NCBI RefSeq assembly: GCF_014217835.1
Contig: NZ_CP055263.1
Coordinates: forward strand, 1,116,001-1,180,000
Direction: 5' to 3'
DNA: 64,000 nucleotides
Origin: Metabacillus sp. KUDC1714
Lineage (GTDB): Bacteria; Bacillota; Bacilli; Bacillales; Bacillaceae
Positions 1 to 64,000 of the stretch are shown here, one piece after another; the stretch's first letter is position 1, and every line of letters starts with the position of its first letter. The notes under the pieces were generated by a model that was not told the origin of the DNA, did not search any database, and saw nothing but the letters and a program-made list of their open reading frames with translations. The translations under genes were made by a program, and so were the position numbers.

Positions 1-280
1 CATGCATCATTAAAATTCCAAATTCACGTTTTCTCGTTTTTAAAAAGGTCCCCACGGAATAAAAGACAAAAAAGAAGGAAAAAAAGTACATTATTAATTC
101 AGCTGCTGTCATCAATTGAACAGCAACAGAATTGGTAACCCCTTTTTGGATATCAGGATGAAAAATAAAGAGTGCATAGACAAAAAAGATCATAACAGAG
201 AAAGCACTACTTAAAAAATAGGCAGCATATGTACGTTTATTTCGAATGACATTTCTATAAGCGAATTGTGGAAAGGTCAT
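1..280 (-). CDS. ABC transporter permease, BceB/FtsX type (5' part only)
   Basis: Only the N-terminal 93 or so codons are present; the rest lies beyond the left edge. The visible protein starts MTFPQFAYRNVIRNKRTYAA and has two hydrophobic segments (about residues 18-40 and 58-78), the usual start of a BceB/FtsX-family permease. It overlaps the end of the upstream ATPase gene by about 26 bp, so the two are translationally linked. BceB-type permeases sense and remove cell-wall-active peptides such as bacitracin and signal to the linked histidine kinase. The family follows from neighbourhood and N-terminal pattern; the peptide substrate is unknown. Confidence 0.85.
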   Translation of the reverse strand, partial: MTFPQFAYRNVIRNKRTYAAYFLSSAFSVMIFFVYALFIFHPDIQKGVTNSVAVQLMTAAELIMYFFSFFFVFYSVGTFLKTRKREFGILMMH

Positions 281-1025
281 GACTATTTCCCCCTAACAAA
301 GAAAGCATATCAATAATTTTTTGATAGAAGGTTTGTCTATTCTCACCACAATAAATTTCGTTATAAAGTTTTCCGTCTTTTATAAAAATTACTCGATTGC
401 AATAACTCGCTGCCACTGGATCATGTGTAACCATTAAGGTTGTTGCACCTTCCTCTTTATTAAGGGAAGATAATGTATCCATTACATCTTTAGATGCTTT
501 TGAATCCAAATTACCCGTTGGTTCATCTGCTAAGATAAGCGACGGTTCGTGAATAATAGCCCGTGCGATCGCCGTTCGTTGCATTTGCCCTCCGGAAATT
601 TCATACGTTCGTTTTCCTAGAATTTGTTCGATCCCTAATTTCTTAGCTAAATAGGTAACCTTTTTATCCATCTCTTCAACCTGTTCACCATCTAATGTAA
701 GTGGTAAAACAATATTTTCTTCAACTGTTAAAGTATCTAACAAATTATAATGCTGAAAAACAAAGCCAAGTTCATGCCTTCTAAATAAAGCTGTATCCTT
801 ACGATTCAGGTGATGCGGATTTTTACCATTGATTAAAATTTCACCAGATGTTGGCTGGTCAATCGTTGCAATTAAATTTAGTAAGGTCGTTTTACCACTC
901 CCTGATGGACCCATAATCCCAACAAATTCTTCTTTTTCAATCGAGAAACTAATATTATCTAAAGCAGTCTGCGCAATTTTACCTTCATATATTTTCGTTA
1001 AATGGCGTACTTGTAATATCGACAA
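255..1025 (-). CDS. ABC transporter ATP-binding protein, BceA type
   Basis: About 256 residues, the usual length for a BceA ATPase. Walker A is GPSGSGKTT, the ABC signature is SGGQMQRTAIARA, Walker B is LILADEPTGNLD, and the switch histidine is in MVTHD. It powers the adjoining permease in the membrane. A GTG at 1034 abuts the ribosome site AAGGAG, so the in-frame TTG at 1025, eight bases after AAGGAG, is the better start. Gene order (response regulator, kinase, ATPase, permease) is that of BceRS-BceAB antimicrobial-peptide detoxification modules. A 250-bp repeat separates the kinase from this gene, so the transporter genes probably have their own promoter. Confidence 0.93.
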   Translation of the reverse strand: MSILQVRHLTKIYEGKIAQTALDNISFSIEKEEFVGIMGPSGSGKTTLLNLIATIDQPTSGEILINGKNPHHLNRKDTALFRRHELGFVFQHYNLLDTLTVEENIVLPLTLDGEQVEEMDKKVTYLAKKLGIEQILGKRTYEISGGQMQRTAIARAIIHEPSLILADEPTGNLDSKASKDVMDTLSSLNKEEGATTLMVTHDPVAASYCNRVIFIKDGKLYNEIYCGENRQTFYQKIIDMLSLLGGNSHDLSTIRL

Positions 1026-1119
1026 CCCTTTCACTCCTTGTTAATTCTACCTCATATATTATCTAGAATGGAATGACTCTACCATGTCGTTATATTACAG
1101 TTAGCTTACAATATTGTAA

Positions 1120-1393
1120 GAAAAGCGAAAGCGCCTTGGTCAGCGGCGAGAAACAAGAGCACCCCGTATGAGATAAAGCGAGACTTTCATCAGTGGGTTA
1201 TCTGATGGATAGCGAGACTTATCGGACAATTACGGGCAGTTATATCATTTACTGCCCGTTAATGTGCGGCAAAGGAAACACGAAGAGCGTTAGCGATTCG
1301 ATGTTGACTTATCGTAAGGAGGGGTGTGAAGTTCAGTAGGCGCTAGGCGCTGGAGCTGGACAAGTCGAAAAGCGAAAGCGCCTTGGTCAGCGG
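1120..1393. repeat. intergenic repeat element bounded by 27-bp direct repeats
   Basis: The same 27-bp stretch (beginning GAAAAGCGAAAGCGCC) occurs at 1120-1146 and 1367-1393. The 220 bp between them are unusually GC-rich for this window and contain a perfect hairpin, ACGGGCAGT at 1232-1240 pairing with ACTGCCCGT at 1251-1259. No ORF is credible here. It fills the 400-bp gap between the kinase and ATPase genes. Similar GCGAAAGCGCC elements are, to my knowledge, dispersed in several Bacillus genomes. Confidence 0.75.
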
Positions 1394-1431
1394 TAAAATA
1401 CTTACCATTAAAACTCTAAAAACTTATCATT

Positions 1432-2403
1432 CTAGAACACTATCCGCACAATCGTACCTGAATTCACATCTGATTCTATTTCTACTCGATGACCTAATTT
1501 ATCACAAATTTGTTTTACAAGATAAAGTCCCATTCCTGTAGACTCTTGAAAATCTCGACCATTTTCTCCAGTAAAGTATGGATCGAATACACGTGGTAGG
1601 TCACTTTTTGGGATACCAACCCCTTGGTCGATCACCTCTAAAACAGTTTTATTTTCATTCCGACTACCTCGAAACACAATTTTCTTCCCTTTTTCTACTG
1701 TATACCTAACAGAATTGGTCATAAGTTGTGAAACAACAAAAGAGAGCCATTTTTCATCTGAAACAACTTTTATTGAAGGATCGATAGCAAGTTCAGGGTA
1801 GACTCTATTGCGAATAAATAGACGTTTTTGACTAGAAGTTAATTTCCGAACTAATTCTTTTAACTGAATGGTCTCCACATGAAAATCTCTTTCAAACATA
1901 TCTAGTCTTGAACTAAACAAGACCATCTCTAGCCCCTTTTTTAGACGATCAAGCTCCTCATCAATCGATTCCAAAAGCTCATCCTCTAAATCTTGAATAC
2001 TTAAATGAATAACAGAAATGGGTGTTTTCATTTGATGAACCCATTGATTAATAAATTGGATATGATGATCGAGTTTATGTTTGTATGTATATAGCTCTTG
2101 TTTATAATTTTGCATTTGTTGTTTTTGAAATCGATCCAAGCTTTCGGGTAATGGAGCTGATTGTAATTCGATATTTACATCACTAAGTGAAGAAGGCGGT
2201 GTTGATAGCCTTTTATAAAAAGACCGATTCGTTACATAACGAAGGAATAGGTATCCGATAAATATACATGTACTTAGAAAACAAGCGTATACCATTGTTG
2301 CCCAATGATCAAAACCATCTAGCAAAAAAAGAAGGAGAACAACCAAAAGTTGAATAAAATAAAAGAAGGTTAATGGTAGATGATCACGAATAAACAGTTT
2401 CAT
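1432..2403 (-). CDS. sensor histidine kinase, BceS type (intramembrane-sensing)
   Basis: About 323 residues. Two transmembrane segments lie close together near the N-terminus (about residues 10-55) with almost no extracellular loop, the hallmark of intramembrane-sensing kinases. The phospho-acceptor box is HQMKTPISVIHL, and the ATPase domain has the N box MTNSVRY and G boxes DQGVGIP and GMGLYLV. The ATG at 2403 overlaps the response-regulator stop as ATGA and has GGAG upstream; an in-frame ATG 15 bases earlier has no ribosome site. In this family the BceAB transporter, not the kinase, detects the peptide, and the kinase relays its flux. Confidence 0.93.
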   Translation of the reverse strand: MKLFIRDHLPLTFFYFIQLLVVLLLFLLDGFDHWATMVYACFLSTCIFIGYLFLRYVTNRSFYKRLSTPPSSLSDVNIELQSAPLPESLDRFQKQQMQNYKQELYTYKHKLDHHIQFINQWVHQMKTPISVIHLSIQDLEDELLESIDEELDRLKKGLEMVLFSSRLDMFERDFHVETIQLKELVRKLTSSQKRLFIRNRVYPELAIDPSIKVVSDEKWLSFVVSQLMTNSVRYTVEKGKKIVFRGSRNENKTVLEVIDQGVGIPKSDLPRVFDPYFTGENGRDFQESTGMGLYLVKQICDKLGHRVEIESDVNSGTIVRIVF

Positions 2404-3101
2404 GATTCTATACTCCAATTCGCCTTCAATTGATACCCTTTTCCTCTAACAGTTTGCAATGCATCATTAATATGACACTGTGCCAGCTTCTTACGCACTC
2501 TTGTTATGTAAACATTTAACGTATTGTCATCGACAAAGGCTTGTTCATCCCATATTTTTTCTAGCAAACGGTCACGACTAACTACCCGATCTGCTTTCTT
2601 CATTAACTCTTCTAATATTCTTGCCTCAGTATGACTCAACTCGATCTTTTGTTGCCCAAGCCGTAATTCAAGCCTTTCTACGTCCAAAATCAAACCATTA
2701 ACATTTACATTCCAGCCATTTTGATTTGTTGCATATGAACCATATGCTCTTCTTAAAAGGCTTTTTATTTTTGCAAGAACAATTTCATAATCAAATGGTT
2801 TTGTAATATAATCATCTGCCCCATTCTCCAACGCCATCACTTGATCCATTTTAGCGTCTCTAGCAGATACAAATAAAATTGGGCATGTCGATATTTTCCT
2901 TATTTGCCTACACCAGTAATACCCATCATATTTCGGTAAATTAACATCGAGTAAAACAAGATGTGGTTCAATCTGTTCAAATTGTGGTAAAACTGTATCA
3001 AAGTTTTTAACTGAGTAAGTTTCGTATTCATATTTAGTTAGAAAGTCTTCTAGCAGTGAAACTAGCTTTCCATCATCTTCCACTATAAAAATTTTGAACA
3101 T
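2400..3101 (-). CDS. response regulator, OmpR/BceR type
   Basis: 233 residues when started at MFKIFIVEDD, the ATG at 3101 preceded by GAGGAGATATC; the longer open frame to 3260 has no ribosome site. The receiver domain has the acidic pair ED-D (FIVEDDGK), the phospho-acceptor Asp in LVLLDVNLP and the switch Lys in ITKPFDYE. The C-terminal half is a winged helix (LELRLGQQKIELSHTEARIL, then VYITRVRKKL). It is translationally coupled to the kinase and is expected to activate the adjacent transporter genes. Confidence 0.95.
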   Translation of the reverse strand: MFKIFIVEDDGKLVSLLEDFLTKYEYETYSVKNFDTVLPQFEQIEPHLVLLDVNLPKYDGYYWCRQIRKISTCPILFVSARDAKMDQVMALENGADDYITKPFDYEIVLAKIKSLLRRAYGSYATNQNGWNVNVNGLILDVERLELRLGQQKIELSHTEARILEELMKKADRVVSRDRLLEKIWDEQAFVDDNTLNVYITRVRKKLAQCHINDALQTVRGKGYQLKANWSIES

Positions 3102-3287
3102 GATGATATCTCCTCTACCTTTTGTTATTAGTATGTATTTATTTCCCCAGTGTAAGTATAACTTCAATAGGAAGATGATGGAATTATTTAATGTTAAGAC
3201 TTTCGAAAAATGAAATAGAACACTACAGTAGATTAATATTGCAACGGAGATTAATTTCACTATATGCCAGTGAAGTTAACATCTATA

Positions 3288-3324
3288 TCAAAAAAGAACC
3301 AGTATCTATTGAATACTGATTCTT
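3288..3324 (-). terminator. rho-independent terminator after tatA
   Basis: Positions 3294-3305 pair with 3313-3324 through 12 bp with a single wobble on the minus strand. The minus strand then runs into TTTTT. It lies 120 bp after the tatA stop codon and closes the phosphoesterase-tatA transcript. Confidence 0.7.
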
Positions 3325-3446
3325 GTTTTACGGGGAGTGAAATAGGGTGATGATCAAATTCAAACCTACATTTAGTATATACCGATTTTGAATAATTCAT
3401 ATCGTTTAAACTTTAAACATTGTTTTTTCAAAGCTTTAAAATATTC

Positions 3447-3632
3447 TTACTTAGAATGACGAGTATCTACTTTTTCCTGTTCTTCTGACATTAAATCTTT
3501 TGCTGAATTTTTAAATTCTCTTAATGTATTTCCAAATGCACGACCAATTTCAGGTAGCTTAGATGGCCCAAATATGATAAGAGCAAGAATTAAAAGTAAA
3601 ATGAGACCGGGTACGCCAATATTTTGTAGCAA
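3447..3632 (-). CDS. tatA: TatA family twin-arginine translocase subunit
   Basis: 61 residues: a short N-terminus, one transmembrane helix (about residues 8-22, [13 protein letters not shown]), the hinge [10 protein letters not shown] and an amphipathic helix [18 protein letters not shown], which together define TatA. It forms the protein-conducting part of the Tat system in the plasma membrane and needs a TatC receptor. It lies 70 bp downstream of a gene whose product has a clear Tat signal, recalling the B. subtilis phoD-tatAd-tatCd arrangement, but no tatC is present in the window. Confidence 0.95.
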
Positions 3633-3700
3633 GTTGTTACCTCCAAAAATATGTTTTTTCTACTGGTAAACTTGAAAAATGCTATTTATTCTTCTAGTTG

Positions 3701-4909
3701 TTATCCTTTTATTTTTTCCTTTTCATTAATTAATGGTAGAGGATCGATGCTTTGATCATTCGCAGTTAAATCAATTCCATAATCCTTTGCGAATACCATA
3801 TGCGTATCAACTAGCACGCCCTCTTTATTTTCATCTAAATTGAACACTCTTGCTCCGCGAAGTCTATTTCTTTCAGCACCAGATAGCCCGTAAGTACCAA
3901 ATCCCGTATTACCCGCATATCCAAGCATGATTCCATAATAGTTACCACAATATGTGTTTATATGATCATGGCCACAGAAAACCCCTTTAACGTCACCTCT
4001 ATCTAACATTGCTGAAAACAAGCCACTATTCACCGGACCAGGACATTCGTCTTCATTTCTTTCTCCGACAATATTATGCCTTTTCATTGCAAGATCATGG
4101 CTAGCAGATGTTCTGCTATCAACACTTCCATACCACATAAATCGATGTTCCCATAATGGAATATGAATAAACACAAGTGATGGTACTTTATAGCCGTATT
4201 GCTTTTCAATTCCTTTAGATTTCTCATAGTACCAATTTATTTGATTAAAACGAAGCCAGTCCCATGTAGGGTATCCCTTAAAATCTTGCCCAGCTATTTG
4301 CGATGGGGCATATCTGCCACTATCAAGAAGCCACAGGTTGAACGCAGCATTTTTGCCTTTTGACTGTCTAATGAGGAGGTTCATATTTCCAGTTCCAGTA
4401 ATGCCTTTTTCACCAGGTTCGTTCATATTATATTTGTAACTCATGTAAAATTTCAGCATATCCTCTTCATACATACCACTTTTTGATGAAGAATCTTCAT
4501 CATGATTTCCAAACGTAACTGCCCATTTAATTTTTCTTTCTTCCATTGGCTGAGCCACATTGTTAAGAGCTTGTTTCATCTCTAATTCCGTATCACAGCC
4601 CCCTGTTATACAATCGCCATTAATTACAACAAAATCCGGCTTCTCTGAATCAAGAACTTTCTCCATTAGCTCAATTGTTCTTCGATCAATTCGTTCGTCA
4701 TCTTGAGTATCATTGAATTGGACGACTTTAAACTTTCCATTCGAATTAAATTGAAGTTTCGTATGCTCTTGGCCCTTTGCCTGTACAGTATTGGTCAGTA
4801 AATCACCTGGTAATCCTGTTGTCGCAAGTGTTAAGGCAAGTGTACTCATTCCGCCAATTTTCAAAAAGCTCCTTCTGTCTAACCCTTTGGTATGATCCAT
4901 GTTACTCAT
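3701..4909 (-). CDS. Tat-exported metallophosphoesterase
   Basis: 402 residues. The N-terminus carries a twin-arginine signal (DRRSFLKIGG, then a hydrophobic stretch to about residue 44 ending in VQA), so the folded enzyme is exported. Calcineurin-type metal ligands are visible in order: FNDTQDD, VVINGDCITGG, TFGNHDED, FIHIPLWEHR and CGHDHINTY. The length and motifs fit the Dcr2/purple-acid-phosphatase-like phosphodiesterase group. The following tatA is probably its dedicated translocase subunit. A Tat substrate holding a dinuclear metal centre is expected, because cofactors are loaded before export. The substrate is not known. Confidence 0.9.
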   Translation of the reverse strand: MSNMDHTKGLDRRSFLKIGGMSTLALTLATTGLPGDLLTNTVQAKGQEHTKLQFNSNGKFKVVQFNDTQDDERIDRRTIELMEKVLDSEKPDFVVINGDCITGGCDTELEMKQALNNVAQPMEERKIKWAVTFGNHDEDSSSKSGMYEEDMLKFYMSYKYNMNEPGEKGITGTGNMNLLIRQSKGKNAAFNLWLLDSGRYAPSQIAGQDFKGYPTWDWLRFNQINWYYEKSKGIEKQYGYKVPSLVFIHIPLWEHRFMWYGSVDSRTSASHDLAMKRHNIVGERNEDECPGPVNSGLFSAMLDRGDVKGVFCGHDHINTYCGNYYGIMLGYAGNTGFGTYGLSGAERNRLRGARVFNLDENKEGVLVDTHMVFAKDYGIDLTANDQSIDPLPLINEKEKIKG

Positions 4910-5355
4910 TCCTACCTACCTCCATTTTCTTAATTAATCGGACCCAGTAATCGAAAAATGAAAAAATTTAAGAATTCTTTTTCACACGCCCAACCAAGAC
5001 CAGCTAAAAATACTTAATAAAATAAACTGTCTCTTAGCGTGCTCTTCTTCTACATAGTAGGATAAAAATATTAATAGATTATTAATCATGCTAGAAAGGT
5101 AAGTTAAAAAAACACAGAAAAGACAAAAAACAAAAAAAACACAGAAAGCGACATTCATCCCCTTTCTAATAGAAAACTCTCAAGTTTTTCTAGTAGAAAA
5201 GATAGATAAAATAGATGTTTATTTGTTTTGCTTCAACTGTCATTTTTGTTTAATTTACAAAAGTTAATATATTCGTAGTCTTTTTTTTATATTCAGTTTT
5301 TATAATGGATTAAAACAAAACAAATCAAAAAATCATAAAATGCTCTGGAGGAATA
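4910..5355. other. 446-bp divergent intergenic region
   Basis: AT-rich spacer between the phosphoesterase and the deoR-type gene. It contains an A-rich run with repeats of AAAACACAGAAA around 5108-5150 and the two palindromes listed separately at 5163-5199. No ORF with a ribosome site was found. I looked for PhoP-type TTAACA repeats in front of the phosphoesterase and saw no convincing set. Confidence 0.6.
5163..5199. promoter_or_regulatory. tandem palindromes, candidate operator of the DeoR-type regulator
   Basis: TTTCTAATAGAAA (5163-5175) and TTTCTAGTAGAAA (5187-5199) are each perfect 13-base palindromes of the form TTTCTA-N-TAGAAA. Their centres are 24 bp apart, close to two helical turns. 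They sit about 160 bp upstream of the regulator, consistent with autoregulation. Confidence 0.55.
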
Positions 5356-6150
5356 ATGAATACATCGTATATGACTGAAAGACAAAAAATAATAATAAGA
5401 GAACTCGAGATAAAAAATAAAATTAGTGTCGTAGACTTAGCATTAAAGTTAAACGTAACACCTGAAACGATACGAAAGGATTTAAGCACACTTGAAGCGA
5501 AAAGGAAATTACGGAGAATTCATGGTGGTGCAATCCAATACTTTGGATTAATTAAGGAACCTCATTTCAATAAAAAAGTCGGAATTTCTCACAATCAAAA
5601 AAAATTGATTGGTGAAGCTGCCGCAACGTTCATTATGGATGGAGAAACCGTCGTACTAGATGTAGGGTCAACAACCTTACATATTGCTAGTTCAATTAAG
5701 AATGTTCAAAATGCCACGATAGTGACCAACTCTTTAGCTGCCGCGGAAATTTTAAATAATCGCTTAGAAAACCGCTTATTTGATGGAAAGGTCATTGTCC
5801 TTGGGGGCACAACCAATCCACTGCAACGTTCAATTAGTGGCTCGTTAACAAATATGTTGTTAGAGAATTTTTATTTTGATAAAGCCTTTATATCATGTGG
5901 AGGAGTAAACAAAGATGGAATCTGCGATTTCAATATTGATGAAGCTGCTGCATCTTCAATCATGATTAAAAAAGCAAGCCAAGTTTTTGTTGTAGCCGAT
6001 TCCTCAAAAATGAATCAGAGAGCACTTTTTCAAATCGGTTCATTTTCATCTATCGATTATGTCATAACTGATTCAGAAATGCCCAACGATTGGTCGAAAG
6101 ATGCAATGGTTAGGGGGCTGAATTGGGTAAATGTAGGTGATTCGCAATGA
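5356..6150 (+). CDS. DeoR family transcriptional regulator
   Basis: 264 residues. The N-terminal winged helix-turn-helix reads ERQKIIIRELEIKNKISVVD then LALKLNVTPETIRKDLSTLE, with the DeoR signature RRIHGGA at about residue 57. The C-terminal DeoRC sensor domain has VVLDVGSTTLHIA, TNSLAAAEIL, and VVADSSKM, which bind a phosphorylated sugar or related effector in known members. The ATG at 5356 has GGAGG only four bases upstream, slightly short; the next ATG is too far away. Its stop overlaps the next start as ATGA, so it probably controls the PHP hydrolase gene and perhaps the divergent phosphoesterase. Confidence 0.92.
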   Translation: MNTSYMTERQKIIIRELEIKNKISVVDLALKLNVTPETIRKDLSTLEAKRKLRRIHGGAIQYFGLIKEPHFNKKVGISHNQKKLIGEAAATFIMDGETVVLDVGSTTLHIASSIKNVQNATIVTNSLAAAEILNNRLENRLFDGKVIVLGGTTNPLQRSISGSLTNMLLENFYFDKAFISCGGVNKDGICDFNIDEAAASSIMIKKASQVFVVADSSKMNQRALFQIGSFSSIDYVITDSEMPNDWSKDAMVRGLNWVNVGDSQ

Positions 6151-7148
6151 AAATAGATTACCATGTTCATCTTGAGGAAGGCCCCTATTCATTTCGATGG
6201 TTAGAGAAAACATATCATAATCTATTAACTGGACAACCAATATCAGAATTAAAACATTCGAAACAATGGCTTAGCGAATCCTTGCTTTTGTTATCAGAAA
6301 GAATGGCAAAAGGTGCATATGATCCAAGTTGGCTCGACCTCTATCTAGAGAATGCGAAAAAGAAAGGATTAAAAGAGGTAGGAATTGTCGATCACCTATA
6401 TCGCTTTACAGAAAGCAGGAACTACTTCAAAAAACATATCTTGCTTGACGACAGTCGCCTAGGGTCTTTACAAAAGCAATGGCTCGATCTCGTAATGACA
6501 GAAAGTATGGGTGATTTTGTAAAAGCAATAACAGCTAGTAAAGAAAAATGGGAAAAGCAAGGCATCAAATTAAAAATAGGACTGGAAGCTGATTATTTTG
6601 AAGCTGGAGAGGATGAATTAACAGAAATACTTGGTAAACATGAATGGGATTTTATCCATGGGTCCGTTCATTTTGTTCGCGGATGGGGATTTGATAATCC
6701 TCAAACGAAGGATGAATTTAAAAAATATGATTTATATGAGTTATACAAGGAATTCTTTCAAACTATAGAAAATGCCACAAGGAGCGGCTTGTTTGATTTT
6801 ATCTCCCATTTGGATAATTTAAAGGTTTTCGGATATCGTCCAAATGAATCTGAACTAATACCTCTATATAAAAAGGTCGTAAAGGCTTTGAAGCAAATGA
6901 ATGTAGCTACAGAGATTAATGCTGGTTTATATTACAGGTTCCCAGTAAAGGAAATATGTCCAAATGAAACATTTTTAGATTTGCTGATTGAGGAAAACAT
7001 TCCCTTGCTCATTTCTTCTGATGCTCATTTCCCTGAAGATATCGGTGCTTTCGTACACGAAAATATTGAGATGCTGCAGCAAAAGGGAGTCAAGGAAATT
7101 GCTACTTTTGAAAAGAGAAATCGAGTAATGAAGCCTTTGTCATTGTAA
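6147..7148 (+). CDS. PHP-domain phosphatase/hydrolase (histidinol-phosphatase-like)
   Basis: 333 residues with the PHP metal-binding motifs in order: DYHVHLEEG at the N-terminus, GIVDHLYRF, GLEADYFEAGE, FIHGSVHFV, FISHLDNLKVFG and SSDAHFPEDIG. Such proteins hydrolyse phosphomonoesters with a trinuclear metal site; the HisK/HisJ group acts on histidinol phosphate. No his genes are nearby and the gene is translationally coupled to a DeoR sugar-type regulator, so a phosphosugar or other small phosphoester is an equally good guess. A strong terminator follows. Confidence 0.85.
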   Translation: MKIDYHVHLEEGPYSFRWLEKTYHNLLTGQPISELKHSKQWLSESLLLLSERMAKGAYDPSWLDLYLENAKKKGLKEVGIVDHLYRFTESRNYFKKHILLDDSRLGSLQKQWLDLVMTESMGDFVKAITASKEKWEKQGIKLKIGLEADYFEAGEDELTEILGKHEWDFIHGSVHFVRGWGFDNPQTKDEFKKYDLYELYKEFFQTIENATRSGLFDFISHLDNLKVFGYRPNESELIPLYKKVVKALKQMNVATEINAGLYYRFPVKEICPNETFLDLLIEENIPLLISSDAHFPEDIGAFVHENIEMLQQKGVKEIATFEKRNRVMKPLSL

Positions 7149-7157
7149 AAGCATTCT

Positions 7158-7206
7158 GGATTGAAGGAACCTAGACCCCTTGTGTCCCTTCAATCCTTTT
7201 ATATTT
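7158..7206 (+). terminator. terminator after the PHP hydrolase gene
   Basis: GGATTGAAGG (7158-7167) pairs perfectly with CCTTCAATCC (7187-7196), followed by TTTTATATTTTAT on the plus strand. Confidence 0.85.
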
Positions 7207-7241
7207 TATCCACCATTTCAAAGACTCTGTATTAGTTAATT

Positions 7242-7269
7242 AAGGACTCACCGTATTCGGTAAGTCCTT
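7242..7269 (-). terminator. hairpin, probable terminator of the MFS gene
   Basis: AAGGACTCACCG (7242-7253) pairs with CGGTAAGTCCTT (7258-7269) around a four-base loop, 14 bp after the MFS stop codon. A nearly identical hairpin lies in the same orientation in front of the same gene at 8581-8607. Confidence 0.65.
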
Positions 7270-7282
7270 TAGAAAGTATCGA

Positions 7283-8494
7283 TTATATTGATTTTTGTTT
7301 TAATGGAACGGCATGTGTAGATTTTTCTCTTCCCCATACGACCGATAAAGCTAGACCCAATAATCCGATTGCTCCAGCAAGATAAAATACAGTAGCAAAA
7401 TTGATATTCTGACTAACCGCCCCTGCTGCAAACGGCCCAACAAAAATCCCAATTGCATAGATGGCTTGAAACAATCCCATAGCTGTAGCTCGTTTGTTTA
7501 AAGGGATCGTTTGAATTGCCATCCCCATTAGGAGAGGGATCGTCATTCCTTGAGCATAGCCATTTAACATTTGTGTTACATATAATATCTCAAGATTCGT
7601 AATAAATGGGATGACAGCTGAAAATAGAAATGTCCCTAAAAATCCTACTAGTAAAATAGACCATTTATTAAAGCGATTTAATAAATATCTCCCTGTAATT
7701 ATAGGCGCAACAGCATGTGGGATCATAAAGCTAAAAACAAGTACGATTAAACTGTCCTTTGTCGCCCCAATATTTAAAGCATATGTAGGTGTGAACCCAA
7801 ACATTGTTATAAATAACACTCCATTAGCTAATGCAGATAATAAAGCGACCTTTATGACTAAAGGCTCCTTTATCACATCACGTAATTCTTTGAATTCAAT
7901 TTTTTGATTGCTTGTTTGATTCCCCACTTCTCTTACCCAAAACGACATAACAATACCGATACAACCTAAAATACCGCCTAACCAAAAGGGTGTCTTCCAT
8001 CCCCATTCACTTACAAGATACCCGCTCAACCCCATACTTATTAACTGGGAAGCCACTGTAACAAACTGAATATTCCCCATTGCTTTCGTCGTTTCTTCAG
8101 CTCTAAAGTAGCTTGCATATAAAACTGTAAAAGCAACCCACATTGAAGCAGTAACTCCAGATATCACTCGAGAAGCAAATGCAAAGCTTAAGCTCTCAGT
8201 CAACGCAAACCCAAAACAGCTAATCACACCGGTAACAAGCCCTACAATGATAAAAGGCTTACGAATTTGCATTTTATCAGAGATGATTCCAAGCGGAAAC
8301 CTTAATAAAATCTGCATAATTCCATAGCTACCTGCAATAAATCCAATTAAAGTATAGGCTCCGCCAAGATAATCTAGATATTCAACAAAAATAGGAACAT
8401 AAATATATAACGAAAACCAATAGATAAACGTAATAACGACGAAAAAAAGATGATAGTATAATGAGATTTTTTGAGTAGAATGGTTAGTGTTCAA
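7283..8494 (-). CDS. MFS transporter (drug/sugar efflux type)
   Basis: About 403 residues with twelve predicted transmembrane helices. The loop between helices 2 and 3 has GIISDKMQIRKPFIIVG, the major-facilitator motif A, with a related LLNRFNKWSILLVG between helices 8 and 9. The best start is the TTG at 8494, seven bases after AGGAGG, which gives MNTNHSTQKIS; the longer frame from 8521 has the ribosome site inside it. It stands alone between two matching hairpins. The substrate cannot be told from the sequence; the closest general type is a proton-driven exporter of small molecules. Confidence 0.88.
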   Translation of the reverse strand: MNTNHSTQKISLYYHLFFVVITFIYWFSLYIYVPIFVEYLDYLGGAYTLIGFIAGSYGIMQILLRFPLGIISDKMQIRKPFIIVGLVTGVISCFGFALTESLSFAFASRVISGVTASMWVAFTVLYASYFRAEETTKAMGNIQFVTVASQLISMGLSGYLVSEWGWKTPFWLGGILGCIGIVMSFWVREVGNQTSNQKIEFKELRDVIKEPLVIKVALLSALANGVLFITMFGFTPTYALNIGATKDSLIVLVFSFMIPHAVAPIITGRYLLNRFNKWSILLVGFLGTFLFSAVIPFITNLEILYVTQMLNGYAQGMTIPLLMGMAIQTIPLNKRATAMGLFQAIYAIGIFVGPFAAGAVSQNINFATVFYLAGAIGLLGLALSVVWGREKSTHAVPLKQKSI

Positions 8495-8580
8495 GTTTTG
8501 TCCTCCTGTTCTAAAAAACATGACTAGTATTTACTTCTATAATATTAAGCCTTTTTCCTCTTATTGCTCATTAACACAAA

Positions 8581-8607
8581 ACGGACTCACCGTATTGGTA
8601 AGTCCGT
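8581..8607. repeat. hairpin repeat, second copy
   Basis: ACGGACTCACC (8581-8591) pairs with GGTAAGTCCGT (8597-8607) with one mismatch. The core GGACTCACCGTATT is shared with the hairpin at 7242-7269. No long T-run follows on either strand, so it may be a repeat remnant rather than a terminator. Confidence 0.6.
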
Positions 8608-8718
8608 ATTCTTTATCATTATGACTAAAGAAAAATAGAAATGTATCTACTTAGGTTGGTCTTATTAGAAATTGGTAATTCACCAGAAAATCATGAAGCT
8701 TGTGAACCGATTTTGGAT

Positions 8719-8753
8719 ATTTATCTTCGATTTCGGGAATTTATCTTCGATTT
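8719..8753. repeat. short direct repeat upstream of hmp
   Basis: ATTTATCTTCGATTT occurs twice, at 8719-8733 and 8739-8753, in the leader of hmp. It is AT-rich and could hold a regulator site, but it does not match the NsrR or ResD sites I know. Confidence 0.45.
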
Positions 8754-8870
8754 TTCGCTTTTATCGACTATTAGACAAAAATCGACAAAAAAACTCATTT
8801 CTACACCGTATGATCAAAAGAATACAGAGGGATACTACAAATTGAACTGTATTTACGAGAGGTGGATATA

Positions 8871-10121
8871 ATGTTAAGTCCCGAAAAAATAGCAATAATA
8901 AAATCAACAGTCCCTGTATTAGAAAAGCATGGAGTAGAGATTACAACACGTTTTTACCAATTACTTTTCGAAAGTCATCCAGAGCTTCTTAATGTTTTTA
9001 ATCAAGCAAATCAAAAAAGGGGCAGACAACAAACAGCTTTAGCAAACGCTGTTTATGCAGCTGCTTCGCATATTGAAAATCTTGGAGAAATACTAGATGA
9101 GGTGAAATTAATTGCTCACAAGCATAGAAGCTTAGGCATCAAACCGGAACAATATCCGATCGTCGGTGAGAATTTATTAAAGGCAATCAAAGATGTTTTA
9201 GGAGATGCAGCTACAGATGAGATCATTGATGCCTGGAGTGATGCGTATAACATGATTGCCGATGCATTTATTGGAATTGAAGCAGATCTTTACCAACAAG
9301 CAAGCGAACAACCAGGTGGGTGGAAAGATTTCCGGAAATTTGTCGTTGATCGAAAAGTCGAAGAAAGTAGTGTCATTACATCCTTTTATTTAAAACCTAA
9401 AGATCAAAAGGAAATTGCTCAGTTTATACCAGGACAATACATAAGCGTGAAGGTTGAAGTGCCTGATGAAAAATATACCCAAATCCGTGAATACAGCCTA
9501 TCTGATTCCCCAGGGAAAAATTATTATCGTATTAGCGTAAAGAGTGAAGATGAAATGAATAATAGTCCCGAAGGTGTTGTATCTAATTATTTACATAGCA
9601 AAATACAAGAAGGAGATACGATTGAAATTAGTGCACCAGCTGGGGTTTTCACTCTAGATACGAATACGAACCAACCAGTTGTGCTTATTAGTGGTGGTGT
9701 TGGTGTAACTCCATTAATGAGTATGTTAAATTCATTAGTTGACTCTCAATCGAGGAAAGATATTTATTTCATCCATTCTGCAATTAATAGTGAATACCAC
9801 GCTTTTAAAGACCATGTAGAAAAGCTTTCATCCGAACATGACAATATCAAGTCTTTTGTATGCTATGAAAAGCCGACAGAAGACGATCAAAAAAATAAGA
9901 ATTATGATAAAGAAGGATATCTTGATTTAAATTGGCTACATTCCATTCTTCCTTCAAATGAAGCAAGTTTTTATTTTTGTGGACCCATCCCATTTATGAA
10001 AGCAGTCTATGGAGCTTTAAAGCAATGGCAAGTATCAGAAGAGCATATTCATTATGAATTCTTTGGTCCTGCTGGAACATTAGAGGGAGATGGCGACTTT
10101 GAACCTGCACTTGATGATTAG
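8871..10121 (+). CDS. hmp: flavohemoglobin, nitric oxide dioxygenase
   Basis: 416 residues in the standard order: an N-terminal globin (1-140) with the proximal heme His in IAHKHRSLGIKPEQYP, then a ferredoxin-reductase FAD domain (REYSLSD) and an NAD domain (VVLISGGVGVTPLMSML, FYFCGPIPFMKAV). It converts NO plus O2 to nitrate in the cytosol and protects against nitrosative stress. The ATG at 8871 has GAGAGGTGG at good spacing; the GTG nine bases earlier is inside that site. It converges on a truncated globin gene across a shared terminator. In B. subtilis hmp is controlled by NsrR and ResDE; I found no clear site here. Confidence 0.97.
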   Translation: MLSPEKIAIIKSTVPVLEKHGVEITTRFYQLLFESHPELLNVFNQANQKRGRQQTALANAVYAAASHIENLGEILDEVKLIAHKHRSLGIKPEQYPIVGENLLKAIKDVLGDAATDEIIDAWSDAYNMIADAFIGIEADLYQQASEQPGGWKDFRKFVVDRKVEESSVITSFYLKPKDQKEIAQFIPGQYISVKVEVPDEKYTQIREYSLSDSPGKNYYRISVKSEDEMNNSPEGVVSNYLHSKIQEGDTIEISAPAGVFTLDTNTNQPVVLISGGVGVTPLMSMLNSLVDSQSRKDIYFIHSAINSEYHAFKDHVEKLSSEHDNIKSFVCYEKPTEDDQKNKNYDKEGYLDLNWLHSILPSNEASFYFCGPIPFMKAVYGALKQWQVSEEHIHYEFFGPAGTLEGDGDFEPALDD

Positions 10122-10143
10122 AATCGTAAACTTAATCAAATAT

Positions 10144-10178
10144 AAAAGGTGGACATCCAATACCGTTGTCCACCTTTT
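10144..10178. terminator. bidirectional terminator between hmp and the truncated globin gene
   Basis: AAAAGGTGGACA (10144-10155) pairs perfectly with TGTCCACCTTTT (10167-10178). The A and T ends allow it to work on both strands for the convergent genes. Confidence 0.85.
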
Positions 10179-10190
10179 ATCTATCCTTTA

Positions 10191-10547
10191 TCACTTCAAT
10201 ATTTTATTCATTAAAAAATTCATCTGACTTAATAAGTGTTCTTTAATAGAAACATTTAGTTCCATTTCGTTAAGTGTTTCTTCCATCGTATCCAACCATA
10301 TTTTAGCCCGTTCAGGAGATGTTTGAAATGGGTGTCTTTCAGTTACTTTTGATATATTAATAGCTTGATCTTTAGAAGAATCTGTATTAACCAGGCGAGC
10401 TATAAAGACTCTTTGTCTACTTTTAAGTAGATTAATGTCTACACCTCTCTCTGCAAACATTGAACTGAAGTAGGCATCTTTAGTAAGTTTGCTGTAAAAT
10501 CGTTCTACCACCTCATCAATTTGCCCCTGTTCTAAAATATTAGACAT
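10191..10547 (-). CDS. truncated hemoglobin (bacterial globin)
   Basis: 118 residues, the normal size for a 2-over-2 globin. The family pattern is visible: VVERFYSKLTKDAYFSSMF (B helix), KSRQRVFIARL (E helix), then ERHPFQTSPERAKIWLDTM, where the His after Arg is the expected proximal heme ligand and WL-TM closes the F/G helices, as in YjbI and related proteins. It likely binds O2 or NO in the cytosol. Identity to known members looks modest, so the call rests on the F/G pattern. It faces hmp and has a promoter with an Fnr/CRP-type site at -41.5, suggesting anaerobic or nitrate/NO-related expression. Confidence 0.75.
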   Translation of the reverse strand: MSNILEQGQIDEVVERFYSKLTKDAYFSSMFAERGVDINLLKSRQRVFIARLVNTDSSKDQAINISKVTERHPFQTSPERAKIWLDTMEETLNEMELNVSIKEHLLSQMNFLMNKILK

Positions 10548-10586
10548 AGCGCATTCCCCTTTTTATTAATAAAATTCTTTGCCTTC

Positions 10587-10628
10587 ATTATAGTGGAAAT
10601 AGTTAAGGAGATAAGTGAGATAGCTCAC
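10587..10628 (-). promoter_or_regulatory. Fnr/CRP-type activator site and -10 box for the truncated globin
   Basis: The palindrome GTGAG-ATAG-CTCAC lies at 10615-10628; in the wider context it reads AGTGA-N6-TCACA, nine of ten bases of the Fnr core TGTGA-N6-TCACA. On the minus strand a perfect TATAAT lies at 10592-10587, giving a start near 10580 and placing the centre of the palindrome (10621.5) at -41.5, the class II activator position. Confidence 0.65.
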
Positions 10629-10772
10629 AATTATTGAACGATTAATTTATTTTTAAAGTGTTATATAGCGCATATCCTTACCATAACGAAAATAGGATGG
10701 TTTCAAGACCAAAAATAAAAATCACAATTTAAATACTTAAATATACGCGAAAGAAATGGAGGTTTCTTAAAA

Positions 10773-12152
10773 ATGGCGAGCCAAACAGGGGCTATTGTCC
10801 AACATGCATTAGATGCTTTACTTGAAGATAAATCCTTTTTACCTAATTTACCTGATCGCGCTAGAGAACAAGCATTTACATCATTGGCAGCAATTCTTTC
10901 AACTCCAAATCATGTACATAAATCCTTTTTAAGAATCCCATTAGAAAAAGGGAAAATTGTACGCATCCCTGCCTTTCGTGTTCAACATAATGACACACTT
11001 GGGCCTTATAAAGGAGGGATTCGCTTTCACGAATCGGTGAATGAAGATGAAGTTGTAAATCTCGCTGCTTTAATGACGTTGAAAAATGCGCTTCATGAAG
11101 TTCCTTTTGGCGGAGGAAAAGGAGGCGTTGTCATTAATCCAAGAGATTTCACTGAAAGGGAACTGCATTTAATATGTGAAAAATATGTTCGATACTTTAG
11201 TGATATTCTAGGGCCTGACAAGGATATCCCCGCACCCGATGTTGGTACAGGGGATCGTGAAATGGACTGGATGATGGCAGAATATAAAAGCATCCGACCT
11301 GGTAAACCGTATAGAGGTAGTTTCACAGGGAAGAGTGTTGTTAATGGCGGTTCATTAGGACGAAGAGAAGCTACAGGTAAAGGTGTTTATTTTACCTTTC
11401 GTTTCATGCTCTACGATTTCTTGAAAGATCATAGCAAGTGGCTTACTGAAACTAATAATAGCTTTGCCAAAACAGCATTAGCTCTCGCTGATCGCTCACT
11501 AAAAGTAGCAGTTCAAGGGTTTGGAAATGTAGGGTCCATAACGGCTCTTGAGGCTTACCACTGTACACATTTAAAAAATAAAGTGGTTGCTGTAAGTGAC
11601 CGTAATGTTACCTTATACAACTCAGATGGATTAAATATCCCAGCATTAGTTGAGTTTACAACGAAGAATGGAGGAGACCTCCCTACTACAGAAGAACAGC
11701 TGTCTCAGAATAAAATTAAAGCTGAGATTAAAACCCGAGATGAAGTTCTTTATCTTGATATTGATGTATTGATCTTGGCTGCATTGGAGGATCAAATTCA
11801 CCAAAGTAATATGGAGCAGGTGAAAGCAAAAATGATTGTAGAAGGAGCAAATGCACCAGTTACCGGTGAAGCAGATAAGTACCTGAGTGACAAAGGTGTC
11901 ATTATTGTCCCTGATATTCTTGCAAACGCAGGAGGGGTCATCGTTTCGTATTTTGAATGGCTCCAAGGCCGTGAAACTCAATTTTACAGTGAAGAAGAAG
12001 TGTTTAAGCTGCTTTTTGACAAGATGGAAGTAACAATGGATACAATTCTCCCCCAGTTTTTTGGTGATCCATTTTCTTTGCGTCAAAACTGCTATATTCA
12101 TGCTGTTATGAAGTTATGCACGATTTTGTATCGTCAGGGTAAATTGTATTAA
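10773..12152 (+). CDS. glutamate (Glu/Leu/Phe/Val family) dehydrogenase
   Basis: 459 residues, longer than the roughly 425 of B. subtilis RocG or GudB; the extra length is partly an insertion around residues 215-240 and at the N-terminus. The substrate-binding Lys is in GPYKGGIRFH, the catalytic region in PFGGGKGGVVINPRD and PAPDVGTGDREMDWM, and the NAD fold in VAVQGFGNVGSITALEAY. The enzyme links glutamate and 2-oxoglutarate with ammonia in the cytosol. GGAGG lies ten bases before the ATG. It is convergent with the aldehyde dehydrogenase gene. Confidence 0.93.
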   Translation: MASQTGAIVQHALDALLEDKSFLPNLPDRAREQAFTSLAAILSTPNHVHKSFLRIPLEKGKIVRIPAFRVQHNDTLGPYKGGIRFHESVNEDEVVNLAALMTLKNALHEVPFGGGKGGVVINPRDFTERELHLICEKYVRYFSDILGPDKDIPAPDVGTGDREMDWMMAEYKSIRPGKPYRGSFTGKSVVNGGSLGRREATGKGVYFTFRFMLYDFLKDHSKWLTETNNSFAKTALALADRSLKVAVQGFGNVGSITALEAYHCTHLKNKVVAVSDRNVTLYNSDGLNIPALVEFTTKNGGDLPTTEEQLSQNKIKAEIKTRDEVLYLDIDVLILAALEDQIHQSNMEQVKAKMIVEGANAPVTGEADKYLSDKGVIIVPDILANAGGVIVSYFEWLQGRETQFYSEEEVFKLLFDKMEVTMDTILPQFFGDPFSLRQNCYIHAVMKLCTILYRQGKLY

Positions 12153-12159
12153 GATTTAT

Positions 12160-12191
12160 AATGGGGGAGAGGAAATCTCTATTCCCCCATT
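12160..12191. terminator. hairpin between convergent dehydrogenase genes
   Basis: AATGGGGGA (about 12160-12168) pairs with TTCCCCCATT (12182-12191). The stem is strong but neither strand has a good T-run, so termination efficiency is uncertain. Confidence 0.55.
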
Positions 12192-12215
12192 GTTAACCTT
12201 AATTAAGTAGGTATT

Positions 12216-13655
12216 CTAGTCTTTTGGCATTAATTTCATACCGATAAATTTCATTTCTGTCATATCTTCAATTGCATATTTAATGCCTTCTTTACCAATT
12301 CCACTTTTCTTAACACCTCCATACGGATGATTATCCTGCCGGTACGTTGATATTTCATTAATCCATACCCCGCCCATTTCTAATTGATCTGCGACACGCA
12401 TCGCACGATCAATATCTTTAGTGAATACCCCTGCTTGTAAACCATATATGGAATCATTGGCTACTCTAATTACCTCATCCTCATTATCAAAGGGGATCAC
12501 AGATACGATCGGTGCAAATACCTCCTCGGAAACGATTTTCATCGTATGCTCAACATTTGTCATGATTGTTGGGGAGAGAATCGCACCATTTCGGGTGCCA
12601 CCCACCTCTATTTTAGCGCCATTATTCACAGCATCATCTATCCAAAGCTTTGCACGTTTGGCTTCTTCCTCCTTGATCATTGGCCCAATGTCGGTCTCTT
12701 CTTTCGTTGGGTCTCCAATTGTTAAGGCTTTTGTTTCCTTTATAAACTGTTCTAGAAATCTGCCATAAATACTTTTCTGAACATAAATTCGTTGTGCAGA
12801 GATACAAACCTGCCCTGAAAAGGCAAATGCCCCTTTAACTAATTCAGTTACTGCGCGTTGGATATTACCGTCTTCAAAAATGATATTAGGTGAATTTGAC
12901 CCTAATTCAAGTGTAACTTTCTTAAAGCCAGCTGTTTCGCGAATTTTCCTTCCAACTGGCAAGCTTCCCGTAAAGGTAATTTTGTGTACCTTCTCATGAG
13001 TGACAAGAGGACTGCCAATCTCTTCTCCAGTTCCCATTAATAGATTTAACACACCATCTGGAAGACCTGCTTGTTGGAATAACTTAACTAGCTTATAAGC
13101 AGATACTGGCGTTTTTTCAGCAGGTTTAAAAACGATGGTATTACCAGCTGCAATAGCTGGTGCAATTTTATGCAGAGATAAATTTAACGGGAAGTTGAAT
13201 GGTGTAATCGCTCCGACCACACCTAATGGTATCCGCTTTATAAGTCCCATACGATTTTCTCCACCAATTGCCGCATCCATTGGGATAACTTCTCCGGTAA
13301 TATTTTTTGCTAGTTCAGATGCAAATCGAATCACCTGAACTGAACGTGCAATCTCGTCTCTACTATATTTAATCGGCTTTCCAGCTTCCTGGACAATCGT
13401 TTGAGCAAAATCCTCCGCATTTTCTTCTAATAAATCGGCAGCATTTCGTAATATTTCGCCACGTTGATGAGCAGGCATCTTTTTCATGGTAGAATGAAAT
13501 GTTTCAAAGCTATTCGTTACTGCCTCATCAAGATCCGCTTTTTTTGCTAATGCTAATTCCGCTACTATTTCTTGATTGAACGGGTTTTTCACCTCGAGTG
13601 TATCTCGATTACTTTCACTTCTCTCTTGTCCATTAATTATTGAGCCAAGTCGCAT
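12216..13655 (-). CDS. NAD(P)-dependent aldehyde dehydrogenase
   Basis: 479 residues, usual for the superfamily. The cofactor site has FNFPLNLSLHKIAPAIAAGN, FKPAEKTPVSA and FTGSLPVGRKI; the general base Glu is in TLELGSNSPN and the catalytic Cys in GQVCISAQRIYV. It oxidises an aldehyde to the acid in the cytosol. AAAGGAGG lies eight bases before the ATG. It is 19 bp downstream of the ThDP enzyme gene and likely co-transcribed with it. The pattern resembles the lactaldehyde/phosphonoacetaldehyde group, but the substrate cannot be fixed here. Confidence 0.92.
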   Translation of the reverse strand: MRLGSIINGQERSESNRDTLEVKNPFNQEIVAELALAKKADLDEAVTNSFETFHSTMKKMPAHQRGEILRNAADLLEENAEDFAQTIVQEAGKPIKYSRDEIARSVQVIRFASELAKNITGEVIPMDAAIGGENRMGLIKRIPLGVVGAITPFNFPLNLSLHKIAPAIAAGNTIVFKPAEKTPVSAYKLVKLFQQAGLPDGVLNLLMGTGEEIGSPLVTHEKVHKITFTGSLPVGRKIRETAGFKKVTLELGSNSPNIIFEDGNIQRAVTELVKGAFAFSGQVCISAQRIYVQKSIYGRFLEQFIKETKALTIGDPTKEETDIGPMIKEEEAKRAKLWIDDAVNNGAKIEVGGTRNGAILSPTIMTNVEHTMKIVSEEVFAPIVSVIPFDNEDEVIRVANDSIYGLQAGVFTKDIDRAMRVADQLEMGGVWINEISTYRQDNHPYGGVKKSGIGKEGIKYAIEDMTEMKFIGMKLMPKD

Positions 13656-13674
13656 GTTGGATTCCTCCTTTCAA

Positions 13675-15309
13675 TTAACAATTAATATCTCTTAGTTTTT
13701 CTGTTAATTTCATATTCTCACTATAATCAACTGGGCAATCGATAAGAACTGGTTTTTTAAGTGAAATTGCTTTTTCTAAAATGCCTTTAAGCTCCTCACC
13801 TTTTTTTACTTGGAGAGCCTCAAAACCATAGGATAAGGCGAGTTGAATAAAATCTGGATTTCCAAATTTAATATTGGAAGAACGATTAAACTTTTTCAGC
13901 TGATGCCATTCGATTAAGCCGTACCCATCATCTCTCCATAATAAAACGATAATTGGTAGATTAAGTCTTTTCGCTGTTTCTAGCTCGGCACCTGTCATTT
14001 GGAAGGATCCGTCGCCACAAACAGCAACAACAGTACGCTCTGGATGGACAATTTTCGCACCAATTGCTCCAGGTACAGCGATTCCCATTGATGCGAGACC
14101 ATTTGAAATCAAACAAGTATTTGGTTGATACGTATGGTACATTCGAGCCATCCACATTTTATGTGCGCCAACGTCAGAAATAACGATATCTTCTTCTTTT
14201 AAAACAGAACGTAAATCAGAAATGATCTTTTGCGGTTTAAGCGGGAAGCTTGTATCCTCTTTAAATTGTTCTAATTCATTTAGAGCTTTTTTGCGAACGT
14301 TAGCTACCCAAGCATTGTTTCTTTCTTTAGGTGAAAGAGCTTGTTGTAATTTTTTAAAGTTCTCATTAATATCTCCAACCACATTTAGTTGCACTGGATA
14401 GCAATCATCTGTCTCAGCTTCCTCTGTGTCAATGTGTAGTATTGGTGTCGCTCCATCAGGATTCCAGTTTTCTGGAGAGAATTCAGCGATGTCGAAACCA
14501 ATTGCGATAATTAAATCAGAATCCTTAAAACCGCAAGTAATGTAATCCTTTCCTGCTAATCCTGCTGTAAGTAAACTAAGCTCATTTGTCCAGGAAAGTG
14601 CCCCTTTTCCCATAAATGTATGGACGACTGGAATATTTATCTTTTCAACTAGAGTTCGTAATTGGTCTGAAGCATGGCCTCTAGTTATCCCGTTACCTGC
14701 CAAAATAATTGGATGCTTCGCCTGTTCGATGAGTTTAGCAGCCTCTTTTATAACCTGATCTCCTGCTTCTGATAACGTGTGTTTAGTTACTTCTAAAGGA
14801 GAGGAAGCATTAACCTCCAACTCAGCAATATCTTCTGGGAGATCAATATGGGTTGCACCGGGTTTTTCTTGAGTTGCTACTTGAAACGCTTTACGAATCA
14901 CTTCAGGTACAATTTCACCCTTTTTTATTTGAGCATTCCACTTTGTAACAGGTTCATATATATGGATCAAATCATAATACTGATGACTAATCTTATGTTG
15001 ACGGTCTAAACCAGCTTGACCAGTAATTGCAACAATTGGATTTAAATCCATGTTCGCATTGGCTACACCTGTTAGTAGATTTGTTGCTCCTGGTCCTAAG
15101 GTGGCTAAGCAGACACCAGGCTTTCCAGTAAGTCTTCCGTATGTACCAGCCATAAATGCCGCACTCGTTTCATGTCTTGTTACGATGAATTGAATACTTG
15201 AATCAAGAAGAGCATCCATAATATCAATATTTTCCTCACCAGGCACACCAAAGATATATTCAACACCCTCTTGCTCAAGACATTTAATTAATAATTCAGC
15301 AACTTTCAT
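13675..15309 (-). CDS. acetolactate-synthase-like ThDP-dependent enzyme
   Basis: 544 residues from the ATG at 15309, which has AAGGGTG six bases upstream. The catalytic Glu of ThDP enzymes is in VTRHETSAAFMAGTYGRLTG, and the ThDP-Mg motif runs from GDGSFQMTGAELETA to DDGYG. The length matches single-subunit acetolactate synthases (AlsS-like), which join two pyruvates. No regulatory subunit gene (ilvH) and no alsD decarboxylase is next to it; instead it pairs with an aldehyde dehydrogenase, so a related 2-keto-acid lyase activity is possible. An FAD role is not decidable. Confidence 0.82.
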   Translation of the reverse strand: MKVAELLIKCLEQEGVEYIFGVPGEENIDIMDALLDSSIQFIVTRHETSAAFMAGTYGRLTGKPGVCLATLGPGATNLLTGVANANMDLNPIVAITGQAGLDRQHKISHQYYDLIHIYEPVTKWNAQIKKGEIVPEVIRKAFQVATQEKPGATHIDLPEDIAELEVNASSPLEVTKHTLSEAGDQVIKEAAKLIEQAKHPIILAGNGITRGHASDQLRTLVEKINIPVVHTFMGKGALSWTNELSLLTAGLAGKDYITCGFKDSDLIIAIGFDIAEFSPENWNPDGATPILHIDTEEAETDDCYPVQLNVVGDINENFKKLQQALSPKERNNAWVANVRKKALNELEQFKEDTSFPLKPQKIISDLRSVLKEEDIVISDVGAHKMWMARMYHTYQPNTCLISNGLASMGIAVPGAIGAKIVHPERTVVAVCGDGSFQMTGAELETAKRLNLPIIVLLWRDDGYGLIEWHQLKKFNRSSNIKFGNPDFIQLALSYGFEALQVKKGEELKGILEKAISLKKPVLIDCPVDYSENMKLTEKLRDINC

Positions 15310-15354
15310 TAAAAACACCCTTTGTAGTATGATTATCTGCTAGTTAATAATTAG

Positions 15355-15390
15355 TGGAGGCTCCCGGACTGCCCGCGGAAATCAACAACC
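15355..15390. repeat. degenerate remnant of the MITE-like repeat
   Basis: The GC-rich stretch GGAGGCTCCCGGACTGCCCG and the following GCGGAAATCAACAACC resemble the inner part of the elements at 45640-45856 and 59947-60151, but the ends are gone. Confidence 0.45.
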
Positions 15391-15426
15391 GAGTCTAGTG
15401 CCTAATAATTAAAACCGAATAGATCT

Positions 15427-17022
15427 TTAGCTTCCTTTGTAAACGATTGTTTGATAAAGATCCTCTAGTGGCCAAACTTCCCCTTTTTCATTTTTATAAA
15501 CAATATGTTCTCGATTAAAATGAACTGGGGAATCTAGTCCAGCAGCTGCGGCTAGTCTAAACAAACCTTTACGCATTGTAATTAAATAGTTAGCTGTGCG
15601 ATATTTTTTTTCATCAATAACAAGTGCTTTTTGTAATTCTGGGTCGGTTGTTGCGACACCTACCGGACAAGCATTTGATTCGCATTTTAATGCTTGGATA
15701 CAACCGACTGTTATCATAAATCCTCGTGCGATATTGACCAAATCTGCCCCCATTGCTAAGGCTATTGCTATTCGATCTGGGGAAAACAGTTTACCTGATG
15801 CGATTATTTTCACTCGATCACGAACTCCATGTTTCATTAATGCGTTGTTTACAAGTGGTAACGCAGATTTAATAGGCAAACCAACACTATCAGCTAATTC
15901 TTGATAGGAAGCACCCGTACCACCTTCACCACCATCTACCGTAATAAAGTCAGGTCCCTTCCCTGTCTCTTTCATGATTCTTGCTAATTCATCTGCTTCA
16001 TGATGACTTCCAATGACAACTTTCATTCCTACAGGTTTCCCGGTATGGTCGCGGATCCGCTCAATAAAATCAAATAATGAAGGTAAATCACTAAATTCTC
16101 TAAATCGATTTGGACTATCAATTGATTTAAATGGTTCTACCATACGTATTCTTGCAATTTCCTCTGTTACCTTTTCACCATCAATATGACCTCCCCGTGT
16201 TTTTGCTCCTTGAGCTAATTTAATTTCAAATGCTTTCACTTGAGGTATTTTACTTTTTTCCGATAATGCTTCCCAACTAAAATTCCCCTGTTTATCTCTA
16301 ACCCCAAATAAACCTGGGCCAATTTGCATAATAATATCAACACCACCCTTTAAGTGATAGTCAGAAATGCCACCTTCCCCTGAATTCATCCATGTTCCTT
16401 TCGCTATTCCTAACCCTTCTGAAAGTGCAGTAATTGCGCGATCACCTAATGAACCATAGCTCATTGCAGACATACCAATTTGGCCCTTTACGATAAAGGG
16501 GTACTTCGTATCCTTGCCAATAACAATCGCATCTTCATCTTCTAATAAATAGGCAGATGATTCATGTTTCTCTAATTCTTCCTTTTTCTGCGTAAATAAA
16601 GGGTCCTTTAATAATAAATATCGATTTGTAGTTACCTTAGTATCCTGGTCCATTTTTAACTCTTCCGTTAATTTTGGAAACATTGAATTTCTTATATAAA
16701 AACCTTGTTCTTCAAAATCACGCTGTGACCCAAACCCGATCACATCCCGTTTATATTTTGCTTTTTTAACAATATGTTGATAATCCTTACGCGAAAAAGG
16801 CTTCCCTTCATTATCATTGTTAAAAAAATACTGACGGAGCTCTGGACCAATCTGCTCCAGAAAATACCTCGCTCGTCCAATTACTGGATAATTTCGCAGA
16901 ATAGGATGCTGCTTTTGCGTTCGATCGACAATATATAAATAAATGACAATCACTAGGCAGATTAAAAAAATGACAGCAAAAAAAACAAAACCAATTATTG
17001 TTAAAACGTTTGCTAAATTCAC
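15427..17022 (-). CDS. FMN-binding glutamate-synthase-related protein (YerD-like)
   Basis: 531 residues, the length of B. subtilis YerD. An N-terminal transmembrane helix (about residues 8-30, FVFFAVIFLICLVIVIYLYI) anchors it to the membrane. The rest is the central and FMN domain of glutamate synthase: KGQIGMSAMSYGSLG, GGEGGTGASYQELADSVGLP for the phosphate of FMN, and the iron-sulfur motif C-x5-C-x4-C in VGCIQALKC then ESNACPVG. It lacks the amidotransferase domain, so it cannot use glutamine directly; its reaction is unproved. It starts at GTG with AGGGGG nine bases upstream. Confidence 0.9.
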   Translation of the reverse strand: MNLANVLTIIGFVFFAVIFLICLVIVIYLYIVDRTQKQHPILRNYPVIGRARYFLEQIGPELRQYFFNNDNEGKPFSRKDYQHIVKKAKYKRDVIGFGSQRDFEEQGFYIRNSMFPKLTEELKMDQDTKVTTNRYLLLKDPLFTQKKEELEKHESSAYLLEDEDAIVIGKDTKYPFIVKGQIGMSAMSYGSLGDRAITALSEGLGIAKGTWMNSGEGGISDYHLKGGVDIIMQIGPGLFGVRDKQGNFSWEALSEKSKIPQVKAFEIKLAQGAKTRGGHIDGEKVTEEIARIRMVEPFKSIDSPNRFREFSDLPSLFDFIERIRDHTGKPVGMKVVIGSHHEADELARIMKETGKGPDFITVDGGEGGTGASYQELADSVGLPIKSALPLVNNALMKHGVRDRVKIIASGKLFSPDRIAIALAMGADLVNIARGFMITVGCIQALKCESNACPVGVATTDPELQKALVIDEKKYRTANYLITMRKGLFRLAAAAGLDSPVHFNREHIVYKNEKGEVWPLEDLYQTIVYKGS

Positions 17023-17225
17023 ACTTCATTTCCCCCTAAATAAAAATGGTTATAGGCTTATTTAAATCAGATAAATTGCCTGGGTCCTAGATTAGTATTT
17101 ATAGTTAAGATTCTCGAAATGGGGTAAATTTATCCATTAATTTTATAAAACCCAATTAAAAAAAGACCCATTTCACTATATGAAATGCGTCCGATTGCGT
17201 TATATCGATATGATGTTTAATTAGG

Positions 17226-17257
17226 ACAAAAAACCTAGAGGTCTTGCCCCCTAGGTT
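17226..17257 (-). terminator. terminator of the beta-galactosidase gene
   Basis: AACCTAG (17232-17238) pairs with CTAGGTT (17251-17257); the minus strand continues into TTTTTTGT. It lies about 60 bp after the GH42 stop codon. Confidence 0.75.
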
Positions 17258-17315
17258 GATCCGAATCATTTTTAACAAACTCCAGCTCAAGCTGATATTG
17301 ACGCTGTCTCTTTTC

Positions 17316-19334
17316 CTATTTCTTTACAATCATGACTCCATATCCATCTAATGAAGTTGTCCCGTTAAATTCCTTACCTGTTAACAGGTCTGTTCCTTCA
17401 CTTATCTCGAATTCTATTGTTGATGCATTGTGGTTCATGACAAATAAGTAAGAGAAACCATCCTTGCTTCTCTCTGTCACTTCCACCCCTTTTGGAACAT
17501 CAAGTAATGGTTTTATTTCCTTTTCATCACAAATCGTTTTCACAAAATCCGTTAAAAACGCTGTGTCAGGGCATGTTCCTACGTAATACGCTTTCCCTTT
17601 TCCATAGGAATTACACGTAATCACCGGTGTACCCGCATAAAAGTCAGAACCATATTCAGCCAGCACTTCTGCACCCTCTGAATGGATAATATCAAACAAT
17701 AAACTGCACTCATAGCTACCGGTTAGGCTGCCTGCTTCTTTTTTGACGACAATTTGATTTTTTTCTTCAGGTGGCAGAGAATCGATTTCCTCAACCCAAA
17801 TGCCAAGGAGATCTCGCAGTTCTCCTGGATAACCGCCAAGGGTGACAAGGTCATGTTCATTCACAATTCCGCTAAAGAACGTTGTCACAAATGTTCCTCC
17901 ATTTTGAACAAATTCTTTTACCTTATTGGCATACCCTGATTTCACCATATATAACACGGGCGCAAAGACGATTTCATATTTGCTTAAATCTTCATCAACA
18001 CCAATCATGTCAACCGAAATATTTTCTCCAAATAAGGCGGCATAATATTTATGAACTTCATTTACATAATCCAATGCCTTTGAAGGGCCACTTGATAATT
18101 CCGTTGCCCAGCGGTTTTCCCAATCAAACACGATCGCTACTTTAGCTTTTACACGTGCATCGAGCAATGTATTAGAAAGCTTCGACAGTTCCTTGCCAAG
18201 TGCAGATGTTTCCCGGAAAACTCTAGTATTCTCATGACCAACATGTTCGATCACTGCTCCATGGTATTTTTCACAGGCTCCAACTGATCTTCTCAATTGG
18301 AAAAACATGACCGTATCCGCACCACGGGCCACTGCTTGATAGCTCCATAAGCGCATAACACCCGGCCGTTTCAACGAATTATATGGCTGCCAATTTTGCT
18401 GGCTCGGCGTCTGCTCCATTAGCATAAAAGGCTGGCCGCTTTTCAAGCCTCTCATAAGATCATGCCTCATCGCCGTAAAGCTCTCAGGTGTGTCATAAGC
18501 AGGATAGTTATCCCAAGAAACAACATCCATTTCTTTGCCCCATTTAAAATAATCGAGCTCTTTATAGGTACCCATTAAATTTGTTGTGATTGGGATAGTA
18601 GGAGTATGCTTTTTCAAGACATCCCTCTCAAGCTTAAAGCATTCTAGTAAGCTATCGGATTGAAAAATTCGATAATCTAAAGATATTCCTTGAAAGCTAG
18701 TAGAATCCCCATTCCACTCTTCACTTAAAGCATTCGGAGGGACAATTTCATCCCAATCATAAAACGTATGACCCCAAAAGCGAGTGTTCCATGCTTTATT
18801 TAAGCTCGCTAAGTTTCCGTATTTTTCTTGAAGCCATTTTCTGAAGTTCTCAGCACAATTGTCACAATAACAGTAGCCGCCATATTCATTGGAAACATGC
18901 CAAATTAATACTCCAGGATGATCCTTATATCTTTCACCTAACCGGTCTGCCATCTGTTCTGCATACTTTCGATAGGTTGGGCTGTTTGGACAGGAATTGT
19001 GTCTACCGCCAAACTTCCGTTTTCTTCCTTGGTAATCAACCCTTAGTACGTCTGGATATTTTTTTGCCATCCAAGCTGGATGCGCCGCTGTACTAGTTGC
19101 CAAACACGTATAAATTCCATTTTGATATAAACGCTCAATTTGTTCATCCAGCCATGCAAAATCATATGTTTCTTCATTAGGCTGATTTAATGCCCAAGAA
19201 AAAACATTTAATGTTGCTACATCAATTCCTGCTAGTTTAAACATACGGACATCTTCATCCCAATCCTCTTTTCCCCACTGCTCTGGATTATAATCTCCGC
19301 CATACCAAATTTTTGGAAGCTTTTCGTTAATCAT
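17316..19334 (-). CDS. beta-galactosidase, glycoside hydrolase family 42
   Basis: 672 residues, typical GH42. The TIM barrel begins WYGGDYNPEQW; the acid/base Glu is in IWHVSNEYGGYCYC and the nucleophile Glu in FMLMEQTPSQQNW. The zinc-site cysteines are seen in YCYCDNC and the earlier HNSCPNSP. A trimerisation domain and C-terminal beta domain follow. It cleaves terminal beta-galactosides, and with no secretion signal it acts inside the cell, probably on galacto-oligosaccharides. The ATG has AAGGTG upstream. A divergent AraC gene is the likely activator. Confidence 0.96.
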   Translation of the reverse strand: MINEKLPKIWYGGDYNPEQWGKEDWDEDVRMFKLAGIDVATLNVFSWALNQPNEETYDFAWLDEQIERLYQNGIYTCLATSTAAHPAWMAKKYPDVLRVDYQGRKRKFGGRHNSCPNSPTYRKYAEQMADRLGERYKDHPGVLIWHVSNEYGGYCYCDNCAENFRKWLQEKYGNLASLNKAWNTRFWGHTFYDWDEIVPPNALSEEWNGDSTSFQGISLDYRIFQSDSLLECFKLERDVLKKHTPTIPITTNLMGTYKELDYFKWGKEMDVVSWDNYPAYDTPESFTAMRHDLMRGLKSGQPFMLMEQTPSQQNWQPYNSLKRPGVMRLWSYQAVARGADTVMFFQLRRSVGACEKYHGAVIEHVGHENTRVFRETSALGKELSKLSNTLLDARVKAKVAIVFDWENRWATELSSGPSKALDYVNEVHKYYAALFGENISVDMIGVDEDLSKYEIVFAPVLYMVKSGYANKVKEFVQNGGTFVTTFFSGIVNEHDLVTLGGYPGELRDLLGIWVEEIDSLPPEEKNQIVVKKEAGSLTGSYECSLLFDIIHSEGAEVLAEYGSDFYAGTPVITCNSYGKGKAYYVGTCPDTAFLTDFVKTICDEKEIKPLLDVPKGVEVTERSKDGFSYLFVMNHNASTIEFEISEGTDLLTGKEFNGTTSLDGYGVMIVKK

Positions 19335-19470
19335 ATTTAATCACCTTTTTCCTTATATCATTTTAGTTCCATTGTATACGATTACAAAACAGGATTATAT
19401 ATAATATAATGGAAAGCGATATAAGAAAAAGGCACTGATTAAACAACGATTCCTCGAAAGGAGTGTACCA

Positions 19471-20310
19471 ATGAAAAAACATTTTCTCATCCCATTAAAT
19501 GAAAGTAAACTGCCGCTTTTTGCTGAAACGATTGGTTTCAATCCTACACAAGAAAATATTACACGGCCAAATGGTTATCCTTATTACCATTGGATTCAAA
19601 CTGTTAGCGGACAAGGTTCTATCATGATTCAAAATCAACAGATCAACCTCACGGCTAATAACGGGATCCTCCTTCTACCGCATATGGCACATTCGTATAA
19701 AAATGAACAAAGTGATTCTACTCCATGGAAAACACTTTATGTAACATTTGGCGGGATGATGGTAAAAGAGATTTTGATTACACTTGGACTCTATCAATCT
19801 GCTTTTTTTCACTGGGAACAAGAAGCACCAATTTCCACATTCATTACGAAAGTGTTAAAACAAAGTGACGAGACAACAGACAGCTTTAGCATAAGCGCCT
19901 CTTCCCATGTCTATGAATTTCTCTTGCTTTTAAAAAAGTATGGGAAAACCGATAAAAGTAGCTTGAAAGAAACCAATAACTTAGTTACGTTATATTCACT
20001 CATTGACTGGATGAAATCCCATATTTCCAACCCAGATGTCAGCCTTGATGAAATGGCTCTCTTTATTAATACATCAAAACGCCATTTGAATTCGTTGTTT
20101 CAAAAGAACTTTCACGTAACACCCTATGCCTATTTAGTGAATTTACGAATTCAGCAAGCTAAAAAACTCCTTTTAGAAAACAATTCAGCTACAATCGGTG
20201 AAATTGCCCTGCAAGTCGGTTTTCGTTCCTCAAGCCATTTTGTGGCTACTTTCAGAAAAATGGTCGGGATTCCTCCAGAAAAATACCGGCATTTAAATGG
20301 TGTATTTTGA
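19471..20310 (+). CDS. AraC family transcriptional regulator
   Basis: 279 residues. Residues 1-150 form a cupin-type ligand-binding half (PYYHWIQTVSGQGSIM, NNGILLLPHMAHSY). The C-terminal pair of helix-turn-helix units reads VSLDEMALFINTSKRHLNSL and IGEIALQVGFRSSSHFVATF, ending GIPPEKYRH. AAAGGAG lies just ahead of the ATG. It is divergent from the GH42 gene with 136 bp between starts, so it probably activates that gene in response to a galactoside. Confidence 0.93.
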   Translation: MKKHFLIPLNESKLPLFAETIGFNPTQENITRPNGYPYYHWIQTVSGQGSIMIQNQQINLTANNGILLLPHMAHSYKNEQSDSTPWKTLYVTFGGMMVKEILITLGLYQSAFFHWEQEAPISTFITKVLKQSDETTDSFSISASSHVYEFLLLLKKYGKTDKSSLKETNNLVTLYSLIDWMKSHISNPDVSLDEMALFINTSKRHLNSLFQKNFHVTPYAYLVNLRIQQAKKLLLENNSATIGEIALQVGFRSSSHFVATFRKMVGIPPEKYRHLNGVF

Positions 20311-20387
20311 TTCAGAAAAAGAAGCACATAACCTAATCTGCTAGTGCTTCTAAATAAATATTTTTACATTAGCCTTCCATAAACGAA

Positions 20388-21047
20388 CTATTTTTCACTT
20401 TTTAGCTTTTCGATTTCTCTATTTAATTCCTCTTCATTCACATAGTTACGATATGCAGCATCATGAATTGCGAAGGAATTCGCAAATTGGCTACCAGCTT
20501 GTGCCTCTGATTCCATTAATAAAACTCGTTCTTCTGCACGGGCAACACCTCTAACTATTGTATCGGCTTGGAAGGAAACAGTTGCTTGCTGAATATGTTT
20601 AATAGACTGAGCCACATTCGCACGCGATGCTAATAATACTTTCTTATGCTGTAATTCGTTATAGATTTCTTGTAATTCATATAATTTTTCCTTAAGTATT
20701 TCCGTTTGTCCTTGAATCGCTTCATATTGCTGTTGATAGAGACTGAGTTGCTTTTCGTGCGTTAATTTTTCTTGCACAGCTAATTTCGCCATCATATCCT
20801 CTTCCTGCTCAATGGCAAGCTTTGCTTGTCGTGTTCTTTTATCCACTACATTCTTTGTTTCCAGAATAAGTGCTGCTTGTTTATTTTCTACAAATATTTG
20901 ACGAGAAAGAGCCTTCTGAGCTTTCGCCATTTCTTGCTCCATCTCTCTCGAATACTCATTTAACATAGCTATTGGATCTTCCATTCCATCCAGTAGTCCG
21001 TTAATATCAGCCTTTGCAATTGTTTTTATTCTTTTAAAAATACCCAT
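20388..21047 (-). CDS. PspA/IM30 (LiaH-like) family protein
   Basis: About 219 residues, nearly all coiled coil. The N-terminal membrane-binding part and core are typical: MGIFKRIKTIAKADINGLLD, then DPIAMLNEYSREMEQEM and AKAQKALSRQI. Family members coat and stabilise the inner face of the membrane under envelope stress. The ATG at 21047 follows the previous stop by one base with GGAG ten bases upstream. It forms a two-gene unit with a small membrane protein, comparable to LiaI-LiaH, although the partner is not LiaI-like in sequence. Confidence 0.92.
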   Translation of the reverse strand: MGIFKRIKTIAKADINGLLDGMEDPIAMLNEYSREMEQEMAKAQKALSRQIFVENKQAALILETKNVVDKRTRQAKLAIEQEEDMMAKLAVQEKLTHEKQLSLYQQQYEAIQGQTEILKEKLYELQEIYNELQHKKVLLASRANVAQSIKHIQQATVSFQADTIVRGVARAEERVLLMESEAQAGSQFANSFAIHDAAYRNYVNEEELNREIEKLKSEK

Positions 21048-21048
21048 A

Positions 21049-21450
21049 TTAGTCATTCTCCTTTTTATTTGTTATGTTTCTTTCCCACTGATCTAAAATA
21101 CTTACATTTTGGTTTATCATCGGTTTATGTGAACTCATTAAAGATGTATCGATAAGCTGTTGCATCGAAGAAGCCTTTGATTTCTTTCTTAGCCATTTCA
21201 CTAAGAAAACCAAAATAGCAATCCCGATAATAAGGAATACTAGTAATCCAATCCATGAAAATCCTCCATGATGAGGGCCGTTCATCATATGACCGCCTCC
21301 AAAACCTCCTCGTGGTCCCATTCTTTCTGGACCATGTCCATGTGGTCCTGCTGCAAGGGCACTATATCCCCCTAACAGGAAGTAGACTCCCAAAACCATT
21401 GGAGTGATGATTGCACCCCAAAAAATTGTTTTCTTATACTTGAAATTCAT
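21049..21450 (-). CDS. small membrane protein with His/Gly-rich external loop
   Basis: 133 residues from the ATG at 21450 with AGGAGG ten bases upstream. There are two hydrophobic segments: about residues 8-34, which may be an uncleaved helix or a signal peptide ending SALAAG, and 67-85 (IGLLVFLIIGIAILVFLV). The stretch between them is rich in Gly, His, Met and Pro (GPHGHGPERMG, GGGHMMNGPHHGG) and should face outside, where it could bind metal. The basic C-terminus (KWLRKKSKASS) is cytoplasmic and next to the co-encoded PspA protein, which it may recruit. I recognise no named family. Confidence 0.8.
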   Translation of the reverse strand: MNFKYKKTIFWGAIITPMVLGVYFLLGGYSALAAGPHGHGPERMGPRGGFGGGHMMNGPHHGGFSWIGLLVFLIIGIAILVFLVKWLRKKSKASSMQQLIDTSLMSSHKPMINQNVSILDQWERNITNKKEND

Positions 21451-21782
21451 CGTTCTCTTTCCTCCTATCATTCTTGATGATTATAGTTTAGTAGAGTTTG
21501 GTGAAAAATCGGTGAAAGGGATAAACGGATAGCAAAAATTTTTCTATCAAGCGAGGTAGGGTCTTGCACCTTAGTGGGGCGTAATAAAAAAGCCCGCTTC
21601 CGATTGGAAGAGGACTCATTTTAATAGAAGAATTTCAAATGAATAATCTCATATTGTCTTGCCAAATTAAGCTTTATTAAGAACAAGCTCCAGCTGTAAG
21701 GAGAGTTCATTCTTAGTATCCAAAACAAACAATCGTAAGTAGTTTTGTATCACGTGATCCGCAAAAGTTACTATTTTCTTGA
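21451..21782. other. 332-bp intergenic region without a gene
   Basis: Contains a weak inverted repeat CTTCC-GATT-GGAAG near 21598-21611 after AAAAAAGCCCG, perhaps a decayed terminator of the preceding operon. I see no ORF with a ribosome site and no clear promoter. Confidence 0.4.
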
Positions 21783-22388
21783 TTACAAATTACAATACCA
21801 CTGAGCGGCAGCTTCAACTTCTTCCATTGTCAATTGATGACCTCTATTTTCCCAATGAAGTTCTACTTTTGCATTTGCTTTCTCTAGTAACGATTGAAGT
21901 TCAGAAGATTCCATTGGCGAGCAGATTGGATCATTTTTCCCTGCTGCAATAAATACCGACTTTCCTGACAAATCAGGAAGTTCAATTCCTTTTCTCGGTA
22001 CCATTGGATGATGAAGAATTGCACCCTTTAATGCACGTTGGTAGTGAAATAATAAACTTGCAGCAATATTGGCCCCATTAGAATAACCAATCGCAATCAT
22101 ATTTTCTCGATCAAAACTATACTTTTCTGCTGCTTCATCAAGAAACTCATTTAATTCCTTCGTGCGAAAAACAAGGTCTTCTTCATCGAACACACCTTCA
22201 GCTAATCTTCGAAAGAATCGGGGCATACCATTTTCTAATACATTCCCTCTAACACTTAACACGGAAGCCTCATCATCAATTCTTCCCGCAAGAGGTAAAA
22301 GGTCTAATTCATTTCCACCAGTACCATGAAGTAAAAGTAACGTTGGTTTTGTTAGATCTTTTCCTTTATTAAAAATATGTTTCATCAT
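21783..22388 (-). CDS. mhqD: carboxylesterase/phospholipase-like hydrolase, MhqD type
   Basis: 201 residues, an alpha/beta hydrolase with oxyanion motif LLLHGTGGNE, nucleophile Ser in AIGYSNGANIA, Asp in GKNDPICSP and His in NRGHQLT. The size and motifs fit MhqD (YodD) of B. subtilis, which belongs to the MhqR regulon induced by hydroquinones, catechol and diamide. Its ATG overlaps the stop of the preceding dioxygenase gene, and it closes a five-gene operon. It may hydrolyse ring-cleavage products; the substrate is unproved. Confidence 0.88.
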   Translation of the reverse strand: MMKHIFNKGKDLTKPTLLLLHGTGGNELDLLPLAGRIDDEASVLSVRGNVLENGMPRFFRRLAEGVFDEEDLVFRTKELNEFLDEAAEKYSFDRENMIAIGYSNGANIAASLLFHYQRALKGAILHHPMVPRKGIELPDLSGKSVFIAAGKNDPICSPMESSELQSLLEKANAKVELHWENRGHQLTMEEVEAAAQWYCNL

Positions 22389-23329
22389 TTATCCCCCTCC
22401 AGAACACGAACCTCCACACTAGGTAAGGTTTCTTCTAATTCTTCTCGCTTTGACTCTAGCCATGATGGTAACATGAGTTTATTTCCAATTTCAGTGACAG
22501 GTTCATCAACTGAAAAGCCTGGTGGATCGGTCGCTATTTCGAAAAGTATGCCTCCACCTTCATGGAAATACACTGCTTTGAAATAGTTTCGGTCACGTAT
22601 TTCAGTCGGATAATATTCCTTGTCTTGTAGCAGTGATCTCCACTTGAGAAGGTCTTCTTCATCCTTTGCCCTCCATGCGATATGGTGAACAGTTCCAGCT
22701 CCCATTAGCCCGCGAACCGAAGGAGATAGCTTAATATCAATTATATTTCCTAGATTCCCTTCAGATCTAAATCTTAGAAATCCCTCTTCATCACCAATGC
22801 ATTCGAGTCCCAATATATTTTCTAGAACCTCCGCAGTTTTATTAGGTTGTGCTGAAATTAAAACAGCTCCCCCAAAACCTTTAATCGCATTTTCTGCTTG
22901 AATACCCCCAAAGTTCCTATTATTTTTTGGTCCTTCAGTTCGTTCTATAAGTTCAAGCTGGAGCCCGTCAGGATCAGTGAATTGCAAATACCGTTCACCA
23001 AAGCGTTCAGAATCACTAAATTCAATACTGAATTTTTGTAAACGTTGTTCCCAGAAATGAATGGATCCTCCTGGAATAATAAAGCTAATGACTCCGACCT
23101 GTCCTGTCCCAATTCGACCTTTTAACTGATTAGCCCATGGAAAAAAAGTAATAACAGTTCCTGGTTCACCAGTTTTGTTACCAAAATAGAGATGATACAC
23201 TTCTGGACGATCAAAATTTATCGTCTTTTTTACAAGTCTTAACCCAAGTACGCCAGCATAAAAGTCAATATTTCTTTGGGCATCGTTAACCATCGCTGTT
23301 ATATGGTGGATACCAGGTGTTTTTTGCAC
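22385..23329 (-). CDS. ring-cleaving dioxygenase, VOC family (MhqA/MhqE/MhqO type)
   Basis: About 314 residues made of tandem VOC (glyoxalase-fold) modules. Metal ligands are expected in GIHHITAMV and DAQRNID, in GTVHHIAWRA, and Glu in GGILFEIATDPPGF. Such enzymes open hydroquinone or catechol rings and detoxify quinones in the cytosol. Start choice is uncertain: the GTG at 23329 has GGAG nine bases away, while ATG codons at 23335, 23338 and 23344 are closer to or overlap that site. It is 50-60 percent alike to the second dioxygenase of the operon by eye, so the two are paralogues. Confidence 0.9.
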   Translation of the reverse strand: MQKTPGIHHITAMVNDAQRNIDFYAGVLGLRLVKKTINFDRPEVYHLYFGNKTGEPGTVITFFPWANQLKGRIGTGQVGVISFIIPGGSIHFWEQRLQKFSIEFSDSERFGERYLQFTDPDGLQLELIERTEGPKNNRNFGGIQAENAIKGFGGAVLISAQPNKTAEVLENILGLECIGDEEGFLRFRSEGNLGNIIDIKLSPSVRGLMGAGTVHHIAWRAKDEEDLLKWRSLLQDKEYYPTEIRDRNYFKAVYFHEGGGILFEIATDPPGFSVDEPVTEIGNKLMLPSWLESKREELEETLPSVEVRVLEGDK

Positions 23330-23370
23330 TTTCATCATCTCCATTCTTTTCACGGGTTTGATTCTAGAAT

Positions 23371-23979
23371 TCAATTTGGTCGCTCTATGGAAAAAATCTC
23401 TCCTATTTTCGCATAATTTGTTCCTGCTAATCGGCTCACAGCAGCTAAGCCCCTTGGATCAATTCTTCCATTTTCATAAATGCTGTTTTCAATATGAAAT
23501 TGAACAACTTTACCGATGATAAGATCACACCCAGGTGAGTCCAATCCTCCCAATTCTAAAGAATGTTCTAAAATACATTCCATTCGAATTTTTGCTTCTT
23601 TTACACCAGGTACCGAGATTTTATCACTATCAACTGGTGTTAATTTACCTAGCTCTATTTCGCTTTGATCAGGAGGAAGGCTAGCCGCTGTTTCATTCAC
23701 CTTTTCAACATTTTGCTCATCAACTATATGGATAACAAATTCTTTTGAACCAATGATGTTTCTCGCTGTATCCTTTTGTATTCCCTTTGAACGTTGAATT
23801 GATAATGAAATCATCGGTGGATTGGATGATACGATATTGAAGTAGCTAAATGGTGCACCATTTAAAACGCCATCCTTTGATAGGGTTGTGACAAAAGCAA
23901 TAGGTCTAGGTATGATGCTACCTATTAGAAATTTATAATTTTCTCTTTCTGTATTTTTAGCAGGGTCAATTGATAGCAA
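23371..23979 (-). CDS. flavin reductase family protein (FMN-binding split barrel)
   Basis: About 202 residues. The flavin-reductase-like pattern is clear: IIPRPIAFVTTLSKDGVLN, APFSYFNIVSSNPPM, KDTARNI, and the late GLAAVSRLAGTNY. It binds FMN and may supply reduced flavin or itself reduce a quinone. The TTG at 23979 is eight bases after AAGGAG and is preferred over the GTG at 23988, which abuts the ribosome site. It lies between the two dioxygenase genes; this gene is not part of the classical B. subtilis mhq operons as I know them. Confidence 0.88.
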   Translation of the reverse strand: MLSIDPAKNTERENYKFLIGSIIPRPIAFVTTLSKDGVLNGAPFSYFNIVSSNPPMISLSIQRSKGIQKDTARNIIGSKEFVIHIVDEQNVEKVNETAASLPPDQSEIELGKLTPVDSDKISVPGVKEAKIRMECILEHSLELGGLDSPGCDLIIGKVVQFHIENSIYENGRIDPRGLAAVSRLAGTNYAKIGEIFSIERPN

Positions 23980-24003
23980 AGAAATCACTCCTTCACATGA
24001 AAC

Positions 24004-24942
24004 TTATTCTAACTCTCTTACTTCAAACTTTAGTAAACTTCGTTCAATCTGTCCTCTAAATTGTTCATACTGTTCTGGTAACATTAATTTATCTCCCATT
24101 GTCGCTACGGATTCATCGTGTGCAAATCCAGGAGGATCTGTTGCAATTTCAAAGAGAATTTCCCCATGTTCTTTAAAGTAAATGGCATTAAAGTAGTTTC
24201 TATCTTTTACAGGAGTTACACCATAGCCATTCTCTGCAATATACTCTTGCCAATCCAATTGGTCTTGGTCATCAATTGCTCGCCAAGCAATGTGGTGTAC
24301 TGTTCCTACACCCATTTGCCCACGTCCTATTGGGGTTATTTTCAAGTCAATTACATTTCCAATTTCTGCAGAAGAACGATAACGGATAAAATCCCCTTCC
24401 TTTGAAATAAGTTCTAATCCCATAACCTTTTCTAATAATTCCGCAGTTTTATTTGGCTGAGTGGATAATAGTGTTGCTCCACCAAATCCTTTTATAGCAA
24501 CTTCCGGAGTTATTCCTCCAAAGTTCCATGAATTTTCTTCCCCTTCTTCCCTTTCAACAATTTCCAAGTGAAGCCCATGTGGATCATCAAATTCCAAATA
24601 TTGTTCCTCAAATCTCTCCATAACAGTAAAAGATACATTGAATTTTTCTAGTCTGTTTTTCCAGAAGTTCATTGCTCCTTTTGGAACAACAAATGACGTA
24701 ACTCCTACTTGACCGTCTCCTATAACTCCTTGATTAGCTCCAGCCCAGGGAAAAAAAGTAATGATTGTACCTGGTTTGCCACCTTCATCACCAAAATAAA
24801 GGTGGTAAGTGCCTGGGTCATCAAAATTGACTGTTTGTTTCACTAAACGTAGACCTAAAACACCTGCGTAGAAATCAACATTCTCTTGAGGATGACCAAC
24901 TATTGCTGTAATGTGGTGAATACCCATTGTGTTTTTACTCAT
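24004..24942 (-). CDS. ring-cleaving dioxygenase, VOC family (MhqO/MhqA type)
   Basis: 312 residues with tandem VOC modules: GIHHITAIVGHPQENVDFYA at the start, a second module from ATLLSTQPNKTAELLEKV, GTVHHIAWRAID with the metal His, and GEILFEIATDPPGF with the metal Glu. It is expected to cleave hydroquinone-type rings. A TAGGAG site precedes the ATG. It follows the DoxX gene in the MhqR-type operon and is paralogous to the gene at 22385. Confidence 0.92.
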   Translation of the reverse strand: MSKNTMGIHHITAIVGHPQENVDFYAGVLGLRLVKQTVNFDDPGTYHLYFGDEGGKPGTIITFFPWAGANQGVIGDGQVGVTSFVVPKGAMNFWKNRLEKFNVSFTVMERFEEQYLEFDDPHGLHLEIVEREEGEENSWNFGGITPEVAIKGFGGATLLSTQPNKTAELLEKVMGLELISKEGDFIRYRSSAEIGNVIDLKITPIGRGQMGVGTVHHIAWRAIDDQDQLDWQEYIAENGYGVTPVKDRNYFNAIYFKEHGEILFEIATDPPGFAHDESVATMGDKLMLPEQYEQFRGQIERSLLKFEVRELE

Positions 24943-25089
24943 TTTATTTCAACTCCTATTTTAAAATTTCAAATAGTTTCTTAATAAAAATTCGCTAACT
25001 GGTTTACGGTACCCTCTATTTCTAGTATATAAATCTGCCATTTACTCACACATATACCTTTAATCAAAACATCTTCACTTCAAGATATA

Positions 25090-25488
25090 TTAAAATAAAA
25101 AAGCATCGAGACTATACTGACCAGCACCTATTAAAGCTATGCCGATAGCAACCGCAAGCAAGGTTAGGTTATATTCGTATCCATTTGATGTTGCCCATAA
25201 TCCATTTGGAGCGTGCACTTTAACAATAGCCATTAACATAGTTCCTGCAATCATAATTCCAGCAAGTGGAGTTAAGAATCCTAAAGCGAATAAAATTCCT
25301 CCAATAAGTTCTGCTAATCCCGCGAACAGAGCCATAGTTACTCCTGGCTTCATGCCAATTGACTCAAACCATCCTCCTGTCCCTTTTAATCCATAACCAC
25401 CGAACCAACCAAACAATTTTTGAGCACCGTGACCAATAAATAAAACACCAATTACCAATCTAATTATTAATAATCCAATATCTATCAT
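25090..25488 (-). CDS. DoxX family membrane protein, MhqP type
   Basis: 132 residues with four predicted transmembrane helices and the DoxX signature GHGAQKLFGWFGGYGLKGTGG then FAGLAELIGGILFALGFLTPLAG. In B. subtilis the homologous mhqP (ydfP) is encoded with the MhqO dioxygenase and MhqN nitroreductase. It is the first full-length gene behind two MhqR-like operators, with TTGGAGGAAATTAATT before the ATG. Confidence 0.93.
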   Translation of the reverse strand: MIDIGLLIIRLVIGVLFIGHGAQKLFGWFGGYGLKGTGGWFESIGMKPGVTMALFAGLAELIGGILFALGFLTPLAGIMIAGTMLMAIVKVHAPNGLWATSNGYEYNLTLLAVAIGIALIGAGQYSLDAFLF

Positions 25489-25504
25489 AATTAATTTCCT
25501 CCAA

Positions 25505-25606
25505 TTAATTTATTTTATCTTGAATTCGAGATATATGATTATAAAAATTTATTTTTCCAATCAGCATTAGCAATATAAATGGATGATTCGTGCACTTTCT
25601 TTCCAT
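25505..25606 (-). CDS. 33-codon leader ORF upstream of doxX
   Basis: Starts at ATG 25606 behind a perfect ribosome site TAAGGAGGTGTCTC and ends 17 bp before the doxX start. The predicted peptide has a hydrophobic centre (PFILLMLIGKI). It lies downstream of the main promoter and its 3' third coincides with the second MhqR-like operator. It could be a leader peptide or a chance ORF; the strong ribosome site argues for translation. Confidence 0.45.
   Translation of the reverse strand: MERKCTNHPFILLMLIGKINFYNHISRIQDKIN
25516..25533. promoter_or_regulatory. MhqR-type operator 1
   Basis: TATCTTGAATTCGAGATA is a palindrome with one mismatch and matches the published B. subtilis MhqR consensus tATCTcgaAtTCgAGATa as I recall it. 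A TATAAT lies just upstream on the minus strand (25543-25538), so a second promoter with the operator on its start site is possible, but I see no good -35 box for it. Confidence 0.75.
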
Positions 25607-25637
25607 GAGACACCTCCTTATTGAATTCCTCGCAATT

Positions 25638-25699
25638 TATCTCGAATTAATTAATCTTGAATATGAGATAATTTTATAATCTATATTTTCTTTTGTCAA
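25638..25699 (-). promoter_or_regulatory. mhq operon promoter with MhqR-type operator 2
   Basis: On the minus strand a perfect TTGACA (25699-25694), 17-bp spacer and TAAAAT (25676-25671) form a SigA promoter. Directly after the -10 box, at 25669-25654, ATCTCATATTCAAGAT resembles the MhqR site, and a further half site ATCTCGAATT-like lies at 25638-25648. Repressor bound there would cover the transcription start. Confidence 0.7.
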
Positions 25700-25947
25700 T
25701 AGCTTTTCGAAAGTCTAAAAAAATTGTATTATCTAATCCAATCATGTAGACTATGTCCTCTCAATTTAAATGTGACATATATACAAATGCTTTGTTCAGC
25801 CTTCTTAGATGCAATTGATCTTGATTAAGAAAGTATTGGTATGGTCAAATTCCAGTATGAGCCTTGAATAATCTGACTGAATTTAAACATGCAAAATAAA
25901 GAAAGCAAAAAGGCTGTTTCCAATCTCATTGCAATCATGAATTGATA

Positions 25948-26118
25948 TTAAATTGCATTGTTTCGACTCTCCACAGTCTTATACTCATTTTCTAATTCAG
26001 GTAAGGTCAACTCATATAACTGACGATTATCAGATGATTTATACCTTTTCATCTTTAACAACTTTTGAATCATCTTTTCTTTCGGATTCATCATTGCTTT
26101 GATAGAAATATTGTTCAT
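25948..26118 (-). CDS. fbpA: Fur-regulated basic protein FbpA
   Basis: A 56-residue basic protein starting at ATG 26118 with AAAAGG nine bases upstream. The core EKMIQKLLKMKRYKSSDNRQ continues LYELTLPELENEYK, which is the FbpA family pattern (an L-x-x-L-Y-E-L-T-L-x-E-L-E ending). In B. subtilis FbpA, FbpB and FbpC help the small RNA FsrA carry out the iron-sparing response. It lies 26 bp downstream of the IDEAL-type gene and is last in an operon led by a double Fur box, which fits. Confidence 0.85.
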   Translation of the reverse strand: MNNISIKAMMNPKEKMIQKLLKMKRYKSSDNRQLYELTLPELENEYKTVESRNNAI

Positions 26119-26144
26119 ATTTTCACGCCTTTTGAAAAAGAAAT

Positions 26145-26558
26145 TTAAATGAATAAGTTTTCTTCGTATCGCTGCACGTAAATGTCTAATTTTGATTTAT
26201 TTTTACTCGCTTCTGTTAATTTCTTTGTATACTGTAGAAATGATTCTTCATCACCTTTTTCCAGAGTTTGATCGATCTTAAATTGTAAATAGTTTACTTT
26301 TAAATCTAAATCCACTAACGACAAAATATATCCACACTTGAAATAATGTTCCAAATCTTCAATCGCTATAAAAAAGTCTCTGCTTTTATTAATAAAAATT
26401 AGAAAGTACCAGCCGAAGTCATCGATGTATCTGCGCTCGTTCGTTACTTCCAAAATATCTCCCTTACTTATTGTCACGACATCTGCATGCCCGCCATCTG
26501 GGCAAAAACAGTCAATTTGATGTTCAAACATAATTTCAGCAATAAAATATCTGCTCAT
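26145..26558 (-). CDS. IDEAL-domain protein of unknown function
   Basis: 137 residues from the ATG at 26558, eight bases after AAGGAG; the stop of the upstream 46-codon ORF overlaps it as ATGA. The C-terminal part, LQFKIDQTLEKGDEESFLQY followed by TKKL, fits the IDEAL domain (I-D-x-A-L-x-x-x-D-x-x-x-F). The N-terminal 85 residues have Cys at about 18 and 20 in DCFCPDGGH and a beta-rich pattern like a small SH3-type barrel (SKGDILEVTNERRYIDDFGW). The role is unknown. Operon position between small Fur-controlled genes and fbpA suggests a part in iron limitation. Confidence 0.7.
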   Translation of the reverse strand: MSRYFIAEIMFEHQIDCFCPDGGHADVVTISKGDILEVTNERRYIDDFGWYFLIFINKSRDFFIAIEDLEHYFKCGYILSLVDLDLKVNYLQFKIDQTLEKGDEESFLQYTKKLTEASKNKSKLDIYVQRYEENLFI

Positions 26559-26695
26559 ACACTTATCTCCTTTTTGAAAAATAACCAACTGTGATATGTA
26601 ACATCCTGGGTTATTAGGCTATTAACTCTGTATTGCCACTCTTGAAAAAAGAATGATTTCATCACCAGATGATAATAATTCTCAACAAAAGACAT
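26555..26695 (-). CDS. 46-residue ORF coupled to the IDEAL-domain gene
   Basis: Runs from ATG 26695 (three bases after the previous stop) to a TGA that overlaps the next ATG. The start MSFVENYYHLVMKSFF resembles the N-terminal part found before the IDEAL motif in some small Bacillus proteins, but the motif itself is missing. There is only a weak ribosome site, so it may depend on translation of the upstream zinc-ribbon ORF. It may be a real small protein or a remnant. Confidence 0.45.
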   Translation of the reverse strand: MSFVENYYHLVMKSFFFQEWQYRVNSLITQDVTYHSWLFFKKEISV

Positions 26696-26697
26696 AT

Positions 26698-26826
26698 TTA
26701 ATGCTCGTATAACGAAAGAAAACAGGCTTCGATAAGCTCCAGTCCACAACATGTACAATGAGTATAGGCAAAATTCTGGTCATCAACAATTTCTTGTCTA
26801 AAAGCACACCATTCACAAATCAACAT
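26698..26826 (-). CDS. 42-residue zinc-ribbon-like protein
   Basis: Starts at ATG 26826 with AAAGG ten bases upstream. The peptide has CEWC near the N-terminus and CTCCG at residues 24-28, a two-knuckle pattern able to hold zinc or iron, followed by a helical tail. It is the first gene after a promoter carrying two Fur boxes. No named family is recognised; small CxxC proteins of this kind are common in Bacillus and mostly uncharacterised. Confidence 0.6.
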   Translation of the reverse strand: MLICEWCAFRQEIVDDQNFAYTHCTCCGLELIEACFLSLYEH

Positions 26827-26872
26827 AGTTTCTATACCTTTCTAAACCTATTTCTTTTATTCTAAAAACAAA

Positions 26873-26930
26873 TGATAATGATTATCATTATCTTTTTTGT
26901 GTTATATTTGATAACCATTCTCATTGTCAA
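26873..26930 (-). promoter_or_regulatory. Fur-controlled promoter of the small-protein operon
   Basis: On the minus strand TTGACA (26930-26925), an 18-bp spacer and TATAAC (26906-26901) form a promoter. A perfect 7-1-7 Fur box TGATAATGATTATCA lies at 26873-26887, just after the start site. A second box GATAACCATTCTCATTGTC at 26910-26928 fills the spacer and agrees with most positions of the classical GATAATGATAATCATTATC. Confidence 0.88.
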
Positions 26931-27145
26931 GAGAATCTCTTGTTCTTAATCTATCTAGAAGTTAAGAATAATGATTTATTTATTCTTGTTACCTGATACT
27001 CCTGAAAAACCACTCTATAAGGATAAAGCGACTTAGATATTGGTTATGAATGATAAAACATGTTAAACATATTAAAGTAAACCTGTGATCATAAATTCTT
27101 TTAGATTTCTTTTTTACAAATAAATAATAGCTTGAGGTGAATCAT

Positions 27146-27358
27146 GTGCTTACGTTAGGCATTCTTATCTCCATATTGATTAGTACTTTCGTTCTTATTG
27201 TCTTTCTAGATATAATGCAAGGTAATGATATATTCGAAGCTTGGTTTAATCTTAAAAATATCTTGAAAGTAGCAAGAGGAGAAGATTATTTTCTTATCAC
27301 GATTTTTATTGTTTTATTTCTACGATTATTTTGGTACCATTTACGCGGAAAGAAATAA
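27146..27358 (+). CDS. small two-helix membrane protein
   Basis: 70 residues from the GTG at 27146, six bases after GAGGTG. Two transmembrane helices (about residues 3-25 and 49-65) enclose a polar stretch MQGNDIFEAWFNLKNILKVA; the tail WYHLRGKK is positively charged. I do not recognise a family. It is convergent with the germination operon and diverges from the Fur-controlled operon, with about 320 bp between the starts. Confidence 0.55.
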   Translation: MLTLGILISILISTFVLIVFLDIMQGNDIFEAWFNLKNILKVARGEDYFLITIFIVLFLRLFWYHLRGKK

Positions 27359-27370
27359 CCTCTATTTATT

Positions 27371-28474
27371 TTATGAAGTAACTTGTTTTATTTTTCCTTT
27401 TATAAATACTGAAATTAATAAAAGTACCGGGATGATTATTTGAAAAGGTATATGAAGAAGATAAGGGACTTCTTTTAGCCCTTCATCTAAATGATCTTGG
27501 TAACTAGGTGCAATAATAATCGACGATATATAAATAATTGCTCCTACAAAATAAGTAGGAAACGAACTAGGTTTTAATTTGAACATGTTGTTCATTCCAA
27601 TGACTGCACAAAAGAAAAATATTGATATTTTTATAAATGCTAGAATCACAACTAATAAGATGATAAAAGTATCTAATCGCTGGAGAAATCCTGCGATATT
27701 TATATAGCCAACTGCTGTAAGTGCAGGAAAAGCAGATCTTGATACGACGTCAGTTCCTAGTATGCAAATTAATAAAAGCGTGTTTAATGTTAAATACAAA
27801 CCCACGAATACAACCGCCATACCTCCAACCTTCATTATTTTCGTTTGTTTATTTATATAAGGGAATATCATAGACAAGATAATTAATTCCCCATAAGGAA
27901 CCGTAATATTTAACGGTATTAATTCTTTTAGTATCGGTTTCCATCCCTCTACAAGAACGGGTGTTACATTTTCAAAATGGATTAAATCACCTATTACATA
28001 AAAGATATTTATTATTAATAATGTGAAAGCAATCATAATAAAACAAATGCAAACTGCCTTTGTGAATACTTCTATACCAAAATTCACTGCGTAGATTAAG
28101 ACAAACGTCATGCAGATACCAATTGTAATAATTGAAGTTTTATTGTATGGGGCACTAATTAATAATTCCTCAAAGTCTCGTAAAACTCTTGAAGCGATAT
28201 AAATAAAATAAATGATATAAAAGTACCCAATTATACCTCCGATGTATTTCCCCCATATCTTCCTAACATATTCTGTTAAAGGTAAATCCGGAAAATGCTT
28301 GTGGAGTTGATAATAAACTGTAAACACAATCAATCCCGCAATAGGAGAGATTAGAGTTACGATCCACGCATCTTGTTTTGCTCCACTGCCTAGATCTAAA
28401 AAAATCGTAGTCCCAAACATGAAAAGAACCATCATACAGAATAATTGAATGCCATCAATTTTAACTTTTGACAA
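27371..28474 (-). CDS. spore germination permease, GerAB family
   Basis: 367 residues with ten predicted transmembrane helices; the amino-acid-permease-like fold of the GerAB/GerBB/YndE family. Typical features are the early QLFCMMVLFMFGTTIF, the motif VPYGELIILSMIFPYI and the final IPFQIIIPVLLLISVFIK. It sits in the spore inner membrane and binds the germinant. It starts at TTG with GAGGTGA upstream. It is the last of three ger genes in AA-AC-AB order and is expressed in the forespore in known systems. Confidence 0.95.
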   Translation of the reverse strand: MSKVKIDGIQLFCMMVLFMFGTTIFLDLGSGAKQDAWIVTLISPIAGLIVFTVYYQLHKHFPDLPLTEYVRKIWGKYIGGIIGYFYIIYFIYIASRVLRDFEELLISAPYNKTSIITIGICMTFVLIYAVNFGIEVFTKAVCICFIMIAFTLLIINIFYVIGDLIHFENVTPVLVEGWKPILKELIPLNITVPYGELIILSMIFPYINKQTKIMKVGGMAVVFVGLYLTLNTLLLICILGTDVVSRSAFPALTAVGYINIAGFLQRLDTFIILLVVILAFIKISIFFFCAVIGMNNMFKLKPSSFPTYFVGAIIYISSIIIAPSYQDHLDEGLKEVPYLLHIPFQIIIPVLLLISVFIKGKIKQVTS

Positions 28475-28491
28475 AACAACTCACCTCTTGG

Positions 28492-29670
28492 TTATTTAGT
28501 TTCATAGGGATCTGTAATCATTCCTGAATTATTGATAAAAGTATTCACATGGACATCAACACCTGCATTAGTGAATATTTTGTCCCACTCTTTTTTATGT
28601 TTTTTCCAATATTCAGGGTCTTCCTTTGATAGTTTATTTCCAAACCCAAAAACATCTGATCCAGCATCTTGTGCGATTTGAATGGTTTGTTTTATTTGGT
28701 TTGCGATTTCTTTTTCTAAATCATTTTCCAACTTTTTCAACACTTTTGCTTTACTAATATCAATATTACAATTTGTTTCACCAATTTCACTGTTTAATGT
28801 TACGTTAACTTGTAAAGTTGGACTAGGTTTTAAAACAGTTTTAATTGAGCTCTTACTTCCTTTGGTCATAAATGTAATGTGCTTATTTTCATCACAGGAT
28901 ATAGGAAATGACGTACTTTCTAATTCTGATAGAATTAAATGAGCAGTACGAGCCATTTCTCTATCGTACCAATTTACTAATTTATTATGATTAAAAATCG
29001 CTAAACCACTAACTTCTATAATTGCTGGTTCTATATCTTGTAAATTTTTAGTTTGGTTTCTCGATTTTAGGTCCTTATTTAATTTAATCCCAGTTAATAG
29101 AAGATCTGTTCCTTCACTAGTTAGGGCAGAAATGACTTCATATACAGGCTTAACCTTTGCACTCGCATACATTTTTTGATTGTTTTCACTTGTACTAATG
29201 ATGCTTTTTGTTGGGTTTGACTCAATAGGTTCAATTACCCCTAAAATGTCTTCAGCAGTCGAACCTCTTGCAATAAAAACAGGCATATACGTTCTAGCAT
29301 TTTCCCCTCGTTCAAACGAATCAAATAATAAATTTAGTCCGTCTCTCGCCACCTCTTCACCAATGACTAATAGAGATAGATGTGTGACGTCGTTTTCTCT
29401 CGGAATGACGGTAGATGCCATTCGAATCGCATCATAGATCGTTTTAGATTCAACTGTATAATTCGTAACTGGTATTCCATTAGAAGGGCCTGTTGTCGAT
29501 AATTGGCTTGGATTCATCACTTGATAGGTAACACGGTATCCATTTTCTACATCCTGAGAGCGATCTATTCCCATAGCAATAATCAGACCTAATTCATTTA
29601 ATTCTCGATAGTTGGAACACCCAGTAAACAACATCATACATAGAAGCATCATTATATAGATTTTCTTCAT
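28492..29670 (-). CDS. spore germination lipoprotein, GerAC family
   Basis: 392 residues. A lipoprotein signal ends in LLCMMLFTGC, so the Cys at about 19 is lipidated and the protein is anchored on the outer face of the inner spore membrane. It continues with the family start NYRELNELGLIIAMGIDRS and the later VSGLAIFNHNKLVNWYD and WKKHKKEWDKIF. Its ATG overlaps the gerAA stop as ATGA. It works as the C subunit of a germinant receptor. Confidence 0.95.
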   Translation of the reverse strand: MKKIYIMMLLCMMLFTGCSNYRELNELGLIIAMGIDRSQDVENGYRVTYQVMNPSQLSTTGPSNGIPVTNYTVESKTIYDAIRMASTVIPRENDVTHLSLLVIGEEVARDGLNLLFDSFERGENARTYMPVFIARGSTAEDILGVIEPIESNPTKSIISTSENNQKMYASAKVKPVYEVISALTSEGTDLLLTGIKLNKDLKSRNQTKNLQDIEPAIIEVSGLAIFNHNKLVNWYDREMARTAHLILSELESTSFPISCDENKHITFMTKGSKSSIKTVLKPSPTLQVNVTLNSEIGETNCNIDISKAKVLKKLENDLEKEIANQIKQTIQIAQDAGSDVFGFGNKLSKEDPEYWKKHKKEWDKIFTNAGVDVHVNTFINNSGMITDPYETK

Positions 29671-31169
29671 TTTTGATCCCTTCTTATATTCACGCGAGTT
29701 TCATTTGATTTATTTACCGGTGATTTCCTAAGCGCTGAAATAATTGGAAAACGAATTAAACCATCTCTTTGTTCATCTATTCTTAAAGGTGCAAAAGGAG
29801 CGAAATAAGGTACACCTAACGATCGTAAACTACATATATGTAGTAAAATACATAATGAAATTAGTAAAATTCCATAAAAACCAATAAAAGCAGAGCTGCA
29901 AATTATCATAAAACGTAGCCCTCTCGCAATATTCACAATACTTGTATTCGGAATCGTAAAGCTACTAATTGCAGAAGTGGCTACAATGATAACAATTGCA
30001 GCTGAAACAAATCCAGCCTCAACTGCTGCTTGCCCTAAAATGAGTGCTCCTACAATAGAAACAGCAGGACCAATTGCTCTAGGCATACGTACTCCAGCCT
30101 CTCTTAGCACTTCAAATGCTAGTTCCATAATTAATAATTCAACGATTGCTGGAAACGGAACCCTCTCTCTTTGGGCCATTAACGAAACCATTAATGTAGT
30201 GGGGATTAATCCATGATGGTGTGTGATTAAAGCTAAATAGATTGCAGATGCATACATATTCACAAAAAATGAGCCAATTCGAATCAATCTTACAAAAGAA
30301 CTAAAAATACTGTTTTCATAATAATCTTCTGATGATTGAAAAAACTGGATGAAGAATACCGGTATAATTAAGACAAATGGTGTCCCTTGTATGAGAATAG
30401 CAATTCTGCCTTCTAATAAATTCGCAACAACAGTATCTGGCCTCTCAGAATTCTGCAAAAGAGGAAAAATTGTATTTCTGTTGTCTCGAATAACCTCTTC
30501 TATATAATTGGAATCAAGTATACCGTTTAACTCAATCTTCTTTATCCTGGACATAGCTTCCATAACCATGTTCTTATCCGCAATTCCCTCAATATACATA
30601 ATGCCAATATCCGTTTTTGTCACGCTTCCTACTTTTGTACGTTCAAGCCTTAATTTTGAATTTTGAATTCGTGCACGAACTAATGAAATGTTTGTACTTA
30701 TATTCTCTGTAAAACTATCCTTTGGACCCTTAATTACTGTTTGGGTAGTTGGTTCAGTAATAGAACGGGATTGAATTTTTTGTGTACCAACAGTTATTGC
30801 CTTTGTATTGCCATTAATCAAAATCACTGTATTTCCAGCCAAAATACGATCTAAGAGTTCAGACCAGTCTAAAATAATATTGATGGAGGCTACAGATATA
30901 ATTTGAATGATTTGATCCACCAAGTCTTTTGTAGTATTGGTAGACTCGATTTCTTTAAGAAGGTGTATAAGTGGTTTGATCACATTTTCATTTATGCTTT
31001 GTTCGTCTACTATACCTTCAATATGTATGATGGAAACATTTGAATTAGTGGAAAATTTGAGTTTTCTAATAGATAAATCGGCACTGTTTCCGAATTCATT
31101 CTCTAGGTTTTGGATATTTTCATCTACATTCTCGCTAATTGGAATAAAATTATTATTTTTTCGTAACAC
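29667..31169 (-). CDS. spore germination protein, GerAA family
   Basis: 500 residues. The soluble N-terminal half of about 240 residues carries VSIIHIEGIVDE and IMYIEGIADKN. The membrane half has four to five helices with the family motifs GRIAILIQGTPFVLIIPVFF, QSSEDYYE and MPRAIGPAVSIVGALILGQA. It starts at GTG with AAAGGGG upstream. It forms the A subunit of a germinant receptor with the two downstream products. Confidence 0.95.
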   Translation of the reverse strand: MLRKNNNFIPISENVDENIQNLENEFGNSADLSIRKLKFSTNSNVSIIHIEGIVDEQSINENVIKPLIHLLKEIESTNTTKDLVDQIIQIISVASINIILDWSELLDRILAGNTVILINGNTKAITVGTQKIQSRSITEPTTQTVIKGPKDSFTENISTNISLVRARIQNSKLRLERTKVGSVTKTDIGIMYIEGIADKNMVMEAMSRIKKIELNGILDSNYIEEVIRDNRNTIFPLLQNSERPDTVVANLLEGRIAILIQGTPFVLIIPVFFIQFFQSSEDYYENSIFSSFVRLIRIGSFFVNMYASAIYLALITHHHGLIPTTLMVSLMAQRERVPFPAIVELLIMELAFEVLREAGVRMPRAIGPAVSIVGALILGQAAVEAGFVSAAIVIIVATSAISSFTIPNTSIVNIARGLRFMIICSSAFIGFYGILLISLCILLHICSLRSLGVPYFAPFAPLRIDEQRDGLIRFPIISALRKSPVNKSNETRVNIRRDQK

Positions 31170-31345
31170 AATAAATCCCCTTTAGATGAAATGCCATACA
31201 TTTTAGATCATTATTATGTTTCCCGGAATAATCTTAATTATGATTTAGATTTTAAGAGGAGAGGAAATACGAATAAATATTTTTGAAATAAGTCATAGAA
31301 ATTTCTACATATCGTAATAAGAGACGAATTGAATCGGAGAAACTA

Positions 31346-31375
31346 TTGACTGTTAAAAAACATTCCTGTTATTCT
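31346..31375 (+). promoter_or_regulatory. promoter for the YibE/F leader transcript
   Basis: TTGACT (31346-31351), an 18-bp spacer and TATTCT (31370-31375) place the transcript start near 31381, exactly where the structured leader begins. Confidence 0.55.
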
Positions 31376-31380
31376 AAGTC

Positions 31381-31450
31381 CATTGCTGAGTACCGTCATT
31401 AGGCTTGTGTAGTGGAGACACCATGCTCCCCGGAACAATGCCTTTTTTTT
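31381..31450 (+). ncRNA. candidate riboswitch-like attenuator before the YibE/F genes
   Basis: The 70-nt leader ends in TTTTTTTT (31443-31450), about 80 bp before the coding start. The segment ending in CAATG (31436-31440) can pair with CATTG at the 5' end (31381-31385), or as ACAATGCC with GGCTTGT (31402-31408) to build a terminator that also contains GGAG (31414-31417) and CTCC (31426-31429). Two exclusive pairings plus a U-run are what a transcription-attenuating riboswitch needs. I cannot assign it to a known class. Confidence 0.5.
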
Positions 31451-31532
31451 GCAAAAATCACGAAAATCTCAATTAGTTTCTGTAACTAATAAATCTAAAA
31501 TTTTATCCATCCTGATAGTTGGAGGCTTTTTT

Positions 31533-32675
31533 TTGAAGAATGTTATTGTAAATAAATTTAAGAGAATGACTTATAAACAAATTCTTTTTTACACCATACT
31601 AACACTTTGCTTTGCCGTCTCAATTGTTTTTGTTAATCACAATTATTCATTCTATGAACGTCCTATAGCCAAAGTCATCGAAACGAACTTGGAAGATACA
31701 ACTGAAAGTATTGATATCCATGATAACGAGGATAAGATATTCACTCAGAGTATAATAGCCGAATTGAAAAATGGAGAAGAAAAAAGACATCTTATCCACT
31801 TAACTAATGAGTATTCATCATCCGGAGGCTATGATCAAGAATATCATGTTGGGAATGATTTGTTTGTTTCGATTGATTCAAACACAGTACAAAATAAAGA
31901 GTTAACTGGAACCATAAATGACGTTAAACGTGATAAATATGTTTTGATTATTGCATGGATTTTTATCTTCACTTTACTTTTCGTTGGCAAAAAACAAGGG
32001 TTGTTTTCTATCATAAGTTTGGCAGTCAATGCCATTTTATTATCATATTCATTAGATATTTATCTGAAAACATCAAACATGAGTTTGTTATTGATATGCA
32101 GTATAAGTGTTATTTTATTTACAGGCATTTCTTTGTTACTCGTTAACGGTTTTAATGAAAAAACATTTGCAGCTATTGTTGCGACCTTGTTAGGAACTTT
32201 TATTTCGCTGTTAATTACCTATCTTGTTATGTGGTTAACTGCTGAAGAAGGACTTCGATATGAAGAAATGCAATTTCTAACCCGGCCTTATAAAATGGTG
32301 TTTATGGCAGGGGTATTAATCGGATCTTTAGGAGCCGTAATGGATGTAGCCATTACAATGTCTTCTTCTATCTTTGGGTTATATGAAAATAATAATAGCA
32401 TCCCAATAAAAGCACTGAAAACGTCAGGATTGGATATTGGTAAAGATATTATGGGAACCATGACAAATATATTGTTTTTTGCATATATAAGTGGTTCCAT
32501 CCCAATGCTTATTTTATATTTGACGAATGATTCTCCATTGGCGTTTACACTTTCCATGAACCTTTCATTGGAATTAGCTCGAGCCTTAGCGGGTGGTATT
32601 GGAATCGTGTTAACGATTCCGATAGGTTTATATACATCTATTTTTTTCGTTAATAGAAAGAGGGCAAGATTATGA
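31533..32675 (+). CDS. YibE/F family membrane protein
   Basis: 380 residues from the TTG at 31533, eight bases after TTGGAGG; the longer frame from 31449 begins inside the attenuator. One N-terminal helix is followed by an external domain of about 110 residues, then seven or so helices. The YibE/F pattern is visible in GSLGAVMDVAITMSSSIFGL and TSGLDIGKDIMGTMTNILFF. The function is unknown; family members have been suggested to be transporters. The next gene overlaps it as ATGA. Confidence 0.88.
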   Translation: MKNVIVNKFKRMTYKQILFYTILTLCFAVSIVFVNHNYSFYERPIAKVIETNLEDTTESIDIHDNEDKIFTQSIIAELKNGEEKRHLIHLTNEYSSSGGYDQEYHVGNDLFVSIDSNTVQNKELTGTINDVKRDKYVLIIAWIFIFTLLFVGKKQGLFSIISLAVNAILLSYSLDIYLKTSNMSLLLICSISVILFTGISLLLVNGFNEKTFAAIVATLLGTFISLLITYLVMWLTAEEGLRYEEMQFLTRPYKMVFMAGVLIGSLGAVMDVAITMSSSIFGLYENNNSIPIKALKTSGLDIGKDIMGTMTNILFFAYISGSIPMLILYLTNDSPLAFTLSMNLSLELARALAGGIGIVLTIPIGLYTSIFFVNRKRARL

Positions 32676-33430
32676 GTGTATTAGTATTAATGGCTGCCAT
32701 TTTATTTCTATTGATGATCCTTATTGGTGGAAAAAAAGGGGCACGGTCTTTTATTGCTTTATTTTTAAACTTTGGTGTACTCTTTCTTACTATTCTTTTT
32801 ATGACAGATCCAAATGTTGATCCGATTACCTTAACAGTGATTTCATCTACAGTGATTAGTTGTATAACTCTATTTTATATTAATGAAGTGAACCGCAAAA
32901 CAACAGCAGCATTCATTTCTACTATTATCACTATTGTTATTTCACTCTTTTTTATTGTTATCGTGACAGAAAATTCCATGATTCAGGGGTTTGGTGAAGA
33001 AGAAATAGAGGAGCTTAGCATGTTTTCCATTTATATTGGAGTAGACTTTGTTAAAGTTGGAGCTGCCATGATTATCATGAGTACAATAGGTGCGATTACT
33101 GATGTTGCCATTTCCATTGCATCACCAATGCGCGAAATATCTCATCATAATCCATTAATTAGTAGGAAGGATTTATTCACATTTGGATTAAGTATTGGGA
33201 AGGATATCTTAGGAACAAATACAAATACGTTATTTTTCGCCTTCTTTGGAGGCTATCTGGCATTAATTATCTGGTTTAAAGATTTATCTTATTCTATTGG
33301 GGAAATTGTAAATTCAAAAGTATTTAGTGTTGAAATGATCACTATACTTTGTGCCGGAATTGGTATAGCTCTGGTTATTCCAATTACTTCGTTGATAACT
33401 GCCTATTTTTTTGTGAAAACAAGAGAATAA
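32672..33430 (+). CDS. YibE/F family membrane protein, second subunit
   Basis: 252 residues, about seven transmembrane helices and no external domain. It repeats the family core, STIGAITDVAISIASPMREI and SIGKDILGTNTNTLFFAFFG, and so is a paralogue of the preceding gene, to which it is translationally coupled. The two probably form one membrane complex. A strong terminator follows. Confidence 0.88.
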   Translation: MSVLVLMAAILFLLMILIGGKKGARSFIALFLNFGVLFLTILFMTDPNVDPITLTVISSTVISCITLFYINEVNRKTTAAFISTIITIVISLFFIVIVTENSMIQGFGEEEIEELSMFSIYIGVDFVKVGAAMIIMSTIGAITDVAISIASPMREISHHNPLISRKDLFTFGLSIGKDILGTNTNTLFFAFFGGYLALIIWFKDLSYSIGEIVNSKVFSVEMITILCAGIGIALVIPITSLITAYFFVKTRE

Positions 33431-33502
33431 CCTTAAATAGGCTTTATGACAATAAAGTATATGTACCACATCCAATAGTTAATTTTGCTGATAAATGAAG
33501 GA

Positions 33503-33538
33503 AACCCAATCTTCCATAATGGTAAGGTTGGGTTTTTC
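33503..33538 (+). terminator. terminator after the YibE/F genes
   Basis: AACCCAA plus TCTT (33503-33513) pairs with AAGG plus TTGGGTT (33524-33534), followed by TTTCTT. Confidence 0.8.
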
Positions 33539-33631
33539 TTCTAAATCTTTGAAAATCCTTAATGTATATTGCCAGTCAACCTAATTACAAACCTTCATTA
33601 TCTTTTCCTTTTATTATAAGCTATTGGGTTA

Positions 33632-34210
33632 TCACAGAAAAATAGTAACCGCAGAATAAATCAATAACAAGCACATAATGAACCGAAATGACTTATCATG
33701 TTTGGTAAAAAAACTTTTGAATAGCGAGCCAAACCCTGACCATAGAAGCAACGCTAACCAACCTAGAAAAATGGCTAAAGATAAATAGAAGACAATAGAT
33801 TTACTAGAATGATTGAACGGCAGAATAAAAGCACTCATCACTGTTAAAAAGAACAATATGCTTTTAACATTTATAATTTGAAAGATAAAGCCTGATAAAA
33901 AGGAAGATTTCACATCACTAAAATTCTCCTTGGAACTTTTTGAAAGACCCACCTGCCAAGCCAAATAGAGTAGATATATTGCACCGGCAATTTTAAAATA
34001 TGGCTCTATAATTGGAACTAAATTGTATAGACCAGTTGTAAATACTCCACTCATAATCCCAAGTGCCGCAAATCCTGCCAAGATACCAATCATAAACCTC
34101 CATGACCCTAAAAAGCCAAATCTTCTCGCTTCATTCATCATTAAGATGTTACTTGGCCCCGGTGTAATTGATGTAATAATCACATACGAAAGAAACGCTA
34201 TTATACTCAT
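33632..34210 (-). CDS. LysE/RhtB family exporter
   Basis: 192 residues with six predicted helices. The signature is at the N-terminus, SYVIITSITPGPSNILMMNE, with GFLGSWRFMIGILAGF following. Such proteins export amino acids or related compounds across the membrane. It is divergent from a LysR gene with 133 bp between the starts, a common control arrangement for this family. Confidence 0.9.
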   Translation of the reverse strand: MSIIAFLSYVIITSITPGPSNILMMNEARRFGFLGSWRFMIGILAGFAALGIMSGVFTTGLYNLVPIIEPYFKIAGAIYLLYLAWQVGLSKSSKENFSDVKSSFLSGFIFQIINVKSILFFLTVMSAFILPFNHSSKSIVFYLSLAIFLGWLALLLWSGFGSLFKSFFTKHDKSFRFIMCLLLIYSAVTIFL

Positions 34211-34343
34211 AGACTCACCTTCATTTACTAATTTACGATCGAACAGCTTTTATTGTATGATGATCATAGCTATAAATAAAATTGAAATTTAAAAATTCAT
34301 TATCATTTTTTTCAATACATCATACAACATAAGGAGAAATGAT

Positions 34344-35276
34344 ATGGAAATTAGACACCTTATAACATTTCAAGCTATTGTAGAAATAGGAAGTTATACA
34401 GGGGCTGCTACGAAGTTAGGTTATACTCAATCTACACTAACTTCACATATACAGGCTCTTGAACGTGAGATTGATGGGGAGCTTTTTACTTATATAAATA
34501 GAAATTTGCATCTTACTCATTTAGGGAGAGAATTAATACCTTTAGCCGAGGATTTACTTTCCACTCACGAACAGATTAAGAACATGCGAAGCACCAACCA
34601 GGTTAAGGGAGTACTAAAAGTGGCTGCACCAGAGTCTTTAACAATCTCTAGGTTAGGCCCAATAATAAGGGAATATTCCTTAAAATATCCTAATGTTAAA
34701 TTAATATTAACCAACGGTACTTGTGGGCAAAACCAAATTGACTTAATGAGTGGACGAGTAGATGTTGCATTCATGGTCTATCCAGAAATAAAACCTGAAA
34801 AATGCATTCATTATTCGTTAATTGAGGAAAAAATCGTTCTTGTAAATGGAAATAGCGGTCCAGCACACTTTGATGAATATAAAAAAAATAACACCAACCA
34901 TTATTTCATTACAAATGAAGAAGGTTGTAGTTATCGGTCAATGTTCGAAAGATATCTTTTAAAGCATGGAGTGCACAACTTTCAAACAATGGAGCTATGG
35001 AGTATAGAAGCAATCAAACAGATTGTTATGAGTGGACTTGGATTTTCTGCCTTGCCATATATGACAGTTAAAGAAGATGTAGAGAATGGTAATCTAAAAG
35101 TCTTGCCTCATTCTGAAAAATTTGAACCAATTTATTCTCATATGCTGATCAAAAAGAAAAAGTGGTTATCTCCTGCTATAGAAGCTTTTGTGGAACTTGT
35201 TATAAATTCGATTAGTGAAACTGATAAAGATATGTTTGTTCAAGATCAAGAAATAGAATTAATCAAGCAAAGCTAA
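34344..35276 (+). CDS. LysR family transcriptional regulator
   Basis: 310 residues. The N-terminal winged helix reads MEIRHLITFQAIVEIGSYTG then AATKLGYTQSTLTSHIQALE. The C-terminal periplasmic-binding-like half (residues 90-300, for example LKVAAPESLTISRLGPIIRE) binds the co-inducer. AAGGAG lies seven bases before the ATG. It probably regulates the divergent exporter gene. A near-palindrome TATGATGATCATA lies in the shared spacer at about 34256-34268. Confidence 0.92.
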   Translation: MEIRHLITFQAIVEIGSYTGAATKLGYTQSTLTSHIQALEREIDGELFTYINRNLHLTHLGRELIPLAEDLLSTHEQIKNMRSTNQVKGVLKVAAPESLTISRLGPIIREYSLKYPNVKLILTNGTCGQNQIDLMSGRVDVAFMVYPEIKPEKCIHYSLIEEKIVLVNGNSGPAHFDEYKKNNTNHYFITNEEGCSYRSMFERYLLKHGVHNFQTMELWSIEAIKQIVMSGLGFSALPYMTVKEDVENGNLKVLPHSEKFEPIYSHMLIKKKKWLSPAIEAFVELVINSISETDKDMFVQDQEIELIKQS

Positions 35277-35374
35277 AAAACCTTCCAAAACTATAACAGT
35301 ATTTTCCATGAACAGCACTATTATAGATCATTACCTAGCTTGCTTATAATTGTTTCAGCTTTTAAAAAGGAAAT

Positions 35375-35405
35375 AAGCGCTAATCCTTGATCAAGGATAG
35401 CGCTT
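35375..35405. repeat. GCGCTT hairpin repeat, copy 1
   Basis: AAGCGCT (35375-35381) pairs with AGCGCTT (35399-35405), with ATCCTTGATCAAGGAT inside continuing the stem. It is followed by GATTGTTAAAG, shared with the repeats near 47157, 51287 and 51724. It may also stop transcription between the convergent neighbours. Confidence 0.6.
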
Positions 35406-35431
35406 GATTGTTAAAGACCCTTATTAACTGG

Positions 35432-35626
35432 TCAAACCGTTCGTCCATCTCTCAATAAAATAAAATTGTTATGCAGCTCCCTTTCATTAATCGATATCCT
35501 AATTGCCAAGTCTTTAGTTCGTAAAACAAAATCTCTGACACCTATAAATTCAGATTCAGCAATCAAATAGAATTGTGTTCCCTTTTTTAGACCTTTAAAA
35601 TCATTCTTAAGCTTATATATCTTCAT
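35432..35626 (-). CDS. small protein of unknown function
   Basis: 64 residues starting MKIYKLKNDFKGLKKGTQFY, basic N-terminus and beta-rich pattern (FYLIAESEFIGVRDFVLRTK). A weak CTAGGT ribosome site lies ahead of the ATG. I recognise no family. It follows the truncated HPr gene and may be the last gene of that operon. Confidence 0.45.
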   Translation of the reverse strand: MKIYKLKNDFKGLKKGTQFYLIAESEFIGVRDFVLRTKDLAIRISINERELHNNFILLRDGRTV

Positions 35627-35683
35627 TTTATTACCTAGCTACTTCCTTTTAAATTTATTGATCACTGGTGACCCTAACCAAAC

Positions 35684-35749
35684 TTAATAGGTTGCAGGTC
35701 TTGCATGAATTCCAGAATTGCTAATTATTATATATTTTTTTTCAACCAT
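35684..35749 (-). pseudogene. truncated HPr-like gene
   Basis: Starts at ATG 35749 one base after the kinase stop, with GGAG seven bases upstream inside the kinase gene. The 21 residues MVEKKYIIISNSGIHARPAT, then Y, contain the HPr phosphorylation site with its His in GIHARPAT, and then hit TAA. Full HPr has about 87 residues, so this is a 3'-truncated remnant or a gene broken by a stop. It lies in the PTS operon, where an HPr paralogue would make sense. Confidence 0.75.
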
Positions 35750-35750
35750 T

Positions 35751-36356
35751 TTAATTCTCCATCTTTAAAAGATCTTCCAACAACCTAGAATAATTCACTT
35801 TTGTATAATCTGATACATCCATTTCATATAACTTACCTAATTCAAACGTATCATATCCTCTAGTTGTACATCTTTTTATAAATTCATCATAGTTTAATAA
35901 GTTATCAGCATTTCTTCTATCAGCTAAGTGATCCCCTTTTTTGTAGGAAGTTACGATATGACTCAAATGCCTTGTCGGATCTAAATCTCGGTTTTTTTGT
36001 CGTTCAAATAAAACATCTAAATCTGCAATTAATCGAATAGTAACAACCTCATAACCGTATCTTTCTACTAATTGCTGAATATGGGGTTTTTGTTTCTGAC
36101 TAAAAGGATAATCAGACATAATATTGCTACCTACTTGCATTTGCTGTTCCATTATTTCATAGTACTTCGCCCATGCTATTTTTTCAATCTTCTGCTTTTC
36201 TTCTAAATTACGATAACCATACATATCACAATAAGATTCTTTCAAGTTATCCTGAGAAAGATTATAAAATAACCCTAATGTACTATTGATGATATTACTC
36301 AAGTAGGTTTTTCCTGTTCCTGGTAAACCCGCTAATAAGATTAAGACTTTATCCAT
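35751..36356 (-). CDS. P-loop NTPase, small-molecule kinase-like
   Basis: 201 residues with Walker A GLPGTGKTYLSN at residues 9-20, a lid-type region RLIADLDVLFERQKNRDLD and a following basic stretch. The shape is that of gluconate- or adenylylsulfate-kinase-like AAA-type small ATPases. Placed after the aldolase in a PTS operon it may phosphorylate a sugar or derivative, but the substrate is unknown. A hairpin at 36379-36408 separates it from the aldolase gene, so it may be expressed at a lower level. Confidence 0.75.
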   Translation of the reverse strand: MDKVLILLAGLPGTGKTYLSNIINSTLGLFYNLSQDNLKESYCDMYGYRNLEEKQKIEKIAWAKYYEIMEQQMQVGSNIMSDYPFSQKQKPHIQQLVERYGYEVVTIRLIADLDVLFERQKNRDLDPTRHLSHIVTSYKKGDHLADRRNADNLLNYDEFIKRCTTRGYDTFELGKLYEMDVSDYTKVNYSRLLEDLLKMEN

Positions 36357-36378
36357 CTTACCACCTCATAATCTAAAG

Positions 36379-36408
36379 AGAGAGTACAAGGAATTCCCCG
36401 TACTCTCT
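36379..36408 (-). terminator. hairpin between aldolase and kinase genes
   Basis: AGAGAGTAC (36379-36387) pairs with GTACTCTCT (36400-36408); on the minus strand CTTTAGATT follows, a poor T-run. It may be a partial terminator. Confidence 0.5.
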
Positions 36409-36468
36409 TTCTTTATTAGTCATATTTTCTCAAACTCTTATGAAAAAGACTATGAACTTTTATTGTAA

Positions 36469-37335
36469 TTATTTTACTTGAAGGGTACGGTCTTCTTTAT
36501 TCATGAAGATTCCGATTTTATGTTTGACAATTTCTTTTACTGCATGGTTACATGGAATAATATTATGTCGTAATGATTTAGTTACTTTTGTTTCTCCGAA
36601 TGTTTCTTTTGCTGTTTTCGTCCATGCTACTAATAATTCAGTACCCACATTAAATTTACGAATCCCGTTATTAATTAACTCATGTATATCCATTTCATTA
36701 ACACCTGTACCTCCGTGAATAACTAAAGGTACATCTACTACAGCGTTGATTTCTTTTAATAGTGGTAAATTAACTTCTGTTTTGGATTTATATTGACCAT
36801 GATTAGTACCAATTGCAATGGCCAAAGCATCTACTCCTGTTGCTTTAACAAACTCTTCTGCATCTTTTGGGTCCGTGTAAACCTTATCATTCTCATCTAC
36901 ATGTATCCCTTCTTCTGTACCGCCAATAGTTCCTAGTTCGCCCTCGACTGAAACACCATATTTGTGTGCATATTCTACTACTGCTCTTGTTTTCATAATG
37001 TTCTCTTTGAATGGTAAATGAGAACCATCAAACATCACTGATGTATATCCTTTATTGATTGCCTCTTTAATATCATCAAAATCCCTTGCATGGTCTAAAT
37101 GCAATACCACATCCACCATTTCATTTGTAGCCATCGTTTTACATACAGCAACGATATTTTCATGACCAATATATTTCGCAGTATCTATACTTGTTTGTAT
37201 AATAATTGGCGCTCCTTGCTCTTTTGCTGCACGGATCATATCCGGTAACATCTCTAAATTATGTGCATTAAATGAACCAACTGTATAATTCAATTCTTCA
37301 GCTCTAAGTGTTACGTCTTTTAATGTTGTATACAT
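36469..37335 (-). CDS. class II fructose-bisphosphate (or tagatose-bisphosphate) aldolase
   Basis: 288 residues, the length of the FbaA/GatY/IolJ group. Zinc ligands and catalytic Asp are seen in order: VVLHLDHARDFDD, VEGELGTIGGTEEG, IGTNHGQYKSK and LVIHGGTGVNE. It splits a ketose bisphosphate or phosphate to dihydroxyacetone phosphate and an aldehyde. The ATG at 37335 is used here; a TTG six bases earlier is closer to AAAGGAG and is possible. Operon placement beside a PTS points to a sugar other than fructose. Confidence 0.93.
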   Translation of the reverse strand: MYTTLKDVTLRAEELNYTVGSFNAHNLEMLPDMIRAAKEQGAPIIIQTSIDTAKYIGHENIVAVCKTMATNEMVDVVLHLDHARDFDDIKEAINKGYTSVMFDGSHLPFKENIMKTRAVVEYAHKYGVSVEGELGTIGGTEEGIHVDENDKVYTDPKDAEEFVKATGVDALAIAIGTNHGQYKSKTEVNLPLLKEINAVVDVPLVIHGGTGVNEMDIHELINNGIRKFNVGTELLVAWTKTAKETFGETKVTKSLRHNIIPCNHAVKEIVKHKIGIFMNKEDRTLQVK

Positions 37336-37386
37336 GGTCAATTACTCTCCTTTTATATTAATCATTTATTTTCATTTTCTTCCTTA

Positions 37387-37782
37387 TCAAACACCGCGTG
37401 TAACCTCTTTAGAAACTTGCATCATTTGATCCATTTTCTTTAGATATACCTGTAATAATTCTTCATTATTCACTTTTGCTGCTTCTGCACGCTTCTTGTT
37501 ATAAAGTTTTAATAACGTTTTGTAACCATTTCCTAATGACTTTTTGGCCTGAATACTTTTTTCTAACGAATCAATAGCATTATCTTCATCGCCAAGTTCA
37601 TTAAATGCTAAGCCAATCTCCTCATAAATTTTTGCTTGTTCTTCTCTAGATGTTTGATTTATGTCTTCTTTTTTAATAGAGATGGTCCGTAATAACGCTT
37701 CTTTTCGTTCTGCTGTTAACACTATCTCTTCGGTTGTTTCTTTTTTCGGTTCTTTCGTTTTTTTCTTACCAAATCCAAACAT
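37387..37782 (-). CDS. TPR-like protein of the PTS operon
   Basis: 131 residues: a basic N-terminal tail (FGFGKKKTKEPKKE), then a helical body with a tetratricopeptide-like unit AKIYEEIGLAFNELGDEDNA followed by IDSLEKSIQAKK. It has no enzyme motif. Its place between EIIC and aldolase suggests an accessory or scaffold role for the pathway; that is inference. Confidence 0.75.
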   Translation of the reverse strand: MFGFGKKKTKEPKKETTEEIVLTAERKEALLRTISIKKEDINQTSREEQAKIYEEIGLAFNELGDEDNAIDSLEKSIQAKKSLGNGYKTLLKLYNKKRAEAAKVNNEELLQVYLKKMDQMMQVSKEVTRGV

Positions 37783-37813
37783 TACTTAAAACCTCCCTTT
37801 CTCTTCCCACATT

Positions 37814-39103
37814 CTAGAAAGCTTTTAAAAGTGGACCAATGAGCCATGCATATAGTAAAGCAGCTGTTACTGTATCAACATCTGTAGCTGTTGCATTGAC
37901 AAATCCCATAGAATTGAAAGTCGTTACTAACAGTGCTGGTAATAATGTAATGAAGAAACCATGTACAATACCACCAATAATTGCTCCACGAATACCACCT
38001 GTTAAGTTACCGAATATACCGGCAGTACCACCCGCGAAGAAAGCTGTAAGCATACCTGGTAAGATCATTGCTAACCCAAAGACAGGTAATACAAACATTG
38101 CAATAATCGAGCCTATAGTAGTTGTGATAAACCCTACAATGACTGCATTGGGGCTAAAAGGGAATAGGACTGGACAATCTAATGCAGGCTTTGCATTTGG
38201 AACCAATCGCATGGCAATCCCTCTAAATGCCGGAACAATTTCACCTAGTAGTAAGCGAACCCCTGCTAATAATACATACACCCCAACTACGAATTGGATA
38301 GATTGTAAGAACGCAAACATTAAATAGTGGGTATCTCCTGATAATGTAGAAGCGAACTCTTCACCTGCAAACGCTGCTGTAATAATGTAAAGTGGAGTCA
38401 TTACCACCATCAAAGATAGATAGGTATCTTGTAAGAATTCAAATTGAGCTGGTAATTTCAAATCTTCAACAGATTTTTTCTTATCGCCTTTTCCCCCAAC
38501 AAGTTTCGCTACTCCTGCTTCAAACACATACCCAACTGTACAAAAGTGACCTAAAGCAATATCATCCATTCCAGTAATTTTACGAACAAATGGTTGTGCA
38601 ATTGCAGGCATTGCTACCGCAAAGACACCCCCAATGAAACCGCCTACTAAAATCAAAGCAAGACCACGTAAACCTGCAAAGTAACCAAATACTGTTGTCA
38701 TAGTAGCCATCCAAAGAATTGCCTGACCAGTTAAAAAGATGTATTTCCATTTAGTGAACCGTGCAATGATGATATTAAAAACAAAGATAGCTAAGAAAGT
38801 TAGTGCGATATCACGACCTAAACCTAACTCATTCATTGCTTGACCGTTAATAGCTTCAATCGAAGGAATAATCCCTTGCATATGGAAACCTTCTGTAAAA
38901 ATATGACCGAAATATATTAAACTACCAACAATAATGCTAGAACCGGCTGACAATACCATAAACCCTAACATCGTCTTTAACGAACCAGAAATAACTTGCC
39001 CTGTTGACTTCTTTTGCAAAATTAATCCCAACATAGCAATCAACGCGATGGTGACTGATGCCTGTGTCAAAATATTCTCGATAATAAAATTAACTACACC
39101 CAT
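37814..39103 (-). CDS. PTS EIIC component, ascorbate (SgaT/UlaA) family
   Basis: 429 residues, about eleven helices. The start resembles UlaA (LILQKKSTGQVISGSLKTML then GFMVLSAGS), as does the soluble loop SVEDLKLPAQFEF and the late PNAVIVGFITTTIGSIIAMF. It carries the sugar across the membrane and hands it to EIIB for phosphorylation. UlaA has 465 residues, so this is a slightly shorter relative, and the substrate may be ascorbate or another sugar acid or pentitol. Confidence 0.9.
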   Translation of the reverse strand: MGVVNFIIENILTQASVTIALIAMLGLILQKKSTGQVISGSLKTMLGFMVLSAGSSIIVGSLIYFGHIFTEGFHMQGIIPSIEAINGQAMNELGLGRDIALTFLAIFVFNIIIARFTKWKYIFLTGQAILWMATMTTVFGYFAGLRGLALILVGGFIGGVFAVAMPAIAQPFVRKITGMDDIALGHFCTVGYVFEAGVAKLVGGKGDKKKSVEDLKLPAQFEFLQDTYLSLMVVMTPLYIITAAFAGEEFASTLSGDTHYLMFAFLQSIQFVVGVYVLLAGVRLLLGEIVPAFRGIAMRLVPNAKPALDCPVLFPFSPNAVIVGFITTTIGSIIAMFVLPVFGLAMILPGMLTAFFAGGTAGIFGNLTGGIRGAIIGGIVHGFFITLLPALLVTTFNSMGFVNATATDVDTVTAALLYAWLIGPLLKAF

Positions 39104-39139
39104 GTTTCCCCCCCCATTTCTAGCTATCTCTATTTATTT

Positions 39140-39448
39140 TTAAGCTATAACGCCTTTTTCCCTTAATACTGGGGTGATTTTTTCTTCAATCTCTGGCTTA
39201 GATACAATATTTCTCAAATAAACAATTGTCGTTTGTTTCGGATCAACTGAAAATTTTTCAAATTGGGATTTGAAATTCTGTGCCGTAATAATAATATCGG
39301 GTTTTACTGAAACAGCAGACGAGATATCACTATGATCTAGCTTGGCATTGACACCTAATTTGCTTAATACATCCTCTGCCGCCATTTGACAAGCAAAACT
39401 GCTTCCTAAACCTGCTCCACATACAAATAAGATATTTACTTTTTTCAT
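39140..39448 (-). CDS. PTS EIIB component, ascorbate/lactose-type
   Basis: 102 residues. The phosphorylated Cys lies in NILFVCGAGLGSSFACQMAA, the SgaB/UlaB pattern. The ATG at 39448 is eight bases after AGGAG; a GTG nine bases earlier abuts that site. It takes phosphate from EIIA, which in this operon is only found as the C-terminal domain of the regulator, and passes it to the sugar carried by the adjacent EIIC. Confidence 0.92.
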   Translation of the reverse strand: MKKVNILFVCGAGLGSSFACQMAAEDVLSKLGVNAKLDHSDISSAVSVKPDIIITAQNFKSQFEKFSVDPKQTTIVYLRNIVSKPEIEEKITPVLREKGVIA

Positions 39449-39555
39449 TTCACTCACTCCTATACACTTTTTGGATTATATATTTATTTGGTACTAGAAA
39501 AATCATTTGTTTTATATAAGTTCTTCTACATCAATTTTAATAACCACAGCTTTCC

Positions 39556-41664
39556 TTACTCCATTACTTCACTTCCATATAACACCTGCTTAAACATGTT
39601 TATATTTTGTGCTGTAATCAATTGGTCCAATTTCTCTTCATCATTAATTAACTCAATCAGATTTTTCATCACATTTAGATGCGAATAAGAATCCACTGCT
39701 GCTAGACAAAAGACAATTTTCACCGGATCATTATCAGGATTTCCGAAATTCACCGGTTCCTTTAATGTCATAACACTTACACCTAATTTATTTACTCCAT
39801 CTTCCGGCCTTGCGTGCGCTAACGCTAAATGCTTCCCTACTACTATATAAGGCCCATACTCTTCCACAGATTTAATCATGGCATCTATATATCGTTCTTC
39901 AATGACCTCTTCTGTTAACAATACCTGGGCAGACTTCGTAATCGCCTCTTTCCAGTCTTTGCATTCTTGCTTTAGTAGAATGTTGGAATCCCTCAAAATA
40001 TCCTGCAACATCGGCTGTATCTCCCTTGTATTAATTTTCAAATGATGTTCTTTAAAAGTATCTTCTACTTTGTGATAGCTCTCCTGTGTTACCTTCCCAC
40101 CGCTTTCAACAATTAACATCAGAATATCCTGCATTAGCTTTGTGGCATCTAACTTATTGGAAACGATTCTTCTCTTATTCTTATTTTTGAGTAAAAAATC
40201 TTTAATTTCCTTCTTATCACTTTCTCTTAAAATCGGATTAAGTAATAATACAGGTTTTCTTGGATAATCAATTGAAATGGTTGTAAAAACTAAATCAACA
40301 TCCAGCTTGTCAATAAAGGCTAGTTCATACGAACTCAATACAGCTACAATCTCGATATTGAATTGCTCTTTCAAATTTGCAGCCAATAGCTTTCCAGTTG
40401 AAATCCCATGATTACAAAGCACAACCGCCTGATAAACATATTGTTCTTTCTGCTTTATCTGGCTAGCAGAAGTTGAAAAATAAACGGTCAAAAACCCGAT
40501 CTCATCTTCTGATAATGGCTTTTTGATGTAGTCTTCTATTTGCTTACTAAAGTAAGTGACTGCCTGATAAATTTCGGCATAGGATTCTTTAATAGTGTCT
40601 TTTAACGGATTAAATACCTGTAAATCATTCTTCGCCCTGCTTAATAACCCTGTGATATGCTTATACAAACCTTCATACAAATCTTCTTCTCTCTGAGAAA
40701 AAGGAATTCTGGTTACCTTTTCTACATGTTCAATTAATTGAATAGCTAATAATTGTGCTGTAACCCAATCGAATGAATTATTCATATCTTTTGGATTAAA
40801 CGATTCGATTGTAAAGGTAGTATATTTAATTTCATTTAATGATGGATATAAACCAAACTCTATACAGATGGAATCGACAAAGTTTCTGACTGGATCTTCT
40901 CTTATCTCGGCTCTTACTTTGGCTAATTCCCTAAGGGTATTTCCTTCTTGCAACCGCCTTACCCATATCCCTAAAAATAGAATGCTTTGATTTCGATATA
41001 CATGATTAATCTCTACTCTTGACTTTTCAAAGACATCGTCATAATGTTCTCCAATGACCCTCAATGCACTTGTATCCAAATAATCAAGAACAAATCGGTC
41101 TGCAAAGGTATTCACTGCATCAATATCTCGGTATCCCAAGAGATTTGCAATATCTGTCATACTATTAATCACGTCGTACAACATAGTGCGTATTGATCGT
41201 TCATCACCTTTTAATACAATTCCTTGCTTCGTTAAACTCACTACAGAAATACCATACTCCTTTAAAAACTGACGTAGTTTTCTCATATCCTCATCTAATG
41301 TACTTTTCGATACCTGCAGTTTTTCTTCCATTTCAAAAAGCAATGTCGTTTTTGTAGTATCGGCAATATCTAAAAGTAAGGCAAGAAACCGTTCATTGGG
41401 CCTATAATAATCTGTTTCTCTGTCATCCCCAATTTTAGACAGGAGCTTTTCTCGATCCATCTCTGACAGCTCTAATTTCAACCCTTTCCCTCTTGTCGTC
41501 GTAATCGACGGATAGTTATTTTCTTCTAGGTATTTATTAATTAGGACCAATTCATTTCGGAAAGTACGCTCACTAATATTGAACTCTTTACTTAAATCCT
41601 CACAAGTCAAAAAGGTATTTACTGTCAAAAATCTTGTTAGTACTCGTTGAGTTCGTTCTTTCAT
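39556..41664 (-). CDS. PTS-controlled PRD regulator with C-terminal EIIA domain
   Basis: 702 residues from the ATG at 41664, eight bases after AAAGGAG. Order: two N-terminal helix-turn-helix units (TCEDLSKEFNISERTFRNEL; KLQVSKSTLDEDMRKL), two PRD domains with histidines near 200-400, an EIIB-like segment (QAVVLCNHGISTGKLLAANL) and a C-terminal EIIA domain with active His in KHLALAHARPEDG. Such MtlR/BglG-type activators respond to PTS phosphorylation. It is first in the operon behind a perfect cre. Confidence 0.92.
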   Translation of the reverse strand: MKERTQRVLTRFLTVNTFLTCEDLSKEFNISERTFRNELVLINKYLEENNYPSITTTRGKGLKLELSEMDREKLLSKIGDDRETDYYRPNERFLALLLDIADTTKTTLLFEMEEKLQVSKSTLDEDMRKLRQFLKEYGISVVSLTKQGIVLKGDERSIRTMLYDVINSMTDIANLLGYRDIDAVNTFADRFVLDYLDTSALRVIGEHYDDVFEKSRVEINHVYRNQSILFLGIWVRRLQEGNTLRELAKVRAEIREDPVRNFVDSICIEFGLYPSLNEIKYTTFTIESFNPKDMNNSFDWVTAQLLAIQLIEHVEKVTRIPFSQREEDLYEGLYKHITGLLSRAKNDLQVFNPLKDTIKESYAEIYQAVTYFSKQIEDYIKKPLSEDEIGFLTVYFSTSASQIKQKEQYVYQAVVLCNHGISTGKLLAANLKEQFNIEIVAVLSSYELAFIDKLDVDLVFTTISIDYPRKPVLLLNPILRESDKKEIKDFLLKNKNKRRIVSNKLDATKLMQDILMLIVESGGKVTQESYHKVEDTFKEHHLKINTREIQPMLQDILRDSNILLKQECKDWKEAITKSAQVLLTEEVIEERYIDAMIKSVEEYGPYIVVGKHLALAHARPEDGVNKLGVSVMTLKEPVNFGNPDNDPVKIVFCLAAVDSYSHLNVMKNLIELINDEEKLDQLITAQNINMFKQVLYGSEVME

Positions 41665-41749
41665 GATAGTAACTCCTTTCATAATTTGATTATAAATTGT
41701 AATATTTAAATAGTTTAGTACATCTTTTTGCAACTTCAATTTGCAAAAA

Positions 41750-41763
41750 TGTAAGCGTTAACA
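41750..41763. promoter_or_regulatory. cre box for CcpA upstream of the PTS operon
   Basis: TGTAAGCGTTAACA matches the consensus TGWAARCGYTWNCA at every position. It lies about 90 bp upstream of the regulator start, so glucose repression of the operon is expected. Confidence 0.85.
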
Positions 41764-41782
41764 CTTTTTTTACAACGACAAA

Positions 41783-41822
41783 AAGCGACCTCATTATTCT
41801 AATTAGAATAATGAAGTCGCTT
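41783..41822 (-). terminator. strong terminator upstream of the PTS operon
   Basis: AAGCGAC (41783-41789) pairs with GTCGCTT (41816-41822), and TCATTATTCTAATTAGAATA with its partner bases continues the stem to the loop. The minus strand then reads TTTTTGTCG. It would stop transcripts coming from the dehydrogenase remnant region. Confidence 0.8.
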
Positions 41823-42094
41823 AGCCTATTTTCATACTTATTATTATTTCCACTCATTTTGAAACAGTATTACAAGATTATTGAAACATTATGTAAGGTA
41901 AGAATCAATTTCAAATCGATCTTTTTATACAAAATCAGTTAATGTTAATTTGTTTTTTCTCTCAATTTTAAATCCTGTTACCTCCTATATTTACATCCAT
42001 ATCTTTATGATTTTCAATCTATCATTCTTTTATACATCTAAACTTCCTAATGGAACAAAGTAAAATCTCCTTAAACTTCCAGACCTCGTTCCTA

Positions 42095-42177
42095 GTATCG
42101 GCCCCACCTACGCTAAATACTTTTGACAGCCACGCGTGCCATCCAACCCATAATCATTATAATTGAAAACGCTTTCA
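42095..42177 (-). repeat. cre-containing leader repeat, copy A
   Basis: 83 bp closely matching 55039-55120 (copy B). On the minus strand it starts with a perfect palindromic cre (42164-42177, TGAAAACGCTTTCA on the plus strand), then TATAAT and a GC-rich segment with GGCACGCGTGG. It looks like a CcpA-controlled promoter and leader; no intact gene follows it. Confidence 0.7.
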
Positions 42178-42190
42178 AATCCAAAGGTTA

Positions 42191-42397
<207 letters not shown>

Positions 42398-42502
42398 TTA
42401 TCTATTCCTTCTATATTCGATTGTTACTTTTTTATTTTACCATCGGTAGGAGGAGTTTGTTTGAAGTAAGCAAGACTTTGCACCCATACTAAATTTACTT
42501 TA

Positions 42503-43381
42503 TTAGTAGTGTGTATTTAAGAATTCCCTAATTTCATTGTTAATTTCGATTAAATGTTCTTCTGAAGGAAAATGTCCCATATCAATTGTTTTGACGTCTA
42601 TTAAATTTGATATGATTTCTCTTGCTACTTTGTTTAACCGATAGGCTGGAAAAAAGATGTCTTTTTCTCCTGTAATAATCAAGGTTGGAGAGTTATACTG
42701 CATTAATTCCTCCTTTTTTGTTAATTTAGGCATTTCTTGTTCAAGTTTAATATATTTGAAAATATCTCCAATAATGCGTTTATCAATTTCTTTCATGCTA
42801 TTAGAAGACATAATGTTAGTAATATTATTGAGATGTTTTTCAGAAGAAGTGACATTAAATAGGATTAATGGAAGTAAAATATGCTTAATCATTTTAAACT
42901 TAGATCCCAACTGTATTCCTGCTGGAGAGACTAAAATTGAACAATCAATCTTATCTGGCATAAATGCAGCTAATCTAAGAATAATTCCAGCACCATAAGA
43001 TGGACCGATAAATGCACATTTTTCAATATTAAAATAATTCATTTGCTCTGTTATCCATTGAGCAAAACTATTGTCCTTTGCTGAAATCCTTTTTTGTTCA
43101 CTGTATCCAGGGTGACCGATAGTATCTGGTGCGTAGATTCTATACTTATCCATAAGAGGTAAAAACCATGACAGTGTCATCGGATTAATACAATTTCCTC
43201 CTTGAAGTATAAACAAAGGTTTACCTTCAGTCGGACCCGCAACAAGCATATGAGTTTTCCCGAAACTTGTATCAATATAAAATCTTTCAATATCGTATGT
43301 AAAAGTCTTTATATAATTTTCATAGTACTGATCAATTTTTCTTTTTCCTTCTGTACTTTTGTAAATTGATGTTTCCCTCAT
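42503..43381 (-). CDS. alpha/beta hydrolase
   Basis: About 292 residues from the ATG at 43381, six bases after GAGG. The catalytic Ser is in FIGPSYGAGIILRLA, Asp in ITGEKDIFFPAY and His in IDMGHFPSEEHL; LFILQGGNCINPM takes the oxyanion-hole place. It resembles the broad BioH/carboxylesterase-type group without a signal peptide, so it acts in the cytosol. No neighbour suggests the substrate. Confidence 0.85.
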   Translation of the reverse strand: MRETSIYKSTEGKRKIDQYYENYIKTFTYDIERFYIDTSFGKTHMLVAGPTEGKPLFILQGGNCINPMTLSWFLPLMDKYRIYAPDTIGHPGYSEQKRISAKDNSFAQWITEQMNYFNIEKCAFIGPSYGAGIILRLAAFMPDKIDCSILVSPAGIQLGSKFKMIKHILLPLILFNVTSSEKHLNNITNIMSSNSMKEIDKRIIGDIFKYIKLEQEMPKLTKKEELMQYNSPTLIITGEKDIFFPAYRLNKVAREIISNLIDVKTIDMGHFPSEEHLIEINNEIREFLNTHY

Positions 43382-43802
43382 GATACACCTCGATTCATAT
43401 TCCAAATATAACCTTCTATTTAGATTTTACGTTAACTATCCTTTAAAAGTTTCATCTTTCTTTATTTGTAGAATGTGATCTTCAGTTATATCGCCCTAAA
43501 AAGGATACCATCGGCAACTAAACCAGTAGGTATCCCTTCAAGTTTTTATCCCTCCACACGTTCAATTTATAACCACTGTCCAACTGGCAAAATGATTCCT
43601 TTTTTCATCACAATTTCTTTATAACAATAGATTTAAGTTTCCTGCTTCATTGAGTTTCTATATTAATTTAACGGATTACGAGGGCGATAAAAGGAACTAA
43701 TGAAGAAGTAGCGTAAATATTCGAAATACTCTACAATATAGTCAGACACCTATTGTACAACTTTCTTAAAAAATATTCGTATTAAGAGAGGCGGTAAATG
43801 TA
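43382..43802. other. 421-bp intergenic region with an O-methyltransferase scrap
   Basis: Holds a hairpin GGATACC (43503-43509) with GGTATCC (43529-43535) and, next to it, the fragment at 43548-43600 listed separately. The remaining 190 bp before the SRPBCC gene show no ORF with a ribosome site. Confidence 0.5.
43548..43600 (-). pseudogene. 3' scrap of an O-methyltransferase gene
   Basis: Minus-strand translation gives IILPVGQW, a stop, then IERVEG, matching the last 17 residues of the intact enzyme (IILPVGQGLSIGRVKES). The adjacent hairpin corresponds to the terminator of the intact gene at 55234-55270. Confidence 0.65.
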
Positions 43803-44228
43803 ATGGAAACAACTAAAAAAATTACAGTAGAAACAACAGTTCACGTACCAGTAGAAAAGGTATGGGAATATTGGACAGAGCCAACTCATATAAAGAAATG
43901 GAACAATGCTTCAGATGAGTGGCACACACCAGTTGCTGAGAATGATTTGAGAGCAGGTGGGAAATTCCTTTCAAGAATGGAAGCCAAAGATGGCAGTTTT
44001 GGTTTCGATTTTGGTGGAATTTATGATGAAGTGATATTACATGAGGTTATTGCTTATACAATGGGTGATGGAAGAAAAGTTAAAATTACTTTTAAAGGTC
44101 AAGATAACGAAACCGAAGTAATTGAAATCTTTGATGCTGAAACTACAAATTCAATTGAGTTACAACAACAAGGATGGCAGGCAATTCTAGATAATTTTAA
44201 AAAGTATGCAGAGCAAACAACCATTTAA
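43803..44228 (+). CDS. SRPBCC/AHSA1 family protein
   Basis: 141 residues. The pattern ITVETTVHVPVEKVWEYWTE then PTHIKKWNNASDEWHTP and GWQAILDNFKKYAE is that of the activator-of-Hsp90-ATPase-like (SRPBCC) fold, which forms a hydrophobic ligand cavity. Members include regulators and hydrolases; the function here is unknown. It is monocistronic, followed by a terminator at 44406-44437. Confidence 0.9.
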   Translation: METTKKITVETTVHVPVEKVWEYWTEPTHIKKWNNASDEWHTPVAENDLRAGGKFLSRMEAKDGSFGFDFGGIYDEVILHEVIAYTMGDGRKVKITFKGQDNETEVIEIFDAETTNSIELQQQGWQAILDNFKKYAEQTTI

Positions 44229-44405
44229 AAAGCATAATAAAAAGATAACAGTTTCTACAACATCTTTAGCCATTACAGGCGAGTCAATAGGTTGATGACT
44301 TAAATACGCCTCTTTCCTCCAATCAGGTATAGTATCTATCATCGGAGTACTTACAATTGTAGGTACAACAGCTTTTGAGCTGTTTGCGTCTTAATTGAGT
44401 TGCAA
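44229..44405. other. intergenic DNA with a possible coding remnant
   Basis: One plus-strand frame near 44307-44394 reads SGIVSIIGVLTIVGTTAFEL then FAS and a stop, like the end of a small membrane protein, but it has no start and is preceded by stops. I call no gene here. Confidence 0.3.
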
Positions 44406-44437
44406 AAACGCATGACATTTTTTCGTGTCATGCGTTT
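44406..44437 (+). terminator. terminator after the SRPBCC gene region
   Basis: AAACGCATGACA (44406-44417) pairs perfectly with TGTCATGCGTTT (44426-44437), followed by ATTTTATTT. Confidence 0.8.
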
Positions 44438-44556
44438 ATTTTATTTGGCGTGATGTATTATTTCTGCCAAAAATTAATTCTCTTTATCCTGAATAACTTT
44501 TTAAATAACCTCCGCTAAAGGGCCTCCTATACGAAGAACAACCCTTTTTCGTTCAT

Positions 44557-45303
44557 TCACTTTTTATTATTGTCAGCGTAGTAAGCCATAGCATCTCGCA
44601 TGAATTGTGCCAGTCCTTCACCGAATTGGTCGATACTTTCCGTGAATCGCTCATCTTCGACATACATTTCACCTAGGCCCTTGAATGCCTCTAGTGAATA
44701 ATGGATTCCGATATTACTGTTCAAAAAGATGTACCATTTTTGGATTGCTGCTTGAGCTTCATCTGATTCTGGTAAAGTGTGACGAAGAGAGGCAAGGCTG
44801 CGATAGATGGCGTTCATTTCTTCTTGCATCGCTTTTTGTTCCTCTTTTGTCATACTAGCCAGGTTAGCGTTTGATTTATCGACTGCTTCATCACCCCAAC
44901 GTTCACGTGCTTCCTGTTCATATGGATTATGACTAAAGTCGAACCCTTCGAATTTTTCTTTATTGGTCATTGCGATCGTTCCTTTCATATGTTCAATTGT
45001 CATATCGATCGTCGAGATCATCTTATCGATGCGCAAGCGTCTTTCCACCAGTATTTTCCGATGGAAATTGAGTGCTTCCTTTCGATCGAAGGAGGGACGA
45101 TTGATGATCTCCTTTATTTTCTTTAAAGGGAAGTCAAGCTCTTTAAAAAACAGGATTTGTTGCAAGGTTTCAAGATTTTCATCGGAATATAGACGATAAC
45201 CAGCTTCAGACGTCTGTTCCGGTTTCAATAACCCTATTTCGTCATAATGATGCAGTGTGCGCACACTGATGCCGACCAAGTCAGCAACTTCCTTCACTTT
45301 CAT
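44557..45303 (-). CDS. MerR family regulator with TipAS-type ligand domain
   Basis: 248 residues. The N-terminal MerR helix-turn-helix reads VKEVADLVGISVRTLHHYDE then IGLLKPEQTSEAGYRLY, followed by a long dimerisation helix. The C-terminal part from about residue 115 (YEQEARERWGDEAVDKSNAN) is the TipAS antibiotic-recognition domain, as in B. subtilis Mta. Such regulators activate multidrug exporter genes; none adjoins here. It is flanked by decayed DNA. Confidence 0.92.
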   Translation of the reverse strand: MKVKEVADLVGISVRTLHHYDEIGLLKPEQTSEAGYRLYSDENLETLQQILFFKELDFPLKKIKEIINRPSFDRKEALNFHRKILVERRLRIDKMISTIDMTIEHMKGTIAMTNKEKFEGFDFSHNPYEQEARERWGDEAVDKSNANLASMTKEEQKAMQEEMNAIYRSLASLRHTLPESDEAQAAIQKWYIFLNSNIGIHYSLEAFKGLGEMYVEDERFTESIDQFGEGLAQFMRDAMAYYADNNKK

Positions 45304-45392
45304 AGCTGTGTACCTCCCTTTAATCTTTACTTTAAGGTATCACGTAACGTGAGAGTCAACTAGAAAATGTTAATTAATAAATGGGTGAAAGT

Positions 45393-45571
45393 TATGGAAA
45401 AACGACATTCGCCATGCGTTGATTAAAAGCACGCATATTTTCAGTTCGTAAATCCACATAAGATGCGTCACATAACTGTACGAGATGTAAAACGTTATCC
45501 CCAACAATTATGCACCAGGATTGGATAAACGTAATGAAAGATCTAGATAGTTCGGATAATTTTCCTTCTAA
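45393..45571 (-). pseudogene. O-methyltransferase fragment, internal part
   Basis: Minus-strand reading gives ENYPNYLDLSLRLSNPGA then a stop and frame change to IVGDNVLHLVQLCDASYVDL followed by RTENMRAFNQRMAN. These match consecutive parts of the intact enzyme at 55283-55921. The 5' half and the C-terminal end are absent. Confidence 0.85.
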
Positions 45572-45639
45572 TATGTTCAAGAAACATACAATCTATAAGT
45601 AATCTAAATTCGCAGACATTTGGTTTTATTTATGTTAAA

Positions 45640-45856
45640 GGCTGTTTTCGCAAACTTTGTTGCTTTTAAAATAGTATTGGGTTGGTTGATTGGCACTCCA
45701 GGATGCTCGCTTTCCGTGGGGCGGGCGATGAGCCTCCTCAGCGCGAAGCGCCTGCGGGGTCTCATCTGTCCCGCTTCTCCCACAGGAGTCTCGCATATCC
45801 GTTCCAATCAACCTAATTAGTTTTGTTCAAAAACAACAATCTTTTAGAAAAGAGCC
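45640..45856. mobile_element. MITE-like palindromic element, copy 1
   Basis: 217 bp with inverted ends GGCTGTTTTC and GAAAAGAGCC and a GC-rich palindromic core. It matches 59947-60151 in reverse orientation along its whole length. There is no transposase gene. Apparent ORFs on both strands here are artefacts of the palindrome. Confidence 0.8.
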
Positions 45857-45883
45857 ATGTTAAATGACCATTATAATGATGAG

Positions 45884-46936
45884 TTAAAGTTTACCACAAT
45901 GCTTGCATCGTCCCCGCCTTTTTAAATAATAGGCTAAAATTGCTATCCCTAGAGATATTCCCCATGGCAACCAGAACAAAAAAGGAACAAATTGTCCCCA
46001 ATTTTCATTGGTAATTGAGCCATTAACCATCATAAATATGATTTGTGGACTGAGCTTTAGCCCCGTTATCGTGATAATAGCCGACATCAACATTGCAGGA
46101 ACCATAACAAACCAAATTGGAATTTGTTTACCTGCTAGAAAAAAACACCACCTTGGAAAAATCACTCCCCACCTCTGAATAAGTCCAAGAGTTAGAATTC
46201 CACCGCCAATACATAATCCTCCCAGTATTGCTTCAACTATTACATTGTCTTCATTTCCAACCATTGATGAGTCGTTTGTCCCCAAAGGAATCCCTAACGC
46301 CCACGCCCATCGGACAATACCATATGGCAATGCCATAATAACGGCTAAATAGGTAAACCACTTTCCCCACTTTGCTGTTGCTTTTGCTGATGATCCTACT
46401 GTAGCGTCATTCCTGCCACAATTGCCGCAAGCATTCTGTGTAAGACGAAAATATGCTATTGCAGATGCGCCCCATATGAACCCACCAACTATACAAAAAA
46501 CTTGATTAATAACTCTCCAATCCAGCAGATCAAAGTGAAGCAAAAACAAATAAGCAAAGTTCTGCACAATTCGCGAATCTGGAATGATAAATATAAGCGT
46601 CACACTCATTATCCAAGCAAAGGAGAGAAATATTGAACGAGGAAAACGACTTCCCCATGTCATTATCATCGCTATAGCTACCACTGTACCTACCAATCCA
46701 GCTATGGCAATGACTGGTCCCCCGACATCAACATTAAGATTTGATAAAAATGATCCCATCATTTCTGCCCGTGAATCGTTTTTACCGAAAGGAAATCCAT
46801 TGCCACCTAATAACCAGTACAGCCCGAGTAACCCGTATAGTAGGGACCATAGAGCAGCTGCATACCCAGTCCACTGAGGCCAACGTGACAGCCAGGAAAA
46901 ATGTGTAGAATTATTGATATTTATTTTCGGTTCCAT
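45884..46936 (-). CDS. polytopic membrane protein of unknown function
   Basis: 350 residues with eight to nine transmembrane segments. Internal duplication is visible: YAAALWSLLYGLLGLYWLLG resembles LAVIMALPYGIVRWAWALGI, each followed by G-x-P-x-G-x-N-D-S (GFPFGKNDSRA, GIPLGTNDSSM). Two Cys pairs, ACGNCGRND in the middle and GRCKHCGKL at the end, could bind metal on the cytoplasmic side. The ATG at 46936 follows AGGGAGGGTGAA. I do not recognise a named family. Confidence 0.8.
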   Translation of the reverse strand: MEPKININNSTHFSWLSRWPQWTGYAAALWSLLYGLLGLYWLLGGNGFPFGKNDSRAEMMGSFLSNLNVDVGGPVIAIAGLVGTVVAIAMIMTWGSRFPRSIFLSFAWIMSVTLIFIIPDSRIVQNFAYLFLLHFDLLDWRVINQVFCIVGGFIWGASAIAYFRLTQNACGNCGRNDATVGSSAKATAKWGKWFTYLAVIMALPYGIVRWAWALGIPLGTNDSSMVGNEDNVIVEAILGGLCIGGGILTLGLIQRWGVIFPRWCFFLAGKQIPIWFVMVPAMLMSAIITITGLKLSPQIIFMMVNGSITNENWGQFVPFLFWLPWGISLGIAILAYYLKRRGRCKHCGKL

Positions 46937-47001
46937 TTCACCCTCCCTAAATTTAGAGGCCTCTGAAAATCCCAATCCAGTATTTCTTGAAAAAATTCCA
47001 T
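46921..47001 (-). CDS. 26-codon leader ORF overlapping the membrane-protein start
   Basis: Starts at ATG 47001 with GAGGAG eight bases upstream and reads MEFFQEILDWDFQRPLNLGR then VKWNRK to a TAA inside the next gene. It overlaps that gene by 16 bp in another frame, so it may couple or tune its translation. Confidence 0.4.
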   Translation of the reverse strand: MEFFQEILDWDFQRPLNLGRVKWNRK

Positions 47002-47156
47002 TAATTTCACTCCTCTCGCTAATTCGACAATGCTATGTAAGGAGGGGAAACATATTATGTTTATACATTGTATTAGCTTTTATCTGAGGTATTCTAAGAA
47101 TGATAATAATAATCCTTCTTTAATTTAATAAAAAAGACACTTACCTTTTTACCGAT

Positions 47157-47176
47157 AAGCGCCTCGATTGTTGAAG
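47157..47176. repeat. GCGCTT repeat, copy 2 (degenerate)
   Basis: AAGCGCCTCGATTGTTGAAG, near-identical to the right halves of the elements near 35405, 51287 and 51724. Confidence 0.5.
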
Positions 47177-47201
47177 AAAATATTGAATTGACTATTAACA
47201 A

Positions 47202-48635
47202 CTAGTTATTGTCAGGGTATGAGTGCTTACTATTAAGTAAGGATCGTAAATCACCTCTATAAAGAGTATCTTTTAACTCTTCGTATCTAAAAGGAATTAA
47301 TGGAGAAAGATAGGGAACCCCTGCAGACTTTAGATTTGTCATATACAAAATGAGGATTGTTGTTCCAGCAACTAAACCAGTGAATCCAAAAAAAACAGCA
47401 ATTAGTAAAAAAAGGAAACGCAATGTCCCCACTGCATCGGCTAATCCTCTATATACGATGAGAAAGCTTGCTAAAAAAGTAATTCCTATGGTAATTAGGC
47501 TTGCAGGGTGAATGATTTTAGCTGTAACAGCTGTTTCACCAATAACAATTGTTGCAACTAACGATACTAGAATGATTGCGCTTTTAGGAATCCGGAAAGA
47601 AGCATCCGTAAGAATTTTTAATAAAAACATCAAAAACAACATTTCCCAAAAGGCGGGTAATAATTCACCATCAGAGAACAATGACTTTACTACTTTTTTG
47701 GAATACTCACCTTGATGGAATTTTTCTAATGTTACATATATTGCAGGCAGATAAACAGATAAGAAAAAGCCAATAAAACGGATAAATCGGGTTGTAAATC
47801 GACCTGCTTTAAAATAATAATCATCTGGGGTTTGAAAGGCATCTATAAATAAGGATGGTGTAATAATAGCGAAAGGAGTACCATCCACAATAATTCCTAC
47901 CTTTCCTTCGTACAAAGCGGATGCAAGAACATCAGGACGTTCTGTTGTTTTGTTTAAGGTAAAAATACTTTTATGTCCTTCAATTGCCTCGTCAATAATT
48001 CTGGCTTCTAATATGTATTTAACTGAGAGATTGCTTATACGTGATTTTACCTTTTCTAATACTCCTTTATCGACGAGTCCATACATATAAATAACTGATA
48101 TGTGTGTTTTTGAAATTAGTCCAATCTCTTTATTTTCTACACATAGCTTAGGGGATTTAATAATTGAACGTAAAATATTAATATTCGTTTTGAGTTTTTC
48201 TGTTAAACCAATAATGGGTCCATGTGGTACACGTTCACCTTGAGCTTCTTCAAGACTTCTTTCATTCCACTTTGGAGTATCTACAATAATTCCAATGTCA
48301 TGATCTTCAAATAAAATAGCTGTTTTGCCATTAATTAATGCATCTGTTAGTTCCTGAAAGTTTGTACCCATTTTGACATCAGCCGTTTCAATAACTTCAC
48401 TGACTAAATTTATAATATCGTTTTTTTCAGATGTTTTTGTAAAATCAAGTAATGGTCTAATCACAAAATCCTGTATTATTTCCGAATCAATAATACCATC
48501 AATATAAATAATGGCTGCATGTTCTGACTTCTCAATACCAAACTTTAATTTTCTTACAACTAAATCAGATGTTTGATTAAATAAGTTCTTTATATGATCG
48601 ATATTGTCTTCAAGTTTTTTTTCAATATTATCCAC
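47202..48635 (-). CDS. orphan spore germination protein, GerAA family
   Basis: 477 residues: a soluble N-terminal half (SEHAAIIYIDGIIDSEIIQD, ISVIYMYGLVDKG) and a membrane half with GKVGIIVDGTPFAIITPSLF, FQTPDDYYFK and IPKSAIILVSLVATIVIGET. It starts at GTG with GAGGAG upstream. Unlike the operon at 27-31 kb it has no B or C partner beside it. Orphan A subunits occur in Bacillaceae and may combine with subunits encoded elsewhere. Confidence 0.92.
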   Translation of the reverse strand: MDNIEKKLEDNIDHIKNLFNQTSDLVVRKLKFGIEKSEHAAIIYIDGIIDSEIIQDFVIRPLLDFTKTSEKNDIINLVSEVIETADVKMGTNFQELTDALINGKTAILFEDHDIGIIVDTPKWNERSLEEAQGERVPHGPIIGLTEKLKTNINILRSIIKSPKLCVENKEIGLISKTHISVIYMYGLVDKGVLEKVKSRISNLSVKYILEARIIDEAIEGHKSIFTLNKTTERPDVLASALYEGKVGIIVDGTPFAIITPSLFIDAFQTPDDYYFKAGRFTTRFIRFIGFFLSVYLPAIYVTLEKFHQGEYSKKVVKSLFSDGELLPAFWEMLFLMFLLKILTDASFRIPKSAIILVSLVATIVIGETAVTAKIIHPASLITIGITFLASFLIVYRGLADAVGTLRFLFLLIAVFFGFTGLVAGTTILILYMTNLKSAGVPYLSPLIPFRYEELKDTLYRGDLRSLLNSKHSYPDNN

Positions 48636-48975
48636 TTTTATCTCCTCAGGGTTAAAGAATTTAAACTTATTATGTGAGGAGCTTTTTTATTTATTCCTAA
48701 TCAACAATATGCCCGATTGTTGAACAAGATCTGTGATAACCAGTTCACATAAGCAATGTTATCAGTTGAACTAACGAGTTTTATTAAAAATACACCCAGT
48801 TTAGATAGTTCGGATATTTTTCCTTATCGTTAATTTTTATAATTAAAAAGACGCCTCAATCCAATATTACCCAGGATTTAAGACGTCACATTTATACTCA
48901 TAATGGAAACCTTTGCAGTATGAGTGTCTGACAAATTTTAATTACTACGGAAGATATTTTTCTATTCGAGAATCG
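48636..48975. other. 340-bp intergenic region
   Basis: Contains a 36-bp scrap of the O-methyltransferase gene at 48795-48830 (TAGATAGTTCGGATA and TTTTCCTTATC are shared) and a weak hairpin with GACG and CGTC ends near 48851-48888. No ORF is seen. Confidence 0.45.
48795..48830 (-). pseudogene. minimal O-methyltransferase scrap
   Basis: Minus-strand translation DKEKYPNYLNW matches DKENYPNYLDR of the intact enzyme. It is too short to be more than a remnant. Confidence 0.5.
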
Positions 48976-49878
48976 TTAATTATAGTTTTCTCTCATCCGT
49001 CTTATATCTACTCTAGGTGAACAGCCAAACATTCGGGAATACTCCCGACTAAATTGCGATTGACTTTCGTACCCCACCTTGAATGCAACATTAGCTACAT
49101 CTGTTGGATCAGCCAATAACAAGCGCCTTGCTTCTTGCAATCTCAATTGTTTTTGGAACTGAATAGGACTCATAGCTGTTACCTCTTTAAAATGTCGATG
49201 AAGAGATGACACACTCATATTAGCTATTTTAGCAAGCTCTTCAATTCGAAAGGGTTCTTGAAAGTTTTTGATAATATGGTCTATCACTTCTCTTATTCTA
49301 GATGCATTGCTACCCTCTAATGCTATTTGTTCTAGTGCTTCTCCATGTGGACCTTGTAAGATCCAATAGATAATTTCCTTTGTTAATAATGGACCAAGAA
49401 CAGGAATGTGCTTTGGATTCTCTAATAAACAAGCTAATCTTAAAACTGCATCCAACAAAGATGGTTCTACTTCGCTAACAAACATAGCTCGTTTCGAGTT
49501 CTTTCTCTGATGAAATGGAATATCTGTTTCATTTAAAACTTCTAAAACTTGTTTCGTTGTAAATTCAAGCTTGAGAGCTAAATAGGGAATTTCTGTAGAG
49601 GCCTTTCTTACTTGCCCTGTTACTGGCAAATCAACAGAAGCCACAATATAATGACCAGGACTGTACAAGAATCGCTCTTCTCCCAATAATACTTCCTTCT
49701 CCCCTTGGAGGATAATGCAAAAAGAAGGCTCGTTAACTCTTGAAATTGGTTCAGTAATAATGGATTCACGGATGAGAAATAAAGAGGGGATAGATGTAGC
49801 GTGGACACCATCCTGTTTTGAAAAGTTCTCTATGAGATTAGCAAGTTCTAGTTGCTGTTTGTAGGTTTTCTCAGACAT
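48976..49878 (-). CDS. AraC family transcriptional regulator
   Basis: 300 residues. The N-terminal AraC_N domain shows EPSFCIILQGEKEVLLGEER and YLALKLEFT. The C-terminal helix-turn-helix pair reads FRIEELAKIANMSVSSLHRH and DVANVAFKVGYESQSQFSRE, ending FGCSPRVDIRRMR. The 157-bp spacer to the divergent aldo-keto reductase gene suggests it controls that gene, probably in response to a toxic aldehyde or similar compound. Confidence 0.93.
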   Translation of the reverse strand: MSEKTYKQQLELANLIENFSKQDGVHATSIPSLFLIRESIITEPISRVNEPSFCIILQGEKEVLLGEERFLYSPGHYIVASVDLPVTGQVRKASTEIPYLALKLEFTTKQVLEVLNETDIPFHQRKNSKRAMFVSEVEPSLLDAVLRLACLLENPKHIPVLGPLLTKEIIYWILQGPHGEALEQIALEGSNASRIREVIDHIIKNFQEPFRIEELAKIANMSVSSLHRHFKEVTAMSPIQFQKQLRLQEARRLLLADPTDVANVAFKVGYESQSQFSREYSRMFGCSPRVDIRRMRENYN

Positions 49879-50068
49879 TATTTATTTCTCCCTTTCTTCA
49901 TCTACATTTATATTATCTGATATTCGTTGTTTAGGTAAGAGGAGTTGATAGGATTAGGCAAAAACTTGGTAGGAATGGGATAAGGGTTTCCTTATTATTT
50001 ATGACATAATTATTTCTAAAGAGGTCACGATAAACGTGGCAAATAAACTAAAGAGGGGGAACAATCGA

Positions 50069-51049
50069 ATGGAGTATGTGAAACTTGGTAATACAGGCTT
50101 AGATGTATCTCGATTTTGTCTTGGTTGTATGGGTTTTGGTGATGCAACTAAATGGCTTCACCAATGGGTACTTAACGAACAGGACTCACGCCCCGTAATA
50201 AAAAAAGCCCTTGAATTAGGGATTAATTTTTTTGATACTGCCAATGTATACTCACTTGGCACAAGTGAGGAATATCTTGGGCGAGCCCTGAAAGATTACG
50301 CAAATCGTGATGAAGTTGTAATCGCAACGAAAGTCCACGGTCAAATGCACAAAGGTCCAAATGGTTCAGGCCTATCTCGAAAAGCCATAATGAGTGAAAT
50401 TGATAATAGCCTTAAGCGTTTGGAAACAGATTATGTAGATCTTTATCTCATCCATCGTTGGGACTACAATACTCCTATTGAAGAAACAATGGAAGCATTG
50501 CATGACGTTGTGAAGTCAGGAAAAACAAGATATATTGGTGCTTCTGCGATGTTCGCTTGGCAATTCCAAAAAGCTTTACACGTGGCAGAAAAAAATGGTT
50601 GGACGAAGTTCGTTTCCATGCAAAACCACCTCAACCTCATCTACCGTGAAGAGGAAAGGGAAATGCTACCTCTTTGTAAGGAAGAGAAAATTGGTGTAAC
50701 TCCATATAGCCCTCTTGCCTCTGGGAGATTAACACGGGACTGGTCAGTAACCACACATCGTTCTGAGACCGATCAAATTCAAAAATCAAAATACGATGCG
50801 ACTACCGATGCCGACCGATTAGTCGTTGAGCGAGTAGCATCAATTGCAGAAAAACACAGTGTTCCTCGTACACACATCGCACTTGCTTGGTTATTACGAA
50901 AAGAGACAGTAACAGCACCAATTATCGGGGCAACGAAAATATCACATCTTGAGGATGCTGTAGGTGCTTTAACGGTAAAGCTATCACCTGAAGAAATTGC
51001 TTTTCTTGAAGAGCCATATGTACCACATCAAATAGTAGGTCATAACTAG
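50069..51049 (+). CDS. aldo/keto reductase
   Basis: 326 residues from the ATG at 50069, nine bases after AGAGGGGG. The catalytic tetrad positions are visible: Asp in NFFDTANVYS (with its Tyr), Lys in VIATKVHGQM and His in LYLIHRWDY. NADPH-binding segments are TPYSPLASGRLTRDW and APIIGATKISHLEDA. It reduces aldehydes or ketones in the cytosol. A perfect terminator follows at 51181-51226. Confidence 0.94.
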   Translation: MEYVKLGNTGLDVSRFCLGCMGFGDATKWLHQWVLNEQDSRPVIKKALELGINFFDTANVYSLGTSEEYLGRALKDYANRDEVVIATKVHGQMHKGPNGSGLSRKAIMSEIDNSLKRLETDYVDLYLIHRWDYNTPIEETMEALHDVVKSGKTRYIGASAMFAWQFQKALHVAEKNGWTKFVSMQNHLNLIYREEEREMLPLCKEEKIGVTPYSPLASGRLTRDWSVTTHRSETDQIQKSKYDATTDADRLVVERVASIAEKHSVPRTHIALAWLLRKETVTAPIIGATKISHLEDAVGALTVKLSPEEIAFLEEPYVPHQIVGHN

Positions 51050-51059
51050 TTTCGATATT

Positions 51060-51155
51060 TTTAGAGCAGCGATTGAAATGTCGAAAGAACAAATTCAGGC
51101 ATTCCAGCAAATCTTTCCCGACAACCATCGTCCTGTTTTCCGAAGAAAAATACCA
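51060..51155 (+). other. possible coding remnant after the reductase gene
   Basis: One plus-strand frame reads FRAAIEMSKEQIQAFQQIFP then DNHRPVFRRKIP with no start codon or ribosome site. It looks like the end of some lost gene, but I cannot name the family. Confidence 0.3.
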
Positions 51156-51180
51156 CACAAACTCATATTTAGGGTAAATA

Positions 51181-51226
51181 ATAAGAATCCATTTTGCAAA
51201 AGAAATTGATCAAAATGGATTCTTAT
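51181..51226 (+). terminator. terminator of the aldo/keto reductase gene
   Basis: ATAAGAATCCATTTTG (51181-51196) pairs perfectly over 16 bp with 51211-51226. Confidence 0.85.
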
Positions 51227-51286
51227 CTAGCAGTTTTAGTTTTGTTTTATAATAATGTTTGATCATTTCAACCTTCTTCCGCAATC

Positions 51287-51306
51287 GCGCTTGATTGTTG
51301 AAGATC
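51287..51306. repeat. GCGCTT repeat, copy 3
   Basis: GCGCTTGATTGTTGAAGATC, the best-conserved form of the repeat; preceded by CCGCAATC. Confidence 0.55.
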
Positions 51307-51361
51307 ACAATTTATTTCTATTAGCTGGTTTGACCGAAGATCAATATTAAAAAATAGATAC

Positions 51362-51547
51362 CTAAGTGTTTTTATTTTCTTTTTCCTCTATTAGCTTATC
51401 TATTTTTTCTTCTACTCGTTTTAGTCGTTTATTTCTTTTATTCATAATTAAAAATACAACAACAATTACTATTGGAATACCTATAACGCTTAAAATCATT
51501 AATAATTAAAAGATTATGTCTCCTGTATTAAATCCACCTTGTGCCAT
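51362..51547 (-). pseudogene. small membrane protein gene with an in-frame stop
   Basis: Starts at ATG 51547 with GAGAGGAG seven bases upstream and reads MAQGGFNTGDIIF, TAA, then in the same frame LLMILSVIGIPIVIVVVFLI and a charged coiled tail (RNKRLKRVEEKIDKLIEEKE). TAA for CAA (Gln) at codon 14 would explain it. The single helix and charged tail resemble small Bacillus holin-like or envelope proteins. The downstream half could restart at ATG 51499 but has no ribosome site. Confidence 0.65.
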
Positions 51548-51699
51548 AAAAAAACTCCTCTCATTTAAATAATTTAACATATTTACCTATTTTTTTCGTT
51601 TGGGGAAATAACAAAGTTTCATCACTTATCATACATGTAGTACTAATTTGAAATCGAGGCCAACTTTTGATCTTTTACAATATGGCCCTAAACTGAAAT

Positions 51700-51743
51700 A
51701 AGCGCATTTCCATGTCCAGAAAGGCGCTTGATTACTGAAGATT
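51700..51743. repeat. GCGCTT hairpin repeat, copy 4
   Basis: AAGCGC (51700-51705) pairs with GCGCTT (51724-51729), with TTTC and GAAA extending the stem; GATTACTGAAGATT follows, as in the other copies. Confidence 0.55.
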
Positions 51744-51905
51744 GATATTGAAGGCAATAATTTTGACGATTAGAAGATTTCAGGGAAATTTATCCTCACA
51801 TTTTTTTCCTATAAGACTAGAAATATGAAATAATTGAACAAACTCTTACCAAAAATATAGTATACTTTTTTAAGTTGATATAGAAGACGAAAGGAAGTCA
51901 TTCCC

Positions 51906-53144
51906 TTGTTTGAAACATTGCTAGTGAATTTCTTATTTTTACTTTTACCTGTTGTAATATTTCTGATTTTCTTTGAAAACAAACAATATACATATAATAA
52001 AATAATTCTGATATTACTTTCATCCGTAACAATGTTTCTTTGTATGACCATTCCAATTAGATTAGATATCGGCTTTATTTTTGATTTGCGATATATTCCT
52101 TTTATTGTCGTTGCCCTTTTTGGTGGTTACAAAAACGCTTTCCCCCTTTATCTCGTATTAAATATTTATCGATTCTACTTAGGTGGGGAGGGAACTATTC
52201 AATCCTTTCTTTTTTCAACAGTAATATTCATTATAGTACCTTTGTTAAGCAAAAAGTTTAGTCAACTACAATCAAAAAATAGAATATTTTTCGCAACATT
52301 TGTTTCTTTTTTTACTATGGGATTTTACCTTTTTATTTTAAGTACATTTTTTGATTCATTAACTAGAGAGTTTTGGATATTAACAATAAATGCATTAACT
52401 ACTCATGTAGGGATGATGCTCATCATTATGACCTTAATAGAGCGAATTATTATCAATATTAAAAATCGTGAAAGGTTTTTCCATACAGAAAGACTATCTG
52501 TTATTGGTGAATTATCAGCTAGTGTTTCCCATGAAATAAGAAATCCACTTACTGTTACAAATGGATTTCTACAACTTTTAAAATCATCCAAGAACCTATC
52601 TCAAGATGAAAAGAGATATGTCGAGTTTGCATTACAGGAATTAATTCGAGCTGAAAAAATAGTAAGTGATTATCTAACACTAGCTAAGCCACAATCAAAA
52701 AATATGATTTATTCCAATTTAGAAGTCGAGACAGAATATACAAAAGATCTAATTACACCCTTTGCGAATATGCATCAAGTCAATGTTCAATATTGTTTTA
52801 ACAATTCGTTAAAAATAAATTATGATAAAAATCAAATCCAACAATGTATGATAAATTTGTATAAAAACGCAATTGAAGCGATGAAGGAAAAAGGTGGAGG
52901 GACTCTACTCATAGATATTTCTGAGCAAAAGCAAAACATTTTGATCAAAATTCAAGATACAGGAATCGGAATGACAAAAGAAGAAGTTTTACGTTTAGGT
53001 AAACCATATTACTCAACAAAAGAAAAAGGAACTGGTCTTGGCATGCTAATGGTATACAGTACAATTGATAAATTGAAAGGAAAAGTTGAAGTTCAAAGTG
53101 TAAAGGGAAAAGGCACAACATTTATGATAACTATTCCCGTTTAA
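51906..53144 (+). CDS. sensor histidine kinase, KinB-like
   Basis: 412 residues. Five to six transmembrane helices fill residues 1-180, with the 5TMR-type motif DLRYIPFIVVALFGGYKNAF. The kinase core has the H box LSASVSHEIRNPLTVTNGFL, N box MINLYKNAIEAM, and G boxes QDTGIGM and GTGLGML. The topology and motifs are those of KinB, a membrane kinase that feeds the sporulation phosphorelay. There is no adjacent response regulator, as expected for such kinases. It starts at TTG eight bases after AAAGGAAG. Confidence 0.9.
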   Translation: MFETLLVNFLFLLLPVVIFLIFFENKQYTYNKIILILLSSVTMFLCMTIPIRLDIGFIFDLRYIPFIVVALFGGYKNAFPLYLVLNIYRFYLGGEGTIQSFLFSTVIFIIVPLLSKKFSQLQSKNRIFFATFVSFFTMGFYLFILSTFFDSLTREFWILTINALTTHVGMMLIIMTLIERIIINIKNRERFFHTERLSVIGELSASVSHEIRNPLTVTNGFLQLLKSSKNLSQDEKRYVEFALQELIRAEKIVSDYLTLAKPQSKNMIYSNLEVETEYTKDLITPFANMHQVNVQYCFNNSLKINYDKNQIQQCMINLYKNAIEAMKEKGGGTLLIDISEQKQNILIKIQDTGIGMTKEEVLRLGKPYYSTKEKGTGLGMLMVYSTIDKLKGKVEVQSVKGKGTTFMITIPV

Positions 53145-53270
53145 CAATAACACATCATTTTTTTATGGCTATGTAATTGTGACACTAAACAATCGTATTT
53201 TTCATATGATATTTAACAGCCTGACGGATTACCGTTAAGCATAGTTTTTTCCCAACAAGACCTAAAAATA

Positions 53271-53305
53271 ACAAGCGCTTATCCTTATTTATGGACAGCG
53301 CTTGT
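53271..53305 (+). terminator. hairpin after the KinB-like gene
   Basis: ACAAGCGCT (53271-53279) pairs with AGCGCTTGT (53297-53305), with ATCC and GGA extending it; TCTAATTTC follows. It shares the AAGCGCT/AGCGCTT stem with the dispersed repeats. Confidence 0.65.
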
Positions 53306-53373
53306 TCTAATTTCACTCGTTAAATAATTAACTTTCTTGTGATTGATCCTCAACAATCTGGCTCTATAAATGA

Positions 53374-53410
53374 AAAAGAGCGACATCCTTATTCAAGAAT
53401 GGCGCCCTTT
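53374..53410 (-). terminator. terminator of the racemase-family gene
   Basis: On the minus strand AAAGGGCGCCATTCTT pairs with AAGGATGTCGCTCTTT through mostly GC and wobble pairs, then TTTC. Confidence 0.6.
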
Positions 53411-53435
53411 AGCTGGAGAAGGACACATCAGTCTA

Positions 53436-54116
53436 TCATTGATTTATCCTCTCTAATTCTAATTGATTAACAACCGAAGATACTAGTGTATTCAATGGGT
53501 TAATAATAGTCTTAGATGTTTCATACTCGACTTGCTGAGATGCATCAACCATAGATAATTGAGCAACGGAGATAACTTTCTTCCCATCTTTAATGATTTG
53601 ATTTAAGAACTTTGAAATTTCTTGGTTGTATTCTTCTTTTAGTCCTCGCATTATCAATTCAAAAGTATTATTTATAACAACAACCTCAAAATCTAAAGAT
53701 TTTTGATGGTTATTAGCATGTTGTTTAAGACGTTCTACTGTACCTTCAACAGTTGCAGGATTTGTAAAAAGAATTGTCTGAGGTTGCTGTATATTGCAGA
53801 TGTAATCAAAGAAAGGTTCATCAATTTTAATAATTGGCACTGATATCGAGAGTTGATCTTCCTGTAAGATGGCAATATAGTTTGTGCAAGTAATAAGGAT
53901 AGCATCAACATTACATTTGGCAATCCATTCTATTTGCTCTTTAACTTTAGTTTGAGCATCTGCTTCTTGAAAATTTTCATCTGATGTAACTCGATACATT
54001 AATGCGGGGTCAACAAAATGGATTAATTCTATGTTATATGGGGAAAGTGCATTTTCTATATATTCTATATTCGAATAATGGGCGTGTAAGCATCCTAATC
54101 TTTTTTTCAATTCCAT
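53436..54116 (-). CDS. Asp/Glu racemase superfamily protein
   Basis: 226 residues. The N-terminal half has the first catalytic-Cys region of the aspartate/glutamate racemase fold, VDAILITCTNYIAI. In the second half, where a second Cys is usual, the sequence reads GKKVISVAQLSMVDAS with no Cys, so a true two-base racemase is doubtful. It may be a maleate-isomerase or decarboxylase-like relative, or a non-enzymatic member. It is monocistronic. Confidence 0.7.
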   Translation of the reverse strand: MELKKRLGCLHAHYSNIEYIENALSPYNIELIHFVDPALMYRVTSDENFQEADAQTKVKEQIEWIAKCNVDAILITCTNYIAILQEDQLSISVPIIKIDEPFFDYICNIQQPQTILFTNPATVEGTVERLKQHANNHQKSLDFEVVVINNTFELIMRGLKEEYNQEISKFLNQIIKDGKKVISVAQLSMVDASQQVEYETSKTIINPLNTLVSSVVNQLELERINQ

Positions 54117-54328
54117 TCCACCTTTAATATATTTCTGCTTATTCTATCAGTATACGAATCCAACTGTCTATTAAAATTGAGATAGAGACCCTTCCTCTTA
54201 TTCCACTGAATGGCTCCGATTGTGGAATAAAGAGATTGTATTATTATAAAGATATGCCGTTAGTCTACATGACCTAAATTTTATGTTATTTTAGTTATAG
54301 CAGAATCAGAAAATACTAATATAAACAT

Positions 54329-54369
54329 AGAAAGGTTACCAACGGCGATAACCAATCGGTAACCTTTCT
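54329..54369. terminator. hairpin next to an O-methyltransferase fragment
   Basis: AGAAAGGTTACC (54329-54340) pairs perfectly with GGTAACCTTTCT (54358-54369). It sits where the terminator of the fragment at 54388-54515 would be. Confidence 0.7.
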
Positions 54370-54387
54370 TTGTTTATATTATTTTTT

Positions 54388-54515
54388 TCCTTTACACGAC
54401 CAATTGATAATCCTTGTCCTCGATTCCAAATCATGATCATTCGCCATAAGTTGATTAAATGCACTTATGTTTTCAGTTCGCAAATCAACATAAGTGGCGT
54501 CACATACCTGTGTAT
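54388..54515 (-). pseudogene. O-methyltransferase fragment, C-terminal part
   Basis: Minus-strand reading gives CDATYVDLRTENISAFNQLM then ANDHDLES, a short deletion with frame change, then GQGLSIGRVKEK. This matches the last 45 residues of the intact enzyme 0.8 kb away. The upstream two thirds are absent. Confidence 0.85.
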
Positions 54516-54529
54516 GTACATCTTTCTTA

Positions 54530-54673
54530 TTAGTATTGCTTTAGATGATAATAGTCGCAATTAGCGCAACGAATAGAGCCTGTTACATAAATTATTACAT
54601 ATGGCCTTTTTTTATCGCATTGAGGGCAAAATTTCAAATTCGATTGTGCTGTCTTTTCAATTGTTTCATTCAT
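54530..54673 (-). CDS. 47-residue zinc-ribbon protein
   Basis: Starts at ATG 54673 behind the strong site AAAGGAGGT six bases upstream. The protein has two CxxC knuckles, KFCPQCDKKRP and IRCANCDYYH, 18 residues apart, a typical small zinc ribbon. It may bind nucleic acid or protein; no family name is certain. The good ribosome site and compact fold argue for a real gene. Confidence 0.7.
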   Translation of the reverse strand: MNETIEKTAQSNLKFCPQCDKKRPYVIIYVTGSIRCANCDYYHLKQY

Positions 54674-55038
54674 GTAAAAACCTCCTTTACACATAATTCG
54701 TTGAAAAATCAACATTTTCATCTCCTAAAGGAGATTTACAATTGCATAAAAATGCTAATTTTCATATCCTCTATTGAAAACAATTGTTTTGTGTATAAAT
54801 GAAGCTTAAGAACAACTCTCTATTCTATTGCGTTTTTATCTCAAGTTATTTTGTTATATTAGTAAAGTCTTTTCCATAGGAAATCAATTCCTCAAATCTT
54901 TTCTCTATCAACTAAATATATGACTATGTATATATTAGTTTAATGTTCTAAATGTAAAATTGGAGCAATTTAATCAATTATCACATAGCATCTCATAAGA
55001 GAAGAATGACATAAAATAAAAATAATGAACTACCCTTT
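54674..55038. other. 365-bp AT-rich intergenic region
   Basis: No ORF with a ribosome site. It leads into the cre-containing repeat copy B, whose transcript (minus strand) would run through this region. Confidence 0.4.
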
Positions 55039-55120
55039 GTATCGGCCCCACCTACGCCAAATACTATGACGGCCACGCGTGCCATCCATCCCATTAATAT
55101 TATAACTGAAAACGCTTACA
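55039..55120 (-). repeat. cre-containing leader repeat, copy B
   Basis: 82 bp closely matching 42095-42177. It keeps the cre (55107-55120, TGAAAACGCTTACA on the plus strand), the TATAAT on the minus strand and the GGCACGCGTGG core. No sugar-related gene follows it. Confidence 0.7.
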
Positions 55121-55233
55121 TTTGTAAAGATTAATAGAACAAAAGTTTCTAATTGTTGACCAACCGTTTTTTTATTTTTTATGATTATGTACTATTTTAT
55201 ACAACGTTGATTTATCATCGTTACTGTGAAATA

Positions 55234-55270
55234 AAAAAAGATACCATCAGTAATAAACCAATTGGTATCC
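55234..55270 (-). terminator. terminator of the O-methyltransferase gene
   Basis: On the minus strand GGATACCA pairs with TGGTATC around a 20-base loop and is followed by TTTTTTTATT, 13 bp after the stop codon. Confidence 0.75.
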
Positions 55271-55282
55271 CTTCAATTAATA

Positions 55283-55921
55283 TCATTTTGATTCCTTTAC
55301 CCGACCAATTGATAATCCTTGTCCAACCGGCAGTATAATCGATTCTAAATCAGGATCATTCGCCATACGTTGATTAAATGCACGCATGTTTTCAGTTCGC
55401 AAATCAACATAAGAGGCGTCACATACCTGTCCACGTTGCAAAACATTATCCCCAACAATTAAAGCTCCAGGATTGGCTAAACGTATTGAACGATCCAGGT
55501 AGTTCGGATAATTTTCCTTATCCGCATCGATAAAAATGAAATCAAACCTTTTTTCGTTCTTCTCAAGTTGATCTAAACTCTTTAATGCTTCTCCCGTATA
55601 ATAAGTAACCCGATCACCAAACCCAGCTCTTTGTAGATTTTCATGTGCCAATTGAGCATATTCTTCTTTTAGCTCTAAAGAGGTTAAATGCCCCTCTTCC
55701 CGAAGGCCACGAACAAGACAAATTCCACTATATCCTCCAAGTGCTCCAATTTCCAGTATTTCTTTGGCTCCAGAAATTTTCACCAATAGAGTAAGCAGCT
55801 TTCCGATTTCTGGTGGTACTGATATATTTCGCATACCGTTAGCATGAATACTCTCCAACACTTTGTCTAATATAGCATCATCTTTCGTAAATAAAGAGTG
55901 GATATACTCTTCTACATTCAT
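55283..55921 (-). CDS. SAM-dependent O-methyltransferase (YrrM/caffeoyl-CoA type)
   Basis: 212 residues. The SAM site is AKEILEIGALGGYSGICLVR, then SLELKEEYAQLAHENL; the metal-binding Asp residues are in FDFIFIDADKENYPNYLD and ALIVGDNVL. It methylates a catechol-like or related hydroxyl, using Mg or Ca. It follows the nitroreductase gene by 60 bp and may share its MarR-controlled promoter. Several broken pieces of the same gene family lie at 43.5, 45.4, 48.8 and 54.4 kb. Confidence 0.93.
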   Translation of the reverse strand: MNVEEYIHSLFTKDDAILDKVLESIHANGMRNISVPPEIGKLLTLLVKISGAKEILEIGALGGYSGICLVRGLREEGHLTSLELKEEYAQLAHENLQRAGFGDRVTYYTGEALKSLDQLEKNEKRFDFIFIDADKENYPNYLDRSIRLANPGALIVGDNVLQRGQVCDASYVDLRTENMRAFNQRMANDPDLESIILPVGQGLSIGRVKESK

Positions 55922-55981
55922 CCATTTCCCTCCTGAATTTAAATCGGTTGAACTCTCTCTGGTAGATGATCGTTTCCTTTT

Positions 55982-56467
55982 TTACGATAAGTGCTGTATT
56001 TTGTCTTGAATCGGCGTTCTTTCTTTTGGCTCACTTATTTCTTCTGGATATCCTACACCAAATACTCCGATTACATCATATCCATCTTGAACACCTAGAA
56101 TTTCGCGGTTTTTCTGAGCACCTCCCATTGATGACCAGAACGTTCCAACTCCTTCTTCCCAAGCGGCTAAATTAAAATTTTGCACGAAGCAAGCAGTAGC
56201 AATTACATTTTCTTCTGTTTCAATTTGTGTAGCACCATGCTTGGATAAAATGGCTAGTACTACAGGAGCATTGAAGAAATTTGCTTTATGATTTAACTTT
56301 TCTCTTGTCTCCGGTCCAACCACATACACTTCCCATGGTTCAGTCATTTTATGATTTGGAGCCATCGTACCAGCCTCCAGCCATTTGCTGATTTGCTCCA
56401 TATTGACCGGATCTGATTTGAATTTTTTTATAGTGCGTCGAGAATTGATGATTTCTATAATACTCAT
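55982..56467 (-). CDS. nitroreductase family protein
   Basis: 161 residues from the ATG at 56467, nine bases after GGAGG. Motifs for FMN and NAD(P)H: INSRRTIKKFKSDPV at the start, APNHKMTEPWEVYVV, and the late VIGVFGVGYPEE. It is a short member, near the YdjA/TM1586 size class. It reduces nitro compounds, quinones or flavin-like substrates. The nearest promoter (56662-56691) carries the same palindrome as the marR promoter, so electrophile control by that MarR is likely. Confidence 0.9.
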   Translation of the reverse strand: MSIIEIINSRRTIKKFKSDPVNMEQISKWLEAGTMAPNHKMTEPWEVYVVGPETREKLNHKANFFNAPVVLAILSKHGATQIETEENVIATACFVQNFNLAAWEEGVGTFWSSMGGAQKNREILGVQDGYDVIGVFGVGYPEEISEPKERTPIQDKIQHLS

Positions 56468-56661
56468 GAAATATTCCTCCAATTAGTTTAATTTTAAAAA
56501 TGAAACGCCTTTATCTAATTTCCTAGTTCTAAAATTGAAATGATGAGGTAAATGAAATCCATGAGTGACAATTGTTATGTAACCGCGAACATTCTGTCCT
56601 AAAGTTAAAATATATGCAGAAACTTCCCTTGATTGTCCAGCATCCGTATCTTTTTCACCAC

Positions 56662-56691
56662 TTTATATAGCGACCCTAAATAATGGGTCAA
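56662..56691 (-). promoter_or_regulatory. promoter with MarR-type palindrome before the nitroreductase gene
   Basis: On the minus strand TTGACC (56691-56686), 18-bp spacer, TATAAA (56667-56662). The spacer holds the palindrome TTATATAG-N5-CTAAATAA (56663-56683 on the plus strand), also present at 57199-57219. The leader to the gene is about 190 nt. Confidence 0.65.
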
Positions 56692-56713
56692 CTAATACGC
56701 ACAACAATCCTGG

Positions 56714-57175
56714 CTATTTTCCTTCTTGGCGTTGTCGTCCTTGTGGTTTTAGAGAGCTTGTCATCTTCTGCATTATCTCGACAAGTGCCGTCTGTTCCTC
56801 CAGTGTTAACTGATTAAACGGACCAGCCAACATCTCAACTTGAGCATTTTTCATGCTTGTAATCGTTTCTCTACCAGTGTCTGTTAATTTAACAATTCGT
56901 GTTCTCGCATCATTCTTATCTTGTTCACGAAATACCGTTCCCGCTAACTCTAATCGGTCAATCATTTGCGACATTGAACTCGAACGAACCTCTAGACGCT
57001 CTGCTAGCTGACCAATCGTACAACCGTCGTGTTTCCACAGAAAACGCAGGATTAGCCATTGTGTTTTTGTAATTTCAGTTGCTCCTTGGTTACTCCATTG
57101 ATTGCGTTTCATAAACCGCCCAATTGCTTGAAAGCAGTCTACAAATTGCTCCAGCTGCTTATCACGTGATTCCAT
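56714..57175 (-). CDS. MarR family transcriptional regulator
   Basis: About 153 residues from the ATG at 57175, six bases after AGGTGG; the frame extends further upstream through the promoter, which is not coding. The winged helix reads TKTQWLILRFLWKHDGCTIG then QLAERLEVRSSSMSQMIDRL, with the wing DKNDARTRIVKLTDTGRE. It has no Cys, so a thiol redox switch like YodB is excluded and ligand binding is more likely. The twin palindromic promoters suggest it represses itself and the nitroreductase gene. Confidence 0.92.
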   Translation of the reverse strand: MESRDKQLEQFVDCFQAIGRFMKRNQWSNQGATEITKTQWLILRFLWKHDGCTIGQLAERLEVRSSSMSQMIDRLELAGTVFREQDKNDARTRIVKLTDTGRETITSMKNAQVEMLAGPFNQLTLEEQTALVEIMQKMTSSLKPQGRQRQEGK

Positions 57176-57197
57176 CATATTCCACCTCACAAATAAA

Positions 57198-57227
57198 TTA
57201 TATAGCGATCCTAAATAACTTGTCAAT
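57198..57227 (-). promoter_or_regulatory. marR promoter with palindromic operator
   Basis: On the minus strand TTGACA (57227-57222), 18-bp spacer, TATAAT (57203-57198). The spacer contains TTATATAG-N5-CTAAATAA (57199-57219), an inverted repeat broken at one base pair only. The start site would be near 57191, just ahead of the ribosome site. Confidence 0.75.
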
Positions 57228-57451
57228 ACGTGGATAAATTGATTCCCAATTAGGAGTATCAATTAAGTAGGAAAAATCACGAAGTAAAAAGAACATCATG
57301 AAAACTATCATGATGTCCAAAAAATATTACACTAATAACTTGTTATTGATTATAGCAAGCTCTACGATCGGCTTATTTTATCAAGTGCCTATTGTGAAAT
57401 ACTCCAATTAGTAACTTTCCCTATCTATTTAAAATTTTCAAATAACTTCTT

Positions 57452-59908
57452 TTATTTTTCACAACATATCTCAAGTGTAACAGGACCAAGTAATCCAGAA
57501 GTTAAACGTGCATCATCCATTTCATTTGCGCGATTGTTAGTGACAGCAACAGTTAGTTTATTAACACCTTTTATAAGATAATCTGGATTAACTTCAAGGT
57601 GATAAGGTGCCCACATTTTCACACCAACCTCATGTCCATTTACTGTCACCTTTACGATTTCATGTACTTCTCCTAAATCTAGGTAGACTTTTATAATTGA
57701 ATTCTTTTCTTCTATTATAAACTGATTCTCATAGATTACTGTTCCCGAGAAGGATTGCATACCATCCCAATGAAGCCACGATTCCAATGCGAGATTTTGT
57801 CTGTTATCAATGATCCAATTATTATCAAGCTCTAGGCTTTCCACTTTAAAGATCGGTATAACTGATCCGTCAATCAAAGGCTTTTGATCAGTATCGACAG
57901 CATACACAACTGAAGATCTACGGTCGACATTCAATGGAGCTACTAATCCACCACTTTGGCGTTTTAGGTTTACTTGTTCGATTTCACCAGTCCAAGCGTC
58001 CCATTTTTCGACACTTCCTTCTTCCTTCAGGTGGAAGATCCCTTTATAGTTTTCCTCCCCTTCATTAACAAAGAAATAAAAAAGCTGACAATCTTTAACG
58101 ATTTTACTGACTCTTATGTCTTTGCTGGCAGGGGAGATCACTACTTCTTCACGGTGAATTGAAGATAGTATATCAACAACATCTTCAGGCCTTTGAACCG
58201 CTTTTGCCCCGTTCATCGGTGAAGATGCATGTTCATCTGTCAGTACGATTATCTCACCTCCACTTTGAATAAAAGTTTCGAGCTTATCGATTACAGCTGC
58301 TTCAAGCTTTAAGCTATCCTCAATAACCAAGGTTTGATAGGATTGACTCGCGATCTCTATTTTCCCATCCCTTAGATGACTGGATGATAAAAACAAAGAC
58401 TCCTCAAGATAATTGAATTCCACTTGATTTTCAAATAATGGTTTTGCAACCCTCCATGGCAAATGATCTTCCACACACAAAATAGATACAGCCGTTTGAT
58501 TCGTGCTATCGGTCATTAACCAGCTTAAACGCTTCATGTATTGGGCAAATTGTTTATAATACGGCCACCATAGATTATTCGGACCAACATCTGGTGGGCG
58601 CTCGTGACTTCTCCGTTCTCCTTCAATTGAAAAATAAAAGGCGTGTGGACTGAGAAGGTTGACACCTCTGACTAGTAGCCAATCTATATACCACTTCATG
58701 TCACCTGGAGTAAGCGCCCAAGGACTTTCTTTGCTACAAACTCCTAAAAACTCATTCAAATTTCTTCGTCTTCCTCTATGTCTTGCTGCGTCGGCTGAAC
58801 ACTTTCCGGCTGTAGAGTGTTCCCCTACTAAAGCTTTTTCATCCTCTGGTGCAACCCAACGCCACACAACATCCTGACCAGGGATTTGAAAATGATCGAG
58901 TAAACCAATGTCATCACTTTTCGCAGGATGTCCTGTTAAGGCAATACCGTGGCTTGCACACCAGTCACTAATTTGCTTATAGTAAGCTTCTGTTAGTCTT
59001 TTATTGACGGTTTTTCGATAGTTGCTTCGATTTGTTTCAGTTTCCACTCCGGCATTAAACCACAAAGAGGCCAAATGCTCCTCCTTGTTTCCATGCTGCT
59101 TATAAAAGCTGAGAAAATCTCTGGTCCATGGCTTCAAATCTCGAGCCGAACCTCTTCCCAAAATGTCTGGCTCATCGGTGAACATGGCAATCACCGTATT
59201 TCCGAAGTAGTCTTTTAACTTATCGTAATAATTATCATGTGTGATGCGGATAAATTTTGCCACTGCATCAGGATTTAGTAAATCAGCAGATGCTGGAGCA
59301 TTCTCCTCACCATCGTCTTCACCAAAATGGATACCACGGATATTTCCACCCGAATACGTTTCGACGAACACGAGTATGGACCAGTTATCGTCATCTGGAG
59401 CACTAAACTCCACTCTGCCATTTACGCAATCTAACACCTGGGATGTCGATGAATCTATTGCTTTAAGTGATAGCTTTTTAACTGCTAGAGCCGAAACAAA
59501 TGAGTCTCCCTCCACTAAATCAATCATTATTTCATTATCCATGTTACATGGATACTCGATCATTTTTAAGCCTCTACTTGCATATTCTGGATTATCTTTA
59601 ACAACTAATCCTTTAGCTGACCCAGAAGGATACATCGCTTCATCGTATAAAATAACTAACATCCCCAACTGTTTCGCTTCTTCTACGGCTGTTTGGACTA
59701 ATTCCATAAAATAATCCGACAAATATACGATTTCCTCAGGAATCCCAATCCTTGGGTGTAAAACGAATCCCATTACCCCTTTGTCATAGAAATCGTTGAT
59801 TTGTCTAATAATTTCCTCTTTCGTTAAGGAATCATTCCAAAACCAGAAAGGAATCGGAGTAAACTCCTCTGGAGGATGCAAGAATTGTTGACGTAACGCG
59901 CTCATCAC
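57452..59908 (-). CDS. glycoside hydrolase, GH106-like (rhamnosidase-type)
   Basis: 818 residues without a signal peptide, so intracellular. The N-terminal barrel has IPFWFWNDSLTKEEIIRQIN, GFVLHPRIGIP, ILYDEAMYPSGSAKGLV and VIAMFTDEPDILGRG; the middle has LTGHPAKSDDIGLLD. A C-terminal galactose-binding-like sandwich (YLDLGEVHEIVKVTVNGHEV) closes it. This order fits the GH106 alpha-L-rhamnosidase family and its relatives. It likely works with the Gfo/Idh oxidoreductase gene upstream on plant-derived oligosaccharides; the sugar is unproved. Confidence 0.8.
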   Translation of the reverse strand: MMSALRQQFLHPPEEFTPIPFWFWNDSLTKEEIIRQINDFYDKGVMGFVLHPRIGIPEEIVYLSDYFMELVQTAVEEAKQLGMLVILYDEAMYPSGSAKGLVVKDNPEYASRGLKMIEYPCNMDNEIMIDLVEGDSFVSALAVKKLSLKAIDSSTSQVLDCVNGRVEFSAPDDDNWSILVFVETYSGGNIRGIHFGEDDGEENAPASADLLNPDAVAKFIRITHDNYYDKLKDYFGNTVIAMFTDEPDILGRGSARDLKPWTRDFLSFYKQHGNKEEHLASLWFNAGVETETNRSNYRKTVNKRLTEAYYKQISDWCASHGIALTGHPAKSDDIGLLDHFQIPGQDVVWRWVAPEDEKALVGEHSTAGKCSADAARHRGRRRNLNEFLGVCSKESPWALTPGDMKWYIDWLLVRGVNLLSPHAFYFSIEGERRSHERPPDVGPNNLWWPYYKQFAQYMKRLSWLMTDSTNQTAVSILCVEDHLPWRVAKPLFENQVEFNYLEESLFLSSSHLRDGKIEIASQSYQTLVIEDSLKLEAAVIDKLETFIQSGGEIIVLTDEHASSPMNGAKAVQRPEDVVDILSSIHREEVVISPASKDIRVSKIVKDCQLFYFFVNEGEENYKGIFHLKEEGSVEKWDAWTGEIEQVNLKRQSGGLVAPLNVDRRSSVVYAVDTDQKPLIDGSVIPIFKVESLELDNNWIIDNRQNLALESWLHWDGMQSFSGTVIYENQFIIEEKNSIIKVYLDLGEVHEIVKVTVNGHEVGVKMWAPYHLEVNPDYLIKGVNKLTVAVTNNRANEMDDARLTSGLLGPVTLEICCEK

Positions 59909-59946
59909 TATTTCCCAACCCCTTTCTATTTTGTGTCAATTCGAAA

Positions 59947-60151
59947 GGCTGTTTTCTAAGAAATTGTTGCTTTTTTAACATAAACTAATTCAGGTTGATT
60001 GGAGCGGAAGTGCGAGACTCCTACGGGAATAGCGGGACAGGTGAGACCCCGCAGGTGTTTACGCCGAGGAGGCTCACCGCCCGCCCCGCGGAAAGCGACA
60101 ATCAACCACCGTATTACTTGGTAAATAGCAACAAAGTTTGCGAAAACAACC
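59947..60151. mobile_element. MITE-like palindromic element, copy 2
   Basis: 205 bp with ends GGCTGTTTTC and GAAAACAACC, inverted relative to the copy at 45640-45856. The core keeps GGAGGCTCACCGCCCGCC. It has been inserted between the oxidoreductase and glycosidase genes, which run in the same direction. Confidence 0.8.
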
Positions 60152-60197
60152 ATTCGAAAACAGATCCTTCTTGTCCAAATCGTCTAAGGTGCTCGAA

Positions 60198-61478
60198 TTA
60201 GAACTTAATTAGTTCGTCTACTTTTACTGCTTGACCTGTGTTAAGCGAGATGTTTCCTGCAATTCCAGTTAAAATGGACATCGCACCATCAACATGAGAA
60301 GCTGCCCGTTTGAATTCGTCTTCAACTGGAGTTCCGAAAATATCTTGTAAAAGGATCGGATCCCCACCACCGTGTCCTCCTTTTCCTTCGACAACATCTA
60401 CTTCATAAGGCTGACCAAACATTGGCATAACCATGATTGATTTCTCCTTAACTTTTCCTTCGTCATCCTTGCTACCACCCGAATTAATGTAAGATTGTTC
60501 ACGAATTCGAACTTCAATTCTTCCTTTTGTACCATTAATGGAAACAATGTAGCCTTCCCATGGTAAATAAGCGTTTAGAGAATAGTTTAAGATCGCTTTA
60601 TTTTTGTAGGTTACCATAACACCAAGTGTATCTTCGATGTTAATTCCGTCTCCAAAAACACTTTGGTCACGTTGGTAACCATCTTCTTTTTCCGCATCCA
60701 AATACATAGCTGTTAAGTGCTCATTGCTTTCCAAGTCAATTGCGAAAGGATCATCTTTCGCATACTCACTTCCATATGCACGTTGATAAAATTGTGTAAC
60801 ACCTCTAGATTCTGCATTTTCTCTACCATAGAAACGTAGCCCTCCAGATGCATAAACTATTTCTGGTTTTGTATCGAGCCAAAAGTTCACTAAGTCAAAG
60901 TGATGTGTTGATTTATGAACAAGTAATCCACCACTATTGCGCTTATCGCGGTGCCATCTACGGAAATAGTCTGCACCGTGCTGAGTATCTAACGCCCACT
61001 CAAAATGAACGGAATTTACTTGGCCAATCACATCATTCATAATTAGCTCACGAATTTTCGTATTGTGTGGTGCATAACGATAGTTAAAAGCAACGCGAAC
61101 TTCTTTTCCAGTTCTATTAATCGCGTCAATAATCGCTTGGCATTTTTCAGCATCCACTGTCATTGGTTTTTCAGTAACAACATCACAGCCTAATTCCAAT
61201 GCTTTAATAATGTACGTATGGTGTGTACGGTCAACAGAAGTAACCACAACCGTGTCCGGTTTTTCTTCCGTAATCATTTTTTCAAAATCAGTGTGTATGT
61301 ACGTGTTAATTTTAGGATGATTATATTTTTCTTCGAGTAAACGATTCGCATAATCCATTCTAGTTTGATTCAAATCACAGAAAGCGACTAGATTACAAGT
61401 TTCATTAAAATCTCTAACAATTGCTCCATAGAAAAATTCAGCTCTTCCACCAGTTCCAACTAATACATATTTTTTCAC
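60198..61478 (-). CDS. Gfo/Idh/MocA family oxidoreductase
   Basis: 426 residues. The NAD(P) fold starts KKYVLVGTGGRAEFFYGAIV; the family motif EKP is in VVTEKPMTVDAEKC; the substrate domain has HFEWALDTQHGADYFRRWHR, KSTHHFDLVNFWL with the catalytic His pair, and a C-terminal GGHGGGDPILLQDIF. It oxidises or reduces a sugar or sugar derivative. It is expected to share function with the glycosidase downstream, from which the MITE separates it. Confidence 0.93.
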   Translation of the reverse strand: MKKYVLVGTGGRAEFFYGAIVRDFNETCNLVAFCDLNQTRMDYANRLLEEKYNHPKINTYIHTDFEKMITEEKPDTVVVTSVDRTHHTYIIKALELGCDVVTEKPMTVDAEKCQAIIDAINRTGKEVRVAFNYRYAPHNTKIRELIMNDVIGQVNSVHFEWALDTQHGADYFRRWHRDKRNSGGLLVHKSTHHFDLVNFWLDTKPEIVYASGGLRFYGRENAESRGVTQFYQRAYGSEYAKDDPFAIDLESNEHLTAMYLDAEKEDGYQRDQSVFGDGINIEDTLGVMVTYKNKAILNYSLNAYLPWEGYIVSINGTKGRIEVRIREQSYINSGGSKDDEGKVKEKSIMVMPMFGQPYEVDVVEGKGGHGGGDPILLQDIFGTPVEDEFKRAASHVDGAMSILTGIAGNISLNTGQAVKVDELIKF

Positions 61479-61748
61479 TTGATTCTCCCCCTTTATTTTT
61501 TAAGGAACAAATTCCTTTTCTAATTTGAATTATTTAATTGATTGTTAGACAAATAAGAAAAGTTACCAAAAGACGAGACAGAATAATCATCTCTCTTCTT
61601 ACGTTAATATCTTGATAAATTTCCAGCAATAGTACTTTTTTGAAAAAGGCAAATTTGGGGTGATAATGATAAAATAGATGATCATTTTTAATAATTGAAT
61701 ATTAATTAGTAATGCCACTCTATAAAAAATGAAAGGGAAAACATAATA
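61479..61748. other. 270-bp divergent spacer
   Basis: AT-rich spacer between the oxidoreductase and the histidine-rich protein gene. No ORF or strong structure apart from the double operator listed next. Confidence 0.4.
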
Positions 61749-61800
61749 TTGACAACGAGTATACAAATGTATACAATAACTTATGTATACATTTGTATAC
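61749..61800 (+). promoter_or_regulatory. promoter with two inverted copies of a GTATAC operator
   Basis: TTGACA (61749-61754), 17-bp spacer and TACAAT (61772-61777). GTATACAAATGTATAC at 61759-61774 fills the spacer, and its exact reverse complement GTATACATTTGTATAC at 61785-61800 covers the start region. Each is a 7-2-7 palindrome; centres are 26 bp apart. Confidence 0.8.
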
Positions 61801-61816
61801 TGAAAGGATGAGGAAA

Positions 61817-62173
61817 ATGAACGATAAACACGGAAGAAGATACAAAAGAGATGAAAGACACTTAAACGGTGAACACAATCGTGAAGAACATCGTCATGGC
61901 AAAGGTGGTGGGCACAAGCGTGGCGCAAAAACATTTCGCCGAGGTAGAGCTATTGAATTTTTAGACAGAATGAATGTAAAACGTACAACCTTAAAACAAC
62001 AACTAGAATCACCAGAGCTGCAATCAATTAATCCAATTTTAGTAGGTGAATTAAAAGCGGTCGAATCAATCATAAATGAATTTACTCAATTATTTGAAAT
62101 TCACGAAGATGAAATCAAACGTAAAGAAGATTATGGTTCAGCTGAAAATAGCCTTCCTAATGGGAATGAATAA
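61817..62173 (+). CDS. His/Arg-rich small protein, probable regulator or accessory of the drug exporter
   Basis: 118 residues from the ATG at 61817. The first 45 residues are very rich in His, Arg and Lys (DKHGRRYKRDERHLNGEHNR then EEHRHGKGGGHKRG), the rest is helical (FRRGRAIEFLDRMNVKRTTL, LKAVESIINEFTQLFEIHED). The helical part could be a small DNA-binding or dimerisation unit; I do not recognise the family. It lies behind a double operator and 170 bp ahead of a drug exporter gene, so autoregulation or metal sensing through the His-rich arm is possible but unproved. Confidence 0.7.
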   Translation: MNDKHGRRYKRDERHLNGEHNREEHRHGKGGGHKRGAKTFRRGRAIEFLDRMNVKRTTLKQQLESPELQSINPILVGELKAVESIINEFTQLFEIHEDEIKRKEDYGSAENSLPNGNE

Positions 62174-62342
62174 CAGGATAAAATTAGGAAAGTCACCTAT
62201 GACAGAATTAAACACCTTAACTAAATCGTGGGAGTGCCTGGGCAGTTCCTTACCTATTTTCTATTAACCTTCAACTATTAAACTCAAACTTCAACAGGAC
62301 TATCTAAAATCAATACGGTAATTCTTCGAAAGGATGAAAATA

Positions 62343-63602
62343 TTGATGATTAATTCTCTAAGTAAATTAGATATCGCGACGAACAAACCTAAAAAGTCCA
62401 AGCGTTTATGGATCGCTTTTGTACTTGGAACATTAGTAGCCTTTGGACCACTCTCAATCGATATGTACTTACCTGCCCTGCCTCAGATGGCTAATGAGTT
62501 AAAAACTACCCCTTCGCTTATCCAACTTAGTTTAACTTTTTTCTTACTTGGTTTATCACTTGGCCAATTATTTACCGGACCATTAAGTGATGTCCATGGA
62601 CGTCGAAAACCTTTGCTTATTGGCTTAGTCATCTATTTTATTGCTTCTTTATTATGCGTTTTTAGCCCATCAATCTGGATATTTATATTTTTGAGGTTTA
62701 TTCAGGGGTTGGCAGCTTCCTCCGGTGTGGTCATTTCCCGTGCAGTAGTACGAGATCTTTACTCAGGTTCAGAGCTAACGAAATTTTTCTCTCTACTAGC
62801 TTTATTTAATGGTGTTGCACCGATTGTTGCGCCTGTAATTGGGAGCCAACTATTACATATTGCACCTTGGCAAGGTATCTTTGTTACCTTGAGTTTAATC
62901 GGCCTAGTAATGTTTTTCATTGTATTATTTGGTTTACCAGATACTTTACCTAATGAATTACGGTCTAAGGGTGGTATTAAAAAAACACTAACAACGTTTA
63001 AGAGCCTTTTAGTTGATCGTAGTTTCATAGGATACGCCCTTTCGCAAGGTTTAATATATGCTGCCATGTTTGCTTATATTGCAGGATCACCTTTCATATT
63101 ACAAAATATTTATAATGTGTCTCCCCAAGAATACAGCATCATTTTTGCCATTAACGGAATTGGGATTGTGATTGCAAGTCAAATAACAGGAAAATTAGCT
63201 GGTCATATCAGTGAAAGAAGACTGTTCGTTTTGGGGCTAATTATTGCCTTCATCGGAGCAATTACATTGTTAATTATGTTAATCCTGAATATCGGATTAT
63301 CGACAATATTACTTCCTCTATTCTTTGTCGTATCAAGTATCGGAATAGTCAGTACTTCTGGATCTTCTCTTGCAATGCAAAACCAAGGAAGATCAGCAGG
63401 CAGTGCTTCGGCATTACTTGGTGTATTAATGTTACTTTTGGGAGGAATTGCTTCCCCTCTTGTTGGTTTAGGAAATAACTCAGCTATAACGATGGGAATA
63501 GTAATTATTATAGTTAGTATTGGCTCGATCCTATCTTATCTTTTACTCGCCCCACGTAGAGAACATGAATCTAAGCAAAATTCAAATTCTGTATCAATGT
63601 AG
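62343..63602 (+). CDS. multidrug exporter, Bcr/CflA (DHA1) type MFS
   Basis: About 419 residues and twelve helices. The Bcr/CflA pattern is clear: FGPLSIDMYLPALPQMANEL at helix 1, the motif A loop GPLSDVHGRRKPLLIG, and RFIQGLAASSGVVISRAVVR at helix 4. It exports drugs such as bicyclomycin or chloramphenicol in known members, using the proton gradient. TTG 62343 (nine bases after AAAGG) and ATG 62346 are both possible starts. It probably forms a unit with the preceding His-rich protein. Confidence 0.92.
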   Translation: MMINSLSKLDIATNKPKKSKRLWIAFVLGTLVAFGPLSIDMYLPALPQMANELKTTPSLIQLSLTFFLLGLSLGQLFTGPLSDVHGRRKPLLIGLVIYFIASLLCVFSPSIWIFIFLRFIQGLAASSGVVISRAVVRDLYSGSELTKFFSLLALFNGVAPIVAPVIGSQLLHIAPWQGIFVTLSLIGLVMFFIVLFGLPDTLPNELRSKGGIKKTLTTFKSLLVDRSFIGYALSQGLIYAAMFAYIAGSPFILQNIYNVSPQEYSIIFAINGIGIVIASQITGKLAGHISERRLFVLGLIIAFIGAITLLIMLILNIGLSTILLPLFFVVSSIGIVSTSGSSLAMQNQGRSAGSASALLGVLMLLLGGIASPLVGLGNNSAITMGIVIIIVSIGSILSYLLLAPRREHESKQNSNSVSM

Positions 63603-63615
63603 GAATATGAAATAT

Positions 63616-63650
63616 AAATAGGCATTGTTTCTTTTGATCAATGCCTATTT
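63616..63650. terminator. bidirectional terminator between the exporter and GerAB genes
   Basis: AAATAGGCATTG (63616-63627) pairs perfectly with CAATGCCTATTT (63639-63650), followed by GTTTTTGTT on the plus strand. Confidence 0.8.
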
Positions 63651-63750
63651 GTTTTTGTTAAATCTTGGTCCTTAACAATATCAATCACTTTTTCCGGACT
63701 CATTTTTACATAACTGCAGTTTTTCCAAAGACTATATTTATACTAGAAGA

Positions 63751-64000
63751 TTAAATTTTTTTCCGAATAAATGCGATGCAGAGCAGCATGATAGGAAAAA
63801 CAATCTGCAAAGGGATATGAAAGTATAAAGTAAAAAAATCTAACCCAATTTCATTATGTCGAATTTGGCTTGGTGCGATTAAAAGGGATAATGGGGTAAG
63901 AATAGTCCCTATGCCAAGGAATACAGAACGATTTTGTTTTAATTTAAATAATTGAGCAATCCCAATAGCTGAACCGAATGTCCATCCACCAATCTTAAAA
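63751..64000 (-). CDS. spore germination permease, GerAB family (3' part only)
   Basis: The last 82 codons before the TAA at 63751-63753; the rest lies beyond the right edge. The visible part has two transmembrane helices and closely follows the end of the other GerAB protein here: LFKLKQNRSVFLGIGTILTP, then LLIAPSQIRHNEIGLDFFTL and HIPLQIVFPIMLLCIAFIRK. It points to a further germinant-receptor operon just outside the window. Confidence 0.85.
   Translation of the reverse strand, partial: FKIGGWTFGSAIGIAQLFKLKQNRSVFLGIGTILTPLSLLIAPSQIRHNEIGLDFFTLYFHIPLQIVFPIMLLCIAFIRKKI

Follow-up and report, generated by a model that had tools for sequence, protein, structure and literature searches.

The window analysed here, a stretch of 64,000 nucleotides from the genome of Metabacillus sp. 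KUDC1714, encodes an operon that is probably of the Fur-controlled iron-sparing type, with an apparently undescribed core. The operon is real, and the same holds for its Fur boxes, its conservation and its link to flavodoxin genes, all of which are evident from the sequences compared. The module to which it belongs is very likely an iron-limitation unit. The more complete proposal, according to which the operon is such a unit and a small IDEAL-domain protein is the core of an iron-sparing module that acts as an adaptor, is advanced tentatively, and the mechanism as such, that of a protein-protein adaptor, is suggested by analogy as a possible but doubtful one.

The genes of the operon and the elements associated with them are listed in Table 1. 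A sequence-only reading of the same DNA had placed a 42-residue CxxC protein, an IDEAL-domain protein and FbpA behind a SigA promoter with one Fur box placed in the spacer and another, a perfect 7-1-7 box, at the start; the coordinates of the promoter and both boxes were confirmed, and so were the three genes, from their open reading frames (ORFs) and, for the IDEAL protein and FbpA, from Pfam matches. The frames of the 42-aa, IDEAL and fbpA genes are open, with possible ribosome-binding sites before them. FbpA is a small, basic protein (11 Lys/Arg versus 7 Asp/Glu by hand count); the genome has two further FbpA-domain genes, and the 600 bp upstream of each contain no Fur box at up to three mismatches. 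The candidate terminator is missing from the output of the terminator scan, and an Rfam search of positions 24500-28500 gave zero matches at E-values up to 0.1.

Table 1. The operon in the window: genes, promoter, Fur boxes and candidate terminator
Feature	Position	Strand	Description
SigA-type promoter P1	26901..26930	(-)	-35 TTGACA at 26930-26925, 18-nt spacer, -10 TATAAC at 26906-26901
Fur box 1, TGAGAATGGTTATCA	26909..26923	(-)	in the P1 spacer; two mismatches to 7-1-7
Fur box 2	26873..26892	(-)	at the predicted transcription start; perfect 7-1-7 box at 26887-26873; perfect 19-bp palindrome GATAATGATAATCATTATC at 26892-26874
42-aa rubredoxin-like CxxC...CxCC mini-protein	26698..26826	(-)	five Cys invariant among nine rows
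Fur box 3, TGAGAATTATTATCA	26670..26684	(-)	one mismatch; just past the 42-aa gene, within the 46-aa ORF
46-aa ORF	26555..26695	(-)	open frame; similarity to the start of a flavodoxin gene at 26659-26618
IDEAL-domain protein, 137 aa	26145..26558	(-)	Pfam IDEAL (PF08858), 28.9 bits, cut-off 22
FbpA, 56 aa	25948..26118	(-)	Pfam Fur_reg_FbpA (PF13076), 48.6 bits, cut-off 22
Candidate terminator	25905..25932	(-)	weak stem-loop (ViennaRNA) with a T-rich tail behind it

P1 agrees with the SigA-type consensus at 11 of 12 positions and is absent from a stricter promoter scan, the rule of which requires a final T in the -10 element. The same scan, whose -10 rule thus also misses P1, detected no strong promoter at Fur box 3, and such a promoter was rejected. 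Perfect 7-1-7 boxes are located in six places in the 5.76-Mb genome, compared to 0.23 expected from base composition. Four of the five places outside the operon lie just upstream of ORFs that look iron-related when their translations are judged by eye (iron-uptake, ferredoxin-reductase-like or siderophore-type), and the fifth has no clear ORF nearby. In the operon, a predicted Fur box overlaps the promoter, above chance, and Fur control, as predicted from this arrangement, is well supported; the corresponding claim of the earlier reading was borne out at the sequence level, with the promoter layout recurring across genera. The inventory of boxes in that reading was correct for the two at the promoter and missed the third one.

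Between the 42-aa and IDEAL genes, the earlier reading had recognized a 46-residue ORF coupled to the IDEAL gene and had proposed it as a further small effector. The open frame is present, and its end overlaps the IDEAL start by ATGA. The ORF was nevertheless rejected as a gene, because it has no Shine-Dalgarno sequence that could be found by eye, no match among Pfam or NCBIfam families, an internal Fur box and a flavodoxin-like remnant, and a role as effector is not supported. It is probably the deletion scar of a lost pair of genes that encoded a flavodoxin and a 262-aa, Cas4-like protein. In two genomes of the genus, G066 (locus L033) and G052 (L046), a Fur box is located at the equivalent place, directly before a flavodoxin gene, within the gene order box, flavodoxin, 262-aa gene, IDEAL, fbpA; L062 and L101 also have a box similar to Fur box 3 ahead of flavodoxin, and L063 has one ahead of the IDEAL gene. 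When the 46-aa ORF was aligned to the flavodoxin start of G066, the score was reached by 2 of 2000 dinucleotide shuffles, and for five other flavodoxin starts by 10 to 31 of 2000; with an nhmmer profile of seven flavodoxin starts, the ORF site was the best match in the window, at an E-value of 0.032 that is below the HMMER inclusion threshold. For the downstream part of the ORF, neither the 3' end of the Cas4-like gene nor the stretch that follows it gave a clear match (56 to 1934 of 2000 shuffles for six targets). The scar reading is based on these moderate shuffle and nhmmer numbers together with the position of the ORF. Among 21 genomes of the genus searched at E-values up to 1e-6, G052 has an intact flavodoxin of the scar type and G066 a broken one, and none was found in the rest; four further matches to the flavodoxin profile in the genus are ORFs of 614-617 aa. 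In the genome that contains the window, no short flavodoxin was found, the sole match being a 617-aa ORF at 7e-5, and the 262-aa gene has no match.

The IDEAL protein was detected in 16 of the 20 other genomes of the genus (E-values of 1.3e-46 to 7.3e-36); in a family-level search, a single match outside the genus reached 1.4e-10, the rest being no better than 8.4e-4. Of the 17 genus loci, that of the window included, 16 have fbpA behind the IDEAL gene (its frame split in one of them), ten contain the 42-aa gene (split in one) and 13 a gene of the 262-aa type, which is broken in three; a broken copy of the Cas4-like gene is present in G068. The IDEAL proteins of all 17 loci carry the H-x3-C-x-C-x4-H motif.

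Beyond the genus, a contig scan with two peptide patterns, part of the Cys motif being included in one of them, yielded 46 loci from at least 13 named genera; these were searched with profiles built from the genus (E-values up to 0.01), some of the training rows coming from the same genomes. The loci are related by descent, so that the counts represent non-independent events. According to the profile, the 42-aa gene is the partner of the IDEAL gene in 31 of the 46 named loci, and the commonest arrangement is the 42-aa-IDEAL pair alone (18/46). The IDEAL gene is directly followed by fbpA in 15, and a 262-aa-type gene is found in 16, with a flavodoxin gene directly upstream of it in seven; within 4 kb, flavodoxin is encoded in 14 loci, as a downstream pair in four and divergently in three. 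The H-C-C-H motif is present in 44 loci (43 by regular expression and L063 by eye). In 43 of the 46 loci, the region from -350 to +60 of the open frame of the first gene contains a Fur box with no more than one mismatch. Of 368 control stretches, which were drawn from these loci and might include Fur-regulated genes of their own, 6 have such a box. The best promoter and a Fur box of up to four mismatches overlap in 43 loci as well; a box that starts one base past the -35 element in combination with an 18-base spacer is found in 37 (hand count), and boxes paired 24-42 bases apart in 32. The sequence-only reading had made its case dependent on the presence of the small ORFs in relatives: such conservation is lacking for the 46-aa ORF but is found for the 42-aa and IDEAL genes.

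A profile search that did not employ the motif pattern, with up to 10 first-look candidates scored per genome, identified the IDEAL protein in 65 of 397 genomes, including that of the window, and in 26 of 136 genera of the order. The order sample consists of the best 60 of the 71 places, with the window's own excluded, and shares at least six contigs with the named loci (L089/L104, L091/L105, L097/L106, L102/L111, L095/L113, L100/L118). An upstream Fur box with at most one mismatch is present in 42 of these 60 loci compared to 1 of 360 control stretches, likewise taken from the loci themselves, and with at most two mismatches in 48 compared to 4; no box at two or fewer mismatches is found in the remaining 12. 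In 24 of the order loci, which span five families, the IDEAL gene is immediately followed by a flavodoxin gene, and in four there is one upstream, the upstream stretches being 8.5 times longer in all; in 31 loci, no flavodoxin is encoded in the stretch examined, which mostly extended 3.5 kb to the upstream side of the match and about 1.1 kb to the downstream side. The 42-aa gene (5/60) and fbpA (3/60) are rare. Judging from these gene neighbourhoods, it is flavodoxin that recurs as the partner of the IDEAL gene, and fbpA is only an optional neighbour. The ancestral unit may have consisted of a Fur box, the IDEAL gene and flavodoxin, to which fbpA and the 42-aa and 262-aa genes may have been added in the branch of the window.

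The order sample also bears on the H-C-C-H motif. The idea that this putative metal site marks a Fur-controlled clade held in the genus and in the named loci, the latter having been collected with a pattern partly selected for the motif, and is contradicted by the order sample. A four-ligand metal site is not essential to the IDEAL family, because the motif is present in only 25 of the 60 loci and, of the 35 loci that lack it, 20 nevertheless possess a box with one mismatch or none. The Cys-x-Cys part is kept in at least 43 of the 60; five loci (L149, L151, L152, L154 and L155) have a perfect box and no Cys-x-Cys.

The AlphaFold2 model of the IDEAL protein (pLDDT 90.6, pTM 0.80) predicts six strands (residues 3-65) followed by helices at residues 66-74, 81-101 and 104-136, and the motif reads H13-x3-C17-x-C19-x4-H24 in this protein. 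Pfam IDEAL matches 18 of the 19 aligned members, including that of the window, at E-values up to 0.1, some of them below the cut-off; for the relative L008, the score is 13.4 bits against the cut-off of 22. The N-terminal strands may form an SH3-like barrel, given that Pfam SH3_2 matches 2 of the 19 members (best 0.0037) and that Foldseek weakly retrieves SH3 domains; the profile of the family searched against PDB sequences gave weak matches to SH3 and other proteins, none under 0.03. A Foldseek search with the model returned nothing under 0.001. For the C-terminal helices, its weak rows include chain 9a7e_B of a ClpC-YpiB model (E = 0.87) and 3do9 (E = 1.4), and VIA-align retrieved mostly unrelated helical hairpins, with the N-terminal half barely covered; the helices are short, and many unrelated helical rows match their structure at least as well as YpiB does. 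Whole-length matches to ReoY-type models were not obtained: the IDEAL protein of the window reaches 16.4 bits of 258 against PRK03057, over residues 80-120, and that of L008 only 14.3 bits of 182 against PRK03636, over residues 43-117.

The 42-aa protein belongs to a family of 40-50 aa. Its profile searched against PDB sequences gives rubredoxins as the best matches (E = 1.7e-4 for residues 21-43, the next at 5.3e-4 for residues 8-35), over short stretches and with a different knuckle spacing. No rubredoxin family model is matched by the protein of the window, for which Pfam gives only PF14354 at 0.09 and NCBIfam nothing; for the 42-aa protein of L008, NCBIfam gives only RubredRD at 0.6. A search with the single sequence finds the protein in 5 of 80 genomes of the family, its own included, and a protein database gives 11 homologues, the named ones being labelled 'hypothetical', 'YhfH family' or 'rubrerythrin'. 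The Cas4-like protein of the relatives (240-262 aa) contains one N-terminal Cys and a C-x2-C-x5-C motif at its end in 10 of 11 rows, which we take to be the pattern of the AddB/Cas4 iron-sulfur nucleases. In one of four sequences, PDDEXK_1 is matched at an E-value of 0.0021, under the cut-off, and the Cas4-family ACE1 accounts for the best four Foldseek rows (E = 1.6e-3 to 7e-3) obtained with a low-confidence model (pLDDT 63.5), which also matches Dna2 and RecE. No catalytic motif is recognisable by eye in this protein, and its profile has no match under 0.38 among PDB sequences.

Under the preferred reading of the IDEAL protein as an adaptor, both promoter boxes would be occupied by Fur, keeping SigA blocked, as long as iron is plentiful; a drop in iron would allow production of the 42-aa rubredoxin-like protein, the IDEAL protein and FbpA. 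The IDEAL protein would be the core of a widespread iron-sparing module that is often encoded beside flavodoxin, with FbpA as an optional extra. Its C-terminal helices would provide the adaptor side, similar to ReoY/YpiB and perhaps directed to ClpCP, and its N-terminal half, with the Cys-x-Cys, would recognise a client, such as an iron-sulfur protein or apo-ferredoxin; the 42-aa protein could help with metal or client binding. Iron sparing is suggested by the link to flavodoxin, an iron-free replacement for ferredoxin, and by FbpA, both of which point in this direction. The adaptor role is favoured because ReoY, in which the IDEAL domain also occurs, is a ClpCP factor and because an adaptor function suits genes that are small and co-regulated. 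ReoY/YpiB interacts with ClpC and ClpP in two-hybrid assays and is required for the degradation of ClpC substrates (PMC7286690). Within this scheme, the iron response in vivo, the binding of metal, the link to ClpC and the client are what we infer. Several observations count against it, namely that the genome of the window keeps the IDEAL gene yet has no short flavodoxin, that the helices are short, the match to YpiB weak, the score of L008 low and a whole-length match to ReoY lacking, that 12 of the 60 order loci have no box at two or fewer mismatches, and that five with perfect boxes have no Cys-x-Cys. A more elaborate form of the proposal is a proteolytic arm of iron sparing, in which a Fur-controlled, ReoY-like IDEAL adaptor brings iron-sulfur clients to ClpCP when iron is short, a Cys-x-Cys metal site gates the choice of client in many lineages and the rubredoxin-like mini-protein is the partner; the chances that it holds appear low. 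The ferredoxin that flavodoxin replaces is perhaps among the clients of such an arm.

Other functions can be envisaged for the same genes. Instead of an adaptor and its helper, the 42-aa and IDEAL proteins might be a metal-handling pair that binds iron or zinc through the cysteines of the former and the Cys-x-Cys/His site of the latter and works as a chelator, chaperone or sensor, with the IDEAL domain being only an oligomerisation or docking hairpin. The five invariant cysteines of the mini-protein, the rubredoxins at the top of its PDB-sequence matches and the H-x3-C-x-C-x4-H motif in all 17 genus loci and in 44 of the 46 named ones (a scan partly selected for the motif) are all consistent with this explanation, which is still a rather doubtful one considering that 35 of the 60 order loci lack the motif, 20 of them in the presence of a box with at most one mismatch, and that only five encode the 42-aa protein. 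The gene neighbourhoods could also be read to mean that the IDEAL protein is an accessory factor for electron transfer by flavodoxin, involved in reductase docking or assembly, and that the 42-aa protein is a rubredoxin-like carrier. This appears unlikely: the flavodoxin genes directly downstream of IDEAL in 24 order loci and directly upstream, together with the Cas4-like gene, in seven named loci argue for it, but no flavodoxin is found in the stretch examined in 31 order loci, and the window's genome has no short one.

The sequence-only reading had raised the possibility that the proteins of the operon are RNA-chaperone partners new to an sRNA-based iron-sparing system of the FsrA-FbpA type. 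FbpA is indeed encoded in the operon and in nearly all genus loci, and FbpA-C have been proposed as RNA chaperones for FsrA (PMC12871923, PMC7430163); RNA binding by FbpB, however, is without experimental evidence (PMC7430163). The partnership gained no support from the comparison and is improbable, given that fbpA is usually not beside the IDEAL gene outside the genus, adjoining it in only 15 of the 46 named and 3 of the 60 order loci, and that the FsrA model (Rfam RF02273) had no match among the 150 of 1526 candidates scored in the genome, the B. subtilis control being matched. The operon might, finally, be a decaying remnant that lost its flavodoxin and Cas4-like gene and of which the rest is non-functional, as could be surmised from the probable flavodoxin scar, from the flavodoxin of this type being intact in one and broken in another of 21 genus genomes, and from the broken Cas4-like copy in G068. 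Open frames for the 42-aa protein, IDEAL and FbpA, possible ribosome-binding sites and a perfect Fur box, along with the prevalence among named relatives of the 42-aa-IDEAL pair on its own, make such decay very improbable.

The proposal that the 42-aa and IDEAL proteins are new candidates for a function under iron limitation fits both their conservation and the literature: no description of a Fur-controlled IDEAL protein or of its gene order was found among the open-access titles and abstracts listed. The two papers behind the crosslinking resource do not mention ClpC or YpiB in their main text. A table of PMC12541555 mentions the IDEAL domain, in a context other than iron. The IDEAL protein may be an overlooked part of iron saving in related bacteria, and the module offers a testable entry to the roles of small co-regulated proteins.

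Among the known systems, the most relevant one is the iron-sparing response of B. subtilis, which runs through Fur, FsrA and the Fbp proteins, as described in passages of two publications (PMC12871923, PMC7430163). The operon in the window resembles FsrA-FbpABC in its predicted Fur control and in the FbpA family member that scores above the Pfam cut-off; unlike the operon, the B. subtilis system, in the parts described there, includes neither a 42-aa nor an IDEAL protein (PMC12871923, PMC7430163). A further difference is that fbpA is optional to the module of the window. A Fur box and flavodoxins in the loci of the IDEAL module recall ykuNOP, and in L068, L077 and L082 the 42-aa-IDEAL pair is followed by a cluster with its own Fur box, flavodoxin - 295 aa - flavodoxin, which we take to be ykuNOP itself. 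The module differs from ykuNOP in that, by eye, neither the IDEAL nor the 262-aa Cas4-like protein resembles the 295-aa product of the middle gene, so that the Cas4-like protein was rejected as YkuO, and in that the genome of the window has no short flavodoxin. YpiB carries a C-terminal IDEAL domain, as does the protein of the window, the model matches being weak; unlike ReoY/YpiB, the latter protein is 137 aa long, is preceded by Fur boxes and has a different N-terminal half, as indicated by family scans. The 42-aa family shares with rubredoxin, according to sequence matches, CxxCG[FY] and CPxCG-like knuckles, and departs from it in the shorter spacing, the fifth invariant Cys and the length of 40-50 aa. 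The relatives' 240-262-aa protein has the Cys pattern of the Cas4/AddB-type PD-(D/E)XK iron-sulfur nucleases and low-confidence model matches to them, but no catalytic residues recognisable by eye. With its Fur boxes and its repeated location beside flavodoxin, the IDEAL gene seems to represent an unstudied component that the work on B. subtilis may have missed.

Two genomes carry second copies of the IDEAL gene (L146 in G212 and L147 in G154), both of which lack the Cys-x-Cys centre of the H-x3-C-x-C-x4-H motif and have no Fur box, the best candidates deviating from the perfect 7-1-7 box at 5 and 4 positions, respectively; the other copies in these genomes (L116 and L117) combine Cys-x-Cys, a Fur box and a downstream flavodoxin gene. 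A Neobacillus locus (L087) retains IDEAL and fbpA, with one Cys of the motif altered, a good Fur box absent and the 42-aa gene not found; this locus is perhaps in decay.

At four loci of relatives, a flavodoxin gene downstream of Fur boxes is followed by a gene for a 262-aa Cas4/AddB-like protein, in which the iron-sulfur Cys pattern is present and no catalytic residues are evident. In several genomes, a 51-aa Cys-rich protein (CEVNNC..W..GNKC type) is encoded close to IDEAL genes.

The genome of KUDC1714 itself encodes two further FbpA-domain proteins without a good Fur box upstream: for one (L037), the nearest box lies about 860 bp upstream and has three mismatches, and for the other (L039), none was found upstream. 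One of the two genes is located directly 3' of a flavin-reductase-like gene. The FbpA family name may include proteins outside the Fur regulon.

Features in the window and in loci of other genomes (locus coordinates are internal)
Feature	Location	Context
Flavodoxin, then 262-aa Cas4/AddB-like gene	L046 982-2244; L061 2651-3919; L064 2645-3908; L101 2712-3980	Downstream of Fur boxes
51-aa Cys-rich protein	L064 4711-4866; L109 4607-4762; L154 3174-3329	
Short inverted repeat CAAGAGAATCTCTTG	Window 26928-26942	Overlaps -35 of promoter P1
DoxX gene with upstream ATCTTGAATTCGAGAT-type palindromes	Window 25090-25535 and 25600-25700	

The DoxX gene adjoins glyoxalase/dioxygenase-like and hydrolase-like genes, and this arrangement, including the palindromes, presumably resembles the MhqR regulon. 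In Sporosarcina globispora, Cytobacillus oceanisediminis and two Bacillus sp. (L068, L075, L077 and L082, as a set), a flavodoxin-gene-flavodoxin cluster with its own Fur box lies 3' of the IDEAL gene, adjoining the 42-aa-IDEAL pair; the middle gene, whole in L068, L077 and L082, encodes 295 aa, and we take the cluster to be similar to ykuNOP.
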